A DNA stretch of 64,000 bases from a bacterium (GTDB lineage: Bacteria > Oederibacteriota > PGYV01): contig JAKQNO010000040.1 in the NCBI GenBank assembly GCA_029565735.1, forward strand, positions 1 to 64,000, in the 5' to 3' direction. The position numbers were made by a program, and so were the translations under genes. Below, one piece after another: positions 1 to 64,000 of this stretch (position 1 is its first letter; every line of letters begins with the position of its first letter). Below the pieces are notes generated by a model. The model had not been told where the DNA came from. It ran no database searches and worked only from the letters and a program-made list of their open reading frames with translations.

Positions 1-728
1 TCAAGGTTAATTTTTTCCACCCTTTTGGCTATCATATGCCTTTTTACGTTCTCTTTTTCATCCCTTAACTTTTGCAGGTACTTTTTCTTTATCTTTTTAT
101 CCTTGTTGTTTTTGGCGGGGGTTTCTTCCGCTATCATAATATTCCTGTCAAAGCCCTCTTTCATCAGAGCCATCTTCTTATTTTCATATTCCACAACCGC
201 TTTATTCCCAAAAAATTCCTTTTTCACCCTCACCTTAAAATCAGCGGTTTCTGCTTCCTTTACCCTTAAATCCCTTGGATGTTTTGCATCAGACACTTTA
301 TTGCCGTCTTTATCCGCGAACATTGTATTAAGCGAAGACCCGCCAAAACTTCCAAGCCCCGCGTACTGCGACATAATAGCGTCTTTTTCTTCCGGGCTTA
401 AGGTAAACGTCTTTGTTGAACCATCTGCCATAAGATAAGTAACAGAACCCGCGGCAGTATCCACCAGAAACTGCATCTGCAAAGCGCCTGTGCCTGTTAT
501 CATAACTTTACTTGCGCCATTTTCATCGGTCTGCATAACATAATCATAAGTAAGTGTCTTTTTCATCCCGTCAAATTCAGTTTCAGAAGACACAGACGCG
601 GCAAACGTCCGCACAGTGTCCTGATACCCCTGCTGCGCCGCCGCCACATCCGCAATTGTCAAATCTTCCGCGTATAAAAAAGCAGAAAATATAAAAAATG
701 ACAGAAATAGCACCAAAAATTTTTTCAT
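1..728 (-). CDS. Secreted protein with N-terminal signal peptide (LolA/outer-membrane-lipoprotein-sorting-like), C-terminus truncated by window edge
   Basis: Open frame read by hand on the minus strand from ATG at 728 (MKKFLVLFLSFFIFSAFLYAEDLTIADVAAAQQGYQDTVRTF...) to the edge; absent from the ORF track because it runs off the window. Confidence 0.7.
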   Translation of the reverse strand, partial: MKKFLVLFLSFFIFSAFLYAEDLTIADVAAAQQGYQDTVRTFAASVSSETEFDGMKKTLTYDYVMQTDENGASKVMITGTGALQMQFLVDTAAGSVTYLMADGSTKTFTLSPEEKDAIMSQYAGLGSFGGSSLNTMFADKDGNKVSDAKHPRDLRVKEAETADFKVRVKKEFFGNKAVVEYENKKMALMKEGFDRNIMIAEETPAKNNKDKKIKKKYLQKLRDEKENVKRHMIAKRVEKINL

Positions 729-925
729 GTTTTTTTAACTCCCAATTATTTTGTGCGAAAAATGGTTTACAGACAGCGCCCTCCCGCCGTGTACCCTCCG
801 CATAATTTTTAATATTCTAAACCATTACCAAATATTGTCAACGATAAAAAATATTCATCCCATAAATTTTTATCCCATATCCAATAGATAAAACCGGGGG
901 TTTGGAGGGTCAGAAAATTTAAAAT

Positions 926-951
926 CCGCGGGCTCAAGACCCGCGTCTGCC
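926..951. repeat. REP-like GC palindrome (CCGCGGGCTCAAGACCCGCGTCTGCC)
   Basis: Same core as copies at 36941, 46054 and 55077. Confidence 0.7.
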
Positions 952-983
952 AAAGTAAACCGAAGTGTACCTGAAAATTGCGC

Positions 984-2147
984 TTACTTTAACATCCCGT
1001 TTGTGTCCACCTTTGCGGCAAAAGCATCATATTCCCCGTTTCCGTACGTCCCTGTCCAGCCCGCCACAACATAGCCGCCGTCCGGCGATTTTACAGCGCC
1101 TGCCGCGTATTCATCTTTTCTTCCGCCGAAAGTTGACATCCAAAGCGAATTTCCCATAGCGTCTGTTTTTAACAGGAATATGTCTGATGACCCGTTGCCA
1201 AAGGAATCTGTTGTTCCGGAAATCACAAAATTGCCGTTGTCTTCAATAACGGTTTTACCCATATCCAGCATTTTTCCGCCGAAAGTCTTTTCCCATACCT
1301 TATTAAGACTGCTGTCAAGTTTTACCAGATAAATCTGGGAAACATTTCCGTCTTTTGCGGTGTCGGCAATCTCGCCAACAGCCGCGAATCCGCCGTCAGA
1401 TGTGGCTATGATATCTTCAAAAGCGTCGTAGCCGGTGGTGCCAAAAGTTTTAAACGCAAGCGTGTTTCCGGACGCGTCAAGTTTCATTACAAACCCGTCA
1501 TACGACCCTTTTGAACGCGAACTTGTCCTGCCTGCTACGGCAAAACCGGAATCAGCCGGAACTATGGACATTCCAAATTCATATTTATCGCCGCCGTACG
1601 TCCTGCTTAAAAGCTGTTTGCCTGTGCTGTCATGAAGCGAAAAATATGTTTCTATAGCGTTAGCTCCGCTGAAAGAAGATGTATTGCCTATAAATGCTAT
1701 TTTTCCGTCAGCGGTTTCACACATGCCTGCAGCTTCATCATTGCCTGCCCCGCCGATGCGTGATTCAAATTTAATTTTCCCGTTATATCCGGTTTTAACA
1801 ATATAGGCGTCCCTTAAACCCGCGCCGTCAGAATCGGAATATCCGCACATTATAATGCCGTCTTTAACCCTTATTATTTTATAAAACCTGTCATCTCCGC
1901 TTCCGCCGTAATTATACGCGAATTGTTCTTTGCCTCTTTCATTTATCTTAATCAGATATCCGTCTATGGTATTGCCTTTAAATGAATTTGACATTCCCGC
2001 AAGAAAATATCCCCCTTTTGGCGCCGGGCATATGGACCTTGCGCTGTCATAAGTTTTTCCGCCGTAGCTTTTATAGCTTTTAAAATTACCGTCAGAACAG
2101 CCGTTTATTACAACAAATAAGAATAAAAATAACATTAATTGTTTCAT
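984..2147 (-). CDS. Lipoprotein with ~50-aa beta-propeller-like repeats (GGxxxDxAxxIxxxxDGGFxxAGxTxSxGxGxxDxxLxKxDxxGN)
   Basis: 411-aa ORF; the internal start MKQLMLFLFLFVVINGCSDG gives a lipobox; repeated motif visible in the translation. Confidence 0.75.
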   Translation of the reverse strand: MKQLMLFLFLFVVINGCSDGNFKSYKSYGGKTYDSARSICPAPKGGYFLAGMSNSFKGNTIDGYLIKINERGKEQFAYNYGGSGDDRFYKIIRVKDGIIMCGYSDSDGAGLRDAYIVKTGYNGKIKFESRIGGAGNDEAAGMCETADGKIAFIGNTSSFSGANAIETYFSLHDSTGKQLLSRTYGGDKYEFGMSIVPADSGFAVAGRTSSRSKGSYDGFVMKLDASGNTLAFKTFGTTGYDAFEDIIATSDGGFAAVGEIADTAKDGNVSQIYLVKLDSSLNKVWEKTFGGKMLDMGKTVIEDNGNFVISGTTDSFGNGSSDIFLLKTDAMGNSLWMSTFGGRKDEYAAGAVKSPDGGYVVAGWTGTYGNGEYDAFAAKVDTNGMLK

Positions 2148-2169
2148 TTTTTCTCTCCGTATTTTGGAT

Positions 2170-2448
2170 TTACAGCAGAATATTGCCGGCTTTTCCGTTT
2201 GCTTTGTAAACATATACAAGTACTTCCGCGATTAGCTTATACAGTTCGGGCGGAATTTCCTGCCCCAGGTCAAGTTTGGATAAAACTTCAATTAAATCAG
2301 GGTCTTCATAAAGCGGAATGTCATTTTTCCTGGCAATTTCAATAATCTTGTCCGCAATATTGCCCTTTCCTTTTGCAACAATCCTTGGCGCGCCGTCTTT
2401 GTCTTTGTCATATTCAACGGCAACAGCTGTAATTTTTTTATCCGGCAT
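2170..2448 (-). CDS. fhlB: FhlB/FlhX-like stand-alone FlhB C-terminal domain protein
   Basis: 92 aa colinear with the FlhB C-terminus (VAVEYDKDKDGAPRIVAKG...IAEKIxEIARKNxxxxxExPxL...LxLGxEIPPEL). Confidence 0.85.
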   Translation of the reverse strand: MPDKKITAVAVEYDKDKDGAPRIVAKGKGNIADKIIEIARKNDIPLYEDPDLIEVLSKLDLGQEIPPELYKLIAEVLVYVYKANGKAGNILL

Positions 2449-2469
2449 TTATCTCTCCCTTAAACCTGT

Positions 2470-5004
2470 TTAAGCGGTAAGGTTAATGTTTCCCAGATTT
2501 ACATACCCGTCCCCCGAAGGCGAAACCGAATCGCCCTGCGGGCCTTCCGTTTTAATCATAAAATTCTTCATATTAAAACTTATCCCTTCAATTCCCTTTA
2601 AAAAATCATTTTTGGACCTTGTAAGCTGCTGTTTCGCCCTGTCGCTTTCGGCAAATACCGTGCATTCAACGTCATTTTTATAAACGGTCATTTTTATCTT
2701 TACGCTTCCAAGTTTTGAAGTGTTAAGGACAAACATAATATTAACCGGTTCTTTTGCCTCAAGATTTTCCTTAAGCGAACCCTTTTTATACCATACCTGA
2801 AGTTCGCCCCCAAACAGCCTGTTATCCATCAAAAGCGGTATCTGTGTGTATAAAAGTTCGTATGACGCGGGTTTTTGATTGATAAACTGCAGCGCGTTAA
2901 GGTTGGTAAGGGTGTCCTTTACCGAATCTTTAAGGGCATTAACCGCTTCCTTTGCCGCGTGAAATTGTTCTTTATTATCGGTTTTAACCGCATCATTCGG
3001 ATTTAGGATTTCAAGCCTTGTAAGTTCGGCGTCAAGGTTTAAAAGCAGCGCTTTTACGCTCTGCCTTGCCCCTGATAACATTTCTTCTTTTGTGGCTGCC
3101 GCGGAATATACCTGCGCCTTTCCGGAAAATATGTCTTTAACCTTTGCTTCAAGCGTTATGCCGCTTTGTTCTATAAAATTCTTTATCTGCCTGTCCATCA
3201 CATCCCTGTCCGATGGTTTTACCGATATGCCCGACAGGGCTTCTTTTATCCCGGATACAAGCTGCAGAGCTTTCTGCGCGTCATAGCCATATCTGTTTAT
3301 AGTTTCAGCTGACGCGGCAAATCCTGTCATCGCGCGGCTTAGTGTTTCAAGGTTCTGGTTTAACTTCATATCGCCTGAAAAATACCTGTTCATAAGGTCC
3401 GTAAACTTCACGTTATCCAGCGGCATCTCCCTTGATTTAAGAAAAACAAGGGATTCAATGGCTGATTCAACATCAAATTTGGTTACCGGTATTGCTGCCG
3501 CCGCTGTTTCACCGCCTGTTTTAACCGCGGCAGGCGGAAAAAACATTTCTTTTAACGGGCTTGCGTTAATTGATTGTTCTGTAAAAACCGCGGCTGATTT
3601 TACAAAATTAACATTACTTCCCTGCTGTGTTTTTCCGAATATTTCGCCTGAATTGGCTTTTATGAATTCAGATACATTTTTGGCAATCGCCGCCATTTCA
3701 GCGGACTTATCCGGATAAATTGTTTTAACGGAATCCGCCGCCTGTGTAAGGCCTTTGGCAAAATCAGACATTAAAGCGGCCATTTCCCTTGCAGTGACAG
3801 GCGCCGCGCTTTGTGTTCCCGCGTTTTTGCCTGCGTTAATAATGGCTGCCAGCGCGTCAGGCATTTGTTTTGCCGAAGGAGCGTTTACGTCCGGTGCCCC
3901 CTGTTTGACTGAGATATTTTCCGGCTGCGTTTTTAACGCCGGCTCAAAAAATCTTCCGGCCAGGTCTCTTAACGCGGCATCTGATAACTGCGGATTCTGC
4001 GAAGGCACAACAGTGTTCATGGCCTTATTCATACCGGTAAATGTCAGGCTAAGTTCGTTTTTTAACGGATTGAAAACAGCTTCGGCCCCAGAAATAAACT
4101 TAGCCGCGACAGGGGCATTTTCAGAATTCATAACCGCGTTGATAAAAGCCTTAACTTCGCCTTTTCCCGCAAGATTTTCAGCCGCGGCCTTTTCCATAAA
4201 TACCGACAAAAGTTCTTTCCCTGTATTGTTTACATTTAACACAACAGAATCCCGGTTTACAAATACAGATACTTCGCCTGTTGATTTTGCCGCGGAATTA
4301 ACATCATTTGCAAACTTTATAATTGAAGCGGAAAATTCCTGTTTTACGGCGTTTATTACCTGCTGATCTTTGGCTCCGGAAAGCATTTTTACGGCTTCGG
4401 ACAGCTTTGAATTAAGCGCAAGCATCGCTGTAATTGAATCCTGCTTTGCCGCTGCCGTATCAGCCGCTGCGCCGCTGAATACCGTGCTTAAAGACGCGGT
4501 ATCAACGCCTTTTTTTGCCATATATCCGTTTAACGCGGAGTTTATCATATCAATGTTTTCTTTTGTGACCGCAATCTGATAATCTGCAAGTTTCATGGCG
4601 GTATAAATGTTCTGTTCATTTACCGGTACTTTTATTGCCGCAAGAAGCGCGGCTGTCTGCTCAGCGGCAGGCTGCGCTGACGCCTGAAAAGGCGCGGCCA
4701 TTTTTCCGGACGCGCCCTGCATATCAGCCGCGGCAAGTTTCATAAACACTTTTTCGCCCACCTGCGAGACCACAACATTTATGGCGTCGCCTTTTACAAA
4801 GGGGAAGTTTTCCGGCATCTGGGAAATGACATTATATCCTTTGAAATTTATCACGGCTTTATTATCTGAAGGAATCACTTCAATAATTCTTCCTTTTAAG
4901 GTGTCTCCGGGCTTTAACAGGGCAAAAAGATCCGCTGTTTTCTTGTCCTGAGAACTTAAAAGTTCGAATAAATTGCCTGATAAACCTGAAACAGCCATTT
5001 TCAC
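2470..5004 (-). CDS. FliK-like flagellar hook-length control protein (first copy, 844 aa)
   Basis: Ala/Lys-rich N-terminus and FliK-C-like C-terminus (IMFVLNTSKLGSVKIKMTVYKNDVECTVFAESDRAKQQL); adjacent to fhlB. Confidence 0.7.
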   Translation of the reverse strand: MKMAVSGLSGNLFELLSSQDKKTADLFALLKPGDTLKGRIIEVIPSDNKAVINFKGYNVISQMPENFPFVKGDAINVVVSQVGEKVFMKLAAADMQGASGKMAAPFQASAQPAAEQTAALLAAIKVPVNEQNIYTAMKLADYQIAVTKENIDMINSALNGYMAKKGVDTASLSTVFSGAAADTAAAKQDSITAMLALNSKLSEAVKMLSGAKDQQVINAVKQEFSASIIKFANDVNSAAKSTGEVSVFVNRDSVVLNVNNTGKELLSVFMEKAAAENLAGKGEVKAFINAVMNSENAPVAAKFISGAEAVFNPLKNELSLTFTGMNKAMNTVVPSQNPQLSDAALRDLAGRFFEPALKTQPENISVKQGAPDVNAPSAKQMPDALAAIINAGKNAGTQSAAPVTAREMAALMSDFAKGLTQAADSVKTIYPDKSAEMAAIAKNVSEFIKANSGEIFGKTQQGSNVNFVKSAAVFTEQSINASPLKEMFFPPAAVKTGGETAAAAIPVTKFDVESAIESLVFLKSREMPLDNVKFTDLMNRYFSGDMKLNQNLETLSRAMTGFAASAETINRYGYDAQKALQLVSGIKEALSGISVKPSDRDVMDRQIKNFIEQSGITLEAKVKDIFSGKAQVYSAAATKEEMLSGARQSVKALLLNLDAELTRLEILNPNDAVKTDNKEQFHAAKEAVNALKDSVKDTLTNLNALQFINQKPASYELLYTQIPLLMDNRLFGGELQVWYKKGSLKENLEAKEPVNIMFVLNTSKLGSVKIKMTVYKNDVECTVFAESDRAKQQLTRSKNDFLKGIEGISFNMKNFMIKTEGPQGDSVSPSGDGYVNLGNINLTA

Positions 5005-5070
5005 CGCCTGATATTTATGTGCAAATAATCGTTTTCCTTAATGACTATATCGGAAATAAAAAGGTTTTCT

Positions 5071-5643
5071 TTACCGTTTTTTCAGGTTTTTTATAAGTTC
5101 AATTTCCCCTAAAGACATGCCGGTAACCGACGCTATTTCCTGCGATTCCATGCCGTTTTCCAGCAGTTTTCCCACCCTGTCATATTTTTCCTTCACCTGC
5201 GGTTTTGCCGCGGATTTAGGTTTGGAAGGTTCTTCCCTGATTTCAAATATGGCGGGCTGCTTTGGCGCGGGCGCCGGTGCAGGTTCCTGTTTTACGGGTA
5301 TTTCAGGCGGCGCGGTCTCCTGCTGAACCGAAATTTCGGACTTGTATTCCGCGGTTCTCTGAAGCCTTGCCCTTTCCATCAGATATTTCATTTCTTTTAT
5401 GGCGCTTTCAGTTTCTTTCAGTTTTCTGTCAAGCTCGGCTTTCGCGCTGTTTATTGAAGTTACGCCTGCTTCTGCGGATTTTTCCATTTCTTCAACAAGC
5501 TGGCGCATATTATGCTGAAACTCCAGCAGTTCAATGTCTTCAAGTTCCGACATCACACTGTTTTTGGATTTAGGCTTTGTTAATATTAAATATACAACAA
5601 CGCCAAGAAGGATTATATTCAGGATTATCAGTATTATATTCAT
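5071..5643 (-). CDS. Membrane-anchored coiled-coil protein with C-terminal HTH-like segment (DUF6115/DUF2802-like) in flagellar operon
   Basis: N-terminal TM, coiled coil, VGKLLENGMESQEIASVTGMSLGEIELI tail. Confidence 0.6.
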   Translation of the reverse strand: MNIILIILNIILLGVVVYLILTKPKSKNSVMSELEDIELLEFQHNMRQLVEEMEKSAEAGVTSINSAKAELDRKLKETESAIKEMKYLMERARLQRTAEYKSEISVQQETAPPEIPVKQEPAPAPAPKQPAIFEIREEPSKPKSAAKPQVKEKYDRVGKLLENGMESQEIASVTGMSLGEIELIKNLKKR

Positions 5644-5646
5644 TAT

Positions 5647-5973
5647 TTACGCCTTAATATCTATGATATGGGTTTCCGGAGCGGCACTTTTTATTTCATC
5701 CGCGCCCGCCGCGCCCTGCATCTTTTCAATTTCATGCCTTTTATCGGACGCGCTTTTTTTCCACTGCCTTGTATTCTCTTTTTTTTCAGCTATTGCCGCG
5801 GATTCCGCTTTATGCTCCGGGTCAACAACCTGATCTTTTCGGTGTTCCGCGTCTTTCTGAAGTTTAAGCATTTCCTGGGACTGCGCGGCCTGCGCGCCTG
5901 ACAGCAGCGCATCATTATATTTTGACGCCAAAACAGACGCGGTGATAATGACCTGAAGGTCATACATTCTCAA
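5647..5973 (-). CDS. Hypothetical flagellar-operon protein
   Basis: Tightly packed ORF in the operon, charged/helical. Confidence 0.5.
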   Translation of the reverse strand: MRMYDLQVIITASVLASKYNDALLSGAQAAQSQEMLKLQKDAEHRKDQVVDPEHKAESAAIAEKKENTRQWKKSASDKRHEIEKMQGAAGADEIKSAAPETHIIDIKA

Positions 5974-6003
5974 TGCATGCCACCGCCTTTTTGAAATATA
6001 CTG

Positions 6004-7656
6004 TTAACCGGAGAAAGGAAGAACCTGAATTTCGCCGTTCTTCTCTACGAATGTGCAGTATTTTAATTCGTCATTTACCGTACGCTGCGCCTTGTTAATG
6101 ATTACCTTCACGCCGGTATAAACCATACCCATGCAGTTTACTTTACCCCTTTTGGTCGTCTGCATTTCCTTGGCTTTGGCGTCAAGTTTTGATTTGGTTT
6201 CTTCCCACTTTTTCTGGTCAGTCATAAGTTTAAACTGAGTCCTTGTAAGCTTTGCCATAAGGTCGCGTTTGTCCGGAGGAAGCTGTCCGCCTGATTTCTG
6301 CTGAAGGTCCTTAAGGAAAAGTATGCCTTTTTTTGTTTTATCAAGCTGCTCGTTTATTCCGCTTAATTCCGATGTTGCTTTTGCCATTTCTTCCCTCATT
6401 TTGGGGGTTTCGCCTATTGTTATTTCAGTCGGGGTTGCCATTTTTGCCCCTATTTCCTTTGCAGTCACTTCATGGCCTGCCGCAATTGTTCCGCCCACAA
6501 GAAGCCCTTTGGCGCCCATAATCCCTATCTTATCGCCTGCCACAAGGGTTGAATGCATGGCTGCTTCATTTACAATTATGCTCTTTTCTGTTTCAACATA
6601 AGCATTGCGGATATATTTTGTGTTTACTTCATCCTGCGCCACAACTTTGGCTTTTTTACCCACAATTCCGCCTTTAACAGTCACTTTGCCGCCGGCGTAA
6701 ATTTCAGTTCCGTCCGCGACATCGTCAATTATAACGTCCTGACCGGCTTTAATTACGTATTCGCCTACGCTTCCGTGGATTATTACGGTTCCCACAAAAT
6801 CTATGTTGCCGATTGCAAGCCCAAGGTCGCCCTGAACTTCAAATATTTCAAGAACTTCAAGTTTGTTATTTTTATAAACCACCTGGCCGTCATTGGAAGC
6901 CACGTATAAATCCGTATTTCCCATCGCCTGTTCAACGCCTTTACCCATAAGGAACTTTACTTCATTGCCTTTTGAAGCGGTAAGTTCTTTTCCTGTAACG
7001 GTCATTCCGTTAACGCCGTTTGTGGGAGGCACTTTTTTGGCAAGCGCCTGTCCTTTTTTTACGTTCTGAAGGCTCTGCACGTTTTTGTAGTCAACCGCGC
7101 CTTCTGTTGCCTCCGCGGCCGCGGCTTCCGGTTTTATCGCATTGTCAAATAAAAGTTCAAGCTTGGCGTCTTCCCCGTTTATAACGCCCTGGCCTTCGGC
7201 TACAACGTCTTCAATTGCCTCAAGCAGGATAGTGGGGTCATCTTTTGCTTCCTTGGATTTGCTTACAAGGGCTTTAATTACATCATGCTTTATACCAAAA
7301 GAAACAGCCTCTGTTTTTAATGCCTGCAGCACATCGGCTTCTTCTATTTCTTTTCCGCCGCCCTGCGGGGGAACTATAGTTATCATCGCGCTCATTTCTT
7401 CGGGGTCAACTTTTACGAATATCTGCCCGTCCTTTATATCAATGCGCTCCTGCACGATTAAAACAGGCTGGCCGGTGGCTTCCCTAACAGCCCTTTCAAC
7501 GGCCGCGTTATTTAATTCTTTTATCTGATGTTTGGCAAGCTCCTGCTGAATGGAAGCAAGTTCAACCTTAACGCCTTTTCCCTTTGGCGGGAAAACCGTA
7601 AGATAAACCCCGTCATCTTCAGTTGTAACTGTTGAGTAACCGTCCATATCAACCAT
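6004..7656 (-). CDS. fapA: DUF342 / FapA family protein
   Basis: 550 aa with VKVDPEEMSAMITIVPPQGGGKEI and beta-solenoid DVIIDDVADGTEIYAGGKVTVKGGIVGKK motifs. Confidence 0.85.
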   Translation of the reverse strand: MVDMDGYSTVTTEDDGVYLTVFPPKGKGVKVELASIQQELAKHQIKELNNAAVERAVREATGQPVLIVQERIDIKDGQIFVKVDPEEMSAMITIVPPQGGGKEIEEADVLQALKTEAVSFGIKHDVIKALVSKSKEAKDDPTILLEAIEDVVAEGQGVINGEDAKLELLFDNAIKPEAAAAEATEGAVDYKNVQSLQNVKKGQALAKKVPPTNGVNGMTVTGKELTASKGNEVKFLMGKGVEQAMGNTDLYVASNDGQVVYKNNKLEVLEIFEVQGDLGLAIGNIDFVGTVIIHGSVGEYVIKAGQDVIIDDVADGTEIYAGGKVTVKGGIVGKKAKVVAQDEVNTKYIRNAYVETEKSIIVNEAAMHSTLVAGDKIGIMGAKGLLVGGTIAAGHEVTAKEIGAKMATPTEITIGETPKMREEMAKATSELSGINEQLDKTKKGILFLKDLQQKSGGQLPPDKRDLMAKLTRTQFKLMTDQKKWEETKSKLDAKAKEMQTTKRGKVNCMGMVYTGVKVIINKAQRTVNDELKYCTFVEKNGEIQVLPFSG

Positions 7657-7671
7657 TGAATCACCTCTCTA

Positions 7672-8427
7672 TTATGCGGTTTTGATAAAACCGCTTCTTA
7701 ATCTTAATACCGTTTTTGTGTGTATCTGGCAGACCCTTGATTCTGAAATATCAAGAACTTTTCCTATTTCCTTAAAATTCATCTCTTTCCAGTAATATAA
7801 TTCAAGAACAGACCTTTCCGTGTTTTCAAGGCTTTCAATAAGGCCGGAAAGCCTGTTTATGGCTTCATTTTTTTCAAACTCAGCAAGGACGGCAGGCTCT
7901 TCACCCAGTATGTCTTCAAAAGTAAACTTTTCCCCGTCCCTGTTTAATATGTCGCCATCAAGCGAAAGCAGGGTAATTCCTTTAATTTTATCCAATATAT
8001 CATAAAACGCTTCTGTTGTCACCCCTAATTCTTTTGCCATTTCCTCGTCAGTGGCGGGCCTTCCAAGCCTGTTTTCCGCTGTAAAATAAGCGTTTTCCAC
8101 CTTTTTCGCGGTTTCCCTTACGTTTTTGGGAAGTAAATCTTCTTTTCTAAGGGAGTCCAGTATGGCTCCCCTTACCCTTTTTGACGCGAATGTTTCAAAT
8201 TTTATGTTTCTTGAAATGTCAAACTTATCCACCGCTTCTATCAGGCCCACAATGCCTTCAATATACAGGTCTTCTTTATCATTCTTTCTTACTTCAGACG
8301 GCAGCCGGCAGGCAATCCTGTCGGTAAAATATTTAACAAGGGGAAGATATGTTTTTATAAGCAGTTCCCTTGTTTTTTCATCCCTGTTTTTCGTGTAATT
8401 TTTCCACAACTCTTCATTTGACTGCAA
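7672..8427 (-). CDS. fliA: RNA polymerase sigma factor FliA/WhiG (sigma-28)
   Basis: Regions 2, 3 and 4 clear (SKRVRGAILDSLRKEDLLPKNVR; ERSVLELYYWKEMNFKEIGKVLDISESRVCQIHTKTVLRLR). Confidence 0.92.
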   Translation of the reverse strand: MQSNEELWKNYTKNRDEKTRELLIKTYLPLVKYFTDRIACRLPSEVRKNDKEDLYIEGIVGLIEAVDKFDISRNIKFETFASKRVRGAILDSLRKEDLLPKNVRETAKKVENAYFTAENRLGRPATDEEMAKELGVTTEAFYDILDKIKGITLLSLDGDILNRDGEKFTFEDILGEEPAVLAEFEKNEAINRLSGLIESLENTERSVLELYYWKEMNFKEIGKVLDISESRVCQIHTKTVLRLRSGFIKTA

Positions 8428-8437
8428 TCAATTCCCC

Positions 8438-8746
8438 TTATCTGAAAAGGTCTTCTATATTATTATCCCCCGCTTTTAAGTCAATCCTTTTGCCCTTATT
8501 ATCTTCTTTAACCGGGCCTGCGGTTTTTTTTATTTCCGGAATCTTTACTTTTTTTTCTTTCTTTTCCATCTCTTCGTTATAGATAAGGGCAATTCCGAAA
8601 TAAGACATAAAAAAAGCGGTAACGCCTATCAGCACCGCTGACATAAGTATGTCGCTTATCTCTTTGTTAATGCTGATAAGGCCGCCGGCAAAAAAACCCG
8701 CGCTGCCGATTAAAAGAGATATTTCAGCGGCAAGGCGCCTGTTCAT
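8438..8746 (-). CDS. Hypothetical small membrane protein
   Basis: Two predicted TM helices, overlaps adjacent operon gene. Confidence 0.5.
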   Translation of the reverse strand: MNRRLAAEISLLIGSAGFFAGGLISINKEISDILMSAVLIGVTAFFMSYFGIALIYNEEMEKKEKKVKIPEIKKTAGPVKEDNKGKRIDLKAGDNNIEDLFR

Positions 8747-9123
8747 TTGGCCTTTTTGGCGGCTTTCTTTACCTTAAGGTCTTCCCTTAAAATATATGCA
8801 GCCAGCCTGTCCCTGTCAGATTCGTCAATTTCAGTAATTTTTATCTTAACTTCAAACTGCCCGCCTTCAATTTCAGAATTTCCCAAAACTTCACCCGCGG
8901 CATTTATCGGCGAATCATCCCCGTCCTTAATGAATATATCCATCTCGTATTTCATCCCTTTTTCCGCTTTTTTCGCGGCAAGGATGGTAAGGCCGTTTCC
9001 GCTTATGGTGGTGGTGTAAGAGATGTTGGGAGGGACAGATGCGTTTGCATACCTTTCAACAATCTGCCGGAATTCAACCTTGATTTTTTTTGACAGCCTT
9101 ACAAAGTTCCTTCGCTGCGCCAT
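8743..9123 (-). CDS. PilZ-domain-like protein
   Basis: RRNFVRLSKKIKVEFR start and beta-rich body typical of PilZ. Confidence 0.65.
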   Translation of the reverse strand: MAQRRNFVRLSKKIKVEFRQIVERYANASVPPNISYTTTISGNGLTILAAKKAEKGMKYEMDIFIKDGDDSPINAAGEVLGNSEIEGGQFEVKIKITEIDESDRDRLAAYILREDLKVKKAAKKAK

Positions 9124-9171
9124 TTTAACCCTCCTGCCGGGCAGTCCCCCTGCCCGCTTGTTCAGTTTGTA

Positions 9172-10116
9172 TTACCTGAAAATATCAAATACCTTTTTAA
9201 AAGCCTCTGTAAGATTGTTGCCTTTCTTTTCCATACCGCGGTCTTTTGAAAACCTGTCAGATATCTTTTCCGCTATTTCTTTTACGCAGTTGGCCGCTTT
9301 AGAATCAGGATGAAGCACGGAAAAAGGCTTTTGCGACATTACGCTGTTTAAAACCGCTTTATCCCTGAAAATAAAACCGTAGGATTCCACAAAAGTGTTA
9401 AGGAACCTTCTTGACAGCAGTATTACCCTTGACGCAATCTCTTTGGCTTCTTCTTTTGAATTGGCCATATTAACGATAAGCTTTAACGGAACCGCGTCCT
9501 TGCTTAAGGATACCACTTTTATAAGGCCGTAAGCGTCCATCAGCGCGGTAGGTTCGGGCGTGGTAATGACTATTCCGTAATCAGACGCCGCGATGAAACT
9601 TAACGTATTTTTGCTGATGCCCGCACCTGTGTCAATAAGCAGCACGTCAACCATATCTTCAACTTCCGCAAGCTGGCTTATAAATTTTTCCCTCTGAGTA
9701 TTGCTTAAATTCGCAAGTTCTTTTACGCCGGACCCGCTTGCTATAAGTTTTACGCCGTATTCGGTCTCTGTTATAATATCCTTTATGCTTCTTTCTTCCC
9801 TTATTACATGGGTAAGGTTATATCTTGGATTTATTCCGAAAATAATATCAACATTCGCAAGCCCCAGGTCCGCGTCAAAAATCATCACCCTGTTTCCAAG
9901 CTTGGAAAGTTCAATGGCAAGATTCACGGTAAAATTGCTTTTACCGACGCCGCCTTTGCCGCTTGTAACCGCTATGACCTTTGTGGAACTGCCGGCATGA
10001 TGTATCTTTGATTCATTGCCCTTTGGGTCCTGATTCTCATCGCCTGTTTTGCCGGCTTCAGGGTCATTCTGCCTTTTAGCCGTTACTAATTCTCTGAGTT
10101 TCTCTGCTTGATCCAA
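9172..10116 (-). CDS. flhG: MinD/ParA-family ATPase FlhG (YlxH)
   Basis: Deviant Walker A SGKGGVGKSNFTVNLA; follows flhF. Confidence 0.93.
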   Translation of the reverse strand: MDQAEKLRELVTAKRQNDPEAGKTGDENQDPKGNESKIHHAGSSTKVIAVTSGKGGVGKSNFTVNLAIELSKLGNRVMIFDADLGLANVDIIFGINPRYNLTHVIREERSIKDIITETEYGVKLIASGSGVKELANLSNTQREKFISQLAEVEDMVDVLLIDTGAGISKNTLSFIAASDYGIVITTPEPTALMDAYGLIKVVSLSKDAVPLKLIVNMANSKEEAKEIASRVILLSRRFLNTFVESYGFIFRDKAVLNSVMSQKPFSVLHPDSKAANCVKEIAEKISDRFSKDRGMEKKGNNLTEAFKKVFDIFR

Positions 10117-11351
10117 GCTTCAAAGTCTCCTTTTAGTATTAGTCTTGCCATCACGCCCGGATCCGCCGCTTCTATGTCATCAGGGACGGTCTGGCCGACG
10201 GTAAGATATGAAACAGGAATGCCGCCGGAACCCACGCTTAAATTCAGCAGCATGCCGTAATTCTTTGTTTCGTCAAGTTTTGTAAACAGTATCCTGTGTA
10301 TGGGCACCATGCCGAAATTATTAATTATGCTTAAAGCGTCATAGTATTTTGTAACCGCGCTGACCACAAGGTGCGTTTCCATGGGAGAATACACTTCCAT
10401 GAATTCCTTTAATTCCATAAGCTGCTTTTTGTTCCTTGGGCTTCTGCCTGCCGTGTCAAAGAAAATTATATCCTTGTCCAGATGCTTGTTTATTACCTTT
10501 TTAAAATCAGCGGGAGTAAGGACTATTTCAACAGGTATGCCCATTATTTCGCCGTATTTTTTTAACTGCGCTTCCGCGGCTATCCTGTAAGTGTCCGCGC
10601 TTACAAGCACCACTTTCTTGTTCTCAACCAGCGCGAATTTGGCGGCCAGTTTGGCAAGCGTGGTGGTTTTGCCCACGCCGGTAGGCCCGATAAAAGAGAC
10701 TATTTTGGTTGTCCCCGGCGTTGTTTTAAAAGGGCCGGAAACTTTAATCATCCCTGAAAGGTAATCCATAAGGTAGTTGTCCATATACTGCTTATTGTTA
10801 ATCTGCGCGTCCGTAAGCTGTGAATTTATCGTCTGCAGCGTCCTGAATACAAGATTTTCTTCAACACCGTTATCCAGAAGAAGTTTTTGTATCCTGCCTA
10901 TTCCGTCTTTTAAATTGACACCGGCCGAGGAAGGTTCTTTTATACCCCTGATATTTCCCCCAAGCGAAATTTTTCCTTCGTTTAATTCCCTGGCAAATGA
11001 TTCATTCTTAAGCGAAATATCCTCCACGCGCCTGTAATTAGCAATCATCTCAAGGTTTATCTGCGAAGACGGCTGAGGAGAAGGCGCCTGCCTTTGTGCC
11101 CCGGCCTGTGATGCCCTTCCATAGGACTGCACCGGCTGCTGCGCGGCAGGCATAAACTGGGGAGTTTTTGGTTTTTCTATGTTGATATCAATGCCGGCGG
11201 TGACTTCTGTCCTTTCGCTTCCGAACAGCCCGAACACGCCGCCTTTTTTATACTTTTTTGTGTGAAGTATGACCGCTTCAGGGCCAAAATCTTTTTTTAC
11301 TTTGGCTAAAGCACCCTGCAGAGTTTCGGCGTCAAACTTCTTTATTCTCAT
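10086..11351 (-). CDS. flhF: Flagellar biosynthesis SRP-family GTPase FlhF
   Basis: MRIKKFDAETLQGALAKVKKDFGPEAVILHTKK; GPTGVGKTTTLAKLAA; DTAGRSP. Confidence 0.95.
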   Translation of the reverse strand: MRIKKFDAETLQGALAKVKKDFGPEAVILHTKKYKKGGVFGLFGSERTEVTAGIDINIEKPKTPQFMPAAQQPVQSYGRASQAGAQRQAPSPQPSSQINLEMIANYRRVEDISLKNESFARELNEGKISLGGNIRGIKEPSSAGVNLKDGIGRIQKLLLDNGVEENLVFRTLQTINSQLTDAQINNKQYMDNYLMDYLSGMIKVSGPFKTTPGTTKIVSFIGPTGVGKTTTLAKLAAKFALVENKKVVLVSADTYRIAAEAQLKKYGEIMGIPVEIVLTPADFKKVINKHLDKDIIFFDTAGRSPRNKKQLMELKEFMEVYSPMETHLVVSAVTKYYDALSIINNFGMVPIHRILFTKLDETKNYGMLLNLSVGSGGIPVSYLTVGQTVPDDIEAADPGVMARLILKGDFEAWIKQRNSEN

Positions 11352-13450
11352 AAGGGAACTTTTACCATACCCACTGACCTGACTTCAACCTTTGGCACCA
11401 CTTCGTTATACGAAAGGACGGCCAGATTGGGCAGTATTTTTTCCACTATTTTCCTGAAGTATCCCCTGATAAGGGGCGAGCATAAAACCACAGGGTCATA
11501 TTCCTTGCCCGCGTTTCTTTTAAATTCGTTTATTACGCTGTTGTAAATTGACTGTATTACATGCGGGTCAAGGCCGGCGCCTGAGTATTTATCCGACTGC
11601 CTTAACGCTTCAAGTATGTGCTGTTCAAGTTCGGAATCAATTGTTATCGCGAAAATAATTCCGTCTTTTGAATATTTATGCGTGAAATACCTTGCCATTG
11701 CCTGCCTTACAAATTCCGTAAGCACCTCTGTGTCTTTTGTGGATTTTGCGTGGTCCGCAAGGGTTTCAAAAATTGTTACAAGGTCCCTTATTGATACTTT
11801 TTCCCTTATAAGGTTCTGCAGCACTTTCTGAAGTTCCCCTACTGACAGGGCGCCGGGAATAAGTTCATCCACAACCGCGGCATTTGTCTTTCTTACCATT
11901 TCAATTAACTGCTGAACTTCCTGCCTTGTAAGAAGTTCGTCGGCGTGCGCTTTAATTATTTCCGACAGGTGCGTTGATATTACAGAAGGCACGTCAACTA
12001 CGGTATAACCTTTAAGCTCCGCGTTTCTCTTTTCGCTTTCTTTAATCCATTTGGCGGGCAGGTTAAAAGCAGGGTCCCTTGCGGGCAGCCCTTCAATATC
12101 CATTGCCTGGGAACCTGGCTTCATCGCAAGATAATACCCTATTTCCACTTTGCCGCGCGAAACTTCAACGCCTTTTATTTTTGCGACATATTCGTTTGAA
12201 GAAAGCTGCATATTGTCGCGTATGCGTATGGGCGGAACAACAAGCCCCATTTCAAGGGCTGTCTGTTTTCTTAATATTGTAACCCTGTCAAGCAAATCGC
12301 CGCCCTGTGAAGGGTCAACAAGCGGGATAAGCGCGAATCCTATTTCAAGTTCCATTGTATCAACCTGCATAAGCGGCATAACGTTTTCCGGTTCGCGTTT
12401 TGTCTGTTCTTCTTTTTCCTTTGTGACAGCCAGCTGTTCCGCGGTTTTTTTATCAGCAACGCCGATTATGTAGGAAACCGTCCACGCAATTACAGCCATA
12501 AGGAAAAACGGTATCTTGACAAGCCATGAGGGAAAAACAAAACCCATGAATAAAAGCACCACGCCGACAAGCGCGATTGCCCTTGGCTGGGCGAATATTT
12601 CACCCGCGAAATCCTGTCCAAGGTTGGCTTCAGAAACCGCCCTTGTAACTATGATACCCGTTCCGACCGATAATAAAAGCGCCGGTATCTGGGTAACAAG
12701 GCCTTCGCCTATTGTAAGCACCGTATATCTCATCGCGGCGTCGCCAAGCGTCATGCCGTGGAATATTATGCCTATGAAGAAACCGGCAATGATATTGATA
12801 AGGACTATTACAATGGCCGCTATGGCGTCTCCCCTTACAAACTTGCTGGCACCGTCCATGGACCCGTAAAAATCAGCTTCCCTTTCAATCGCCCTGCGCC
12901 TTCCCCTTGCTTCTTCATCCGTGATAAGGCCCGCGTTTAAATCCGCGTCTATTGCCATCTGTTTGCCGGGCATCGCGTCCAATGTGAACCTGGCAGCAAC
13001 TTCGGCCACGCGCTGGGCGCCGGATGTGATTACAACAAACTGAACAAGTATGATTATGGTGAAGATTACGAGCCCTATTATAAGCCCGCTTATGTCCTGG
13101 GCTCCAACGACAAAATTTCCGAATGTGGGAATAACCTCGCCCACGTCCAGCGGCTGGCTTAAGATAAGCCTAGTGGCGGAAATATTAAGCGCAAGCCTGA
13201 AAACGGTGACAATTAAAAGCAGTGTCGGAAAAGTGGAAAACTGCAGGGGTTCTTTGGCATACATTGTCACAATCAAAACAACAAGCGCAAGCGCAAGATT
13301 GGTGACAAGAAGCATATCCAGCAAAAATGGCGGCAATGGTACAACTATCATAAGTACAACCGCTACAATCGCGAATACTACTATAAAATCTGTGGACCTT
13401 CTTAACGAAGCGGAAAATCCGGTGTCGGTATTTGCGCCCGGCATTATCAA
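11348..13450 (-). CDS. flhA: Flagellar export component FlhA
   Basis: 700 aa, multi-TM N-terminus, FHIPEP-region sequence. Confidence 0.97.
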   Translation of the reverse strand: MIMPGANTDTGFSASLRRSTDFIVVFAIVAVVLMIVVPLPPFLLDMLLVTNLALALVVLIVTMYAKEPLQFSTFPTLLLIVTVFRLALNISATRLILSQPLDVGEVIPTFGNFVVGAQDISGLIIGLVIFTIIILVQFVVITSGAQRVAEVAARFTLDAMPGKQMAIDADLNAGLITDEEARGRRRAIEREADFYGSMDGASKFVRGDAIAAIVIVLINIIAGFFIGIIFHGMTLGDAAMRYTVLTIGEGLVTQIPALLLSVGTGIIVTRAVSEANLGQDFAGEIFAQPRAIALVGVVLLFMGFVFPSWLVKIPFFLMAVIAWTVSYIIGVADKKTAEQLAVTKEKEEQTKREPENVMPLMQVDTMELEIGFALIPLVDPSQGGDLLDRVTILRKQTALEMGLVVPPIRIRDNMQLSSNEYVAKIKGVEVSRGKVEIGYYLAMKPGSQAMDIEGLPARDPAFNLPAKWIKESEKRNAELKGYTVVDVPSVISTHLSEIIKAHADELLTRQEVQQLIEMVRKTNAAVVDELIPGALSVGELQKVLQNLIREKVSIRDLVTIFETLADHAKSTKDTEVLTEFVRQAMARYFTHKYSKDGIIFAITIDSELEQHILEALRQSDKYSGAGLDPHVIQSIYNSVINEFKRNAGKEYDPVVLCSPLIRGYFRKIVEKILPNLAVLSYNEVVPKVEVRSVGMVKVPL

Positions 13451-14574
13451 CTACCTCCAATATAAGGTATAATATCGTCTCTTAAAGTTTTATTATCCAC
13501 CTTTTTTTCATTTTCATCAAGCCTTATTTTTCCCTTTGTTTGATAGACAAAAGCCAGAATTTCGGCCACTGCCTGGAACAAATCAGGGGGTATTTCCCAC
13601 CCAAGTTCAAGCTTTACAAGCGACCTTGCCAGAGGCGGATTTTCAACAATAACCACCCTGTTTTTTCTTGCAATTTCCTTTATTTTTTCCGCCATAAAAT
13701 TCATGCCTTTTGCCACTATAAAAGGCGCTTTTTCCCCTTTTTCATCATATTTAAGGGCAACCGCAACGTGAGTCGGGTTTGTAATAACAACATCCGCCTG
13801 CGGTATTTCGCTTATCATCCTTTTTCTTGCCATTTCCCTCTGAATGCTTCTTATCCTTGACTTTATCATAGGGTCGCCTTCAAGCTGTTTGTATTCGTCT
13901 TTCACTTCCTGTTTTGTCATTTTAAGATTATCGTCATACTGCCATTTCTGGTAAAGGAAATCCGCCAGCGAAAACACAATAAAAGCGCCCATTATTTTCG
14001 CGGTCAGTTTCATTGCCGTTCCCGCCGCGAACGCAAAATACGTTTCCATATCCATAAGGGGCGTCATAAAAATATCATTCATCACTTTTTTTACCGTCGA
14101 CCAGAAGATGTATCCGATAATTGCTATCTTTATTATTGACTTAAAAAGTTCAACAAGCGACCTAAGCGAAAACATCCTTTTCATGCCCTGCACTGGATTA
14201 ATATTTGAAATTTTTGGTTTTAAAGGTTCAAAAGAAATATTAAAACCCACCTGAATAATGTTTGAAATTACCGCCGTTATAAAAACCGCGGCAAATATGG
14301 GCGCCATAAGCATAATTACTTTTACTATAAGGTCCTGCGCCATTAAAATGACGGTTTCTTCCGTGATTTTCATGGTAAACGCATTCCCCCAGTAGTGCGC
14401 CGCAAGCTGTTTTATACCAAACATCATATAATCGCCGGCGATAAAAAGCATTACAAAACCCACGATTACATTAAGCGTGGAATTTATTTCCTGGCTCTTC
14501 GCGACCTGCCCTTTTTTTCTGGCTTCTTCTTTCTTCTTGGGCGTCGGCTTTTCTGTTTTCCCGGGATCAGCCAT
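13447..14574 (-). CDS. flhB: Flagellar export component FlhB
   Basis: KTEKPTPKKKEEARKKGQVAKSQE and NPTHVAVALKY autocleavage motif. Confidence 0.97.
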   Translation of the reverse strand: MADPGKTEKPTPKKKEEARKKGQVAKSQEINSTLNVIVGFVMLFIAGDYMMFGIKQLAAHYWGNAFTMKITEETVILMAQDLIVKVIMLMAPIFAAVFITAVISNIIQVGFNISFEPLKPKISNINPVQGMKRMFSLRSLVELFKSIIKIAIIGYIFWSTVKKVMNDIFMTPLMDMETYFAFAAGTAMKLTAKIMGAFIVFSLADFLYQKWQYDDNLKMTKQEVKDEYKQLEGDPMIKSRIRSIQREMARKRMISEIPQADVVITNPTHVAVALKYDEKGEKAPFIVAKGMNFMAEKIKEIARKNRVVIVENPPLARSLVKLELGWEIPPDLFQAVAEILAFVYQTKGKIRLDENEKKVDNKTLRDDIIPYIGGS

Positions 14575-14575
14575 T

Positions 14576-15364
14576 TTACACCCTCATACTTCTAATTATG
14601 AAATAAATATCTTCCCACATTGTGTTCAAAAGCGTGCTGAAAAGGTTGACAAGTATCGGAAGCGCTATAAGCACTGCGGATATTCCCACAAGGATATTAA
14701 GCGGAAGCCCGACAATAAAAACATTCATCTGCGGAAGCGTCCTTGCGACAAGCCCCAAAGTGAGGTTAGTAAGAAAAAGCGCGATTGTCGCCGGCCCGGC
14801 TATCTTAAAGGCAAGGACAAACATATTATAAAAAAGGTCGCTTAGCCTGTTTACCGTGGCGGTTGTCACGCCCACATCATTCAATGGTACAAGGTAAAAG
14901 CTGTCAGAAATGGCCCGAAACAAAAAATGATGGCCGTTGATTGAAAGGAATATAAGTATTCCAAGGACAAACTGAAACTGCCCCATTATTGACACCTGCG
15001 TATTGGATACAGGGTCTATGACGTTTACAATACCAAACCCCATCTGCAGGTCTATTATCTGGCCCGCAAGCTGAATCGCGGCAAATACCATATAAGCCGC
15101 AAGGCCGACAATAACGCCCATTATTACCTGTTTAAACACAAGCAGCCCAAAAGTCATTATGTCCGAAGGCATAGCCGCTGTTTTATCTATTACAGGAAAA
15201 ATAATGAGACCGGTAAGGGCGGCCGCTGCTATTTTTACTATTGAAGGTATGTTTCTGCTGCTAAGGATTGGCGCTGTGAAAAAAATAGCGGTTATTCTTA
15301 TCACAATCAGGATAAAGTATTCAAACTGTCCCATGGCAATGTTGAAAATGTCAACATTTCCCAT
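14576..15364 (-). CDS. fliR: Flagellar export component FliR
   Basis: 262 aa multi-TM; position between fliQ and flhB. Confidence 0.93.
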   Translation of the reverse strand: MGNVDIFNIAMGQFEYFILIVIRITAIFFTAPILSSRNIPSIVKIAAAALTGLIIFPVIDKTAAMPSDIMTFGLLVFKQVIMGVIVGLAAYMVFAAIQLAGQIIDLQMGFGIVNVIDPVSNTQVSIMGQFQFVLGILIFLSINGHHFLFRAISDSFYLVPLNDVGVTTATVNRLSDLFYNMFVLAFKIAGPATIALFLTNLTLGLVARTLPQMNVFIVGLPLNILVGISAVLIALPILVNLFSTLLNTMWEDIYFIIRSMRV

Positions 15365-15371
15365 AAAATCC

Positions 15372-15644
15372 TCACATCTTCATGTAGTTTGGAAGGTTAA
15401 GTAAAAGCTGGGATGTAAAATTAATCAGTATCCTCAGCATCCACGGCCCGAATATTATCATCGCCACAAGGACAACTATTATTTTCGGGACAAAAGTAAG
15501 CGTCATTTCCTGTATCTGTGTTATCGCCTGGAAAATGCTTATCATAACCCCGACGATCAGCGCAAGCCCCAACAGGGGCGCGGATACCAAAAGGGTCAAA
15601 AGCAGCGCTTCCCTTCCAAAACTGGTCACAAATTCTATGCTCAT
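15372..15644 (-). CDS. fliQ: Flagellar export component FliQ
   Basis: Two TM; LLTLLVSAPLLGLALIVGVMISIFQAITQIQEMTLTFVPKI; start MSIEF chosen to avoid fliP overlap. Confidence 0.93.
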   Translation of the reverse strand: MSIEFVTSFGREALLLTLLVSAPLLGLALIVGVMISIFQAITQIQEMTLTFVPKIIVVLVAMIIFGPWMLRILINFTSQLLLNLPNYMKM

Positions 15645-15655
15645 TTTATCATCCC

Positions 15656-16414
15656 TTAAAAGCTGACAATCAGCGCCCTTGACAACAGGTGCCACCCGTC
15701 AACAAGGATAAACAGAAGTATTTTAAAAGGTAATGATATCATAACAGGCGGAAGCATCATCATACCCATGGACATAAGGGTGCTTGCCACCACCATATCA
15801 ATTATCAGAAAAGGCACATAAATTATAAAACCGACCGTAAAAGCGGTCTTAAGCTCGCTTATCACAAACGCGGGGATAAGCACAGTGGTGGGAACGTCAT
15901 TTGGATTTTTTGGCCTGGGGCTTTTTGAAAGGTAAATAAAAAGCGCAAGGTCTTTTTCCCTTGTCTGCTTGAACATAAACTGCCTTACCGGTTTTACCGC
16001 TTCATCAACCGCTTTATCAAGTGTTATTTTATTTTCAGAATAAGGTTTCCATGCTTTATCATAGATTTCCGTGCCGACAGGGCGCATAAGGAAAAAAGTC
16101 ATAAAAAGCGCAAGGCCTATAAGTATCTGGTTTGGGGGTATCTGCTGGCTTCCAAGCGCCTGTCTTAAGAACGAAAGGACAATTACTATCCTTGTGAAAG
16201 AGGTCATTAACATAAGTATTGCAGGCGCAAGTGTAAGTACGGTTAAAAGCAACACTATCTGAATTGTGGCCGCGACATCTTTTGGATTCTCGGCCGGATT
16301 TACGCTTAACGCTATTTTGGGGACGGTGACATTTGCCGCGTGAAGCATCCCGCCCGCCGCAACAAGCAGCAGTAAAGTTATAATAAGCCTTTTTATAAAC
16401 GCGCTTTTCTTCAT
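15656..16414 (-). CDS. fliP: Flagellar export component FliP
   Basis: LMTSFTRIVIVLSFLRQALGSQQIPPNQILIGLALFMTFF signature. Confidence 0.96.
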   Translation of the reverse strand: MKKSAFIKRLIITLLLLVAAGGMLHAANVTVPKIALSVNPAENPKDVAATIQIVLLLTVLTLAPAILMLMTSFTRIVIVLSFLRQALGSQQIPPNQILIGLALFMTFFLMRPVGTEIYDKAWKPYSENKITLDKAVDEAVKPVRQFMFKQTREKDLALFIYLSKSPRPKNPNDVPTTVLIPAFVISELKTAFTVGFIIYVPFLIIDMVVASTLMSMGMMMLPPVMISLPFKILLFILVDGWHLLSRALIVSF

Positions 16415-17037
16415 TTCTTTCCGCCTTTTAGCCTGTCAATAAAATTTTTAACGGCAGTGTTTCCGGAATCAATAATCTTTTTTCCCTGCCTTGCGTAAGT
16501 TGCTTTCATTTCATCCGCGAATTTATTTTCGCCCTGTTTTCTGTATTTTGAAATATATTCATCAGCCGATAATTTAATTTTTTCAACTGTTTCCGCGTCC
16601 TTTATTTCCGTCACCGGCACAATATTATTGTCGCCTCCGCTTGCCAGCACAAGCACCCTGTCCGCGAATTCAAGGACATACACCGTTTTATTTTTATCCA
16701 GATGCTCTTTTGCAAGGATTTTTATTATTCCTTCAGACTTAAGCGGTATTGACGCCTTAAAATAAAAATATTTTAATCCCGCCATAAGAAGATAAGAAAG
16801 GCCGATGACAAAAAGAAGCGCAAGGATAAGATTGATTGTCGTGCCGATAATCCCCGGGCCTTTTACACGCACGGGATTTTCAAGGCCTGCTATTTCATCG
16901 GCAAGATATCCCTTTTCCGCCTGTACGGTTACAGAAGAAGCGGCATCCTGCGTTTTCGCGCAGTATGCCGCTGTTGGTGTAAATATTGCCACTAAAAAAA
17001 AAAGAATCAGCGCGGCGTTTATGGATTTAACATTCAT
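16411..17037 (-). CDS. fliO: FliO-like flagellar protein
   Basis: Signal/TM plus basic C-terminus; immediately upstream of fliP. Confidence 0.75.
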   Translation of the reverse strand: MNVKSINAALILFFLVAIFTPTAAYCAKTQDAASSVTVQAEKGYLADEIAGLENPVRVKGPGIIGTTINLILALLFVIGLSYLLMAGLKYFYFKASIPLKSEGIIKILAKEHLDKNKTVYVLEFADRVLVLASGGDNNIVPVTEIKDAETVEKIKLSADEYISKYRKQGENKFADEMKATYARQGKKIIDSGNTAVKNFIDRLKGGKK

Positions 17038-17043
17038 TTTATT

Positions 17044-17988
17044 TTATATTCTCGGAATTCTGTCTGCCGGCCTTACAATATCAGTTATCCTGATACCAAA
17101 GTTTTCGTCAATAACAACAACTTCGCCCTTGGCTATGTATTTGCCGTTTACAAGAATGTCAACCGGTTCGCCGGCAAGCTTGTCAAGTTCAATAACAGAA
17201 CCCGGCGAGAGGTCAAGGACTTCCCTTACAAGTTTGTTTGTCCTTCCAAGTTCAACTGTAACGGACAAAGGAACGTCCATTACAATATCCATCGCCTGAT
17301 CATATACCTTTCCTGTTCTTTCTTCCCTTAATTCGGACGGGGCCACGTTCTGTGCCGATACTTTTCCGCCTGTTGATGCCGAACCTCCGGTTACTCCGCC
17401 CACAAACCCTCCTGTTGATGCGGCAGCTTTCGCTCCGGTTTTAATCATATCCGCGACTTCACCGGAAAAAGCAATGCCAAGTTTTCCGCTGCCAAGCGAA
17501 CCTATGTTTATATCCGCTTCCATTAATACAACTTCGCCGTCAAGCGAAGGGATTATTCCCGCGTCAAGGTCAACCATTGAAACTTCCCCGGGTGATGTCA
17601 TAAGGGATGATGAAACCTGCGATGAAATATTGCTTATAACAGCATCCATAAACTGCCCTGTAAGTTCGGTAACCGCGCTTAAATGCAGGTCTTCAAGGAC
17701 TGCAGGAGGGTTTGAACCGTCCTGGCCTATCATAAGATCCGCCATTATGGCAGCCTGTCCCTGCGATACGATAAGGACAGCGGTTCCTGACGCCCCAAGT
17801 TCAATGGGAGCAACAAGGTTATTGCCGGAAAATGAAGAGCCTATTGAACCGGCGTCAACCGCGTTTATACCGGTTATATCAACGCTTGTAGGCTGGCCAA
17901 GCAGTTCGGACAGCATGCTTGCTCCGTTTGGTACTGCCTGATTCAGTATTTCCGTTATGTTGTTTTTCTCATTTCCCGCTAATGCCAC
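17044..17988 (-). CDS. fliY: Flagellar switch protein FliN/FliY with N-terminal CheC-like domain
   Basis: C-terminal SpoA domain (VTVELGRTNKLVREVLDLSPGSVIELDKLAGEPVDILVNGK) plus N-terminal ~170-aa domain. Confidence 0.9.
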   Translation of the reverse strand: MALAGNEKNNITEILNQAVPNGASMLSELLGQPTSVDITGINAVDAGSIGSSFSGNNLVAPIELGASGTAVLIVSQGQAAIMADLMIGQDGSNPPAVLEDLHLSAVTELTGQFMDAVISNISSQVSSSLMTSPGEVSMVDLDAGIIPSLDGEVVLMEADINIGSLGSGKLGIAFSGEVADMIKTGAKAAASTGGFVGGVTGGSASTGGKVSAQNVAPSELREERTGKVYDQAMDIVMDVPLSVTVELGRTNKLVREVLDLSPGSVIELDKLAGEPVDILVNGKYIAKGEVVVIDENFGIRITDIVRPADRIPRI

Positions 17989-18006
17989 TTTGGCACCTCC
18001 TGTAAT

Positions 18007-19059
18007 TTACTTAACCGAGAATTTTTTCTCGTAGGATTCGTCAGCCTTTTTAATGAGGCCGGTAACTTTAACAGCTTTCTTTTTGCCTTTTGCGCCCACT
18101 TTCGCGTAAAACATGGGTTTTGTCTCAACCAGAACAAGTATATCGTCATTGACATTTGTTTCAAGTTTTACAATGTCGCCTTTTTTCAGGTTAATAATGT
18201 CTTTCATTGCAAGGGTCGCCGTGCCGATGTTTACGGAAAGCGGAACCCAGGTATTTTTTACCCTGTTATCAAGTATGTCCTTTGTTTCTTCGGACAGTTC
18301 TTCTTTTGTAAGGGTGAACCACTGTTTGGCGCTTAATTTATAAAGCACGGGTTCAATTACAAGGTATGGTATGCATATTGACATTGAACCAACGTGTTCC
18401 TTTATTTTTATTTCAAAGTTCAGGTTAAGGCACATTTCATTCGGCGCGACTATCTGCACAAACTGCGGATTTGTTTCCCTTGCCTTGATTTCAGGGTCAA
18501 AATCCACTATCCTGTGCCATGAATCCTTAAGGTTAAGGAATGCCTTTTCAATAAGTTTGCTGACTATTGCCTGTTCAAGATCCGTTAATTCCCTGGGTTT
18601 GCTCATCGCTTCGCCCGCGCCGCCCAATACCCTGTCAATAATCGGGAATATAATGCTTGGGTTAATTTCATATATTGCAGCGCCTTTTAACGGCTCCATC
18701 GCGAATACTGCGATACTTGTGGGATTGGAAATCCTTTCAATGTATTCGCTGTATGTCATCTGCTTAACGGATGTAACTGTAACTTCCGCTATGGCCCTTA
18801 TATAACCCGAAAGGTCAGCCCCAAAGTGCCTGGCAAAACCTTCGTGCATCATCTCTATGGTCCTTACCTGGTCTTTGGAAAATTTATCCGGCCTGCGGAA
18901 ATCGTATACTTTTATCTTGCCCTTTTTCTTAACGGGCGACTTCGGGCCTGCTTCCGCGGAATCATCCTCATCGTCTGATTCAACAGATTTGGAAGGCCCT
19001 GTCTTCATGTCTGATAAAAGGGCGTCTAACTCTCCATCGCTTAAAATATCATCAGCCAT
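18007..19059 (-). CDS. fliM: Flagellar switch protein FliM
   Basis: LSDGELDALLSDM; YDFRRPDKFSKDQVRTIEMMHEGFARHF. Confidence 0.97.
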   Translation of the reverse strand: MADDILSDGELDALLSDMKTGPSKSVESDDEDDSAEAGPKSPVKKKGKIKVYDFRRPDKFSKDQVRTIEMMHEGFARHFGADLSGYIRAIAEVTVTSVKQMTYSEYIERISNPTSIAVFAMEPLKGAAIYEINPSIIFPIIDRVLGGAGEAMSKPRELTDLEQAIVSKLIEKAFLNLKDSWHRIVDFDPEIKARETNPQFVQIVAPNEMCLNLNFEIKIKEHVGSMSICIPYLVIEPVLYKLSAKQWFTLTKEELSEETKDILDNRVKNTWVPLSVNIGTATLAMKDIINLKKGDIVKLETNVNDDILVLVETKPMFYAKVGAKGKKKAVKVTGLIKKADESYEKKFSVK

Positions 19060-19077
19060 TAATCACACCCCGAATTT

Positions 19078-19542
19078 TTATTGTATCGCGAACGAAGTAA
19101 AGAATACTTTTGCTATCTGACCCCTGTTAAGTATTGCGTTTATCTTATCTTTAATCTCTTTTTTCATCGCGTCCCTGTTTTCCGGGTCAGCAAGCTGAAC
19201 CGATGTCTTTGCGCCAAGGGAGCTGATAACAATATCTTTAATCTGAGGCATCCTGTGGTCTATTTCTTCGGTAAGCTTTGCGCTTGATCCGTAATCAAGT
19301 TCCATAACCACGTCAGCCCTTAAATAATGCGATTCCGTAGGATCGGCAAGATTCACCGTGAATTCTCCAAGATTCTGTATTTCACCAAGTTCGGGTTTTT
19401 CGACTATGACCTTCTTTGTGGCAGGCGTATTTTTTGACATAAGGACAAAAAATGCCGCTCCCGCCGAAATCAGGCTTATTACCAGAACTGCACTGGTTAA
19501 AACCACCAGCAACTGCAATGTTTTCTTATCTTCTCCCGCCAT
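19078..19542 (-). CDS. fliL: FliL
   Basis: Single TM and NLADPTESHYLRADVVMELD. Confidence 0.9.
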   Translation of the reverse strand: MAGEDKKTLQLLVVLTSAVLVISLISAGAAFFVLMSKNTPATKKVIVEKPELGEIQNLGEFTVNLADPTESHYLRADVVMELDYGSSAKLTEEIDHRMPQIKDIVISSLGAKTSVQLADPENRDAMKKEIKDKINAILNRGQIAKVFFTSFAIQ

Positions 19543-19569
19543 ACAAAAACCTCCTGATCCTTTTTTATT

Positions 19570-20391
19570 TTAGTATGTTATGCTTTCAATATTTTCTTTT
19601 TCTATCTGCCTTCTGATCTTTAAGTCGGACGGCAGCGGCATTTCCCTTGATGCTTTTTCTGCGTCATTGATAAGGTCAGCCTTTAAGAGCACAATATCAA
19701 TCCTTCTGTTCTTTGCCCTTGTCATGTCGTCAATGTTCGGAACAAGCGGTTTATACTGGCCGTATCCCGCGGCTGACATTCTGTCCGGAGCCACGCCTTT
19801 AACAATAAGGTTCTGCAGCACATTAACGGCGCGCATTGTTGACAGTTCCCAGTTATCGTTATACCTTGTAACTTTTGTTATGGGCGTATCGTCAGAATGA
19901 CCTTCTATAACAACAGGATTAGTTGTTGTTTTTATTATCTCTGCTATATCAGAAAGTATTACCTTTGTTTTGGGAAGAATTTCCGCGCTTCCCGGGTTAA
20001 AGAGCAGTTTATCGGTCATAAGGCTTATAACTATTCCGCGTTCGTTAAACCTTACTTTTACATCGCGTTCAAGCCTTTTCTGCAGTATCCAGGTCTGAAC
20101 CCTTTCCCTTGTAGTTGTAAGCTGTACCTGGGACTGCGGCATCATCACCGGCTTTGTGTCTGTTGTGCCGCCTGTATCCATGACAGAAACCTGGCCTTTT
20201 ATTCCAAACGCGTTTCCAAGCGCCATTGCCAAAGCCCTTGCTTTCTGCTGGTCAACCTGCGCCATGGAGAAAAGAATAACGAAAAGAGCGAAGAGCAGGG
20301 TTAACATGTCCGCGTATGTGAGAAGCCATCTCATCATACCGGCGGATTCCATCTCCTGTCCGCCGCCGCCTTCTTTTTTCTTTCTTGCCAT
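19570..20391 (-). CDS. motB: Motor stator protein MotB
   Basis: RWLLTYADMLTLLFALFVILFSMAQVDQQKA; OmpA-like peptidoglycan domain. Confidence 0.96.
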   Translation of the reverse strand: MARKKKEGGGGQEMESAGMMRWLLTYADMLTLLFALFVILFSMAQVDQQKARALAMALGNAFGIKGQVSVMDTGGTTDTKPVMMPQSQVQLTTTRERVQTWILQKRLERDVKVRFNERGIVISLMTDKLLFNPGSAEILPKTKVILSDIAEIIKTTTNPVVIEGHSDDTPITKVTRYNDNWELSTMRAVNVLQNLIVKGVAPDRMSAAGYGQYKPLVPNIDDMTRAKNRRIDIVLLKADLINDAEKASREMPLPSDLKIRRQIEKENIESITY

Positions 20392-21203
20392 TATTCAGCT
20401 CCTTTTTCTTCGCCTTCAGCCGCTTTACTTGCTTCCTGTTCTTTAGGCGAAAGGAACGCTTTAAGTTTTTCTTCAACGATACGCGGGTTGTCGCCCGCGG
20501 ATATTGAAAGGATGCCTTCAATCATAACTTCCCTTATAAGTACTTCTTCTGCGGATTTTGCTTTAAGCTTGAACGAAATAGGAAGGAAGACAAGGTTTGC
20601 AAAACCGATTCCATAGAATGTAGCGATGAAGGCAACGGCGATAGCGCCGGCAACCTTTGACGCGTTTTCCAGCTGCGAAAGGGCGTTAACAAGACCCATA
20701 ACCGTTCCGATAATACCGATAGTAGGCGCGTATCCGCCCATGGTGCCCCAGATGCCTTCGCCAAGTTTGTGCCTTGTTTCAAGGAAGGCAAGGTCTGTTT
20801 CAAGGATGCTTCTTACAAGTTCTATGTCGGTGCCGTCAACTACAAGCTGAATTCCCTTTTTAAGAAAGTTATCGTTAACATTCGCGATTTCATCTTCAAG
20901 TCCCAAAAGGCCTTCCCTTCTTGCTTTTGTAGCAAATCCTACAAGCGTCGCGATGACGTTTGCCGGATTCATGTCTTTCTGTACGAACGCCTGCGTAAGA
21001 ACAGAAAAAGCGTTCTTGGAAACGTGCGCCGGATAGCTTATGACTGTGGCGCCTACGGTGCCCCCCATAACGATGAAGAACGCGGATATCTGGAAGAATA
21101 TAAGGACGTGCATTATGTTTCCGCCGCTTTCAATCAAAAGACCGGCAAAAATGAATCCCCATCCAATAACAAGCCCAATAATAGTTGACAAATCTAGACG
21201 CAC
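20391..21203 (-). CDS. motA: Motor stator protein MotA
   Basis: MRLDLSTIIGLVIGWGFIFAGLLIESGG; MGGYAPTIGIIGTVMGLVNAL. Confidence 0.96.
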   Translation of the reverse strand: MRLDLSTIIGLVIGWGFIFAGLLIESGGNIMHVLIFFQISAFFIVMGGTVGATVISYPAHVSKNAFSVLTQAFVQKDMNPANVIATLVGFATKARREGLLGLEDEIANVNDNFLKKGIQLVVDGTDIELVRSILETDLAFLETRHKLGEGIWGTMGGYAPTIGIIGTVMGLVNALSQLENASKVAGAIAVAFIATFYGIGFANLVFLPISFKLKAKSAEEVLIREVMIEGILSISAGDNPRIVEEKLKAFLSPKEQEASKAAEGEEKGAE

Positions 21204-21223
21204 AGAAACACCTCCAAGTTATG

Positions 21224-21433
21224 CTAATTTTCGTTTTTATTATTTATTATCGGTAAATAAATTTCTTTTTTATATTTTTTTACCATGGACACTATTTCGT
21301 CCACGCTGTCTTTCACCGTTATTTTTTTTCCCGTTGTCATGGTAATAATTGTGTCCGGCGTTGTTTCTATCATTTCAATTAATTCACCGTTTAACACAAT
21401 TTTTTTACCGTCAAAACGCTGGACAAATATCAA
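21224..21433 (-). CDS. flbD: Small flagellar protein FlbD
   Basis: 69 aa, IFVQRFDGKKIVLNGELIEMIETTPDTIITMTTGKKI; TTG start with GGAGAG RBS. Confidence 0.88.
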   Translation of the reverse strand: MIFVQRFDGKKIVLNGELIEMIETTPDTIITMTTGKKITVKDSVDEIVSMVKKYKKEIYLPIINNKNEN

Positions 21434-21465
21434 CTTTTAACTCTCCTGCCGTGAAATTTGAAATA

Positions 21466-21494
21466 ATGATACAACTTTTGCTTTTTTTTGTCAA
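21466..21494 (-). promoter_or_regulatory. Sigma-70-type promoter for the flbD-mot-fli-flh transcription unit
   Basis: Minus strand TTGACA-17 bp-TATCAT upstream of flbD. Confidence 0.75.
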
Positions 21495-21672
21495 TAAAAA
21501 AAAGTCTTTTTATGCAGTTTCATAATTTAGATACTTGTTTTATTTTTCCGAAACACCATATTTTTAAGGCGTTTTATTAAGCCAAAAGCATAACTTTAAT
21601 TTTTTGCTGTTTTTCATTGATTTTAAAGGCTTTTACGGTAAAACTTACAAATAATAATTTGTAAGTTTTAAT

Positions 21673-21706
21673 AAAAAAGGCGGGGCTTTTAAGCCCCGCC
21701 TTTTTT
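21673..21706. terminator. Bidirectional intrinsic terminator downstream of flgE
   Basis: AAAAAAGGCGGGGCTTTTAAGCCCCGCCTTTTTT. Confidence 0.92.
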
Positions 21707-21742
21707 GTATTTCAGCGGTTAATTATCCGCCTTTATTTTCTA

Positions 21743-23233
21743 TTACCTTCCAAGCTGTACCAGTGTGTCAAGCATGTCAGAGGATGTTGTTACTATCCTT
21801 GCGTTTGATTCAAAGCCCCTCTGAGCGATGATCATGTTTGTCAGTTCAACTGACAGGTCAACGTTTGAAGCTTCAAGCGCTGCGCCTGTTGTTGTTCCAA
21901 GTCCCGCGTTACCTGCTGTTGAAACCTGTGCAAGTCCGCTGTTGGCTGACTGCGCGAACATTGTTCCGGCAACCTTTTCAAGACCGGCAGGGTTTGCGAA
22001 GTTTGCAACCGCAAGCTGTGCCATTGTGATGATCTGGTTGTTGGAGAAGCTGCAGTTGATGCCGCCTGTCTGGTCAATTGAAACGCCTGTAAGCGTTCCT
22101 TCGCTGTAGCCGTCAACATACGATGTGTAGATTGTCTGTTTCGGTATGTAAAGGCCTGTTGTCGCGTCATATGTACCTGAACCATAGTCGCCTGTGATAC
22201 CGTCGCGTAATCCGACTGCGTTAGCGTCCATTGCCGCGTCAGTTCCGATGTTAACAGAGATGATCTGCGGTGTTGTCGCTCCGTTTGTCAGGTTAAGCGT
22301 GATTTCAGCGTTAAGCGCGCCGGCAGGCCCGCCATTGTCCTGAAGTGAACCATCAGCGTTAAATACGATGTTTGCTGCCGTTCCAACTACAGGTGCTGTT
22401 CCGTTTGCTATTGTCATTGTAGGATCTGTTGTGTCGTATGCTGTCCATGACCAGTTCGCGGGCCCTACAGTAATATCTGCTGTCTGTGTCCAGTAGAATG
22501 TTATCTGCCTTGCTGTACCAAGTGAGTCATATACCGTTGCAGTTGAAACCGCGTCAGGTGTGTATCCTGCTGCAGGATATCCTGCTCCGGGTGCGCCTGT
22601 TACGTTCTGCGGTGTGTTGCAGTCAAGGTTGCCTTTAAGGATAATACCCATATCTTTTCTAAGCGGGTCGGAGTTGTTGCTGTTGTCAGTTGCTTTCGGC
22701 CCTAATACCATGTTCTGGGGTATCTTGATGCTTGTGTAAGGCTGGTTAACGTCAAGCGTTGAAGTGTAAGCAGGCGCCGGCGCTACAGCTGCCGGGTCAA
22801 ACACGAACTCCCTCTGCCATCCCTGAACAAGCGCTCCGTTTGATGTAACAAGGTTTCCGTCGTTGTCAAAGTTGAAGTTACCGGCGCGTGTGTAGTATGT
22901 CGCGTCGCCTGATTCAACGATAAAGAAGCCTGCTCCGTCAATTGCAACGTCTGTGGCGTTTCCTGTTGTCTGGATTGCGCCCTGTGTCATGATTGTGTCA
23001 ATGGAGCCAAGTGTGGAACCAAGTCCCTGCTGTGTCGGATTGATACCGCCGATGTTCTGGCTGTTGTTGGAACCCGAAGCCGAACCCAGTGACTGTGAAA
23101 TTGCTTCCTGGAATGTTACCCTTCCCATTTTGAAGCCCACGGTGTTAACGTTGGAAATGTTGTTTCCAATAACGTTCATCCATGTTGTGTGGTTCTTAAG
23201 ACCTGAGATTGAAGAAAAAAGTGATCCCATCAT
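21743..23233 (-). CDS. flgE: Flagellar hook protein FlgE
   Basis: SLFSSISGLKNHTTWMNVIGNNISNVNTVGFK; C-terminal EASNVDLSVELTNMIIAQRGFESNARIVTTSSDML. Confidence 0.96.
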   Translation of the reverse strand: MMGSLFSSISGLKNHTTWMNVIGNNISNVNTVGFKMGRVTFQEAISQSLGSASGSNNSQNIGGINPTQQGLGSTLGSIDTIMTQGAIQTTGNATDVAIDGAGFFIVESGDATYYTRAGNFNFDNDGNLVTSNGALVQGWQREFVFDPAAVAPAPAYTSTLDVNQPYTSIKIPQNMVLGPKATDNSNNSDPLRKDMGIILKGNLDCNTPQNVTGAPGAGYPAAGYTPDAVSTATVYDSLGTARQITFYWTQTADITVGPANWSWTAYDTTDPTMTIANGTAPVVGTAANIVFNADGSLQDNGGPAGALNAEITLNLTNGATTPQIISVNIGTDAAMDANAVGLRDGITGDYGSGTYDATTGLYIPKQTIYTSYVDGYSEGTLTGVSIDQTGGINCSFSNNQIITMAQLAVANFANPAGLEKVAGTMFAQSANSGLAQVSTAGNAGLGTTTGAALEASNVDLSVELTNMIIAQRGFESNARIVTTSSDMLDTLVQLGR

Positions 23234-23245
23234 GTTAAGTCGCCT

Positions 23246-23285
23246 CCGAAAATTTTTTTCCGGCGCATTCGGCGCCGATTTTCGG
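23246..23285 (-). promoter_or_regulatory. Nested RNA hairpin overlapping the flgE ribosome-binding region
   Basis: CCGAAAAT-[CGGCGC-CGAAT-GCGCCG]-GAAAAAA-ATTTTCGG, followed by AGGCGACTTAAC-ATG. Confidence 0.6.
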
Positions 23286-23333
23286 CCCCCGCTTCACCTA
23301 AGTGAAGAAGTCCGGCCGTCTTTCTGTTGCGTT

Positions 23334-23726
23334 TTAAGCGATTACCGCGCTGTCAATATTGGTGAACACGTTTTCCTGCATGCTCTGCCTGTCAACAGCG
23401 GTTATTACTGTGTTGTTCTTTACGCTTACAATGAGCGAGAAGTTCTCGAAAACCATAAGGGTTTCGTTTGCTCCCTTTTCTTTTGCCTTTCCAATGGCGT
23501 TTTTCAGCCTCTGCATAGTTTCAGGCGTAAGTTCTATGTTGCGTGACTGCAGCCTTTTTTCCGCGTGCGAGGAGAATTTAACTTCATCCTGTTCCGCGAC
23601 TTTTGTTTCAAGAACCTGCTTAAAACTCTGGGAGGGCTGTAACGGCGCTTTGGAAATGCCTTTTTGAAGCTTCTGCGCTTCCTGCAGCTGTGAAAGCTTC
23701 TGTAACTGTGTGTTAATGTTCACCAT
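23334..23726 (-). CDS. Flagellar operon protein (TIGR02530-like)
   Basis: KFSSHAEKRLQSRNIELTPETMQRLKNAIGKAKEKGANETLMVFENFSLIVSVKNNTVITAVD. Confidence 0.85.
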   Translation of the reverse strand: MVNINTQLQKLSQLQEAQKLQKGISKAPLQPSQSFKQVLETKVAEQDEVKFSSHAEKRLQSRNIELTPETMQRLKNAIGKAKEKGANETLMVFENFSLIVSVKNNTVITAVDRQSMQENVFTNIDSAVIA

Positions 23727-23740
23727 TGCACATCCCTCCT

Positions 23741-24181
23741 TTACGCCGTTATTTCGCTTACATCTGACAACTTGTACTGGACTCCGTTTACAACAAGCAT
23801 CGGCTGCCCGTCAACAAACTTTATTGAACTTACATTGCCGGAAACCTGGCCTGCTTCCGTGTTAACTACAACGTTCTTGCCTATTAACGCTGCCGCCTGT
23901 GACGTGTTCTGCATCAGCATAAGAGAAATGATGTTTGTGTTTAAAGAGCTTATCGATTTCTCGAACGTTGAATTCAGGTTCGTCATCTGTTCCAGCGACG
24001 AAAACTGAGCCATATCCGCAACAAACGATTCGTCTTTCACGGGATTCGTGGGGTCCTGGTATTTAAGCTTTGTTATAAGCATTTCCAGGAAGTCCAGCTT
24101 TCCCATTTCCGAACTTGGATTGTTAATCTGATCCGTAAAAACATTTGTTGTGTTTGTGTTCGTAACGCCGGTAACTGCCAT
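23741..24181 (-). CDS. flgD: Hook-cap assembly protein FlgD
   Basis: LDFLEMLITKLKYQDPTNPVKDESFVADMAQFSSLEQM. Confidence 0.94.
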   Translation of the reverse strand: MAVTGVTNTNTTNVFTDQINNPSSEMGKLDFLEMLITKLKYQDPTNPVKDESFVADMAQFSSLEQMTNLNSTFEKSISSLNTNIISLMLMQNTSQAAALIGKNVVVNTEAGQVSGNVSSIKFVDGQPMLVVNGVQYKLSDVSEITA

Positions 24182-24199
24182 TATACTCCGCCTCCTTTC

Positions 24200-26341
24200 T
24201 TATGCTAAAATATTTAAAGCACCGGTTCCGTCATTTCCGGATACCGGCTTATTATTTTCCGCTTCAGCGGAATTTTTTAACACGTTTGTTTCAGGTTTTA
24301 CAAAAGCCTGAGGCTGCCTGTAATTTCCGTTTCCAAAGGCGCTTTCATTATTATTCATTACGGTAATATTCATATTGGCAACTTCTATGCCTTTATTTTC
24401 AAGTGATGTCCGAAGTTCCGCAAGGCCGGCCTTTAATGTTTCTTTCACTTCTGAATTGGCCACCTGTATCATAACTTTAATTGTCCTGCCTTCGCTTTCA
24501 AGTTTTACGGCAACGTTTCCAAGATTTTCCGGTTTTAAGGAAATGTTAACTTCTGTTTTCTGTGAAGCTTTCGGCACAACAATATTTTCGGTTATCTGCC
24601 TGATTATAAGCGATTCTTTTGCTTTGGCTGAAACTTCCGCTGCATTTTCAAAAACAGGCGCGCTTACGGGCTTTGCGGTTTCAATTTCATATTTAATTTT
24701 TGCAGCCACACTGTCAACAACCCACTTGGCATCTTCTTTTATTTTAACTTCAACTTCCTGTTTGGTCATGCCCGGCATTAATTTATATTCCGGTTTTATC
24801 TTTGCTTCGCTTGCCGCAATTTCAGGCCTGTTTGATACGGGCGCCTGCACCGCTTCCTGCGGTAACTTTACCGCCGGCTGCGTATCCACCGCTGGCGCTG
24901 ACTTTACATTAATCAAGTTTTCAGCCGCGGGCTGAACAACAGGTTTTGCTGCCGGCATTACAGCGGGCTGATTTGCCTGCGCTCCGGAATTTTTAGCGGC
25001 TAATGAAGCCTGCTTTATAACCATAAGTTCGCCGTTCATTTCATTTACCAGGTTTATTATCTTTCCCACAACTTCTTTTACCTGCGCTGTGGCTTCTTTA
25101 ACCGCGGCAAGCTGTTCGGTATTTCCGTTAAAAGGAACCGCAACCGTTACTGTGCGCACTTTTGCGTCCTGGGAAGTATATAAAACATTGTTATTTACCG
25201 GGCTTTTTGCCTGCGCCGAATCAGTTGACGGTACAAAAACCGGCGCGGCCTGTTTGTTTTCTGTGCCAATTACCTGCTGAGCGTTTACTTTAATTTCAGG
25301 CTTTGCTTCGCCGTTTCCTGTTTTAGTTTCCGGCTTCTGCTGTGCTGCCGGCATTGCCGCCTGCACAACGGGAACCGCAGCCGCGTCAGCGGCCATTACT
25401 ATGACATTCACGGCCTGTGTCATCTGTTTTGAAGAATAATCCGCAAGCCTTCCGGGTGTCATGGGTATCTGAACCGTTTTATTGCCTGATTCAGCCGCAG
25501 CCGCCACAGGGCCTGCTGTCATTGATGATATCTTTGCTATTTCCACCATTCCCGACTGAAATAAAACTATGCTGTTTATATCGGGTGTCATGTTTGAAGG
25601 CGCGCTTACTTTATCTTTTAAAGTTTCAAATTTTTCTGTTATGAATTCCCCAAGCGAAGCCCTTAATTCATTTACAGCCTGTTTTAAGCCCTCGGATGAT
25701 TCCTTTAATTTGGGGGTAAGGGGAATTTCTATTTTAACGGTTTCTTTTGCCGCCAAAACAGGCCCCTGTGGTTTTTTTGCATTTACCGCGGGCGGATTTT
25801 CCGGCGCAGGTTCCGCTTTGCCTGCCGCTACGGCCGCGGGAGCAAACGCTTCGCCCTGTTTTACCGCCGCTTCAGACGCGGCTGCTGCTGAAACTTTTGC
25901 CGCCTCTACAGATTCCGGAACAGAAGATGAAATCTGTTTTGCCGCCATTTCAACAACAGCTGTTTTTACAGCTGCAATAAAGGACTCTTTTTCCGCGGGT
26001 GTTAAAGCGAATTTTTCCGCCGCGGCAATTACAACCGGGTTTGCCGCAATTACAGCTTCCGGCTGTGCCGCAAGTTTTGTTATATCGCCGGTTATATTAA
26101 GGGCTGCGGCAGCGGTATAAACCGCTGATTTTAAGTTATTGTTTGAATTAAGAAGCGAAACAAGGGTATTTTTCTGATTTTCATAGGCTTCAGTGTTTGT
26201 ATTTGAAATTAAACCCGTTACAAATTCTTTAAATCCCGCAGCCTGTTCCTGTACTGTTATATTTGTATTGGAAACGCCCTGCTGCTGAGCGGGCATACCT
26301 GTAATGTTTAAGGAAAGCATTGACAAATTTAGATTGACCAC
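24200..26341 (-). CDS. fliK: Flagellar hook-length control protein FliK (second copy, 713 aa)
   Basis: FliK C-terminal motif (EVNISLKPENLGNVAVKLESEGRTIKVMIQVANSEVKETLKAGLAELRTSLENKGIEVANMNI); GTG start. Confidence 0.9.
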   Translation of the reverse strand: MVNLNLSMLSLNITGMPAQQQGVSNTNITVQEQAAGFKEFVTGLISNTNTEAYENQKNTLVSLLNSNNNLKSAVYTAAAALNITGDITKLAAQPEAVIAANPVVIAAAEKFALTPAEKESFIAAVKTAVVEMAAKQISSSVPESVEAAKVSAAAASEAAVKQGEAFAPAAVAAGKAEPAPENPPAVNAKKPQGPVLAAKETVKIEIPLTPKLKESSEGLKQAVNELRASLGEFITEKFETLKDKVSAPSNMTPDINSIVLFQSGMVEIAKISSMTAGPVAAAAESGNKTVQIPMTPGRLADYSSKQMTQAVNVIVMAADAAAVPVVQAAMPAAQQKPETKTGNGEAKPEIKVNAQQVIGTENKQAAPVFVPSTDSAQAKSPVNNNVLYTSQDAKVRTVTVAVPFNGNTEQLAAVKEATAQVKEVVGKIINLVNEMNGELMVIKQASLAAKNSGAQANQPAVMPAAKPVVQPAAENLINVKSAPAVDTQPAVKLPQEAVQAPVSNRPEIAASEAKIKPEYKLMPGMTKQEVEVKIKEDAKWVVDSVAAKIKYEIETAKPVSAPVFENAAEVSAKAKESLIIRQITENIVVPKASQKTEVNISLKPENLGNVAVKLESEGRTIKVMIQVANSEVKETLKAGLAELRTSLENKGIEVANMNITVMNNNESAFGNGNYRQPQAFVKPETNVLKNSAEAENNKPVSGNDGTGALNILA

Positions 26342-26404
26342 AATTCTCCTCCTGGTTGCGTTAGCTAACCGGCGGCCCCCCTTGCGGTCCGGGCCATTAT
26401 GCCG

Positions 26405-26423
26405 GTGGAGTATTCGACTCCAC
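26405..26423 (-). promoter_or_regulatory. Hairpin GTGGAGT-CGAAT-ACTCCAC in the fliK 5' leader
   Basis: Perfect 7-bp stem, 5-nt loop; followed by further stems before the fliK RBS. Confidence 0.55.
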
Positions 26424-26457
26424 GCTAAAACAAAAACTAAAATCTTGTTTCAAATCA

Positions 26458-26486
26458 ATTCTACACTTTTAAACATATTTTGTCAA
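26458..26486 (-). promoter_or_regulatory. Sigma-70-type promoter for fliK-flgD-TIGR02530-flgE unit
   Basis: Minus strand TTGACA-17 bp-TAGAAT between fliJ stop and fliK start. Confidence 0.75.
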
Positions 26487-26499
26487 ATCTTTTTTCGCT

Positions 26500-26955
26500 T
26501 TATGCCGTGTGCTGTTCTTTCCTGTTGAACTTATTAATTGCTATTTCATCCAGGTTCTTCTGCTCATTGGCAAGAACAGCGTGCTTAAAACTGTTAAAAT
26601 CGCGCTCTTTTAACTTTTCAAAGGTCTTTTTTTCCTTGCTTGCTTCCGCAAGCTCCTTACGTTTTATATCGGCCTGTTTTTCCAGATCTTTAATTTTATT
26701 TTCAGTCTGGTCTATTTTTAAAAGCAGCATATTCAGGTGCTGTTCAAAATATATAAGCCTTGCCACATTTAAAGAGCCGGTATTTTCAAGATTTTTTTCT
26801 TTTACTTTGACCGCTTTTTTCTGTTTTGTATCCTCAAGGATCTTTTCCTGTTCTATCTTGCGCCCTATTATATTCATAAGCTGGCGCTTTAATTCTTCTT
26901 CTTTTCTTTCCTTTACCTTTAAAACGGTTTCAAATTTAAAACTGAATTTTTTCAT
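26500..26955 (-). CDS. fliJ: Flagellar FliJ-like coiled-coil protein
   Basis: MKKFSFKFETVLKVKERKEEELKRQL; follows fliI. Confidence 0.88.
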   Translation of the reverse strand: MKKFSFKFETVLKVKERKEEELKRQLMNIIGRKIEQEKILEDTKQKKAVKVKEKNLENTGSLNVARLIYFEQHLNMLLLKIDQTENKIKDLEKQADIKRKELAEASKEKKTFEKLKERDFNSFKHAVLANEQKNLDEIAINKFNRKEQHTA

Positions 26956-26967
26956 AAGCCGTCCGCG

Positions 26968-28281
26968 CTAAACAAACAGTTCCATCAGCCTGGCGGTTGT
27001 CTGTTTGTAATCTGTTTTTTCCTCTATGCCCTGTATTAAAAATTGTTTAATGGCTGATATTTTTTTCAAAGCGTAATCTATCTGCGGATTGCTGCCTTCC
27101 ACATACGCGCCTATGTTAATAAGGTCTTCTGCGTTTTTATAAACTGAAAGCACTTCTTTTAATCTGGAAGCAGCTTTGCGGTGTTTTTCATCGGTAATAT
27201 CCGTCATGCAGCGGCTTACGGAATCAAGAAGGTCAACCGGCGGATAATGGCTTTGTGCGGCCAGCGCCCTTGACAAAACTATATGGCCGTCAAGAATAGC
27301 CCTTACATGGTCGGATATCGGTTCATTCATATCATCGGCTTCCACAAGCACGGTATATAATCCTGTTATGGAACCTTTATGCGCTGTCGTGCCGGCCCTT
27401 TCAAGCAGTTTTGGAAGAAGCGCGAACACCGAAGGCGTGTATCCTTTTGTAGTTGGCGGCTCGCCTATGGCAAGCCCTATTTCGCGCTGAGCCATGGCAA
27501 ACCTTGTAACAGAATCCATCATAAGCATTACATTGTAGCCTTTGTCGCGGAAGTATTCCGCTATTGAAGTCGCGACAAAAGCGCCCATTCTTCTTATAAG
27601 AGCGGGCTGATCTGATGTGGCCGCAATTACAACCGAGCGTTTTAAACCTTCTTTTCCAAGGTCCTTTTCTATGAAATCCCTGACTTCCCTTCCCCTTTCG
27701 CCTATAAGCGCTATTACGTTTATGTCCGCGTTTGTGTTTCTGGCAATCATTCCAAGCGCCGTGCTTTTGCCCACGCCGGAGCCGGCGAATATGCCCATCC
27801 TTTGCCCTTTGCCCACGGTAAGCGCGCCGTCAATTGAACGGATGCCGGTTGCCACAGGTTCATCAATTTTTTTCCTGTTTAAAGGGTCAGATGGCGAGTT
27901 ATACGCGGAATAAAATTCTTTTGTCTTTACCAGGCCTTTGTCATCAAGCGGCCTGCCAAGCCCGTCAAGCACCCTGCCCAGCAGGTTTTCGCCGACAGCC
28001 ACTTTGAATTCTTCTTCGGATGAAATAACCCTTGCGCCGGGCCCAATTCCGTGAAGGTCGCCAAGCGGCATAAGAAGCGCTTTGTCTTCTTTAAAACCGA
28101 CTATTTCCGCGACAATAACGGTCTCTTCATTTCGGGATATTATGCTGCACAGTTCGCCTATGGAACCGCGAAGGCCGGATACTTCAACGACAAGGCCCAC
28201 TATCTGCGTGACTTTGCCGCTTGTTTTTAAGGTTTCAATTTTGCGGAGTTTTTCGTGATATTTCTTAAGGTCGATTCCCAT
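26968..28281 (-). CDS. fliI: Flagellum-specific ATPase FliI
   Basis: GIFAGSGVGKSTALGMIARN Walker A and SALPKLLERAG-like region. Confidence 0.97.
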   Translation of the reverse strand: MGIDLKKYHEKLRKIETLKTSGKVTQIVGLVVEVSGLRGSIGELCSIISRNEETVIVAEIVGFKEDKALLMPLGDLHGIGPGARVISSEEEFKVAVGENLLGRVLDGLGRPLDDKGLVKTKEFYSAYNSPSDPLNRKKIDEPVATGIRSIDGALTVGKGQRMGIFAGSGVGKSTALGMIARNTNADINVIALIGERGREVRDFIEKDLGKEGLKRSVVIAATSDQPALIRRMGAFVATSIAEYFRDKGYNVMLMMDSVTRFAMAQREIGLAIGEPPTTKGYTPSVFALLPKLLERAGTTAHKGSITGLYTVLVEADDMNEPISDHVRAILDGHIVLSRALAAQSHYPPVDLLDSVSRCMTDITDEKHRKAASRLKEVLSVYKNAEDLINIGAYVEGSNPQIDYALKKISAIKQFLIQGIEEKTDYKQTTARLMELFV

Positions 28282-28284
28282 GGG

Positions 28285-29100
28285 TCATTCCCCCAGGGAA
28301 AGTTTCTTTTTAATTTCCCCAAATTGATAATTTAAATCCGTGTCTATGATTTCATTTTTTGATTCAAGCCTGCATTCGCCCTTTTCAAGCATATCATCCG
28401 GGATAATGCGCAGCGAACTTACGGGATCCGTAAGCTCCGCGAATTCGGCCCTGTGCGCCTTGATAAGTTCAATATCATCGGGATGGCAATAAACTGTAAC
28501 TTTTTCTTTGTCTTCAAGTTTTAAAAGGGCCTCTTTTACAAAACCCTTGATTACTTCATTGTTTGTTTTTAACTCTCCGTATACGACCTTTTTTGCTATA
28601 TCAACAGAAAGCGCAACAATATCATCTTCGGAACTTTTGATTATTTTGTTTTTTTCAAGCTGCGCCTGTTGGGTTATGCTTTCCATAGCGGAAATAAGGG
28701 CGGAATATTTATCTGTAGTTTCATGTTTTCCTTTTTCAATACCTTCAAAATAACCTTTATCAAAACCCTCGTCGTGGCCCTGTTTTGATTTTAATTCTTT
28801 CAGGCTTTCGCCTTCTTTCATAGCGTTTTCTATAATCCTGCGCGCCTGAATTTCAGCCTGCCCGGTCATGCTTTCAACTTCCCTGTTTAACGCTTCAAGT
28901 TCCGCTTCTTTGGCGGCCGCCTGCGCGTTTAAATCCCTTAAATATTCTTCCTGCCTCTCTATTTTTTCAAGGGCAGTTTCTTCTTTTGCCAATGGGGCTG
29001 CGGCAGCCAGTTTATCTTTTTTTGATAAAAATGTGCCGCGCAGCTTATAAGGATTGCCTTTGATTGTGTAATCCTCAGGCTTGTAAATATTCTTAAACAA
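28285..29100 (-). CDS. fliH: Flagellar assembly protein FliH
   Basis: Coiled-coil plus FliH C-terminal domain; TTG start overlapping the fliG stop (TTGTTTAAG) preferred over ORF start 29133. Confidence 0.87.
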   Translation of the reverse strand: MFKNIYKPEDYTIKGNPYKLRGTFLSKKDKLAAAAPLAKEETALEKIERQEEYLRDLNAQAAAKEAELEALNREVESMTGQAEIQARRIIENAMKEGESLKELKSKQGHDEGFDKGYFEGIEKGKHETTDKYSALISAMESITQQAQLEKNKIIKSSEDDIVALSVDIAKKVVYGELKTNNEVIKGFVKEALLKLEDKEKVTVYCHPDDIELIKAHRAEFAELTDPVSSLRIIPDDMLEKGECRLESKNEIIDTDLNYQFGEIKKKLSLGE

Positions 29101-30091
29101 AGATTTCTTCCTCTCCGCCTCTTGCAACCACAATTTCGCCCATTTCTTCCAGCTGCCTTATAACGTTTACTATCTTCTGCTGGGCTTCTTCCGTGGTCTT
29201 TATCCTTACAGGGCCCATGACTTCCATGTCTTCAAGTATCATCTGGCGGGCGCGGCTGGACATGTTCTTAAGAATCTTATTTTTGCACTCTTCAGAAGCG
29301 CCTTTAAGCGCAAGTACAAGATCCTTGGAGTCTATTTCCCTTAATATCTGCTGGATGGTCCTGTCATCAAGAAGCAGTACGTCGTCAAACACGAACATAA
29401 GCCTTTTGATTTCATCAGCAAGATCCGGATTGGTTTCTTCAAGTTTTTCCATAATCGCTTTTTCAGTGCTTCTGTCAACCCTGTTAAGCATTTCAGCAAC
29501 CGACCTTACGCCGCCGGCTGAAGCAAATTCCTGGGTGAATACTGATGCTATCCTTCTTTCAAGCACTTTTTCAACTTCCATTATAACTTCCGGAGTCGCC
29601 CTTTCCATGGTGGCTATCCTTGTGGCAACATCAACCTGAATGTCAGTGGGCAATGAAGACAGTATGTTGGACGACTGTTCCGGCTGAAGGTGCGCAAGCA
29701 CAAGCGCGATTGTCTGCGGGTGTTCATTCTGTATGAAATTAAGAATCTGCTGCGGGTCCGTCTTTTTAATAAAGTCAAAAGGCGTCATCTGAAGCGCGCC
29801 CTGCAGCCTGTTTAATATTTCAACGGCTTTCTGTTCGCCAAGCGCCTTTTCAAGAAGTTCCCTTGCGTAATCAATGCCGCCCTGGGATATGTATTCTTCG
29901 GCCAGCGCAAGCTGATAACTTTCTTCCATTACCGAATCCCTGTCCTGCGGGGTGATCTTCTTTGTGTTTGCTATCTGTAACGTAAGCTGCTCTACCAACT
30001 CATCAGAAAGGTTCTTGAATACTTCCGCCGAAAGATCCGGCCCAAGAGTGATGAGAAGCGTGGCGGCTTTCTGTTCACCGTTCATTGGCAT
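29093..30091 (-). CDS. fliG: Flagellar switch protein FliG
   Basis: NEHPQTIALVLAHLQPEQSSNILSSLP; FVFDDVLLLDDRTIQQILREID. Confidence 0.97.
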   Translation of the reverse strand: MPMNGEQKAATLLITLGPDLSAEVFKNLSDELVEQLTLQIANTKKITPQDRDSVMEESYQLALAEEYISQGGIDYARELLEKALGEQKAVEILNRLQGALQMTPFDFIKKTDPQQILNFIQNEHPQTIALVLAHLQPEQSSNILSSLPTDIQVDVATRIATMERATPEVIMEVEKVLERRIASVFTQEFASAGGVRSVAEMLNRVDRSTEKAIMEKLEETNPDLADEIKRLMFVFDDVLLLDDRTIQQILREIDSKDLVLALKGASEECKNKILKNMSSRARQMILEDMEVMGPVRIKTTEEAQQKIVNVIRQLEEMGEIVVARGGEEEIFV

Positions 30092-30097
30092 GGTCGA

Positions 30098-31708
30098 TCA
30101 CCTCTTCTCTTCAGTCAGCCAGCGTTTAATAAGCTGGACGATAATTTTGGGGTTTTCCCTTGCAATCTTTGTGATCTGCCTCTTCATTTCAGCGCGTTTC
30201 TGGGCTTCAGCAAGTTCCGCGGCTGAAGGCACCGCTTCCAGAGGCACTTCCACTTCTTCTTCCGCGCGCACGTCTTTCGCGGCCATCTCTATCTGCCTGC
30301 GCAGCTTTTCCCTTATTGCTTTCGGTTTCAGCGTTGAACGCAGGAAGAGCAGGGCGAAGAGCAGGATGCCAAGGACAATTCCAAGGCTTGTAAGCGTTGT
30401 CATGTATTTTTCCCTTGCGCTCATGTCCGCTTTTGCCATTTCCGCTTTTTCAACAGACCTGTCGAAACTTATGTTTTCAACAGCTACCTGGTCGCCCCTT
30501 GTAAGGTCAAGGCCCGCGGCAGCTATAACCGCGTTTCTTATTGAATTAACCTGCTGGGGCTGAAGGTTATCAACTATAACAGCAATTGACAGCCTTTTTA
30601 CGTCCCCGACAGTTTCTATTACGTGTTTTTCTTTCTTTGAAATTTCATAATTTTCCGTGACTTCCGATTTTGTAAACTGCGAATTTCCGCTTACCGCGGA
30701 TTTGTATCCGGGTACATTGGAATCTGTTCCCGGCACTCCGCCCGGATATGTGCCCACTCCTGTGTAGTTTTCAAGGTTTCTTTTAGAGCTTCTTATAATA
30801 CCCTTTCCGCCCACAACAGGTTCGTAAATTTCATCTTTCTTTTCCACCTGGTCAAAACTAAGCTCCGCGTTTACGCGGACCGTCGCCCTTTTTTCGCCAA
30901 GGACGTTTGTAAGCATGGATTCAACCCTGCGCTGAATGTCTTTTTCAAATTCACTCTGCATATTCATCTGCTGATTCGTAAGTTTAAGCTGTTTGCTGTA
31001 AGAATAGGAAGAAGAGCCTTCTTCCATAAGTTCATCTTTAATAATATCGCTTAGTACCGTGCCGTTGGAATCAATAATAGTGACATTTACAGGCTTCATG
31101 CCTTCAACGCTTCCGGCAACAAGGAAAACAATGGATTTAACGTTATCATAGCTTAACTTAAGCCCCGCTTTCATCTTTACAAGGACTGAAGCCGTGGGCT
31201 CTTTTTCTTTTTCTTCATACAGTTCTTTTTTAGGGAGCACAAGGTGAACCCTTGCTTCATCTATAATTTCAATGTTTGAAATTGTCCTTCCAAGTTCCCC
31301 TTCAAGCGCCCTTACAAAATTTACGCGCTGGGTGAAATCGGTTATTCCAAGGTTGGTCTTGTCAAAAATCTCAAATCCGACGCCGCCGCCCTTAATCATG
31401 CCTTTGGATGCCATTTCAAGCCTTAAATCATAAACATCCTTAAACGGCACGGAAATTGTCTTGCCGTTGTTTCCTATTTTATAAGGTACCTTCCTGTCTT
31501 TCAGTTCCGCTATAATATTGCCCGCGTCTTCCTGCGTAAGGTTGGAAAACAGCGGCGAATAATTAGGGGACGTAGTCCATAAAGCCAGTGCAATAAGGCC
31601 TATTAATACAAGCGACGGAACGGTTATCCATAAAATCCTTCTTGAACGGTCCTGCGACTGCCAGAAAGATTTTAAACGCTCCCATGTCTTCAACAGAAAG
31701 TCGTTCAC
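30098..31708 (-). CDS. fliF: Flagellar MS-ring protein FliF
   Basis: 536 aa, YSPLFSNLTQEDAGNIIAELKDRKVPYKI; ring-building motifs. Confidence 0.97.
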   Translation of the reverse strand: MNDFLLKTWERLKSFWQSQDRSRRILWITVPSLVLIGLIALALWTTSPNYSPLFSNLTQEDAGNIIAELKDRKVPYKIGNNGKTISVPFKDVYDLRLEMASKGMIKGGGVGFEIFDKTNLGITDFTQRVNFVRALEGELGRTISNIEIIDEARVHLVLPKKELYEEKEKEPTASVLVKMKAGLKLSYDNVKSIVFLVAGSVEGMKPVNVTIIDSNGTVLSDIIKDELMEEGSSSYSYSKQLKLTNQQMNMQSEFEKDIQRRVESMLTNVLGEKRATVRVNAELSFDQVEKKDEIYEPVVGGKGIIRSSKRNLENYTGVGTYPGGVPGTDSNVPGYKSAVSGNSQFTKSEVTENYEISKKEKHVIETVGDVKRLSIAVIVDNLQPQQVNSIRNAVIAAAGLDLTRGDQVAVENISFDRSVEKAEMAKADMSAREKYMTTLTSLGIVLGILLFALLFLRSTLKPKAIREKLRRQIEMAAKDVRAEEEVEVPLEAVPSAAELAEAQKRAEMKRQITKIARENPKIIVQLIKRWLTEEKR

Positions 31709-31728
31709 TATATCACCTCACCCGTAAA

Positions 31729-32061
31729 TTAGATTTGCATTCTCATTATTTCCTGGTAAGCTTCGGTTATTTTATTTTTAACCTGAAGCGCCAGCTGTAA
31801 AGTCGTCCCTGCCTGTTCAACGGCTATCATAACATTATGAAGTTCAATATCCTGCCCTGCCGCAAGCTGGGCAATGGCATTATCCGCGTTAATCTGCGTT
31901 TCATTAATTGATTTAATGGCGGTCTGAAGCACTTCTCCAAAATCAGCGGCGCCTGTCTTTATTTCAGGCTGTACCGGCTGTACATTACTAAGTATGGTTT
32001 CTGGAATATTTACTTTTCCCAGAACGCTTTCCAAACCTGTTATCGCCGTAGGTGCTGACAT
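31729..32061 (-). CDS. fliE: Hook-basal body protein FliE
   Basis: ELHNVMIAVEQAGTTLQLALQVKNKITEAYQEIMRMQI. Confidence 0.94.
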   Translation of the reverse strand: MSAPTAITGLESVLGKVNIPETILSNVQPVQPEIKTGAADFGEVLQTAIKSINETQINADNAIAQLAAGQDIELHNVMIAVEQAGTTLQLALQVKNKITEAYQEIMRMQI

Positions 32062-32110
32062 AATGCCGGCCTCCATATTATTATAACTTTATTATTACTT
32101 TAATTATTAT

Positions 32111-32560
32111 TTAAGCTTTCCCTATTTCAAGCGCTTTGGCCGCCATAGATTTGGCGGAGTTTAGCGCGGTTACGTTTGCTTCATAAGCCCTTGTAGCGGA
32201 AATCATATCAACCATTTCTTTTACGATATTTACATTGGGCATTGCCACGTACCCTTCTTTATTTGCGTCCGGATGCCCCGGGTCAAACATTAACTTTGGC
32301 GGATTAGCGTCATTAATTACGCCCGTTACCTTGACCCCCGAAAAATTGGCAATACGTTTTGATTTATCAAACATTGCCGGGAAAAGCATATTCGCTTTCT
32401 CTCCCCTGGGTTCAAAAATAACGCGCTGCCTCTGGTACGGGCCGCCGTCAACCGTCTTTGTCGTATTAACATTTGCTATATTGTTTGAAATCACATCCAT
32501 TCTTAAGCGTTCCGCCGTAAGGCCGGATGCGCTGATTACAAACGCGTCAAATGCGCTCAC
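32111..32560 (-). CDS. flgC: Rod protein FlgC
   Basis: ASGLTAERLRMDVISNNIANVNTTKT; EMVDMISATRAYEANVTALNSAKSM. Confidence 0.96.
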   Translation of the reverse strand: MSAFDAFVISASGLTAERLRMDVISNNIANVNTTKTVDGGPYQRQRVIFEPRGEKANMLFPAMFDKSKRIANFSGVKVTGVINDANPPKLMFDPGHPDANKEGYVAMPNVNIVKEMVDMISATRAYEANVTALNSAKSMAAKALEIGKA

Positions 32561-32566
32561 TTGTTA

Positions 32567-32995
32567 TTACCTCCCGCCTTCTGTTATAGCCGTCTTTAAC
32601 CCGCTGATTTTTAGCGACATAAGCTGGGCAAGCGTTGAATAATTTGTTGTATTTTCAGCCATTTTTGCCATTTCATAATCTATGTCAACGTTGTTGTCAT
32701 CTGTCCTTAATGATGTTTCAGAATTCGTAACAACTTCCGGCTGCAGCTGCGCCAGCGTAAAATCAGTTCCGGAAGGAATGTGGTTGATATTTGTAACAGA
32801 AAGCGGCAAAAATTCCTTGTCTTTTTTATCAAGAATTTCGGAAAGTTTGCTTTGAAACACGACTTCCGACCGTTTAAAACCGGGCGTATTTACATTGGCA
32901 ATATTATTGCTTATCATTTTATGCTGAAGCGATGAAGCATTAAGCGATTTTTCCAAAACCTGATATACTTCGCTGGAAAAAATACCTTCAAGCAT
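32567..32995 (-). CDS. flgB: Rod protein FlgB
   Basis: LNASSLQHKMISNNIANVNTPGFKRSEVVFQ. Confidence 0.95.
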   Translation of the reverse strand: MLEGIFSSEVYQVLEKSLNASSLQHKMISNNIANVNTPGFKRSEVVFQSKLSEILDKKDKEFLPLSVTNINHIPSGTDFTLAQLQPEVVTNSETSLRTDDNNVDIDYEMAKMAENTTNYSTLAQLMSLKISGLKTAITEGGR

Positions 32996-33062
32996 AAAGA
33001 TTTATCCTCTCTTTTGTTTGAGAAATAATATAAAAATCTGTTTTTCTGCATCAAGTGTTTCT

Positions 33063-33091
33063 ATATTACTTAAAACAATTTTTTTTGTCAA
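33063..33091 (-). promoter_or_regulatory. Sigma-70-type promoter for the flgB operon
   Basis: Minus strand TTGACA-17 bp-TAATAT in the 148-bp gap upstream of flgB. Confidence 0.78.
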
Positions 33092-33102
33092 GTTTTTTTT
33101 TA

Positions 33103-33118
33103 TTTCGTATTAACGAAA
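33103..33118. promoter_or_regulatory. Inverted repeat TTTCGT-ATTA-ACGAAA just upstream of the flgB -35 box
   Basis: Perfect 6-bp dyad. Confidence 0.5.
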
Positions 33119-33143
33119 CACCGTTTTACATTCTATAAAAGGC

Positions 33144-33503
33144 CTATATTCCCCTGAATTTGCTGTATGCTTTTGCGTGTTTTCCGCTGTTTAAAGCAAT
33201 TGTTTCAGAAACCAGAGAATCGTTCTTTTTTTCAATTCCAATCAGTTTTTCAAAGGAATCATTGACTGTTTTTACTTTATTTTTAATGCTTTCCGGAGGT
33301 TTTCCGCCTTTTAAAAGCACTTTAATTCTGGCATTTAAAGCGTCCATTTTTTCCAGCAAAAGCCTCTTTTTTTCATCAAGAAAAATCACCTTTTCAAGGT
33401 CGCCCTGTTTTAGCCCTTCGTTCTGCTTCAACGCAATGTCATACAGCATTTCAATTGCCGAATTTTTTTCTGTCAGGCAGAATTCTATTTCCGCGCAGTT
33501 CAT
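33144..33503 (-). CDS. FlgN-like flagellar export chaperone candidate
   Basis: Small all-helical protein upstream of flgB; FlgN-like length and composition. Confidence 0.45.
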   Translation of the reverse strand: MNCAEIEFCLTEKNSAIEMLYDIALKQNEGLKQGDLEKVIFLDEKKRLLLEKMDALNARIKVLLKGGKPPESIKNKVKTVNDSFEKLIGIEKKNDSLVSETIALNSGKHAKAYSKFRGI

Positions 33504-33949
33504 TTGAATTTAAACCCCTTTATTATTTCTTCAATACTTTCCCTTGATCCAAGGTCTCCAAAATCCGGGTGCGCTTCAAGGAAGTGTTTTAACAGCAGGT
33601 TCACAAGTTTGTCTTTTGTAAGCCTTACGCCCGGCCTTTTTTTATTTATTTCGTTAACCATCCTGTGAAGCCCGTCAAAGTTATACTTTTCAACCCTTAC
33701 CGTCCTTATAAACTTTCCGGAAGCCGGCTTATGGTGTTTTTCATGCGCGGCCGCCGGCGCGGTTTCCGGCTGAGTATTTTTTTCTTCCGGCTTCTCAGCT
33801 GCGGTCTTTTCCGCCTCGAAAGAATCTTTGTCAAAGGAGTATTCTTCGCGCCTGGCTTTCTGCGCCCTTGTTTCCCTGTTTATTTTAAGGTTTTTTAATT
33901 TCTCAATCTGCATCTGAGCTTCTGTAATATTTTTTCCTTCGCCTGTCAT
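33500..33949 (-). CDS. Hypothetical protein with ribbon-helix-helix-like C-terminus
   Basis: RTVRVEKYNFDGLHRMVNEINKKRPGVRLTKDKLVNLLLKHFLE resembles an RHH strand-helix-helix pattern. Confidence 0.45.
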   Translation of the reverse strand: MTGEGKNITEAQMQIEKLKNLKINRETRAQKARREEYSFDKDSFEAEKTAAEKPEEKNTQPETAPAAAHEKHHKPASGKFIRTVRVEKYNFDGLHRMVNEINKKRPGVRLTKDKLVNLLLKHFLEAHPDFGDLGSRESIEEIIKGFKFK

Positions 33950-35182
33950 TTATTCACCTTTTTCTTTATAACGTCTTATTATTTCCGTAAATTCCGCCCT
34001 TATATCCTGAAGGTCGGCGGATATATTTTTTCCGCTGTCAGCCGGCGCTTCGGTTTCAATATTTATCTGTTCAATGTATTTTTTGTATTCCGGAGCCTTG
34101 CTTGTATTGTCATTTATTATTTTACATAAAAGCTCGCTGTCGGTAAAATGCTCGTCCGTGTAATTTGTTATATTGCCTATTATTTTTTCTATATGCGTCA
34201 CCGCCCTGACTATTTCTATAAAAAGGTCGCCGGTGCTGTAAAAAGTTTTTATATTGTCTTCAAATTTTTCCGTAAGTTTTATGATTTCAATGACTTCTTT
34301 TGTCTTTATCTGAATGTTAAGCAGTATGGCGGCTATTTCTTCGGCTGACTGGTTGGAGCTTGCGGAAAGTTTTTTAATCTCATTGGCAACGACAGAAAAA
34401 CTTTTTCCCGCCTCGCCCGCCCTTGCCGCTTCTATGCCCGCGTTTAAAGCCAGAAGGTTGGTTTTTTTGCCCATATCCGCGATTTTTATTACAAAAAGCT
34501 TGATTTTATCGGACATATCAACAAGTTCTTCTATTATCTGGGTTGAAGACATTATGGAATGCTTTAATTCCGTGATTCCCTGTATTTCCCTGCCTATGGC
34601 TTTCACGCCTTTTGACGCCACTTCCGACTGCCTTTTTGCGTCAGCAAGGACGTTCTGCGTTGATTCATCAATATTTTTTGATGATGCTTTAATTTCCTGC
34701 CCTATTGTATTCACCTTTGAAAAAAGTTTTTCAGCTGATTCAAAATATTTCTTTATGTTTCTTATATTGTCCTGTATCTTTAAATAACGCTCCGCGTCTT
34801 CTTCAATGTAAACAACCGCTTTCTTTAACGTTTCAGAGTACTGCTGAAATTTTTCCTTTGGAATAATTACTTTTTCGCTTTCAGCTTTTCTGTGTTTTCT
34901 TAACGTCTCCACAGCCGCAGCGAATTCACGGTTTTTGTCAAGCTCCCTGTCATAGTCCTCTTCTTTTGCCGCAAGCGCGGCAATTGTCCTTAACGCGTAA
35001 TCGCTGACAGTTTTTATGGAAATCGCTGCCACGATAAAAATAATAAAAGAATCCGCCATTACAAGGCCAAGTATCCACATGGGGTCGGTTTCCGGAAAAA
35101 TAAACGCGATTATTCCGGCGCATAAAAGCGATACTGTGAAAATCGCAAAACCGCATATCACATAGATTATCTGAGTCCTCAT
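33950..35182 (-). CDS. Methyl-accepting chemotaxis protein
   Basis: Two N-terminal TM helices and tip [35 protein letters not shown]. Confidence 0.9.
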
Positions 35183-36456
35183 ACGGCATTCTCCCTTTCA
35201 ATGCGGACCGATGCGCCTATGTTTTTCAGCTTCAAATCAAGATTTTCATACCCCCGTTCAAGGTGGTAGATTCTTCTTACAACCGTTTCGCCCTGCGCAA
35301 CCAGCCCTGCCAGTATAAGGGCGGCTGAAGCGCGCAGGTCAGAAGCCATAACATCCGCTCCGCTTAACTGCTTTACGCCGGTAACTATCGCGGTGTTGCC
35401 CTGAATTCTTACCGCGGCGCCCATTCGCATAAGCTCCTGAACATGCATGAACCTGTTTTCCCAGATTGTTTCCTTAATAATGGAATCTCCCTGCGCCGTG
35501 CACATAAGCGCCATCCACTGCGCCTGAATATCCGTGGGAAAGCCCGGATAAGGTTCTGTCACTATGTCCAGCGCTTTTATCCTGCCCTTATAAGGGAATA
35601 TATCAACTTTATTTTTGCCCGAGGTTATCTTAACGCCTGTTTCGCCAAGCTTTTCCAGGAATACCGAAAGATGGCCCGTATTTAATCCCGTGACAGTCAC
35701 CCTTCCCTTCGTAATAACCGCGGCCGCGATGAATGTCGCAGCTTCAATTCTGTCCGGTATGACGCTGTACCCCTTAACCGCGGACAGTTTTTTTACGCCT
35801 GTAATTTCAAGGCTTGCCGTACCCGAACCTTTTATTTTTGCGCCCATCGCAATAAGAAAATTAATACAGTCAATCACTTCCGGTTCTTTGGAAGCGTTTT
35901 CTATTGTCGTAACGCCTTCAGCCAGAACAGAAGCAAGAAGGATGTTTACCGTTGCGCCAAGGCTTACTTTGTCAAATGAAATTTTAGCGCCTTTTAACTT
36001 TTTCGCGGACGCGCTTACATAACCGTGCTTTAATTCAATCCTGGCGCCAAGTTTTTGTATTCCTTTAATATGAAGGTCAATGGGCCTTGCGCCTATGGCG
36101 CATCCGCCCGGCAGGGATACTTTGGCTTTTTTATATTTTGCCGTCAGCGGCCCAAGCACATATATGGACGCGCGCATGGTTTTAACAAGTTCATACGGCG
36201 CCGTAAATTTTTTTATTCCCGTGGGGTCAATTACAAGGGTGTGATCCTTAAATTCAACGGACGCGCCCAGTATTTTTAAAAGTTTGGCCATTGTCCTGAT
36301 GTCTGTAAGGTCAGGCACGTTATTAATTACACAAGGTCCGTCCGCAAGTATTGCCGCGGCCATTATGGGAAGGGCGGCATTTTTTGAACCCGACACAGAA
36401 ACCTTTCCCTTTAATTTCTTTCCCCCTTCTATTACCATCTTTTTCATCGTTATCAT
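35179..36456 (-). CDS. murA: UDP-N-acetylglucosamine 1-carboxyvinyltransferase
   Basis: [47 protein letters not shown]. Confidence 0.96.
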
Positions 36457-36583
36457 TCGGGCAGCAGTCTCCTGTTAGTATTTTGTTAATTATAATACTT
36501 TTAAGGGATTAAGTAAATTGAGAATTGATGGCCGGAGACATTGATATTCAAAAATGGAAATTCGAAAATTGGAAGAAACAAAA

Positions 36584-36853
36584 CAGGGGTTGGGTGTGTT
36601 TTTTCAGGGTGTGCCGCGTTAACATAGTGTGTATTCGGCAGGGGCTGTTTAATGCCGCGGTTGGAGCGAGCCTGCGAAGCGGAAATCCCCGGGCTTGCGC
36701 GAGTCTACGAGCGCAAGTGTTAGGGGACGGCAAATCCGTATGTGCCGGGAGTTTACGATAGCCAATGACGTTAATTAAGTGCTGATTTCAAAATTGTTTA
36801 CCTGCAAGAATACCAATTTACAGCGCACCCTGAAAAAATATACCCAAGCCCTG
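36584..36853 (+). repeat. MITE-like element copy A (270 bp, carries a 67-bp nested insertion)
   Basis: Termini CAGGGGTTGGGTGTGTTTTTTCAGGG ... CCCTGAAAAAATATACCCAAGCCCTG. Confidence 0.85.
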
Positions 36854-36940
36854 TCAAACACGAGGATCAGATGTACAGATGCACGGAGGTAAATCCGCAG
36901 CTGGGCTGTCGAAAATTAAAGACAAATACAACACCAACTG

Positions 36941-36968
36941 CCGCGGGCTAAAGACCCGCGTCTACCAC
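36941..36968. repeat. REP-like GC palindrome
   Basis: CCGCGGGCTAAAGACCCGCGTCTACCAC. Confidence 0.8.
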
Positions 36969-36999
36969 GGCAAAATATAGCACATTAGCAGCTTTTTCG

Positions 37000-37131
37000 C
37001 TTATGCTTAATTGCCTATAGCTTAATCCGCTATGTTTTAATCTTTTCGCTTATGCTTAATTGCTTATAGCTTAATACGCTATGTTTTAATCTTCTCGCTT
37101 ATGCTTAATTGCCTATAGCTTAATTCGCTGT
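37000..37131. repeat. Tandem array, 3 units, 49-bp period (CTTATGCTTAATTGCCTATAGCTTAAT core)
   Basis: Unit starts at 37000, 37049, 37098. Confidence 0.9.
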
Positions 37132-37178
37132 CTTTCCAAGCCCAGCTGCCAAGCTGCTTAGCTGCCCGGCTGCCGTTT

Positions 37179-39128
37179 TTATTTGTATATCGTGGATTTT
37201 ATTGTGACTTCCACACGGCGGTTTTTCGCGCGGCCTTCTTCGGTTGAATTATCCGCTATGGGAGACATGTCTCCGTTGCCCTCTGTTTTGATGCGCGATT
37301 CTTCTATGCCGATAAGGTTTGACATGAAGAATTTCACCGCTTCCGCCCTTTGTAAAGAAGTCCCTATACTGTCGGCATCTGTATTATCCGTATAACCCGC
37401 CACAAGTATTTCGGAATCCGGGTATTTTTCCAGCACCTTTTTCATTGACTTCAGCGCGCTGTAAGCGGAAATTTTTACGTCAGCGCTGTTTTTATCAAAC
37501 AGAGCGTCCGAAGAATAAGTAAGCTTAATCTCTTTTAAAAGCACAACCTGCGACTGCGGCTCTGTCTGCGCTTTATTGCCAAGCCTGTCCCACGCTGTCA
37601 TAGCGTAATAATAAATCTGCCCGGTGTTTACATATTCGCCGCTGTTCCCTTTTCCGTCCCACCTGAATTTATCCGGCGGCGCGCCTTTTCCCGAAGCCGT
37701 GTAGAAAATCTTTTTGTCAATGTCCCATACCACAAGCTGCCACTTGTCTATGCCGTTTTTATCAATTGCCGACATTGATATAATGGAAGGTATAATAAGG
37801 GCTTCCTGCATCCCGGGTTTTAACAGTTTTGGCTCAGCCGACATATTTACCGCAGGCGGCGTATTGTCAATTTCAAATTCCTGCGTGTTTGAAAAAGATT
37901 TCCCCTGCCTGTAAACGGCGTACGATTTGGCTCTATAAGTCCCGTCAGAAAGCATTAATTCGCCCGCGCCGTACCAGCTTACGCTTTTGGTTAAATCTTC
38001 CACCTGCACCGCGGCAACCGGAATTTCATCGTCATTACCGAATATTTCCACGGCTGAAGACAGTACTTTTTCCTGCGACTGATACAGGTTTTCAAATTCC
38101 ACGTAATCCTTATACCCGTCGTTATTCGGGGAAAATACTTTCTGCTTTACTTTAAGTTTAAGCGGCGGGGTGCCCCACACATACGACAGGGAGAAACGGT
38201 GAGTCGCGCCAAGTTCATCGTACCCTTCAAACGCGTAATCAATACCGAATCCCGCCAGTTTGATTCCACATCCGGCCGTGGGCTGATTAAAACCGCCGAA
38301 TTTATATCCGCCCCGCAGATAAAGCATGTCAAATACCATATATTCCACGCCGAACATATACTGGAAATCATAGTCAACGTGAAGATTAAACTGCGCGCCG
38401 GCGGTTAAAACCCCGCCCGGCACATCAAGCCTGTCTGACACGCCAAGGTGCAGAATTTTAGGCGGTTCAGCCCCTGTGTTTTCCATTTTTAATTCAGACC
38501 CAAGGTTATTTATGGTGACTCCGAACCCAAGCAGGTTGCCGTTAATATCCATTTTGTAAAGCATTCCGATATCCGCGGTAAGGTTGTATCCGGAAGCTTC
38601 CGAGATATTCTGTGAATTTAACCTTAACCTTACGCCTGCGGAGAGGTATTCTTTTATGCTCATCGCGTAAGCAAGGGCAAAAGAACTGTCATATGGATTA
38701 AAACTTTTTATGGTAAAGGAATCCCAGTTTAGACCGGAGTTAAGATAACCGTAGTCCGAACCCTGCAGCTGCGTGTTCATGTTCATCCTGCCGCCTGACA
38801 TATGGGAATAAGAAGCGCCGATTTTAGCGCTTTCCATAAGCGGAAAAGGAAAAATAAGCGCGATGTATTCATAATTGATTCCCTGAAACCAGCTGACATG
38901 GCTTAAATGCAGGTCATAAGCAAGCACGTGCGATATTCCCGCGGGATTATAAAACATCCCGTACGCTCCTTCGGAAATGCCTTCATACGCGCCTGCCATG
39001 GCTGCGGCGCGCGCGAACGGGCTTATCTTTAAAAAATTCACGCTGGTTGTGCCGGTAATTTCCATGCCGGCAAAACCGGCTGATGCAGCCGCAATGAAAA
39101 CTGTTAACGCAAGAAAAAACCTTTTCAC
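37179..39128 (-). CDS. PorV/PorQ-like outer-membrane barrel fused to Ig-like and C-terminal OmpA domains
   Basis: Signal peptide, FLKISPFARAAAMAGAYEGISEGAYGMFYNPAGI, FSPNNDGYKDYVEF, SDSEILVAGYTDN...RRVEVTI OmpA motif. Confidence 0.8.
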   Translation of the reverse strand: MKRFFLALTVFIAAASAGFAGMEITGTTSVNFLKISPFARAAAMAGAYEGISEGAYGMFYNPAGISHVLAYDLHLSHVSWFQGINYEYIALIFPFPLMESAKIGASYSHMSGGRMNMNTQLQGSDYGYLNSGLNWDSFTIKSFNPYDSSFALAYAMSIKEYLSAGVRLRLNSQNISEASGYNLTADIGMLYKMDINGNLLGFGVTINNLGSELKMENTGAEPPKILHLGVSDRLDVPGGVLTAGAQFNLHVDYDFQYMFGVEYMVFDMLYLRGGYKFGGFNQPTAGCGIKLAGFGIDYAFEGYDELGATHRFSLSYVWGTPPLKLKVKQKVFSPNNDGYKDYVEFENLYQSQEKVLSSAVEIFGNDDEIPVAAVQVEDLTKSVSWYGAGELMLSDGTYRAKSYAVYRQGKSFSNTQEFEIDNTPPAVNMSAEPKLLKPGMQEALIIPSIISMSAIDKNGIDKWQLVVWDIDKKIFYTASGKGAPPDKFRWDGKGNSGEYVNTGQIYYYAMTAWDRLGNKAQTEPQSQVVLLKEIKLTYSSDALFDKNSADVKISAYSALKSMKKVLEKYPDSEILVAGYTDNTDADSIGTSLQRAEAVKFFMSNLIGIEESRIKTEGNGDMSPIADNSTEEGRAKNRRVEVTIKSTIYK

Positions 39129-40087
39129 CCCGCTATTTCCCCTTTTTCCTCAATCTCCGGAAGGCGCCGCAGAAATTCCCTTATCTGCTGTTCGTCTTCC
39201 ATTTTAAAAAGCGCCACCCTGGCGGCAACCGCATTGTCAAAACCTTTCAGGTACCGCCCGAAGTATTTGCGCATTTCAAATACCGCTTTATGGCCTTTGT
39301 ATTTAAGCATCTCTTCGTAATGATATGACGCAAGGTCAATCCTTTCGCGAAAAGACGGCTGAAAGCCCGGCTCTTTTATCTCTTTAAATATAAACGGGCT
39401 GTTCATCGCACCGCGCGCTATCATTACCGCGTCCACGCCTGTTTCTTTTTTCATGCGCAGCGCGTCTGCGGCTGTCATTATATCGCCGCTTCCAAGGACA
39501 AACAATTTTGACTTTTCCTTTAAAAGTTTCAGTTCGTCCCAGTTTGAATGGCCCTTAAACATCTGCGACCTTGTCCTTGGATGAAGGCATATAAAAGAAA
39601 CGCCGTTATCCTCCGCCATCGCGTTAAAGTCCATAAAATTCCTGTTATTGTCATCCCAGCCGCTTCTGATTTTAATGCCCACCGGTATTGTAACAGAAGA
39701 CACAACCGCTTTAACGACTTCCCGCGCTTTTTTTATGTCTTTCATCATGGCGGAACCCGACCCGCCGTTTGTCACAGCCCTTGCGGGGCAGCCGAAATTT
39801 ATGTCAACCGCGTCAAATCCAAGCGCCTGCGCTTTTGCCGCGGCCTCGCCAAAAAGCGCCGGCTCTTTGCCGAAAAGCTGCATGCCAATGGGATGCTCTT
39901 CTTCATCATACCTGTATAACGGCTCTATTTTGTCGTGGTACCTCGCCATTGTGTGTTCGTTTATCATCTCTGTCCATACAAATGAAGCGCCGAAACGTTT
40001 TGCTATTTTTCTGAAAGGCGAATCAGTGTATCCCGCCAGCGGAGCCAGCACATACGGAAACTCTTTTATTCTTTCAAAGATATTCAT
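39125..40087 (-). CDS. dusB: tRNA-dihydrouridine synthase
   Basis: VLAPLAGYTDSPFRKIAKRFGA; DINFGCPARAVTNGGSGSAMM. Confidence 0.93.
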   Translation of the reverse strand: MNIFERIKEFPYVLAPLAGYTDSPFRKIAKRFGASFVWTEMINEHTMARYHDKIEPLYRYDEEEHPIGMQLFGKEPALFGEAAAKAQALGFDAVDINFGCPARAVTNGGSGSAMMKDIKKAREVVKAVVSSVTIPVGIKIRSGWDDNNRNFMDFNAMAEDNGVSFICLHPRTRSQMFKGHSNWDELKLLKEKSKLFVLGSGDIMTAADALRMKKETGVDAVMIARGAMNSPFIFKEIKEPGFQPSFRERIDLASYHYEEMLKYKGHKAVFEMRKYFGRYLKGFDNAVAARVALFKMEDEQQIREFLRRLPEIEEKGEIAG

Positions 40088-40599
40088 TTTGCTCCGCGTT
40101 TTTGCCTTTTTTTAATGACTTTGCTTTCAAGTTTTTTTATTTTTTCTTCAACTTCCTCTACTCCTATTCCAAGCATATCCGCAATCCTGTTGGTTATAAT
40201 AAATATAAGCACTATGGCAATTGTTGCCACAACAGCCACAAGGTACATGCCTGTCCCTGTTGCCAGCCCTATTCCCGCCACCGCCCAAAGGCTTGCCGCG
40301 GTTGACAAACCGGTTACAGTCCCGCGCGACTGCAGTATTGTGCCCGCGCCAAGGAACCCTATGCCCGTCACTATCTGCGCGGCAATCCTGCCGGGGTCCG
40401 GCTGGCCGCCGGCCTGTGTTATATCTTTGAACATATAAAACATGCTGATGGAAACAAGCGTGAATATTGTGGAGCCCAGCCCGACAAGCATGTGAGTTTT
40501 TATGCCCGCGGGTTTATGCTTTAATTCCCTGTCAATGCCCACCGCCGCGCTTAAAAGCAGTATTACGCCTATCCTTACAAGCATCTCTTTTTCAGACAT
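40084..40599 (-). CDS. MgtC/SapB family membrane protein
   Basis: AAVGIDRELKHKPAGIKTHMLVGLGS; GIGFLGAGTILQ. Confidence 0.92.
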   Translation of the reverse strand: MSEKEMLVRIGVILLLSAAVGIDRELKHKPAGIKTHMLVGLGSTIFTLVSISMFYMFKDITQAGGQPDPGRIAAQIVTGIGFLGAGTILQSRGTVTGLSTAASLWAVAGIGLATGTGMYLVAVVATIAIVLIFIITNRIADMLGIGVEEVEEKIKKLESKVIKKRQKRGAK

Positions 40600-40613
40600 T
40601 TTTCAGACCTCCG

Positions 40614-41618
40614 TTATATTTTAAGGTCAGGCTGCGCTTCTAAATTCATGCCCGACAAAAGCCCCCTTTTAATCCTTTCATATCCCACGTAAGCTATCAT
40701 AGCGCCGTTATCCGTGCACAGCAGGTTTGAAGGCGCGTAAAAGCCAATTTTTCTTTCCATCGCGAATTTTTTCAGTTCTTCCTTTAAACTTATATTGGCC
40801 GCCACTCCGCCGGTGATTGCCAGTGTTTTTATCCCGCTGTCCTTTAACACCCTTGATGTCTTTTTTACAATTGTCCTGATAATTGTTTTCTGAAAAGCCG
40901 CCGCAATGTCTTCTATTGTGACCTGCCCGCTTTTTATTTTCCCCTGGTTCCTCTGTATATAATATAACACGGAAGTCTTAAGCCCGCTGAAAGAAAAATC
41001 CATGCTGTTATCCTTCATCTGCGCCTGCGGAAAAACAATTTTTTTATCATTACCTTTAAGGGCGGCTTTGGAAACTTCCGGCCCTCCGGGATACGGCAGC
41101 CCAAGCATCTTTGCGGCTTTATCAAAAGCCTCGCCTGCCGCGTCGTCCCTTGTGGAAGCCATAAGGTCATAACTGCCGAAATCCTTTGCTATGTAAATAT
41201 TTGTATGCCCGCCGGAAACCACGATTCCGGCAAACGGGAATTTAAAATCCTTGTTTTCCAGAAACGGGCTTAACAGGTGGCCTTCAAGGTGGTTGACACC
41301 CGTGAATTTTTTGCCTGACGCGTACGCAAGCGCCTTGGCGTATGAAACGCCCACTATAAGCGGCCCGGCAAGGCCCGGCCCGTAAGTAACTGCTATTCCG
41401 CCTATTTCTTTAAGGCCGGCGCCTGCTTTGGAAAGCGCCTCATCAACAACCGCAGGAAGCCTGTTTAAATGTTCCCTTGCCGCTATTTCCGGCACAACTC
41501 CGCCGTAAACTTTATGAGTGTCAACCTGCGAAAATATGACATTGGACAGGATTTTTTTCCCGTCATAAACCGCGGCTGAAGTTTCATCGCACGACGTTTC
41601 AATTCCAAGCACCTTCAA
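40614..41618 (-). CDS. tsaD: tRNA N6-threonylcarbamoyladenosine transferase
   Basis: KVLGIETSCDETSAAVYDG; TTG start at 41618 with AAGGAG RBS chosen over ORF start 41690, which overlaps the upstream gene. Confidence 0.95.
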   Translation of the reverse strand: MKVLGIETSCDETSAAVYDGKKILSNVIFSQVDTHKVYGGVVPEIAAREHLNRLPAVVDEALSKAGAGLKEIGGIAVTYGPGLAGPLIVGVSYAKALAYASGKKFTGVNHLEGHLLSPFLENKDFKFPFAGIVVSGGHTNIYIAKDFGSYDLMASTRDDAAGEAFDKAAKMLGLPYPGGPEVSKAALKGNDKKIVFPQAQMKDNSMDFSFSGLKTSVLYYIQRNQGKIKSGQVTIEDIAAAFQKTIIRTIVKKTSRVLKDSGIKTLAITGGVAANISLKEELKKFAMERKIGFYAPSNLLCTDNGAMIAYVGYERIKRGLLSGMNLEAQPDLKI

Positions 41619-41640
41619 GGTGTTTCTCCTTAAATATTTT

Positions 41641-42696
41641 TTAGTTAACAACTTCCGCGGCGTAAACAAATTCATAGCCCCGCGCTTCAAGTTTTGGCAT
41701 TAATTCCGCCAGCACTTCAAGCGTCGCCGGAAAGTCGTGCCCTATGCCCACGGCATAGCCTTTCTTTTTTGCAAGCCCTGCCAGCTGTTCAATCTGGCCT
41801 TTAATATATTCAGGATTTTTTTCATTATCAAGAAATACGTCCCTTTGCGCGGAAAACGCGCCTGCTTTTTTGGCTTCACGTATCGCCGCGGAATTTGAAG
41901 CTGTCCTGCTGTCTATAAAAAAAAGCCCGTTTTGCGCGAAGTAACGCATAAGATATGACATAACCTTTTCATCGGCCGTTGCCATTGAACCTTCGTGGTT
42001 ATTCGCGCCGCGCGGATATCCTATGGATTTAAAATTTTTCCCAGTTATTGACGCCACGGCGTTTTCATTCATGCCGCTCATTATTGTTGATTTTTCCATG
42101 GGCATTACGGCTTTGGGCTGCATGGGAAGATGCAGGATAACGCCTTTTTTTGAAGCGCGCGCCAGCTCCGCGGCTTTCTGCGAATGTTTCAAATCCGGAA
42201 GCACAGCGCAGTTGAATGTCTGCTTTATGGAATTCAAATAAGCAAAATCGCGGGTATTGTATCCCCAGTCATCAAGTATTATCACAATTTTTGGGCCGGG
42301 CTTTTTTATAAGCTCCGCCTTAAGGACTTCAGTTTCATTTATCACGGCAGACAGCATCGTAATAACAGCGCCGTTTTCCCTTTTTTCATCAAGTTTTACC
42401 GCCGCTTCAGGAAACACGGCCAGTTCTTTTTTAAAAAGGCTCTGAAGCGAACCCGCGTCATGGCGCAGCGGAAGCTTTGCCCTTACAAATCCGTCTTTAT
42501 CATAAATAACAAGAGCCGGGTCAATAAGCACTTTTTTTAAAAGGATATCCCGCGAAACAGCAGCGGCTTTATGCGTTTCTTCGGCAGCCCGCTTGTGCTG
42601 CAACGGAAGTAAATAAAAATAGTAAAGTGCGGCGCCTGCAAGCGCGAAAAAAATTAAGGCAGGAAAGAAGGATTGCTTTTTCTTTTTGCGCGCCAT
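41641..42696 (-). CDS. Divergent polysaccharide deacetylase family protein
   Basis: KIVIILDDWGYN; LHLPMQPK; YPRGANNHEGSMAT; GIGHDFPATLEVLAE. Confidence 0.9.
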   Translation of the reverse strand: MARKKKKQSFFPALIFFALAGAALYYFYLLPLQHKRAAEETHKAAAVSRDILLKKVLIDPALVIYDKDGFVRAKLPLRHDAGSLQSLFKKELAVFPEAAVKLDEKRENGAVITMLSAVINETEVLKAELIKKPGPKIVIILDDWGYNTRDFAYLNSIKQTFNCAVLPDLKHSQKAAELARASKKGVILHLPMQPKAVMPMEKSTIMSGMNENAVASITGKNFKSIGYPRGANNHEGSMATADEKVMSYLMRYFAQNGLFFIDSRTASNSAAIREAKKAGAFSAQRDVFLDNEKNPEYIKGQIEQLAGLAKKKGYAVGIGHDFPATLEVLAELMPKLEARGYEFVYAAEVVN

Positions 42697-42701
42697 ATTT
42701 G

Positions 42702-44162
42702 TCAGTTGCGCGAAAGCCTTGAAACCGTATCCAGTATATCCATTGCCCTTTTAATCTGCGTGTCATTTTCAACCGATACGGCCCTGCTTACATTTCTTCC
42801 CTTCTGTTTTAAAGCCATCTCCGTTTTAATCCACTTGGCAAGTATTTCATTGTCAGAAGAAAATTCCTGCGGCTGCACGTCTTCGCCTTTCTGTTTAAGC
42901 CATTTCGCAAAATCTTCCATAAGTTTTTCGTCAAAACTTTTCTTAAAGAATACTTTAATATCGGATTCGGAAACCTTTGCCCCGTTTTTTTCTTTTTTTG
43001 CAGCGTCAATTCCTTCGGGGTTCTTTTTAAGGTAATCGGTTACAAATTCCGTAATCAAACCTTTTTCCAGAAGGTCAACGGAAAAGGACGAAGCAACCGG
43101 ATCCTTAATTTCTATGTCCGGCTTGATGCCCACTCCGTGAATTTTATTGCCGTTTGGCGAAAAATACTGCTGGGTGGTAAGCCTTATTGCCGAATTATCC
43201 GAAAGCGGGATTATGGTCTGCACCGAACCTTTGCCGAAAGTATTTGTGCCTATTACCACGGCCTTGTCGTTATCCTTCAGCGCGCCGGCAAGGATTTCGG
43301 AAGCTGACGCGCTTCCTTCATTTACTATTATCACTATGTCTCCCTTAAATTCTATATTGTCAGAGGATTTGAATTTCTGAAGTTTTTCCTTGTTTCTTCC
43401 GGCGGTTGACACAATTACTTTGTCATTCGGAAGAAAAATATCCGACACTTTTATGGCCTGGTCAAGAAGGCCGCCCGGATTGTTTCTTAAATCAATTATA
43501 ACTTTCTTAATTTTCTTTTCCCTGAATTCGCCTATCGCGTTTAAAACAACATCCGACGCCTTGCCCATGAATTCATTAATCCTTATATAACCGTATTTAT
43601 CATTAATTACAGAATATCTTGCGGTTTCTATTTTAATTACCGCCCTTGTTATCACGTAGTCTTTTGGCTGCTCCCGCCCCCTTTGCACCGTTATGGTGAC
43701 CTTAGTGCCGGGCTGTCCGCGCAGTTTGTGAACAGCGTCCATCACTTCAAGGCCGTCCGTGGTTTCGCCGTCAATGAACATAATTTTGTCGCCCGCCTGA
43801 ATTCCCGCGTTGGAAGCGGGCGTGTCTTCAATGGGGGCTACAACGGTCAGCTGCCCGTCCTTGACTGATATTTCAATCCCAAGGCCGCCGAATTCCGCTT
43901 TTGTATCTTCGTTCATGTCCTTAAAACTCTGCTGGTCAAGATACTGGGAAAAAGGGTCAAGGGTCTGCACCATTCCCTTTATCGCGCCGGTAACCAGGTC
44001 GTCAGGGCTTGTTTTGTCCTCATCCACGTAACTGTCCTGGACAATGGCGTAAACTTCCATAAGGGGTTTTAACGCCTCGTAGGCGTCTTTGTCTTTTTTG
44101 GCGTACAACGGCATTGCCGTTACCGTAATAAGCAGAATAGCCAGAAGAATATTTTTTTTCAT
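42702..44162 (-). CDS. ctpA: S41-family C-terminal processing peptidase
   Basis: PDZ plus catalytic NEGSASASEILAGALKDNDKAVVIGTNTFGKGSVQ; start MKKNILL. Confidence 0.94.
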   Translation of the reverse strand: MKKNILLAILLITVTAMPLYAKKDKDAYEALKPLMEVYAIVQDSYVDEDKTSPDDLVTGAIKGMVQTLDPFSQYLDQQSFKDMNEDTKAEFGGLGIEISVKDGQLTVVAPIEDTPASNAGIQAGDKIMFIDGETTDGLEVMDAVHKLRGQPGTKVTITVQRGREQPKDYVITRAVIKIETARYSVINDKYGYIRINEFMGKASDVVLNAIGEFREKKIKKVIIDLRNNPGGLLDQAIKVSDIFLPNDKVIVSTAGRNKEKLQKFKSSDNIEFKGDIVIIVNEGSASASEILAGALKDNDKAVVIGTNTFGKGSVQTIIPLSDNSAIRLTTQQYFSPNGNKIHGVGIKPDIEIKDPVASSFSVDLLEKGLITEFVTDYLKKNPEGIDAAKKEKNGAKVSESDIKVFFKKSFDEKLMEDFAKWLKQKGEDVQPQEFSSDNEILAKWIKTEMALKQKGRNVSRAVSVENDTQIKRAMDILDTVSRLSRN

Positions 44163-44188
44163 GGTATTACCTCCAAAAGCGCGCATAT

Positions 44189-44218
44189 TAAAAAAAATCC
44201 ACAGGTATCAGCCTGTGG
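44189..44218 (-). terminator. Intrinsic terminator or attenuator between nagA and ctpA
   Basis: Minus strand CCACAGG-CTGATA-CCTGTGG-ATTTTTTTT. Confidence 0.8.
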
Positions 44219-44289
44219 TTTATTTATCTTAACAGAAGGCGCAGCAAATTGCAAATTATTAAGGGGAAAATGGAATTAAATGGATTTAA

Positions 44290-45444
44290 TCAGGCTATCT
44301 TTTTCCCGCCTATCATAACACCAAAAAGCTTCAGATCTTCGTCAATCACGATAAAATCACCGTAATACCCTTTATCAATAAAACCCGCTTTCTCTTTTAT
44401 CACGCAAGCGGGATTTAAAGTTGCCATGCGCAGGACATCTTCAAGCGGAAGGTTAAGCCATTTCTTCATATTTCTACACATCTGAAGAAGTGATGTATTG
44501 CTGCCCATTAACTTCCCTTCGCCGTCATATACTGACCCGTTTTTTACCACAAAATTCCCAAGCGCGGCGCTGTAATATTTTCCGTCTTTCATCGCATCCA
44601 TGCCCGCGGAATCCGTTACAAGGACAATCCTTTCCTTTCCAAACAAACGATACGCAATTTCAACTGCCGCGGGATGCACGTGGTTTCCGTCGGCAATAAG
44701 CTCTATTGAAACATCTTTACTGTGAATCAGGGCGCCTAACGGGCCTGTTTCCCTGTGGTGAAGCCCTTCCATGGCGTTAAACAGATGCGTCACGTGCGTA
44801 TAGCCGTTTTTAAAAGCTGCCAAAGATTTTTTATAACCCGCGTTGGAATGTCCAAAGGCAATTACTGTTTTATTTAAAGCTTCCGCCGCGCGCGTCGCAC
44901 ACGCGTTTTCCGGAGCCGCAGTCATAATCTTAATCCTTCCCCTGAATTTCTTTAACTGCTTTAATATACTTTCACAATTTGCATCTGTTATATAGCCGCA
45001 CGAAATCATGCCCCGCTTTTTTTCATTTATAAACGGCCCTTCCAGATACAGCCCGTGAATCCTTGCGCCTTTCAGATTATCTGAAAAATTCGCAATTACA
45101 TCAAGGTGGTCGTTTTCGCCTTTCACGGAAAAGAACCCGGTTATAAGCGCGGATGTAACGCCGGTTTTGGCAAGTGACAAGCTTATTTTTTCAAGCCCTT
45201 CTTTTCCTTTAAGTTCGGTTGAATTAATCCCCGCGCCGCCATGTGTATGAATATCCACAAGGCCTGGCGCAAGTATCCTTCCGCGCAGGTTAATTGATTT
45301 GCCCGAATCCGAAGAAAAGTTTCGCGTGAAAGATAATGACGATATTATTCCGTCGGTTCCAACTTCTACCGTATTTTCTTTTATAAATTCTTTGCCGTTA
45401 AATATCCTTGCGTTTGTTATTATCATTCCGCCCTCCGTAATCAA
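44290..45444 (-). CDS. nagA: N-acetylglucosamine-6-phosphate deacetylase
   Basis: LAPGLVDIHTHGGAG; YLEGPFINEKKRG; GHSNAGY; LVTDSAGMDAM. Confidence 0.93.
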   Translation of the reverse strand: MITEGGMIITNARIFNGKEFIKENTVEVGTDGIISSLSFTRNFSSDSGKSINLRGRILAPGLVDIHTHGGAGINSTELKGKEGLEKISLSLAKTGVTSALITGFFSVKGENDHLDVIANFSDNLKGARIHGLYLEGPFINEKKRGMISCGYITDANCESILKQLKKFRGRIKIMTAAPENACATRAAEALNKTVIAFGHSNAGYKKSLAAFKNGYTHVTHLFNAMEGLHHRETGPLGALIHSKDVSIELIADGNHVHPAAVEIAYRLFGKERIVLVTDSAGMDAMKDGKYYSAALGNFVVKNGSVYDGEGKLMGSNTSLLQMCRNMKKWLNLPLEDVLRMATLNPACVIKEKAGFIDKGYYGDFIVIDEDLKLFGVMIGGKKIA

Positions 45445-45535
45445 TATAATTATATTTTATTAAAGGCAAAATGCAAGCAATAAAGACGGAGGGACAGATG
45501 GACGGATGCACAGAGGGACGGAAGTAAAACCATTA

Positions 45536-45738
45536 CAGGGATTGGGTGTGTTTTTTCAGTGCGTGCCGACCTAATCTACTGTTTATGTGGCAGGGGCTGT
45601 TTAATGCCGCGGCGGCATATTCGTATGTGCCGCGGGTTCCCGATTGCCAATGAATTAACATGCCTGATGATTTCAAGTTTATTTGGATACAAACATACCA
45701 ATTTGAGGCGCGTACTGAAAAAATATACCCAAGCCCTG
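45536..45738 (+). repeat. MITE-like element copy B (203 bp)
   Basis: Termini CAGGGATTGGGTGTGTTTTTTCAG ... CTGAAAAAATATACCCAAGCCCTG, flanked by TA on both sides. Confidence 0.88.
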
Positions 45739-45784
45739 TAAAACAGATGGACGGATGCACAGAGGGACGGAAGTAAAACCAATA

Positions 45785-45987
45785 CAGGGATTGGGTGTGT
45801 TTTTTCAGTGCGTGCCGACCTAACCTACTGTTTATGCGGCAGGGGCTGTTTAATGCCGCGACGGCATATTCGTATGTGCCGCGAGTTCCCGATTGCCAAT
45901 GAATTAACATGCCTGATGATTTCAAGTTTATTTGGATACAAACATACCAATTTGAGGCGCGTACTGAAAAAATATACCCAAGCCCTG
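45785..45987 (+). repeat. MITE-like element copy C (203 bp), near identical to B, 249-bp tandem period
   Basis: Same termini; flanking TA; start offset exactly 249 bp from B. Confidence 0.88.
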
Positions 45988-46053
45988 TAAAACAGAGGGA
46001 CGGATGCACGAAGGGACAGAGGGACAGAAGTAAAAACAAATCTAAATCAACTA

Positions 46054-46081
46054 CCGCGGGCTGAAGACCCGCGTCTACCAC
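46054..46081. repeat. REP-like GC palindrome
   Basis: CCGCGGGCTGAAGACCCGCGTCTACCAC. Confidence 0.8.
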
Positions 46082-46159
46082 TGCTAAACCAAGCTGCTGA
46101 ACATCCAATCCTCCAAGCATCTAATCCTCTAATCATCCGGCTAAAACACCAATTTCTCA

Positions 46160-46187
46160 TTGACTTTACACGCCTTTACTGTAAAAT
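46160..46187 (+). promoter_or_regulatory. Sigma-70-like promoter for the 46221-47693 gene pair
   Basis: TTGACT-16 bp-TAAAAT, RBS GGAGGA before ATG at 46221. Confidence 0.65.
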
Positions 46188-46220
46188 CTTAAATAGTTTT
46201 AACATCAAAGGAGGAATTAA

Positions 46221-46742
46221 ATGAAAATTAAAACACTATTTATTGCTATCCTGTTGTCCCTTGCCTGTGTTGCGGCATACGCAACGCCTACAGAGACAGA
46301 GACCGTAACAGAGACCGCTACGGAAACAGTTACGGCAACAAACACGGAAACAGTAACTGAGACAGTCACAGAAACAAATACACCGGACTGGACAGCCACT
46401 GAATCGCCTACAATTACCCCCACTTCCACAATCACAATGACCGCCACAAACACGCCTACACCGCAGCCCAAGGTTTTCGCTTATCCAAACCCGGCTTATT
46501 CCGGTTTTGTGACAATTGCCTACCCTATTGAAGAAAGCAAAACCGCAAAACAGGTTGAAATTATACTTTACGGTACTGACGGCGAAGAAACAGGAACAGT
46601 GACAGACAACACGCCAAACGGATACACGCGCTTTGACATTTCCAAAATGGCGCGCGGAATTTACTTTTATCAGACAGTCATATATTACACAGACGGCACC
46701 AAAACGGTAAAAAAGCACGAAAAATTCGCCGTGGTTAAATAA
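46221..46742 (+). CDS. Secreted protein: signal peptide, Thr/Glu-rich linker, T9SS type-A-sorting-domain-like C-terminus
   Basis: MKIKTLFIAILLSLACVAAYA; (TET/TVT)n linker; VFAYPNPAYSG...FDISKMARGIYFYQTVIYYTDGTKTVKKHEKFAVVK. Confidence 0.8.
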   Translation: MKIKTLFIAILLSLACVAAYATPTETETVTETATETVTATNTETVTETVTETNTPDWTATESPTITPTSTITMTATNTPTPQPKVFAYPNPAYSGFVTIAYPIEESKTAKQVEIILYGTDGEETGTVTDNTPNGYTRFDISKMARGIYFYQTVIYYTDGTKTVKKHEKFAVVK

Positions 46743-46754
46743 GGAGGCGCGCAC

Positions 46755-47693
46755 ATGAAAAAAACAACAATACTTTTAACAGCCCTTTTGTTCATATCAG
46801 CCGCCTGCTTTGCGGCGGACGCGGAAATGAAAAACACCTCTTCAGTTTCCGGAAGGTACCTTGATTTTTACGCGGGAGCAGCCGGTTCGGCCATGGCAGG
46901 CGCTTATATCGGGTCATGCGATGACGCGTCTTCGGTTTTCTGGAATCCCGCAGGCCTTGCTTCAATGAGAAACACGGACAGAAAATGGGACATGTTTTTC
47001 TCCCATAACGTATGGCTTATGGATATGATGATGGACCACCTGTCAGCCGCCGGAAATTTCGGTAAGTTTGGATATGCGGCGCTGGGTATAGGATATTTTA
47101 ACGCCGGCGAAATGAAAAAATACGATATTGACGCCGAAAACAATTACATAGCAGCCGGCTCTTTTTCCCCTTACGCCGTCACAGCTTCGCTTTCCTATTC
47201 AAACTCGCTTGAAAAAAACATAGACTTTGGCGCCACTTTAAAATATATACTGGACACCATTGACGGAAGCGCAATTTCAACCGCCGCCCTTGACCTTGGG
47301 CTGCGTTATTTCACACCGTTAAACGGCCTTTCTGTTAACCTGCTTGCAAGAAATTTTGCCGGCACGCTTGGCGGCAGCATACTTCCGAAAGGCATTGTGT
47401 TGGGCGCTTTCTATACAATAGATTTGGCGGATTATAATTTAAGCGCTGAATATAACCTTGTGGGCAAAGTTAACAACAATCCCGTTCACAGGGCCGGCAT
47501 TAACATCAAAACGCCTTATCTTGTATCTGTCCGCGCGGGATATCAGACAGATAACACCGGCGTCACAACAGGTTTTAAAGGGCTGACCGCGGGAATAGGA
47601 CTTAACATTGAAAGCAAATACGTTGACTTTTCATACGAACCTTACGGAGAGCTTGGCAATTCATTTAAAGTGTCTTTGGGCGGGGCTTTTTAA
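46755..47693 (+). CDS. PorV/PorQ-like outer-membrane barrel protein
   Basis: Signal peptide; YLDFYAGAAGSAMAGAYIGSCDDASSVFWNPAGLASM. Confidence 0.82.
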   Translation: MKKTTILLTALLFISAACFAADAEMKNTSSVSGRYLDFYAGAAGSAMAGAYIGSCDDASSVFWNPAGLASMRNTDRKWDMFFSHNVWLMDMMMDHLSAAGNFGKFGYAALGIGYFNAGEMKKYDIDAENNYIAAGSFSPYAVTASLSYSNSLEKNIDFGATLKYILDTIDGSAISTAALDLGLRYFTPLNGLSVNLLARNFAGTLGGSILPKGIVLGAFYTIDLADYNLSAEYNLVGKVNNNPVHRAGINIKTPYLVSVRAGYQTDNTGVTTGFKGLTAGIGLNIESKYVDFSYEPYGELGNSFKVSLGGAF

Positions 47694-47755
47694 TTATAAA
47701 GGATTAAGCTATAGGCAATTAAGCAGAAGCGAAAGATAGAAAGACGTTCTTCAAC

Positions 47756-47990
47756 CTTATGCTTATCTGCCTATAGCTTAATTACTTATTCTTTCTGTTT
47801 ATTCTTTCCGCTTATGCTTATCTGCCTATAGCTTAATTGCTTATTCTTTCTTTTTATTCTTTCCGCTTATGCTTATCTGCTTATAGCTTAATTGCTTATT
47901 CTTTCTGTTTATTCTTACCGCTTATGCTTATCTGCCTATAGCTTAATTGCTTATTTTTACTCTTATGCTTATCTGCCTATAGCTTAATAC
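47756..47990. repeat. Tandem array, 5 units, 55-bp period (last unit after a 41-bp step), core CTTATGCTTATCTGCCTATAGCTTAATTG
   Basis: Unit starts at 47756, 47811, 47866, 47921, 47962; inverted copy at 47703-47731. Confidence 0.92.
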
Positions 47991-47991
47991 A

Positions 47992-49362
47992 CTATTCTTC
48001 CGGCAGGTTTATCCCGTACTCTTTCATCTTTCTCCACAGCGTTGACCTTGAAATACCAAGGGCTTTTGCAGCTTTGGTGTGGTTCTGCGAGTATTTTGAA
48101 AGCGCTTTTAATATATAACTTTTTTCCGCTGCCGCAAGGTTTAGTTCGCGGTCAGAACCGTCAGTTGTTTCCCCTTCAGGCGCGGGCGCTGAAAGCTTTT
48201 TAAAAGGCGATATTCCCTGCAAAGTTACCGGAAGGTCCGCGGCCGTGATAATATCGGACGGCGCCATTGCAAACGCATGCTGGACAATATTGTCAAGTTC
48301 CCTTACGTTTCCCGGATATTCATAATTTAAAAGCGCGGCGCGCGCGTTGGCGTCTATCCCCACTATGTTGCGCCGTTCCGCCTTATTGTATTTTTCTATA
48401 AAGAACCTTAACAGGTAAGGTATATCTTCCACCCGTTCCCTTAAAGGCGGAATGTGTATATGAATTACATTAAGCCTGAAAAACAAATCTTCCCTGAAAG
48501 TTTTTTCCTTTATGGATTTTAAAAGTTCCTGATTTGTCGCGGCAATAACCCTGATATTAACGGTCTTTGAAGCTTCATCACCAAGCCGCCTTAAGTCGCC
48601 GTTTTCAAGCACGCGCAATAACTTTGCCTGCAGCCCCATGCTTAAGTCGCCTATTTCATCAAGAAAAAGCGTGCCTCCGTCGGCAAGTTCTATTAGCCCT
48701 TTTTTATCAGATGACGCGCCTGTAAACGCGCCCTTTCTGTATCCAAACAATTCCGATTCAAGCAGGTTTTCCGGTATGGCGGCGGAATTAACCGCGATAA
48801 AAGGTTTTGTAGCCCTTCTGCTAAGTTCATAAACCGCCCTTGCTATAAGTTCCTTACCTGTCCCGGTTTCGCCTGTTATCAGTATATTGCTTTCGTTCTT
48901 TGCGACTTTTTTTACGACAGCCATTACTTTTCTTATCTTGTCGCTTTTGCCCACAAAGCGCCCTTCAAAATAGTCCGGCTCGTTATCCTGTGAAATCTCA
49001 GCAACAGACACCGCGGCAGACCGTTCAAGAAGGAATTTAAGTTCATTTAAATTTACCGGTTTTAAAATATAATCAAAACCCTCGGACGACGCGCTTTTAA
49101 TTACCCTGTCAAGCTGCTCGCGCGAACATACAAGAATAAGCCTCATTCCGGGATGGCGTTCTTTGATGAATTTTATGATGTTCAGTTCAAGCTCATTGGC
49201 GATGTCGCTGTCTATAATCAGCATATCAAAACCGGCTTTAAGCTTGCCTATCAGGGACGCGGAATCAGTGACAATGTAAGGCTGGTATGAATTATCTTCA
49301 AGATAATTGTTAATCCTTATCGCGTCTTCCCTGTCGGTAAGAGCGAGAAGTATCTTGTTCAT
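47992..49362 (-). CDS. Sigma-54-dependent NtrC-family response regulator
   Basis: Receiver-like domain; GETGTGKELIARAVYE; GAFTGA; Fis-type HTH AAKALGISRSTLWRKMKEYGI. Confidence 0.93.
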   Translation of the reverse strand: MNKILLALTDREDAIRINNYLEDNSYQPYIVTDSASLIGKLKAGFDMLIIDSDIANELELNIIKFIKERHPGMRLILVCSREQLDRVIKSASSEGFDYILKPVNLNELKFLLERSAAVSVAEISQDNEPDYFEGRFVGKSDKIRKVMAVVKKVAKNESNILITGETGTGKELIARAVYELSRRATKPFIAVNSAAIPENLLESELFGYRKGAFTGASSDKKGLIELADGGTLFLDEIGDLSMGLQAKLLRVLENGDLRRLGDEASKTVNIRVIAATNQELLKSIKEKTFREDLFFRLNVIHIHIPPLRERVEDIPYLLRFFIEKYNKAERRNIVGIDANARAALLNYEYPGNVRELDNIVQHAFAMAPSDIITAADLPVTLQGISPFKKLSAPAPEGETTDGSDRELNLAAAEKSYILKALSKYSQNHTKAAKALGISRSTLWRKMKEYGINLPEE

Positions 49363-51713
49363 TGTCCTGTCTGTTCTCCTTTAATTTTTTTATATAAGTC
49401 CCATAATGCTTTGCTCTGCGGAAAGGCCTTAATGCCTGTTTCCAGTTCTAAAAGCGCCTGCTTCTCATTCCCGCTTTCATTTAACGCAATTGCAAGGTAA
49501 AGTATGGCATTTTCACTAACCGTCTCATTATTAGACTGTCCAAAACACTCAATTGCCTTTTGATAATCTTTTGTTTTAAAATGAAACACTCCTAAATTCA
49601 TGTATATTATATCTGTTTTAAACTTGTTTTCAAGTAAAAAATCATACAATTCCCGGGCGCGGATGAATTCATTTTTCTGCAGATACTGATTTGCTTTGTT
49701 AAAAGCGTAATCATTCATCTGGTAATCGTTCAGCGAAGCAAGCGCATTAATACCCCTGCTTACCGGTTCTGAATTACCGCCTCTTTCCCTGGACTTAATA
49801 AAAGCATCCTGCGCCTCTTTTAAAAATCCCCTGTCATAAAGCAATAACCCAAGCCTTTCGTACGCGGACGCAAAATCAGTATTTTTAAGCGCGGCCAACC
49901 GCAGATACTTTATTTCATTATCCGTATCATTTAACTGCGCGTACGCAAGCGATGTGTTGTAATAAATATTGCCTTCAGGTTTGTCTATCGGAAAATTCAT
50001 CGCCCTTACATAAAGTTCCGCTGCCTGTTTTGGATAACCCGCTGTCAAAAGCGCATTGGCCTGGTTCACCATAGATACCGGATACCAGCCAATAAGGTCG
50101 TAATTATTTTTATGTTCTTTTGTGAATTTTTCAAATATGCCCCTGTATGAATACATGTCATATACAGCGGGAGAATAAATCTTTCCCGCGCCGTTTAACC
50201 TTATTAACAGCCCTTTTGGCGCCGGAGCGTACATCTGCATATACGCGTCAAGCCTTGGAAGAAAAGCGCTTCTGTACGCAGGTATGGAATTATAATAATA
50301 CCCTATTATATTGTTTACATTTTTTTCGGTTTCAAACGGCTTCATGGGGATGTCATCATATTTTTTTATAAAATCGTCAATACCCCAGTCAAAAATTAAA
50401 AATGACGCGGTGGCAAAAATTACATCGCGCCTTCTTTTTTCTATTTCCTGTATATAGTAAACCGGCATAAGGTTATAGTCGCCGTCAGCCGCATAAAGCG
50501 AGCCGGCTTCCATTGTTTTCAGCAGGTTGTAACCGTAATCGTATGAAAGATAATCATTTATGTGGTTGTTTTTGGTAAAGTTCTGATGAAACATCAGCGC
50601 GGCTGCGGCAAGCGCTGCAAGGTACGCGCCACGTACAAAAATTTTTTTATTTTTCAAAAGCGTGAACGTAAACGCCGCGCCGGCTGCGGCAAAAAGCCCT
50701 ATTATATACTCCGCGGGCATAATGAAAATCTGTATAAGCCATTTTACGCCTTCCAGCGTCCTGTTGTAAAAAACAACAACCAGAATTATTAAAGCCGACA
50801 TTGACAGCAGAAGCGTGTTAAGCCTGCGCGAATAAGCGCGGACAGCTGCAATTCCCGGGATTAAAAACAGCCACAGCCATCCAAAATTCGTAAAAAACAG
50901 TTTTAAAAACTCCATTATCTGATACTTATAAACATCCCAGGTGGCATCCACCGGGCCAAGATAAGCTTTTCTTAACACAACCCAGATAAAATTTTTAAGA
51001 TTTGAAGGGTCTCCCCAGTTTAAGGCAGGGTCAGCCGACGCGCGTATAAACATATAAAGATAAGGGGTTAATCCGATTATGAAAAATAACAGGCAGAAAA
51101 AAACATTTTTAAGGGATGCTTTTTTGATATGCATTAAATAAACTGCCGCCAAAGCTGGCGCAAGCACTATCATGCTTGGCCAGTGGTTGGCAAGCGAAAG
51201 GCCGTAAATAAAAGAGATAAAATACAGCCGCCCCGGTTCAAACCTTTCCAGCAGCTCCATGACGCTCCATATAATAAGCGCCAGGAACAAAAGGTTTAAC
51301 ATATAAATTCCGCCCTTGGCTTCTGTCCCCTGGTTCCATATCATATATGAAAACATTATTACAGCGGCGCTTATGGCGGAAAGTACGGTTTCATCTTTTT
51401 TTGTTATCCTTTTTAACAGCTTCTTTAATATCATAAGCGTCATAAAAAAAACGCATAGCGACAGGAATACGGAATATAGGTTTATCCTGAAAGCCGGGTT
51501 TGCCGCTGGTATGTATGAAAATATTTTAGCGGTCACAGCGTGCAGCGGATACCCCGGCGGGTGGCCTATTCCAAGCGTGCAGGCAGCGGCGGATGTTTCA
51601 GGAGAGTCGTTGTTTTTAAATACAGGATTCATTGTATGCAGATATACAAAGACAACCATAAAAAATGACAGTGCTATTGCCGCATAACCCCTGATTTTTC
51701 CCCAATCCCGCAT
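49359..51713 (-). CDS. DUF2723-type membrane protein with C-terminal TPRs
   Basis: NDSPETSAAACTLGIGHPPGYPLHA; many TM; TPR tail. Confidence 0.85.
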   Translation of the reverse strand: MRDWGKIRGYAAIALSFFMVVFVYLHTMNPVFKNNDSPETSAAACTLGIGHPPGYPLHAVTAKIFSYIPAANPAFRINLYSVFLSLCVFFMTLMILKKLLKRITKKDETVLSAISAAVIMFSYMIWNQGTEAKGGIYMLNLLFLALIIWSVMELLERFEPGRLYFISFIYGLSLANHWPSMIVLAPALAAVYLMHIKKASLKNVFFCLLFFIIGLTPYLYMFIRASADPALNWGDPSNLKNFIWVVLRKAYLGPVDATWDVYKYQIMEFLKLFFTNFGWLWLFLIPGIAAVRAYSRRLNTLLLSMSALIILVVVFYNRTLEGVKWLIQIFIMPAEYIIGLFAAAGAAFTFTLLKNKKIFVRGAYLAALAAAALMFHQNFTKNNHINDYLSYDYGYNLLKTMEAGSLYAADGDYNLMPVYYIQEIEKRRRDVIFATASFLIFDWGIDDFIKKYDDIPMKPFETEKNVNNIIGYYYNSIPAYRSAFLPRLDAYMQMYAPAPKGLLIRLNGAGKIYSPAVYDMYSYRGIFEKFTKEHKNNYDLIGWYPVSMVNQANALLTAGYPKQAAELYVRAMNFPIDKPEGNIYYNTSLAYAQLNDTDNEIKYLRLAALKNTDFASAYERLGLLLYDRGFLKEAQDAFIKSRERGGNSEPVSRGINALASLNDYQMNDYAFNKANQYLQKNEFIRARELYDFLLENKFKTDIIYMNLGVFHFKTKDYQKAIECFGQSNNETVSENAILYLAIALNESGNEKQALLELETGIKAFPQSKALWDLYKKIKGEQTGQ

Positions 51714-51716
51714 GCT

Positions 51717-53513
51717 TTAATTTCCCAGAGCTTTAAGCATATTTTCAACACGAGGATTTACGCTATTTTTTTCAACGTAACGCTGAAGTATTTTTTTTGC
51801 GGATGGCGCGTCCCCTTTTACCATATAAGCCGTTGCAAGGTTTGTGTACGCGGTTTCGTAATGAGGCGCGGTAAAAATCGCGGTGTTTAAATGTTTTATG
51901 GCAAGGTCAACATTTCCAAGCTGGCCTCCAAGCGCGCCGTACATGTTATTTACCTCCGGGCAGTACGGGTTTACGGCAAGGTCCCTGCCATAAAATTCAA
52001 AGGCCTTCTGCAGCATTCCGGCTTCCCTGTAAGTTTCCGCGGCATAATAAAACTGCGCCACATCCGTCTGCGGGCACAACTCAACAGGCTTAAGTTTCTC
52101 AATGCGTTCGTGCATTGCTATTGCTTCGCCGTACATTTTCTGCCTTGTCAGGCTGTTGGCCTTTTTCAGGTAAACCGCGGATAAAGCCGTCTTACCGTCA
52201 TTTACAGCGCAGTATAAAAGAACAGCGGCGCTTACGGCGCATATTGCCGCTGACGCTCTTTTTTTAAGCCTTAATATTTTGCTGCCATTACCGGCGTAAC
52301 CCGCCAGCATTAACAGCATAAAGAAGTACAGTGTTGTTGAAGGGACGTTGTAAAAAGTGTTAAAGAAAGACGCGGCAAGAAGCGCGGCAATTACGGATAT
52401 TGCGCCGGCATTTACCGGATTTATACCCGCTTTTATACTTTTAAACAGATACAGAACCGCTGCCAGAACAGAAGCCAGAAACAGCAGTATTCCGATAAGC
52501 CCGGTTTCAGCCATTATTAGAAGGTAGTTTTGATGCGGCATCCACGTTACCACGTAATCGTATTTGTTGTTTTCAGGGGCGTTTAAAAGCTCACCCTGAT
52601 ATTTGGGATAATAAATCCTGTAATTGCCGAAACCAAGCCCTGTAACCGGTGCGTCTTTAAACATGAGCAGGCTTGCCTTCCACATAAGCATCCTGTCTGT
52701 CATTGAATGTTTTTTTTCTTCTATAAACCTGCCGCTTTTGGAAATTATAAAAGGCGCGGCCGCCGCGCTTAATAAAATAAAAGCAGCGATAACAGCAGCG
52801 GCAACTTTTTTTGAGGGCTTAAACCTGACAAACGCGATAATAAAAATAACCGCGGCTCCGGCCGCGAAACCTATATACGCGCCCGCCACTTTCGCGTAAT
52901 AAAAACACAGTATCTGTATGACAGCGGATATAATCAGAGGTATTTTATATTTTTTCCCGAACAGGATATAGGCGGCGGTCAGAAATACTGAAACCAGAAG
53001 CTCGCCCGCAAAAAAATCGGGATTTCCAATGGTACCCATGGGCCTGCCGGCAAAATTCGTGCTCCATCTGAAAATATCTGATTCAAAATGCTGCATAATG
53101 CCATACCCGGCAATTAACGTGTGAAATATAATCAATACGGCAAAAACTTTATCAATTCCCTTCCTGCCGTACCTTTCACATATAATCCAGCCGCCCGCAA
53201 TTGCAAGGCCAAGCTCGCAGACATACTTTATGCTTATTTCCTTATTAAAAGCAAAGAACACCGAAAAAGCGCAGGTTAAAAGGTATAAAAAAAGAAATAT
53301 GACAACACCGTTTATTCTTACAGCGGTTTCCTTATTTTCAGCGGCAACGGACAAAAAGAAAAAAAGAAAAGCCAGAGGCACAAATATCCTTAACATCATC
53401 AGCTGCGCCGGCCCGAAAGGGTCAAAGAACGGCTGCCAGAAAACAACCGGAATAAGGGCGGCAATAAATATCAACAGGTTATCAGAAAACAATTTATATA
53501 CCTTTGTCCCCAC
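51717..53513 (-). CDS. O-antigen ligase/polymerase (Wzy_C-like) with C-terminal TPRs
   Basis: Multi-TM with MLMWKASLLMFKDAPVTGLGFGNYRIYYP and TPR tail. Confidence 0.85.
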   Translation of the reverse strand: MGTKVYKLFSDNLLIFIAALIPVVFWQPFFDPFGPAQLMMLRIFVPLAFLFFFLSVAAENKETAVRINGVVIFLFLYLLTCAFSVFFAFNKEISIKYVCELGLAIAGGWIICERYGRKGIDKVFAVLIIFHTLIAGYGIMQHFESDIFRWSTNFAGRPMGTIGNPDFFAGELLVSVFLTAAYILFGKKYKIPLIISAVIQILCFYYAKVAGAYIGFAAGAAVIFIIAFVRFKPSKKVAAAVIAAFILLSAAAAPFIISKSGRFIEEKKHSMTDRMLMWKASLLMFKDAPVTGLGFGNYRIYYPKYQGELLNAPENNKYDYVVTWMPHQNYLLIMAETGLIGILLFLASVLAAVLYLFKSIKAGINPVNAGAISVIAALLAASFFNTFYNVPSTTLYFFMLLMLAGYAGNGSKILRLKKRASAAICAVSAAVLLYCAVNDGKTALSAVYLKKANSLTRQKMYGEAIAMHERIEKLKPVELCPQTDVAQFYYAAETYREAGMLQKAFEFYGRDLAVNPYCPEVNNMYGALGGQLGNVDLAIKHLNTAIFTAPHYETAYTNLATAYMVKGDAPSAKKILQRYVEKNSVNPRVENMLKALGN

Positions 53514-53542
53514 CCTTCCTCCTTATACCTGCCTGAAATTTA

Positions 53543-54553
53543 TTATTTTATTCCGTAATAATCCCCTTCATTTAAAACAACGCCTGCCGCGCCTATGGCG
53601 CCGGCGAATTCTCCAAGCTTTGCAGGAAGTATCTTTGCGGCGTTAAAAGGTGCGGTGAAAGACCTTTTTGCAGTTTCCTTTTTAAGCGGCACAAACAGCC
53701 TGTCGCCCGCGTTTATAACGCCCCCGGCAATTACCACAGCCTGCGGATTAAGCGAATTTAAAGCCGCGGCTATACCCGAAGCCAGCGATTCGGCAAAATA
53801 CTGCCAGACTTCAGATGCCGTCTTGTCATTATTTAAAAGCGCTTCATATACAGTTTTTGATGTAATTTTATTCAGATCTCCCTTTACCATTTCAGTTATC
53901 ATCGACTTGCTTCCGGCTTTGATTTTTTCCTTTGCCGTATTGGCTATCGCGCTTGCGGACGCGTAAGCTTCAAGGCAGCCTTTATTTCCGCAGCCGCACT
54001 GCCTGCCGTTCATTTCAATAATGGTGTGGCCAAGCTCGCCTGCCGTATTACTTGCGCCCCTTATAAGTTTGCCGTCAATTATTATCCCTCCGCCCACGCC
54101 TGTGCCAAGCGTGAACCCGACAACGTTATCAAAACTCTTTGCGGCGCCCATCCATTTTTCCGCGTACACCGCGCAGTTGGCGTCATTTTCAACGCCTGTT
54201 TTTATCCCCGTCTTTTTTTCAAGTATGGCTTTTAATTTTATATTTTTCCATCCGGGCAGGTTCGGCGCCACAAGTACAATGCCTTTTCTGCTGTCAAGCG
54301 GCCCCGGAGCGCCTATACCAATGCACTTTACATCAGACACCTTTAAGCCCGCTTCTTTTATGATTTCAAGGGCGTTAGCCGCCATTTTTGATATGACATA
54401 TTCAGGGCCTTTTTCTGCCTCTGTGGGAAACCTTCTGTCTGATTTTAATTTGCCGTCCTGCGAGACAAGGACCATAACCACATTAGTTCCGCCCAGGTCA
54501 ATGCCTATCGCGTATTTTGTTTTTGCTGCTTTAGCTGTTTTTTTCACGGCCAT
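53543..54553 (-). CDS. ROK-family sugar kinase (glucokinase-like)
   Basis: GIDLGGTNVVMVLV; CGCGNKGCLEAYAS zinc motif. Confidence 0.93.
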   Translation of the reverse strand: MAVKKTAKAAKTKYAIGIDLGGTNVVMVLVSQDGKLKSDRRFPTEAEKGPEYVISKMAANALEIIKEAGLKVSDVKCIGIGAPGPLDSRKGIVLVAPNLPGWKNIKLKAILEKKTGIKTGVENDANCAVYAEKWMGAAKSFDNVVGFTLGTGVGGGIIIDGKLIRGASNTAGELGHTIIEMNGRQCGCGNKGCLEAYASASAIANTAKEKIKAGSKSMITEMVKGDLNKITSKTVYEALLNNDKTASEVWQYFAESLASGIAAALNSLNPQAVVIAGGVINAGDRLFVPLKKETAKRSFTAPFNAAKILPAKLGEFAGAIGAAGVVLNEGDYYGIK

Positions 54554-54662
54554 TTAAGCACCTCTTTATTTTTTATGACTGCACAATGGATATATGATAA
54601 TACAAAGAGGCTGCAGTTTCAAGAAAAAGGAATGACGGAAGACACGAGAGAAAAAAGAGCAT

Positions 54663-54701
54663 ATAGGCAATTAAGCTATAGGCAATTAAGCATAAGCGAA
54701 A
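54663..54701. repeat. Isolated copies of the TAAGCTATAGGCAATTAAGCATAAGC motif
   Basis: ATAGGCAATTAAGCTATAGGCAATTAAGCATAAGCGAAA. Confidence 0.75.
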
Positions 54702-54815
54702 CGGAAATCCCCGGCCTGAAGCGAGCTTGCAAGCGGAAGTGTTAGGTGAATGCACGGAGGGACGCAAGAAAAAACAGACATCGAAAATTCTAGATTCGAA
54801 AATTAGAAGAACACA

Positions 54816-55018
54816 CAGGGGTTGGGTGTGTTTTTTCAGGGTGTGCCGCGTTAACATAGTGTGTATTCAGCAGGGGCTGTTTAATACTGCGACGGCAAAT
54901 CCATATGTGCCGGGAGTTTACGATTGCCAATGACGTTAATATAGTGCTGATGTCAAGATTGTTTGACTGCAAGAATACCAATTTGCGGCGCGCCCTGAAA
55001 AAATATACCCAAGCCCTG
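54816..55018 (+). repeat. MITE-like element copy D (203 bp)
   Basis: CAGGGGTTGGGTGTGTTTTTTCAGGGTGTGCCGC ... GCGGCGCGCCCTGAAAAAATATACCCAAGCCCTG. Confidence 0.88.
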
Positions 55019-55076
55019 TAAGAACGATGGTCGGAAGGTCAGAAGGTCGGAAGTAAATACAAATCTAAATCAACTG

Positions 55077-55104
55077 CCGCGGGCTGAAGACCCGCGTCTA
55101 CCAC
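55077..55104. repeat. REP-like GC palindrome
   Basis: CCGCGGGCTGAAGACCCGCGTCTACCAC. Confidence 0.8.
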
Positions 55105-55125
55105 TACAAAAAACAAATACATAAA

Positions 55126-55159
55126 ATAAAAAGGGCCCAATTTCTTGGGCCCTTTTTTT
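55126..55159. terminator. Intrinsic terminator GGGCCCAA-TTTC-TTGGGCCC
   Basis: A-rich/T-rich flanks on both sides. Confidence 0.85.
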
Positions 55160-55160
55160 A

Positions 55161-55223
55161 TGGTGCGAGGAGGGGGACTTGCCCACCTCGGAATTCTTAT
55201 CATAACCTCCTAGGGCCCCTCGC
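55161..55223 (-). pseudogene. Partial tRNA-Leu 3'-end duplication / degenerate tRNA-like remnant
   Basis: Minus strand CAAGTCCCCCTCCTCGCACCATAAAAAAAGGGCCC is identical to the 3' end plus terminator of the intact tRNA-Leu; 5' part GCGAGGGG... not a convincing tRNA. Confidence 0.4.
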
Positions 55224-55280
55224 CCGCTTTTTCTTCGCTGTTCGCTCAGCGCGGGCTCGCTTCAAGTCCCCTTTATAATA

Positions 55281-55315
55281 AAAAAAAGGACCCGAGAAAT
55301 CGGGCCCTTTTTTTA
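55281..55315 (-). terminator. Intrinsic terminator of tRNA-Leu
   Basis: Minus strand GGGCCCGA-TTTC-TCGGGTCC-TTTTTTT. Confidence 0.85.
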
Positions 55316-55399
55316 TGGTGCGAGGAGGGGGACTTGAACCCCCACGGAGTTACCCACAGGCACCTCAAGCCTGCGTGTCTACCATTTCACCATCCTCGC
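55316..55399 (-). tRNA. tRNA-Leu(GAG)
   Basis: GCGAGGATGGTGAAATGGTAGACACGCAGGCTTGAGGTGCCTGTGGGTAACTCCGTGGGGGTTCAAGTCCCCCTCCTCGCACCA; loop TTGAGGT, encoded CCA. Confidence 0.95.
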
Positions 55400-55431
55400 G
55401 CTGTGTTTGATTTTAACAACAACAGATTAAA

Positions 55432-55460
55432 CTTATACCAAAAAAGTAAAATCCCGTCAA
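55432..55460 (-). promoter_or_regulatory. Sigma-70 promoter for tRNA-Leu
   Basis: TTGACG-17 bp-TATAAG. Confidence 0.7.
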
Positions 55461-55487
55461 GGCAGATATTGAAGTATATTTATTTAT

Positions 55488-55919
55488 TCAGTCTTTGTCT
55501 ATTACCCTGTATTTAATCTTCGCCGAACCTTCGGCGTTATCAGGTATGAAAAGGCCGAACAGAATGCTTAAAATACTGAACAGAAGGGCGCCGATTAACG
55601 CTCCGATAACGCTTGTAACCTCAAATCCCTTTACCATATACGCGGTTAAACCAAACATTGCCGCGTTTATGATAAGGGTGAACAACCCAAGTGTAAGCAC
55701 GTTTAATGGCAGCGTCAGGACAAAAATAACGGGCTTTATAAAAGTATTTATAAGCCCTATTATCAGCGCGGCCGCCGCAAGCGTCACAAAACCATCAATC
55801 CCCTGCCTTGTAATATCTATGCCTTTTACAGTATTGACCACTACAAAAAGGGCAATGGCATTGGCCATCCACTTGAAAAAAAGGTACTTAACGCTGAAAT
55901 TAGAGCGCGCCAATTCCAA
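55488..55919 (-). CDS. Phage-holin-family-IV-like four-TM membrane protein
   Basis: VNTVKGIDI...FVTLAAAALIIGLINTFIKPVIFVLTLPLNVLTLGLFTLIINAAMFGLTAYMVKGF. Confidence 0.85.
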   Translation of the reverse strand: MELARSNFSVKYLFFKWMANAIALFVVVNTVKGIDITRQGIDGFVTLAAAALIIGLINTFIKPVIFVLTLPLNVLTLGLFTLIINAAMFGLTAYMVKGFEVTSVIGALIGALLFSILSILFGLFIPDNAEGSAKIKYRVIDKD

Positions 55920-56364
55920 GGCCCTCCTTTACCAGCCTTTTATCCGCTTCCCTTAACCTTTGCACAAGGATTTTAATAAATATTTCATTCAGTTTCACAA
56001 CAATATCAGGATGGTCTTTTTTGAACGAATTATAATCCCTGTCGGAAAAACGTATCATTTTAGATGGCTTAATGGTAACCGCGGAAGCGGACCTTGGCGC
56101 CGGATAAAGCATTGACATTTCCCCGAAAAATTCGCCGTCTTTCATATTGGCTAAAATCTTTTCCGCGTTTTTCTGCTTTTTGGATATTTTAATTGCACCT
56201 TCAATTATTATAAACATTGAATCATCGCCTATCTGATTTTCGTGAAAAATATCATGGCCTGACTCAAACTCTTCAATTATCAGCCTTTCCGAAAAAACTT
56301 TAATTTCCCCTTCGGTAAACCCCTTAAAAAATTCAAGTTTTTTTAACACTTCCGGTTTTACCAT
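55900..56364 (-). CDS. Cyclic nucleotide-binding domain protein
   Basis: IFHENQIGDDSMFIIIEGAIKISKK...GEFFGEMSMLYPAPRSASAVT. Confidence 0.9.
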   Translation of the reverse strand: MVKPEVLKKLEFFKGFTEGEIKVFSERLIIEEFESGHDIFHENQIGDDSMFIIIEGAIKISKKQKNAEKILANMKDGEFFGEMSMLYPAPRSASAVTIKPSKMIRFSDRDYNSFKKDHPDIVVKLNEIFIKILVQRLREADKRLVKEGLGIGAL

Positions 56365-56930
56365 TGTTTAACCTCCTCAATGTTTTTCAGGAACAAAACC
56401 TTTGTTTCCCCGTAATCCTTTTCCTTAAACAGCTGCCACTCTTCAAGTATAGCGGCCATATTTTCAAATTCATCCCTGTGAATTTCCATCACTGTAACAG
56501 CTTCAGGTTTCAATATACCGCTATTTTTAAGTATTTTCAAGAACATTTCCCCGATATTCCTGTTGTAAGGCGGGTCAGAAAAAACAATGTCCGCTTTTAC
56601 CCCTTTTTTCGCTATTATATTCAGGGCGGCGGCGCAGTCACAGTTTAAAAGTTCATACTGCTCCCTGCCGGCTTTTACTTTTTCGGCGTTTTCCCTTATT
56701 ATATTTGTGCTGGCATTATCAATAAAATAAACTTTTTGCGCCTCATTGCTTAAAGATTCAAGCCCCATAGCGCCGGTTCCCGCGTAGCAGTCAACGCATA
56801 CCGCTCCCTGTATAAACGGCCTGATAACATTGAAAATTGATTCCCTTGTTCTGGCGGAGGTCGGCCTTGTGGATATTCCCTTTGGCGCTTTTAGCGGTAT
56901 CCCTGAGAACTTTCCGCTAATTATTTTCAT
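56358..56930 (-). CDS. rsmD: 16S rRNA (guanine966-N2)-methyltransferase
   Basis: ISGKFSGIPLKAPKGISTRPTSARTRESIFNVI; DCYAGTGAMGLESLS; FSDPPYNR. Confidence 0.95.
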   Translation of the reverse strand: MKIISGKFSGIPLKAPKGISTRPTSARTRESIFNVIRPFIQGAVCVDCYAGTGAMGLESLSNEAQKVYFIDNASTNIIRENAEKVKAGREQYELLNCDCAAALNIIAKKGVKADIVFSDPPYNRNIGEMFLKILKNSGILKPEAVTVMEIHRDEFENMAAILEEWQLFKEKDYGETKVLFLKNIEEVKQW

Positions 56931-57883
56931 TTTATTTTTTTAAGAAAAAGGTATGTCAATATGCCGGAAAAAATAAGAATGCCGTTTACAAACATCCAGC
57001 CCCATATGCCTTTATCGGCAAACGGAAGATAAATGTTCATGCCGTAATAACTGGTAAGCACTGTAAGCGGTATGGCTATTGTGGCGGCAACAGTAAGGCC
57101 ATGAATGGCATCATTGGTTTTTTTGTTCATCAGACTGTTGTACGCGTCCATCAAAGACGGAATAAGATCCCTTAAATTTTCAAGCGTGGCATTCATTTCC
57201 GAAAGGTGGTCAAAAATATCCCTGAAATAAACCTGCGTGGATTCGCGTATGTATCGCATTTCGCCCTTTAACAGCCTTGTAAAAATACCCCTCTCCGCGG
57301 TTATTAATTTTCTTAAGAACAAAATGTTCCTCTTCTGAGTTATAATCTCATCTATGATTTCAAGTTTTCTTTCTTCCAGAATCACATCTTCAAATTCATC
57401 AAGCCTGTCCTCTATTTTTTCTATAATAGGAAAGTATTCGTCAATGGTATTATCCGCAAGGGCGTGAAACACAAGGTCAACCCCCTGATGAAAGCCGTTT
57501 TTAGCCCTGCTTCTTGCCCTTGCTATAACCCTTTCAACCGCCCTTATCTTTTCTTCATGGATTGTCACTATGTAGTTTTTGCCTATAAAAATATTCAGCT
57601 GATCCTCTTTTATTTCCCCGTCGGCAATTCTGGCCGCGTAAAAAATGGCAAAAGAATAATCGTCAAATTCTTCAAGTTTTGGGTGGTCTTTCTGAATCAT
57701 CGCGTCTTCAATGGAAAGCGGGTGAAAATCAAATTCCTGAATAAGGAAGTCTATTTCCTGCTCGGTCGGATCTTCAAGGTCAATCCATGTCCTTGCCCTG
57801 GAGTTTTTAAGGTCTTTAATGACTTCAGCGGGATCATTCTTCTCTGTGACATTGTCTGCTGTAAATACAAACCCTCTGAACAT
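56927..57883 (-). CDS. corA: CorA-family magnesium transporter
   Basis: C-terminal YGMNI in TSYYGMNIYLPF; two C-terminal TM helices. Confidence 0.94.
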   Translation of the reverse strand: MFRGFVFTADNVTEKNDPAEVIKDLKNSRARTWIDLEDPTEQEIDFLIQEFDFHPLSIEDAMIQKDHPKLEEFDDYSFAIFYAARIADGEIKEDQLNIFIGKNYIVTIHEEKIRAVERVIARARSRAKNGFHQGVDLVFHALADNTIDEYFPIIEKIEDRLDEFEDVILEERKLEIIDEIITQKRNILFLRKLITAERGIFTRLLKGEMRYIRESTQVYFRDIFDHLSEMNATLENLRDLIPSLMDAYNSLMNKKTNDAIHGLTVAATIAIPLTVLTSYYGMNIYLPFADKGIWGWMFVNGILIFSGILTYLFLKKIK

Positions 57884-57911
57884 TAAAGCCCCCCGTTATT
57901 TTATTTCGGGT

Positions 57912-58274
57912 CTACTTTCTGCCCTTGCCTTTCTTTCCGGAGAGGCATTTCATACAGGTCTTGGCAAAAGGAAGTGCCTTTAACCTTTCAAATGACACTT
58001 CTCCGCCGCAGCTGTCGCACTTTCCGTAATTGCCCTTATCAATCCTTTCAAGGGCATCTTCTATATCAACAAGCAGTTTTTTGTTCTTTTCGGTAAGGTC
58101 ATAATGCAGTTCTTTGTCGTAAATGTTGGTCGCCATGTCCGCAAAATCCTGCGCGTCATCTTTGAAGTTCTCGACGCTTTCAAGGTCGTCGTTATTCTGC
58201 TTAATTTCAGAAAGCTTATGTTCTTTCATCTTTATAAGCATAGCCTTTATTTCTTTTTTCTTTTTTGCGTCCAC
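57912..58274 (-). CDS. DksA/TraR-type zinc finger protein
   Basis: YGKCDSCGGEVSFERLKALPFAKTCMKC. Confidence 0.92.
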   Translation of the reverse strand: MDAKKKKEIKAMLIKMKEHKLSEIKQNNDDLESVENFKDDAQDFADMATNIYDKELHYDLTEKNKKLLVDIEDALERIDKGNYGKCDSCGGEVSFERLKALPFAKTCMKCLSGKKGKGRK

Positions 58275-58295
58275 TTTGACTCTCCTGTGTTTTTT

Positions 58296-58709
58296 TCAGG
58301 AACTTAAGGCTTTTTCTTCATTATCAGCTTTATGCCTTAAGTTCGGTATATCAAGGAGCCCTCTTTTAAGCTCCATAGTGGTGTTGGACTCAGCTTCAAG
58401 TTCCCTGCTTAAATAAAAGAACGCGTCCCAGGGATCAACGCTTTCCCCGCAGGTAAAAAGGTCAACAGCCGCGTATCCGTATTCCGGCCAGGTATGTATG
58501 GCCAGATGCGATTCGGAAATTACCACAACTCCGCTTAATCCGTGCGGCGCAAACTTGTGAAACACATAATCAACAACAGTCGCCTTTGCGTATTCAGCGG
58601 CGCCTATCATTTTTCCCTCTACAAATTTAAGGTCATTTAACTTTTCCCTGTTACAGCCGTAAAACTCCACCAGAATGTGCCTGCCGAGACTTTTCAATTT
58701 AAGTCCCAC
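58296..58709 (-). CDS. speD: S-adenosylmethionine decarboxylase proenzyme
   Basis: [51 protein letters not shown]; start trimmed from 58754. Confidence 0.94.
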
Positions 58710-58815
58710 CACCTTCGTATAATTTTTATTAATTATAAGAAGAGATGGGGGCAAATATTACGCTGCCCTTTTCTCTGCCATATTTTTCAGGTTTTTTCCC
58801 TGAAAAGTAATCTTA

Positions 58816-58844
58816 TTTATATATTTATTACAGGTATTTGTCAA
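58816..58844 (-). promoter_or_regulatory. Sigma-70 promoter for speD
   Basis: TTGACA-17 bp-TATAAA. Confidence 0.75.
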
Positions 58845-58943
58845 GAATTATTTAACCCATTTTTATAAAAAAACAAAACGCCTGAAAAATGGTATAATAA
58901 ACGTAATAATTTCATTTTTTACCTGTAAATAAGGGAGAAAATT

Positions 58944-59603
58944 ATGGTCAATAACAGCAACATTGACAGGGTGCTGGAGCTTGTGCGCAAAACAGTGAAG
59001 AGTTACAGGGCGCCGGTGCTTGAAAGATTCAACGACGAGATTAAAGACCCTTTCTGGGTTCTTATCCCCTGTATCTTAAGCCTGCGTTCAAGGGATGAAA
59101 CAACAGCTGTTGCCGCAAGAAAACTCTATCAGGCCGCTCCCACGCCTGAACAAATTCTGTCGATTGCCCCAAAAAAACTTGAACAGCTGCTTTTCAGCAC
59201 AGGTTTTTACAGGCAAAAAGCAAAAGCCGTGCGCAGGATATCACAGCTTATACTTGAAAAATATAACGGCAGCGTTCCCGATACAATAGAAGAACTGCTT
59301 ACGCTTCCGGGAGTTGGCCGCAAAACCGCCAACCTTACGGTAACAGTGGCTTTCAACAAACCCGGCATCTGCGTTGACACTCACGTGCATAAAATATGCA
59401 ACCGCTGGGGTTTTGTAAAAACAAAAAACGCCGACGCAACCGAAATGCAGTTAAGAAAAATACTGCCTAAAAAATACTGGATAAAACTGAATTATTGGCT
59501 TGTACTTTACGGCCAGAACATATGCCTGTCTGTATCGCCTTTGTGCTCCAAATGCCCGGTTTCATCTTACTGCCCCAGGCTTGGAGTTAAAAAAAGCAGG
59601 TAA
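58944..59603 (+). CDS. nth: Endonuclease III
   Basis: HhH LLTLPGVGRKTANLTVTVAF; VDTHVHKICNRWG; C-terminal FeS CSPLCSKCPVSSYC. Confidence 0.95.
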   Translation: MVNNSNIDRVLELVRKTVKSYRAPVLERFNDEIKDPFWVLIPCILSLRSRDETTAVAARKLYQAAPTPEQILSIAPKKLEQLLFSTGFYRQKAKAVRRISQLILEKYNGSVPDTIEELLTLPGVGRKTANLTVTVAFNKPGICVDTHVHKICNRWGFVKTKNADATEMQLRKILPKKYWIKLNYWLVLYGQNICLSVSPLCSKCPVSSYCPRLGVKKSR

Positions 59604-59616
59604 TCAAGGCTGCCTC

Positions 59617-59922
59617 TTAATCAGTGTCTTTTATCATCCTGACAGAACGGGTCTTTTCCTGATTATCAAAGTGAAAGCAGGGGTAATATTCGGTGTTGGT
59701 TTTGCGGTCAAGCGCCTTGTTATCCAGCTCGTATACGTCAAAACTGCCGTCAGTTGAATCAAACACTATAACCTGCCTGTTGCCGCCGTTCTGATTCTGC
59801 GTCACAAAACACGAATACCTTCCCTGCGCATTATCCTGCGGGTAATCCGGTATCGCGGTTTTGGCGCATAAAACAGCAGGCGCCGCAGCCGCAAACAAAA
59901 TCAACATAAAGATTTTTTTCAT
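59617..59922 (-). CDS. Hypothetical secreted protein
   Basis: Signal peptide MKKIFMLILFAAAAPAVLCA. Confidence 0.55.
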   Translation of the reverse strand: MKKIFMLILFAAAAPAVLCAKTAIPDYPQDNAQGRYSCFVTQNQNGGNRQVIVFDSTDGSFDVYELDNKALDRKTNTEYYPCFHFDNQEKTRSVRMIKDTD

Positions 59923-59961
59923 GAATTTCCTCCCGTTTTTTTATAATTCCGGCTGTTATTA

Positions 59962-61677
59962 TCAGATAACCGCCCTTGAAAGTTTTACGTCTTTTACTTC
60001 AAGAGACACCGACTCTTCATCATTCCAGGTATTCACCGAAGGATAAAAAGCCACATCAAGCATTTCCCCTTTTTTAATTTCATTTTCATGGCTGTCAGTA
60101 CGTCCAAAAAGGATAAAATTATACGTTTTGCCCATATGTTTGCCGTAAAATTTTAACGTGGAATTTTTTAACAGTTTAACATCAGCTACCTGCACGTCCC
60201 TTGCCACAAGAAGCGGCCTTGGATTTCCCTCGCCCCACGGCTCCAGCTTTTCCATAATTCTTATATCTTTAATGTTTACAGTTTCAGCCAATACCGCGTC
60301 AATATTCAGAACCGGCACAAAGTCCCCGGAAGAATAATTATTCTTCATATATGCATTTAGGGCTTCCCTGAAATCATGAATTTTTTCTTTTTTAAGGGAT
60401 ACTCCCGCCGCAAGCCTGTGCCCTCCGTAACGTACAAGGTGCTCTTCAACATTTTTCAGAGCCTCGTAAATATTTACAGCAGGCAGGCTGCGCGCGCTTC
60501 CGTGCGCCAGCCCGTCGGAATCATCGGTCAGAATGAAAGCCGGCCTGTTAAATTTGGCCACTATTTTGGACGCGGCCAGCCCTACAATACCCGTGTTCCA
60601 GCTTCCGTCATAAAGGACAATTACATACTGCGATTCAGGGTCAAAAGCACCCTCAAGCTTTGACACAGCTTCTTCTTCCATTTTTTTCATAAGTTTTTTT
60701 CGTTCTTCGTTTACGGCGTTAAGTTCCATTGCTATATCTTCTATCGCGGCCAGATCGCCGGACACAAAAAGTTCCACCGCTTTATTGGCGTGTTCTATCC
60801 TGCCTGCCGCGTTTATCCTTGGCCCTATGACAAAACCCACGTGATAAGCCGTCACCTGCGCCCCTTTTTTAAGCCCTGCCGCGTCTTTTAAGGCGTTTAA
60901 ACCTTCGTTGGATGTTGTCTCTATCTTCTTTAATCCGCGCCTTACTATTATCCTGTTTTCCCTGCTCATCGGCACAATATCGGCAATGGTGCCAAGCGCG
61001 ACAAAATCAAGGAAATCATCCTTCAGTTGCACATTATTTGCCTCTGCAAGCGCGCACAGAAGTTTATACGCTGTTCCTACGCCGCTTAAATCCTTATCAG
61101 GATAAGCATCTGAATACTTGGGATTGATTATCGCGCACGCGGATTCGGGGATATTTGCCTTATCCGGATTATGGTGGTCCGTTACTATGACCTTCACCCC
61201 TCGCGACACGCAGTAGTCAACATCATTTTTTGATGTTATCCCGCAGTCCACTGTGATAATAAGCTTTGTCCCGCCGGCAATGATTGAACCAAGGGCTTCC
61301 CTGTTTAATCCGTACCCTTCTTCGTGCCTGTTAGGCACGTAATATGATACATTTTCATACTTCAAAAAATCCCTGAAAAAAGTGTAAAGCACGGTTATCG
61401 ACGTCACACCGTCAACATCATAATCGCCGTAAATGGTTATGCGTTCATTATTGCGGATTGAATCTTTTACAGCATCCACCGCATTTTTCATGTCTTCAAA
61501 AAGCCACGGGGAATTAAGTTTAACTTCGTCAATGCTGAATACTTCTTCGGCCTTTTCAGAAGTGTCTATGCCCCTGTTAATGAATATTTTGGCAAGAAAA
61601 TCAGGTATGTTAAGTTCTTTTTTAAGTTTTAAAACGGCCGCATTGTTGGAATCTGTATTTTTAATTTCCCATTTCAA
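59962..61677 (-). CDS. recJ: Single-stranded-DNA-specific exonuclease RecJ
   Basis: ITIYGDYDVDGVTS; VIVTDHHNP; YGGHRLAAGVSL. Confidence 0.95.
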   Translation of the reverse strand: MKWEIKNTDSNNAAVLKLKKELNIPDFLAKIFINRGIDTSEKAEEVFSIDEVKLNSPWLFEDMKNAVDAVKDSIRNNERITIYGDYDVDGVTSITVLYTFFRDFLKYENVSYYVPNRHEEGYGLNREALGSIIAGGTKLIITVDCGITSKNDVDYCVSRGVKVIVTDHHNPDKANIPESACAIINPKYSDAYPDKDLSGVGTAYKLLCALAEANNVQLKDDFLDFVALGTIADIVPMSRENRIIVRRGLKKIETTSNEGLNALKDAAGLKKGAQVTAYHVGFVIGPRINAAGRIEHANKAVELFVSGDLAAIEDIAMELNAVNEERKKLMKKMEEEAVSKLEGAFDPESQYVIVLYDGSWNTGIVGLAASKIVAKFNRPAFILTDDSDGLAHGSARSLPAVNIYEALKNVEEHLVRYGGHRLAAGVSLKKEKIHDFREALNAYMKNNYSSGDFVPVLNIDAVLAETVNIKDIRIMEKLEPWGEGNPRPLLVARDVQVADVKLLKNSTLKFYGKHMGKTYNFILFGRTDSHENEIKKGEMLDVAFYPSVNTWNDEESVSLEVKDVKLSRAVI

Positions 61678-61692
61678 TTTTATCGCCCCTTA

Positions 61693-62559
61693 TCAGTCAA
61701 ACATTTCATCAACAAAATGCTGCGCGCTGAACTCTTCAATATCTCCCGTGCTTTCCCCAAACGTGATAAATTTAACGGGCAGCCCAAGGTCCGATTTTAT
61801 ATGAATTATGCTGCCGCCTTTCGCAGAACTGTCAAATTTTGTAAGGATAACTCCGGTAAGATTCATGGCTTCGTTGAATTCTTTTGCCTGCACATATCCG
61901 TTTTTGCCTATATTTGCGTCTATTATTATGAAAGTATCAACAGATTCTTCCTCCACCTCTTTTAATATCACTTTTTTTATCTTCACTATTTCCTGCATCA
62001 GGTTTGACTTTGTGTGAAGCCTGCCGGCGGTATCAACGATAAGGACATCAGTTTGGCTTTTTTTTGCCTGCGCAACGGCGTCATACACCACAGCGGCCGG
62101 GTCCCCGTTTTCCTGACCCTTTATTACGGCGACTCCCAGCCTGTTCCCCCATGTTTCAAGCTGTTCAGTTGCGGCAGCCCTGAACGTGTCAGCCGCGGCC
62201 ATCATGACTTTTTTATTTCTTCCCAGGTAGTAAGAAGCAAGTTTGGAAGCCGCGGTAGTCTTGCCCGCGCCGTTAATCCCCACAAGCACTATTATGTACA
62301 GCCCTTTTATTTCACGTTTTACGGAAGAATCAGACAGTTTTTCGGCAAAGACCTTCTTCAGAAAAACCCTTGCCTCTTCGTAGGACTTAATCCTGTTCTT
62401 TTTGATAAGCTCAACTGTTTCATCCACAATTGCAAGGTCAATATCCGCTTCAATAAGGGATTGTTCTATATCCTCTATACAGGCCGCGGCGTCTTTACCC
62501 GTGAATAAATCCCTTATTTTATCAAGAAAAGAACGCGGTTTGGAAAACTTAATGTTCAT
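61693..62559 (-). CDS. ftsY: Signal recognition particle receptor FtsY
   Basis: VGINGAGKTTAASKLASYY; DTAGRLHTKSNLMQE; TKFDSSAKGG. Confidence 0.95.
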   Translation of the reverse strand: MNIKFSKPRSFLDKIRDLFTGKDAAACIEDIEQSLIEADIDLAIVDETVELIKKNRIKSYEEARVFLKKVFAEKLSDSSVKREIKGLYIIVLVGINGAGKTTAASKLASYYLGRNKKVMMAAADTFRAAATEQLETWGNRLGVAVIKGQENGDPAAVVYDAVAQAKKSQTDVLIVDTAGRLHTKSNLMQEIVKIKKVILKEVEEESVDTFIIIDANIGKNGYVQAKEFNEAMNLTGVILTKFDSSAKGGSIIHIKSDLGLPVKFITFGESTGDIEEFSAQHFVDEMFD

Positions 62560-64000
62560 TACTCTTCTTCCCGTTTGGGGGCATCCGTCTGATTTTCAGA
62601 ATCCGGCTGCCGGTCAATTTCAGCATCCTGCGGCGCGGCGGGATTTTCAGATTCCTGCGGATTCTCCTGATTCACGGTTTCCTGATTTTCGGCTTCCGGC
62701 TGCACTTCATCCTGATTTTCATTTACAGCCGCGTCAGGTTTTTCCGTCAGCGTTTCGGAATCAAGCTTTTCAACATCAATAAAGCCGTCCATTCTTTCTT
62801 TTTTATATTTGGGCCTTGTCCTTACCTTTCCTTTTTCTTTTTCCTTAAGCTCGCTTCCGGCTTTGGCGTCAATTCCGCCTTCCTTGCCTTCAAGTTTTAC
62901 GGATATTATCTTGGAAACGCCGGCGCTTTCCATTGAAACGCCGTATATCGTGCGGGCTATTTCCATCGTTATTTTGTTATGCGATATTATAAGGAACTGG
63001 GTTATATCGGAAAAACTTCTTATAAGGTTCGTAAACCTTGCAATGTTCATGTCATCAAGCGCCGCGTCAACCTCATCCATAATGCAGAAAGGGCTTGTCC
63101 TGGTTAAAAACAGCGCGAACAAAAGCGAAACAGCGGTAATGGCTTTTTCTCCGCCGGACAGCAGCGTGATATTCTGAAGTTTTTTGCCCGGAGGCCTTGC
63201 GATAATGTCAACGCCGGATTCAAGGATGTTTTCCTGGTCAACAAGCACAAGGTCAGCCTCGCCGCCGTTCATCATCCTTTTAAACACTTCGGCAAACTTC
63301 ACCCTTACTTCGCTGAAAGCTTTGGTAAAAAGCTGTTTGGATTCGTCGTTGGTTTTCTTAATTACTTTTTTAAGGTTTTCCCTGCCGCTTGCAAGGTCGT
63401 CATACTGGACCTGCAGGAACTGCTGCCTGCTTGTAAGTTCGTTGTATTCCTCTATTGCAACAAGGTTAATAACACCCATTTTTTCCATCTTTTCCTTTAA
63501 CTCTTCCGCCCTTAAGCGTATTGTTTCGTGTTCTTCTTCCGGTATTTCAACTGCCATAACAGCCTGCTCGTCAGGCTGAACTTTAAATTCTTCGGAAAGC
63601 TTGTTCTGAATATTCCCAAGATTTAAAGCCGTTTCGTTCATCTTTATTTTAAGATCATACTGCCTTTGCCGCAGCGTATCCCTGTCTTTTCCCATTTCCT
63701 TTATATATGTTTCAAGTTCCGTCATTTCCCCCCTGTACCGGTCAAAAGTAACTTTTCTTTCCGTATACTCCGCTTCATCAGTGCCAAGCGCTTTTCTGTC
63801 CTCTTCTATCTTAAGTTCGCTTTCGGTCCTGTCAGTTTCGGCTTTCTGCGCCCTGGAATTGTGTTCTTCTATTTCGCGGGCTGTATTTTCATAGTATTTC
63901 TGAAGTTCGGCAAGCCTTGCTTCAAGCATTTCTTTGCCGTTCTGTTCAACTTCAAAATCATTTTTTATCTTCATTATTTCCATTCTTTTCTCTTCAAGGT
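62559..64000 (-). CDS. smc: Chromosome segregation protein SMC, C-terminal part (runs off window)
   Basis: LSGGEKAITAVSLLFALFLTRTSPFCIMDEVDAALDD; frame stays open to the window edge. Confidence 0.93.
   Translation of the reverse strand, partial: LEEKRMEIMKIKNDFEVEQNGKEMLEARLAELQKYYENTAREIEEHNSRAQKAETDRTESELKIEEDRKALGTDEAEYTERKVTFDRYRGEMTELETYIKEMGKDRDTLRQRQYDLKIKMNETALNLGNIQNKLSEEFKVQPDEQAVMAVEIPEEEHETIRLRAEELKEKMEKMGVINLVAIEEYNELTSRQQFLQVQYDDLASGRENLKKVIKKTNDESKQLFTKAFSEVRVKFAEVFKRMMNGGEADLVLVDQENILESGVDIIARPPGKKLQNITLLSGGEKAITAVSLLFALFLTRTSPFCIMDEVDAALDDMNIARFTNLIRSFSDITQFLIISHNKITMEIARTIYGVSMESAGVSKIISVKLEGKEGGIDAKAGSELKEKEKGKVRTRPKYKKERMDGFIDVEKLDSETLTEKPDAAVNENQDEVQPEAENQETVNQENPQESENPAAPQDAEIDRQPDSENQTDAPKREEE

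Follow-up and report, generated by a model that had tools for sequence, protein, structure and literature searches.

A probably old, genus-restricted intergenic hairpin repeat whose folded plus strand may be functional

The repeat and its copies in the window

The window, a stretch of 64,000 nucleotides that forms the start of contig C18 of genome G000 (2.47 Mb, 163 contigs), contains four copies of a repeat, all of which are in the same orientation (table 1), as a previous sequence-only reading had stated. That reading gave copies B, C, and D a length of 203 bp; all four copies lie on the + strand, and the true limits are one base outside those given on each side, yielding elements of 205 bp that run from ACAGGG to CCCTGT. 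The arms of copy D are mismatched at the five positions named previously, four of the five mismatches being of the G-U type, and the double change at arm position 25 between copies B and D was confirmed.

Table 1. Copies of the repeat in the window and parts of copy D
Feature	Position	Strand	Description
Copy A	36583..36854	+	205-bp element interrupted by a ~66-bp foreign repeat
Insert of copy A (GTTGGAGCGAGCC...GCGCAAGTGTTAGGG)	36660..36725	+	second repeat family, ~66 bp
Copy B	45535..45739	+	tandem neighbor of copy C, 98% identical
Copy C	45784..45988	+	tandem neighbor of copy B
Copy D, element under study	54815..55019	+	
Copy D, left stem arm (ACAGGG..GCCGC)	54815..54849	+	
Copy D, interior, 135 nt	54850..54984	+	conserved blocks; no conserved helix or coding phase
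Copy D, right stem arm (GCGGCGCGCCCTGAAAAAATATACCCAAGCCCTGT)	54985..55019	+	

The repeat that interrupts copy A (~67 bp, GTTGGAGCGAGCC..GCGCAAGTGTTAGGG) is found at the same few interior positions in many copies (L027, L028, L031, L032, L034, L036, L041, and L117), where it follows model position 77 or ~155 and directly precedes CGGC, and element sequence is deleted in some of these copies. Sequence related to it is also located at 54700-54747. The intergenic regions around most copies are mosaics of other repeats (e.g., 45490-45530, 45990-46070, and 55060-55100), including GAGGGACGGATGCAC.. and GGATGCTTGGAGGCTTAG.., a REP-like hairpin (GTAGACGCGGGTCTTCAGCCCGCG), and ATCGAAAATTCGAAATTCGAAAATTAGATTAACACCT, which lies to the left of many copies. 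A duplicated stretch at 55130-55190 and 55270-55400, consisting of a terminator-like hairpin (GGGCCCAATTTCTTGGGCCC) and a tRNA-Leu 3'-end fragment, lies ahead of the full tRNA-Leu(GAG) and is present as a single copy in genome G002. Five TTAAGCTATAGGCAG-type repeats at 47767-47990 are located on the minus strand, opposite to the other repeats of the window.

Distribution of the family

The family comprises about 35-40 real copies per genome in three genomes of one genus (G000, G001, and G002), a density of ~1 copy per 60-80 kb. A BLAST search with the element returned 57, 49, and 47 pieces in G000, G001, and G002, respectively, and 0 matches among 56 other relatives searched. A covariance search, as had been proposed for collecting further genomic copies, gave 45, 48, and 43 matches in these three genomes, which include some reverse-strand echoes of the element's palindrome, and zero matches in 42 further genomes from the phylum. 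The copy numbers are lower bounds as several contigs end inside an element copy (C4, C7, C9, and C14 of G002; C99 and C112 of G001). The element was absent from the phage, plasmid, and viral collections searched, and a match in a Cyclobacteriaceae MAG (L109) was dismissed as chance, covering only ~29 nt within a glycosyltransferase gene. An association with tRNA genes is not general (3 of 60 loci). The family displays the general features of MITEs: it is short and non-coding, carries terminal inverted repeats, and is present in many copies. The three genomes together contain 73 distinct near-full-length copies.

Strand-specific pairing of the terminal stem

Among the 73 copies, the cells of the ~34-bp terminal stem consist of 2083 Watson-Crick pairs, 274 G.U pairs on the + strand, 16 A.C, and 104 other combinations, compared with 2037, 283, 30, and 127, respectively, expected if the two arms vary independently. 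Watson-Crick pairs are thus above the expectation, A.C and other mismatches below it, and G.U pairs slightly below it. The proportion of paired stem cells is 97.0%, and invariant blocks are present in both arms. Both observations that had been made on the stems of the window copies, compensatory change and a strand bias of the G-U mismatches, extend to the family. Changes on both sides affect nine stem pairs, compared with 2.8 in shuffles (0/500, 57-copy alignment). When stem changes are counted as events on the tree, Watson-Crick pairs changed to G.U 54.6 times and to A.C 10.9 times (p=6e-8). Mutational bias was rejected as the source of this wobble bias because the background runs the opposite way: interior substitutions on the same strand lean toward A.C-making (376) over G.U-making changes (244). 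A tree-aware covariation screen of all pairs found no single pair with E<1, so that the covariation evidence holds for the stem as a whole. Overall, pairing of the stem on the + strand is under selection, and the Watson-Crick excess over independence indicates selection for + strand pairing and not merely against pairing on the - strand.

The folding energies point to the same strand. Copy D folded as RNA has a z score of -8.05 (0/200 shuffles) and a folding energy of -94.7 kcal/mol for the + strand of the element (E+), compared with -66.9 kcal/mol for the opposite strand (E-); E+ has the lower minimum free energy in 71 of 73 copies. At two stem pairs G.U is the most frequent state (56/73 and 62/73).

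In divergent copies both arms are altered together (L104, ACATGGATTCAG..; L118, ATAAGGGTTATG..). The divergent subfamilies with coordinated arm changes (L104 1501-1704, L118 518-722, and L102 1501-1705) lack one inner stem base. Paired arm changes of the kind seen in L104 and L118, long terminal inverted repeats, and invariant blocks in each arm would also be consistent with a conventional MITE mobilized by a DDE transposase (of the IS630/Tc1 type or another), in which the arms are merely double-stranded transposase sites. A strand-biased wobble is, however, unexpected for a double-stranded site.

A constrained, non-coding interior

The interior sequence is constrained: many of its columns are near-invariant and others freely variable, and the family consensus contains the blocks TTTAATGC, CGGCA, GATTGCCAATGA, TTAAC, ATTTCAAG, and ACCAATTT. 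Substitutions on terminal branches, which make up 77% of the tree length, are equally uneven among columns (variance/mean 4.7), and columns without internal-branch change have a mean of 1.6 terminal changes, compared with 9-12 in the variable columns. Protein coding was considered as an explanation and rejected, since there is no 3-base periodicity and no frame is open in most copies (the best, on the minus strand, is open in 29/73); the previous statement that the copies encode no credible protein is in line with this result. Neither the consensus fold nor the covariation screen found a conserved or supported helix in the interior, which is unusual for a functional ncRNA. Of the features of a structured ncRNA family, the element has a covarying one-strand stem but neither conserved interior helices nor a credible match in Rfam.

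Orientation relative to genes and replication

At 80 loci, the tandem-transcribed flanking genes are antisense to E+ in 48 cases and sense in 0, and the flanks are convergent in 14 and divergent in two (an earlier count gave 44:0 tandem, 12 convergent, and 4 divergent). E+ has a negative GC skew in 71 of the 80 loci, which places E+ on the lagging-strand side, the G-rich strand being taken (by assumption) as the leading strand. The switch of GC skew and gene strand near 235 kb in contig C7 of G002 separates three full copies on the + strand from the terminal copy beyond it, which is on the - strand; of the fragments in this contig, one (50402-50443) reads - and one near 1.9 kb is ambiguous. 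A clear exception to the orientation is the copy at G000:C44:17326-17597. Background long gaps comprise 54 tandem-leading, 10 convergent, 4 divergent, and 4 tandem-lagging cases, so that tandem loci with lagging genes number 0/48 for the element and 4/58 for the background, numbers that are too few for a distinction. Gene direction is nearly collinear with fork direction here, so that either could set the orientation of the element. An orientation shared by all intergenic repeats was rejected as other repeats in contig C7 of G002 are mixed (GAGGGACGG 15:19, GGATGCAC 7:6).

The orientation lock, the conservation of interior blocks without helices, and the copy density would fit a chromosome-polarity or nucleoid site, i.e., an element bound by protein as double-stranded DNA, for which the direction relative to the fork is important and the strand bias is a by-product of barring the hairpin from the sense or lagging-template strand. 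Selection against E- pairing predicts an excess of G.U pairs, however, and the stem displays 274 against an expected 283 with Watson-Crick pairs in excess instead. Furthermore, no known motif was recognized, and a site of this kind is considered quite unlikely.

Search for a mobilizing enzyme

No autonomous element with the same ends was identified. In G002, for which all arm matches were listed, no arms lie 0.5-4 kb apart, matches being at element spacing or single only, and a scan of G001 and G000 with the arm pattern found no such element among the matches listed. The IS630/Tc1-like TA target that had been suggested from TA on both sides of copies B and C does not extend to the family: a TA..TA pair flanks 19 of 73 copies and is missing from copies A and D, and no target duplication is apparent, with direct repeats of lengths 2-11 not clearly enriched at any offset (largest excess 6% above expectation). 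Together with the missing arms at transposase-gene spacing in G002, the orientation lock, and the orthologous retention described below, these results make an ordinary MITE of a DDE transposase very improbable.

Each genome contains two Y1 transposase genes (Y1_Tnp), six loci in total, four of which are TIR-flanked (L181-L184), a known arrangement (PMC3733652). None of the six carries the arm of the element, the TIRs at L181-L184 being other sequences, and the GTAG tag of REP sequences is absent. Membership in IS630 or TIRYT is thus not supported. The Y1 gene at L181 is accompanied by inverted repeats starting GGGACGGACCTTGAG (1262-1287, 1359-1384, and 2455-2480); the most frequent intergenic repeat likewise has GGGACGGA as its core, and the L181 gene is a possible mobilizer of it. 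Terminal repeats are also present at L182 (1327-1367/2402-2442), L183 (883-923/1952-1992), and L184 (1349-1380/2457-2488), those of L182 and L183 being 41-nt near-perfect palindromes (TAAACGCCCTGTCTGGGGTC..).

The presence of Y1 genes raises the possibility of a REPIN/TIRYT-like ssDNA element, in which an HUH (Y1) transposase would recognize the arm hairpin, strand pairing and orientation would reflect transposition of ssDNA at the fork, and conservation would reflect the competence to move. The orientation lock, the lack of a TSD as in IS200/IS605-type elements, and tandem arrays duplicated together with their flanks, as in REPINs (PMC3116915), agree with this explanation. Against it, no Y1 locus has the ends of the element, the interior is conserved, unlike a spacer, recent copies are missing, and the stable-folding strand is the leading-strand template, whereas the reported target of such elements is the lagging-strand template (PMC6006769). 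An ssDNA element is possible but rather doubtful.

Age and orthologous sites

At 14 distinct sites, copies in two or three species are bordered on each side by orthologous genes. Each genome pair shares 6-7 sites, compared with about 3 expected at random, a rough expectation that lets copies fall freely among about 425 long gaps (an extrapolated figure). Four orthologous copy pairs are 91-92% identical and mutually nearest, compared with a mean identity of 79.8% (sd 3.5%) for all between-genome copy pairs. At the remaining shared sites the copies are no more similar than paralogues, indicating that re-occupation or conversion also happens. Orthologous elements align nearly gap-free, and gaps and lower similarity are often seen in their 150-bp flanks (exceptions are L069-L092 and the left flank of L012).

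A clean empty site was not found at the sites of copies A, B/C, and D or at one G002 site (G002:C7:183202), which revealed remnants or unrelated sequence instead. The G002 sites orthologous to A and B/C contain degraded left arms, the G000 site orthologous to G002:C7:183202 contains a right-arm remnant, and in G001 a contig end at this same site resembles the right end of the element; the D site in G002 holds unrelated sequence without a clean junction. Identities of at least 95% between copies occur only in tandem neighbors and in no dispersed pair. The earlier suggestion of a mobile element, if meant as current mobility, is thus not supported, given the lack of near-identical dispersed copies, the orthologous retention, and the remnants at orthologous sites. 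The best reading is that the family spread long ago and is now mostly inherited vertically under constraint.

Comparison with known repeats

The element resembles REPINs (REP doublet hairpins with RAYT transposases) in its two inverted arms and spacer, its single-strand hairpin, the lack of an internal autonomous gene, and tandem arrays that take in the flanks. It is unlike REPINs in having no GTAG tag, a conserved interior, and a strict orientation lock, and no matching RAYT was found. The element is also about twice as long as a REPIN. Likewise, ERIC, Correia/NEMIS, RUP, and bcr1, the last of which is also placed among the MITE-like hairpin repeats, share with it a length of 100-200 bp, an intergenic location, TIRs, restriction to a taxon, and a long transcript hairpin, which is here predicted from sequence. 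Reviewed MITE-like repeats (ERIC, Correia/NEMIS, and RUP) mostly have TA termini and a TSD (PMC2229807); the element differs from these and from bcr1 in the lack of TA/TSD and in its fixed orientation against genes. TIRYT repeat families combine TIR-flanked Y1 transposases with dispersed TIR families, as found here, and G-T pairing has been noted in REP stems (PMC3733652), but the TIRs at the Y1 genes of the present genomes differ in sequence from the element.

A possible role of the folded strand

Since selection keeps E+ foldable, E+ should be single-stranded DNA or RNA at some time, and we infer that it acts as a folded single strand. RNA is favored by the two stem positions at which G.U predominates and by the expectation that E+, as the template of both transcription and leading-strand synthesis, would seldom be ssDNA; it is disfavored by the lack of interior helices and of an evident shared promoter, inspection of the flanks having revealed neither a promoter nor a terminator shared among the copies. 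The head-on position of the copies relative to replication is also odd for an expressed RNA gene. The tentatively preferred reading, held with slightly less than even confidence, is that of an old, vertically kept, REPIN/ERIC-like intergenic hairpin repeat, restricted to the genus, whose folded + strand may be functional as RNA rather than as ssDNA. E+ RNA would be made by antisense or divergent transcription within the intergenic gap, and its long stem could block, or be cut in an RNase III-like manner, as transcription heads to the 3' end of the neighboring gene. It is also conceivable, if unlikely, that the fixed anti-fork orientation and the one-strand hairpin of this multi-copy, vertically maintained element constitute the function itself (e.g., controlling antisense transcription or the passage of the fork in a polar manner) and not a remnant of transposition.

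Small bacterial hairpin repeats are common and are usually dismissed as selfish debris. In this family, sequence alone points to selected strand-specific pairing, a single orientation, and orthologous maintenance, and with ~40 natural replicates per genome the turning of repeats into host functions would become directly testable.
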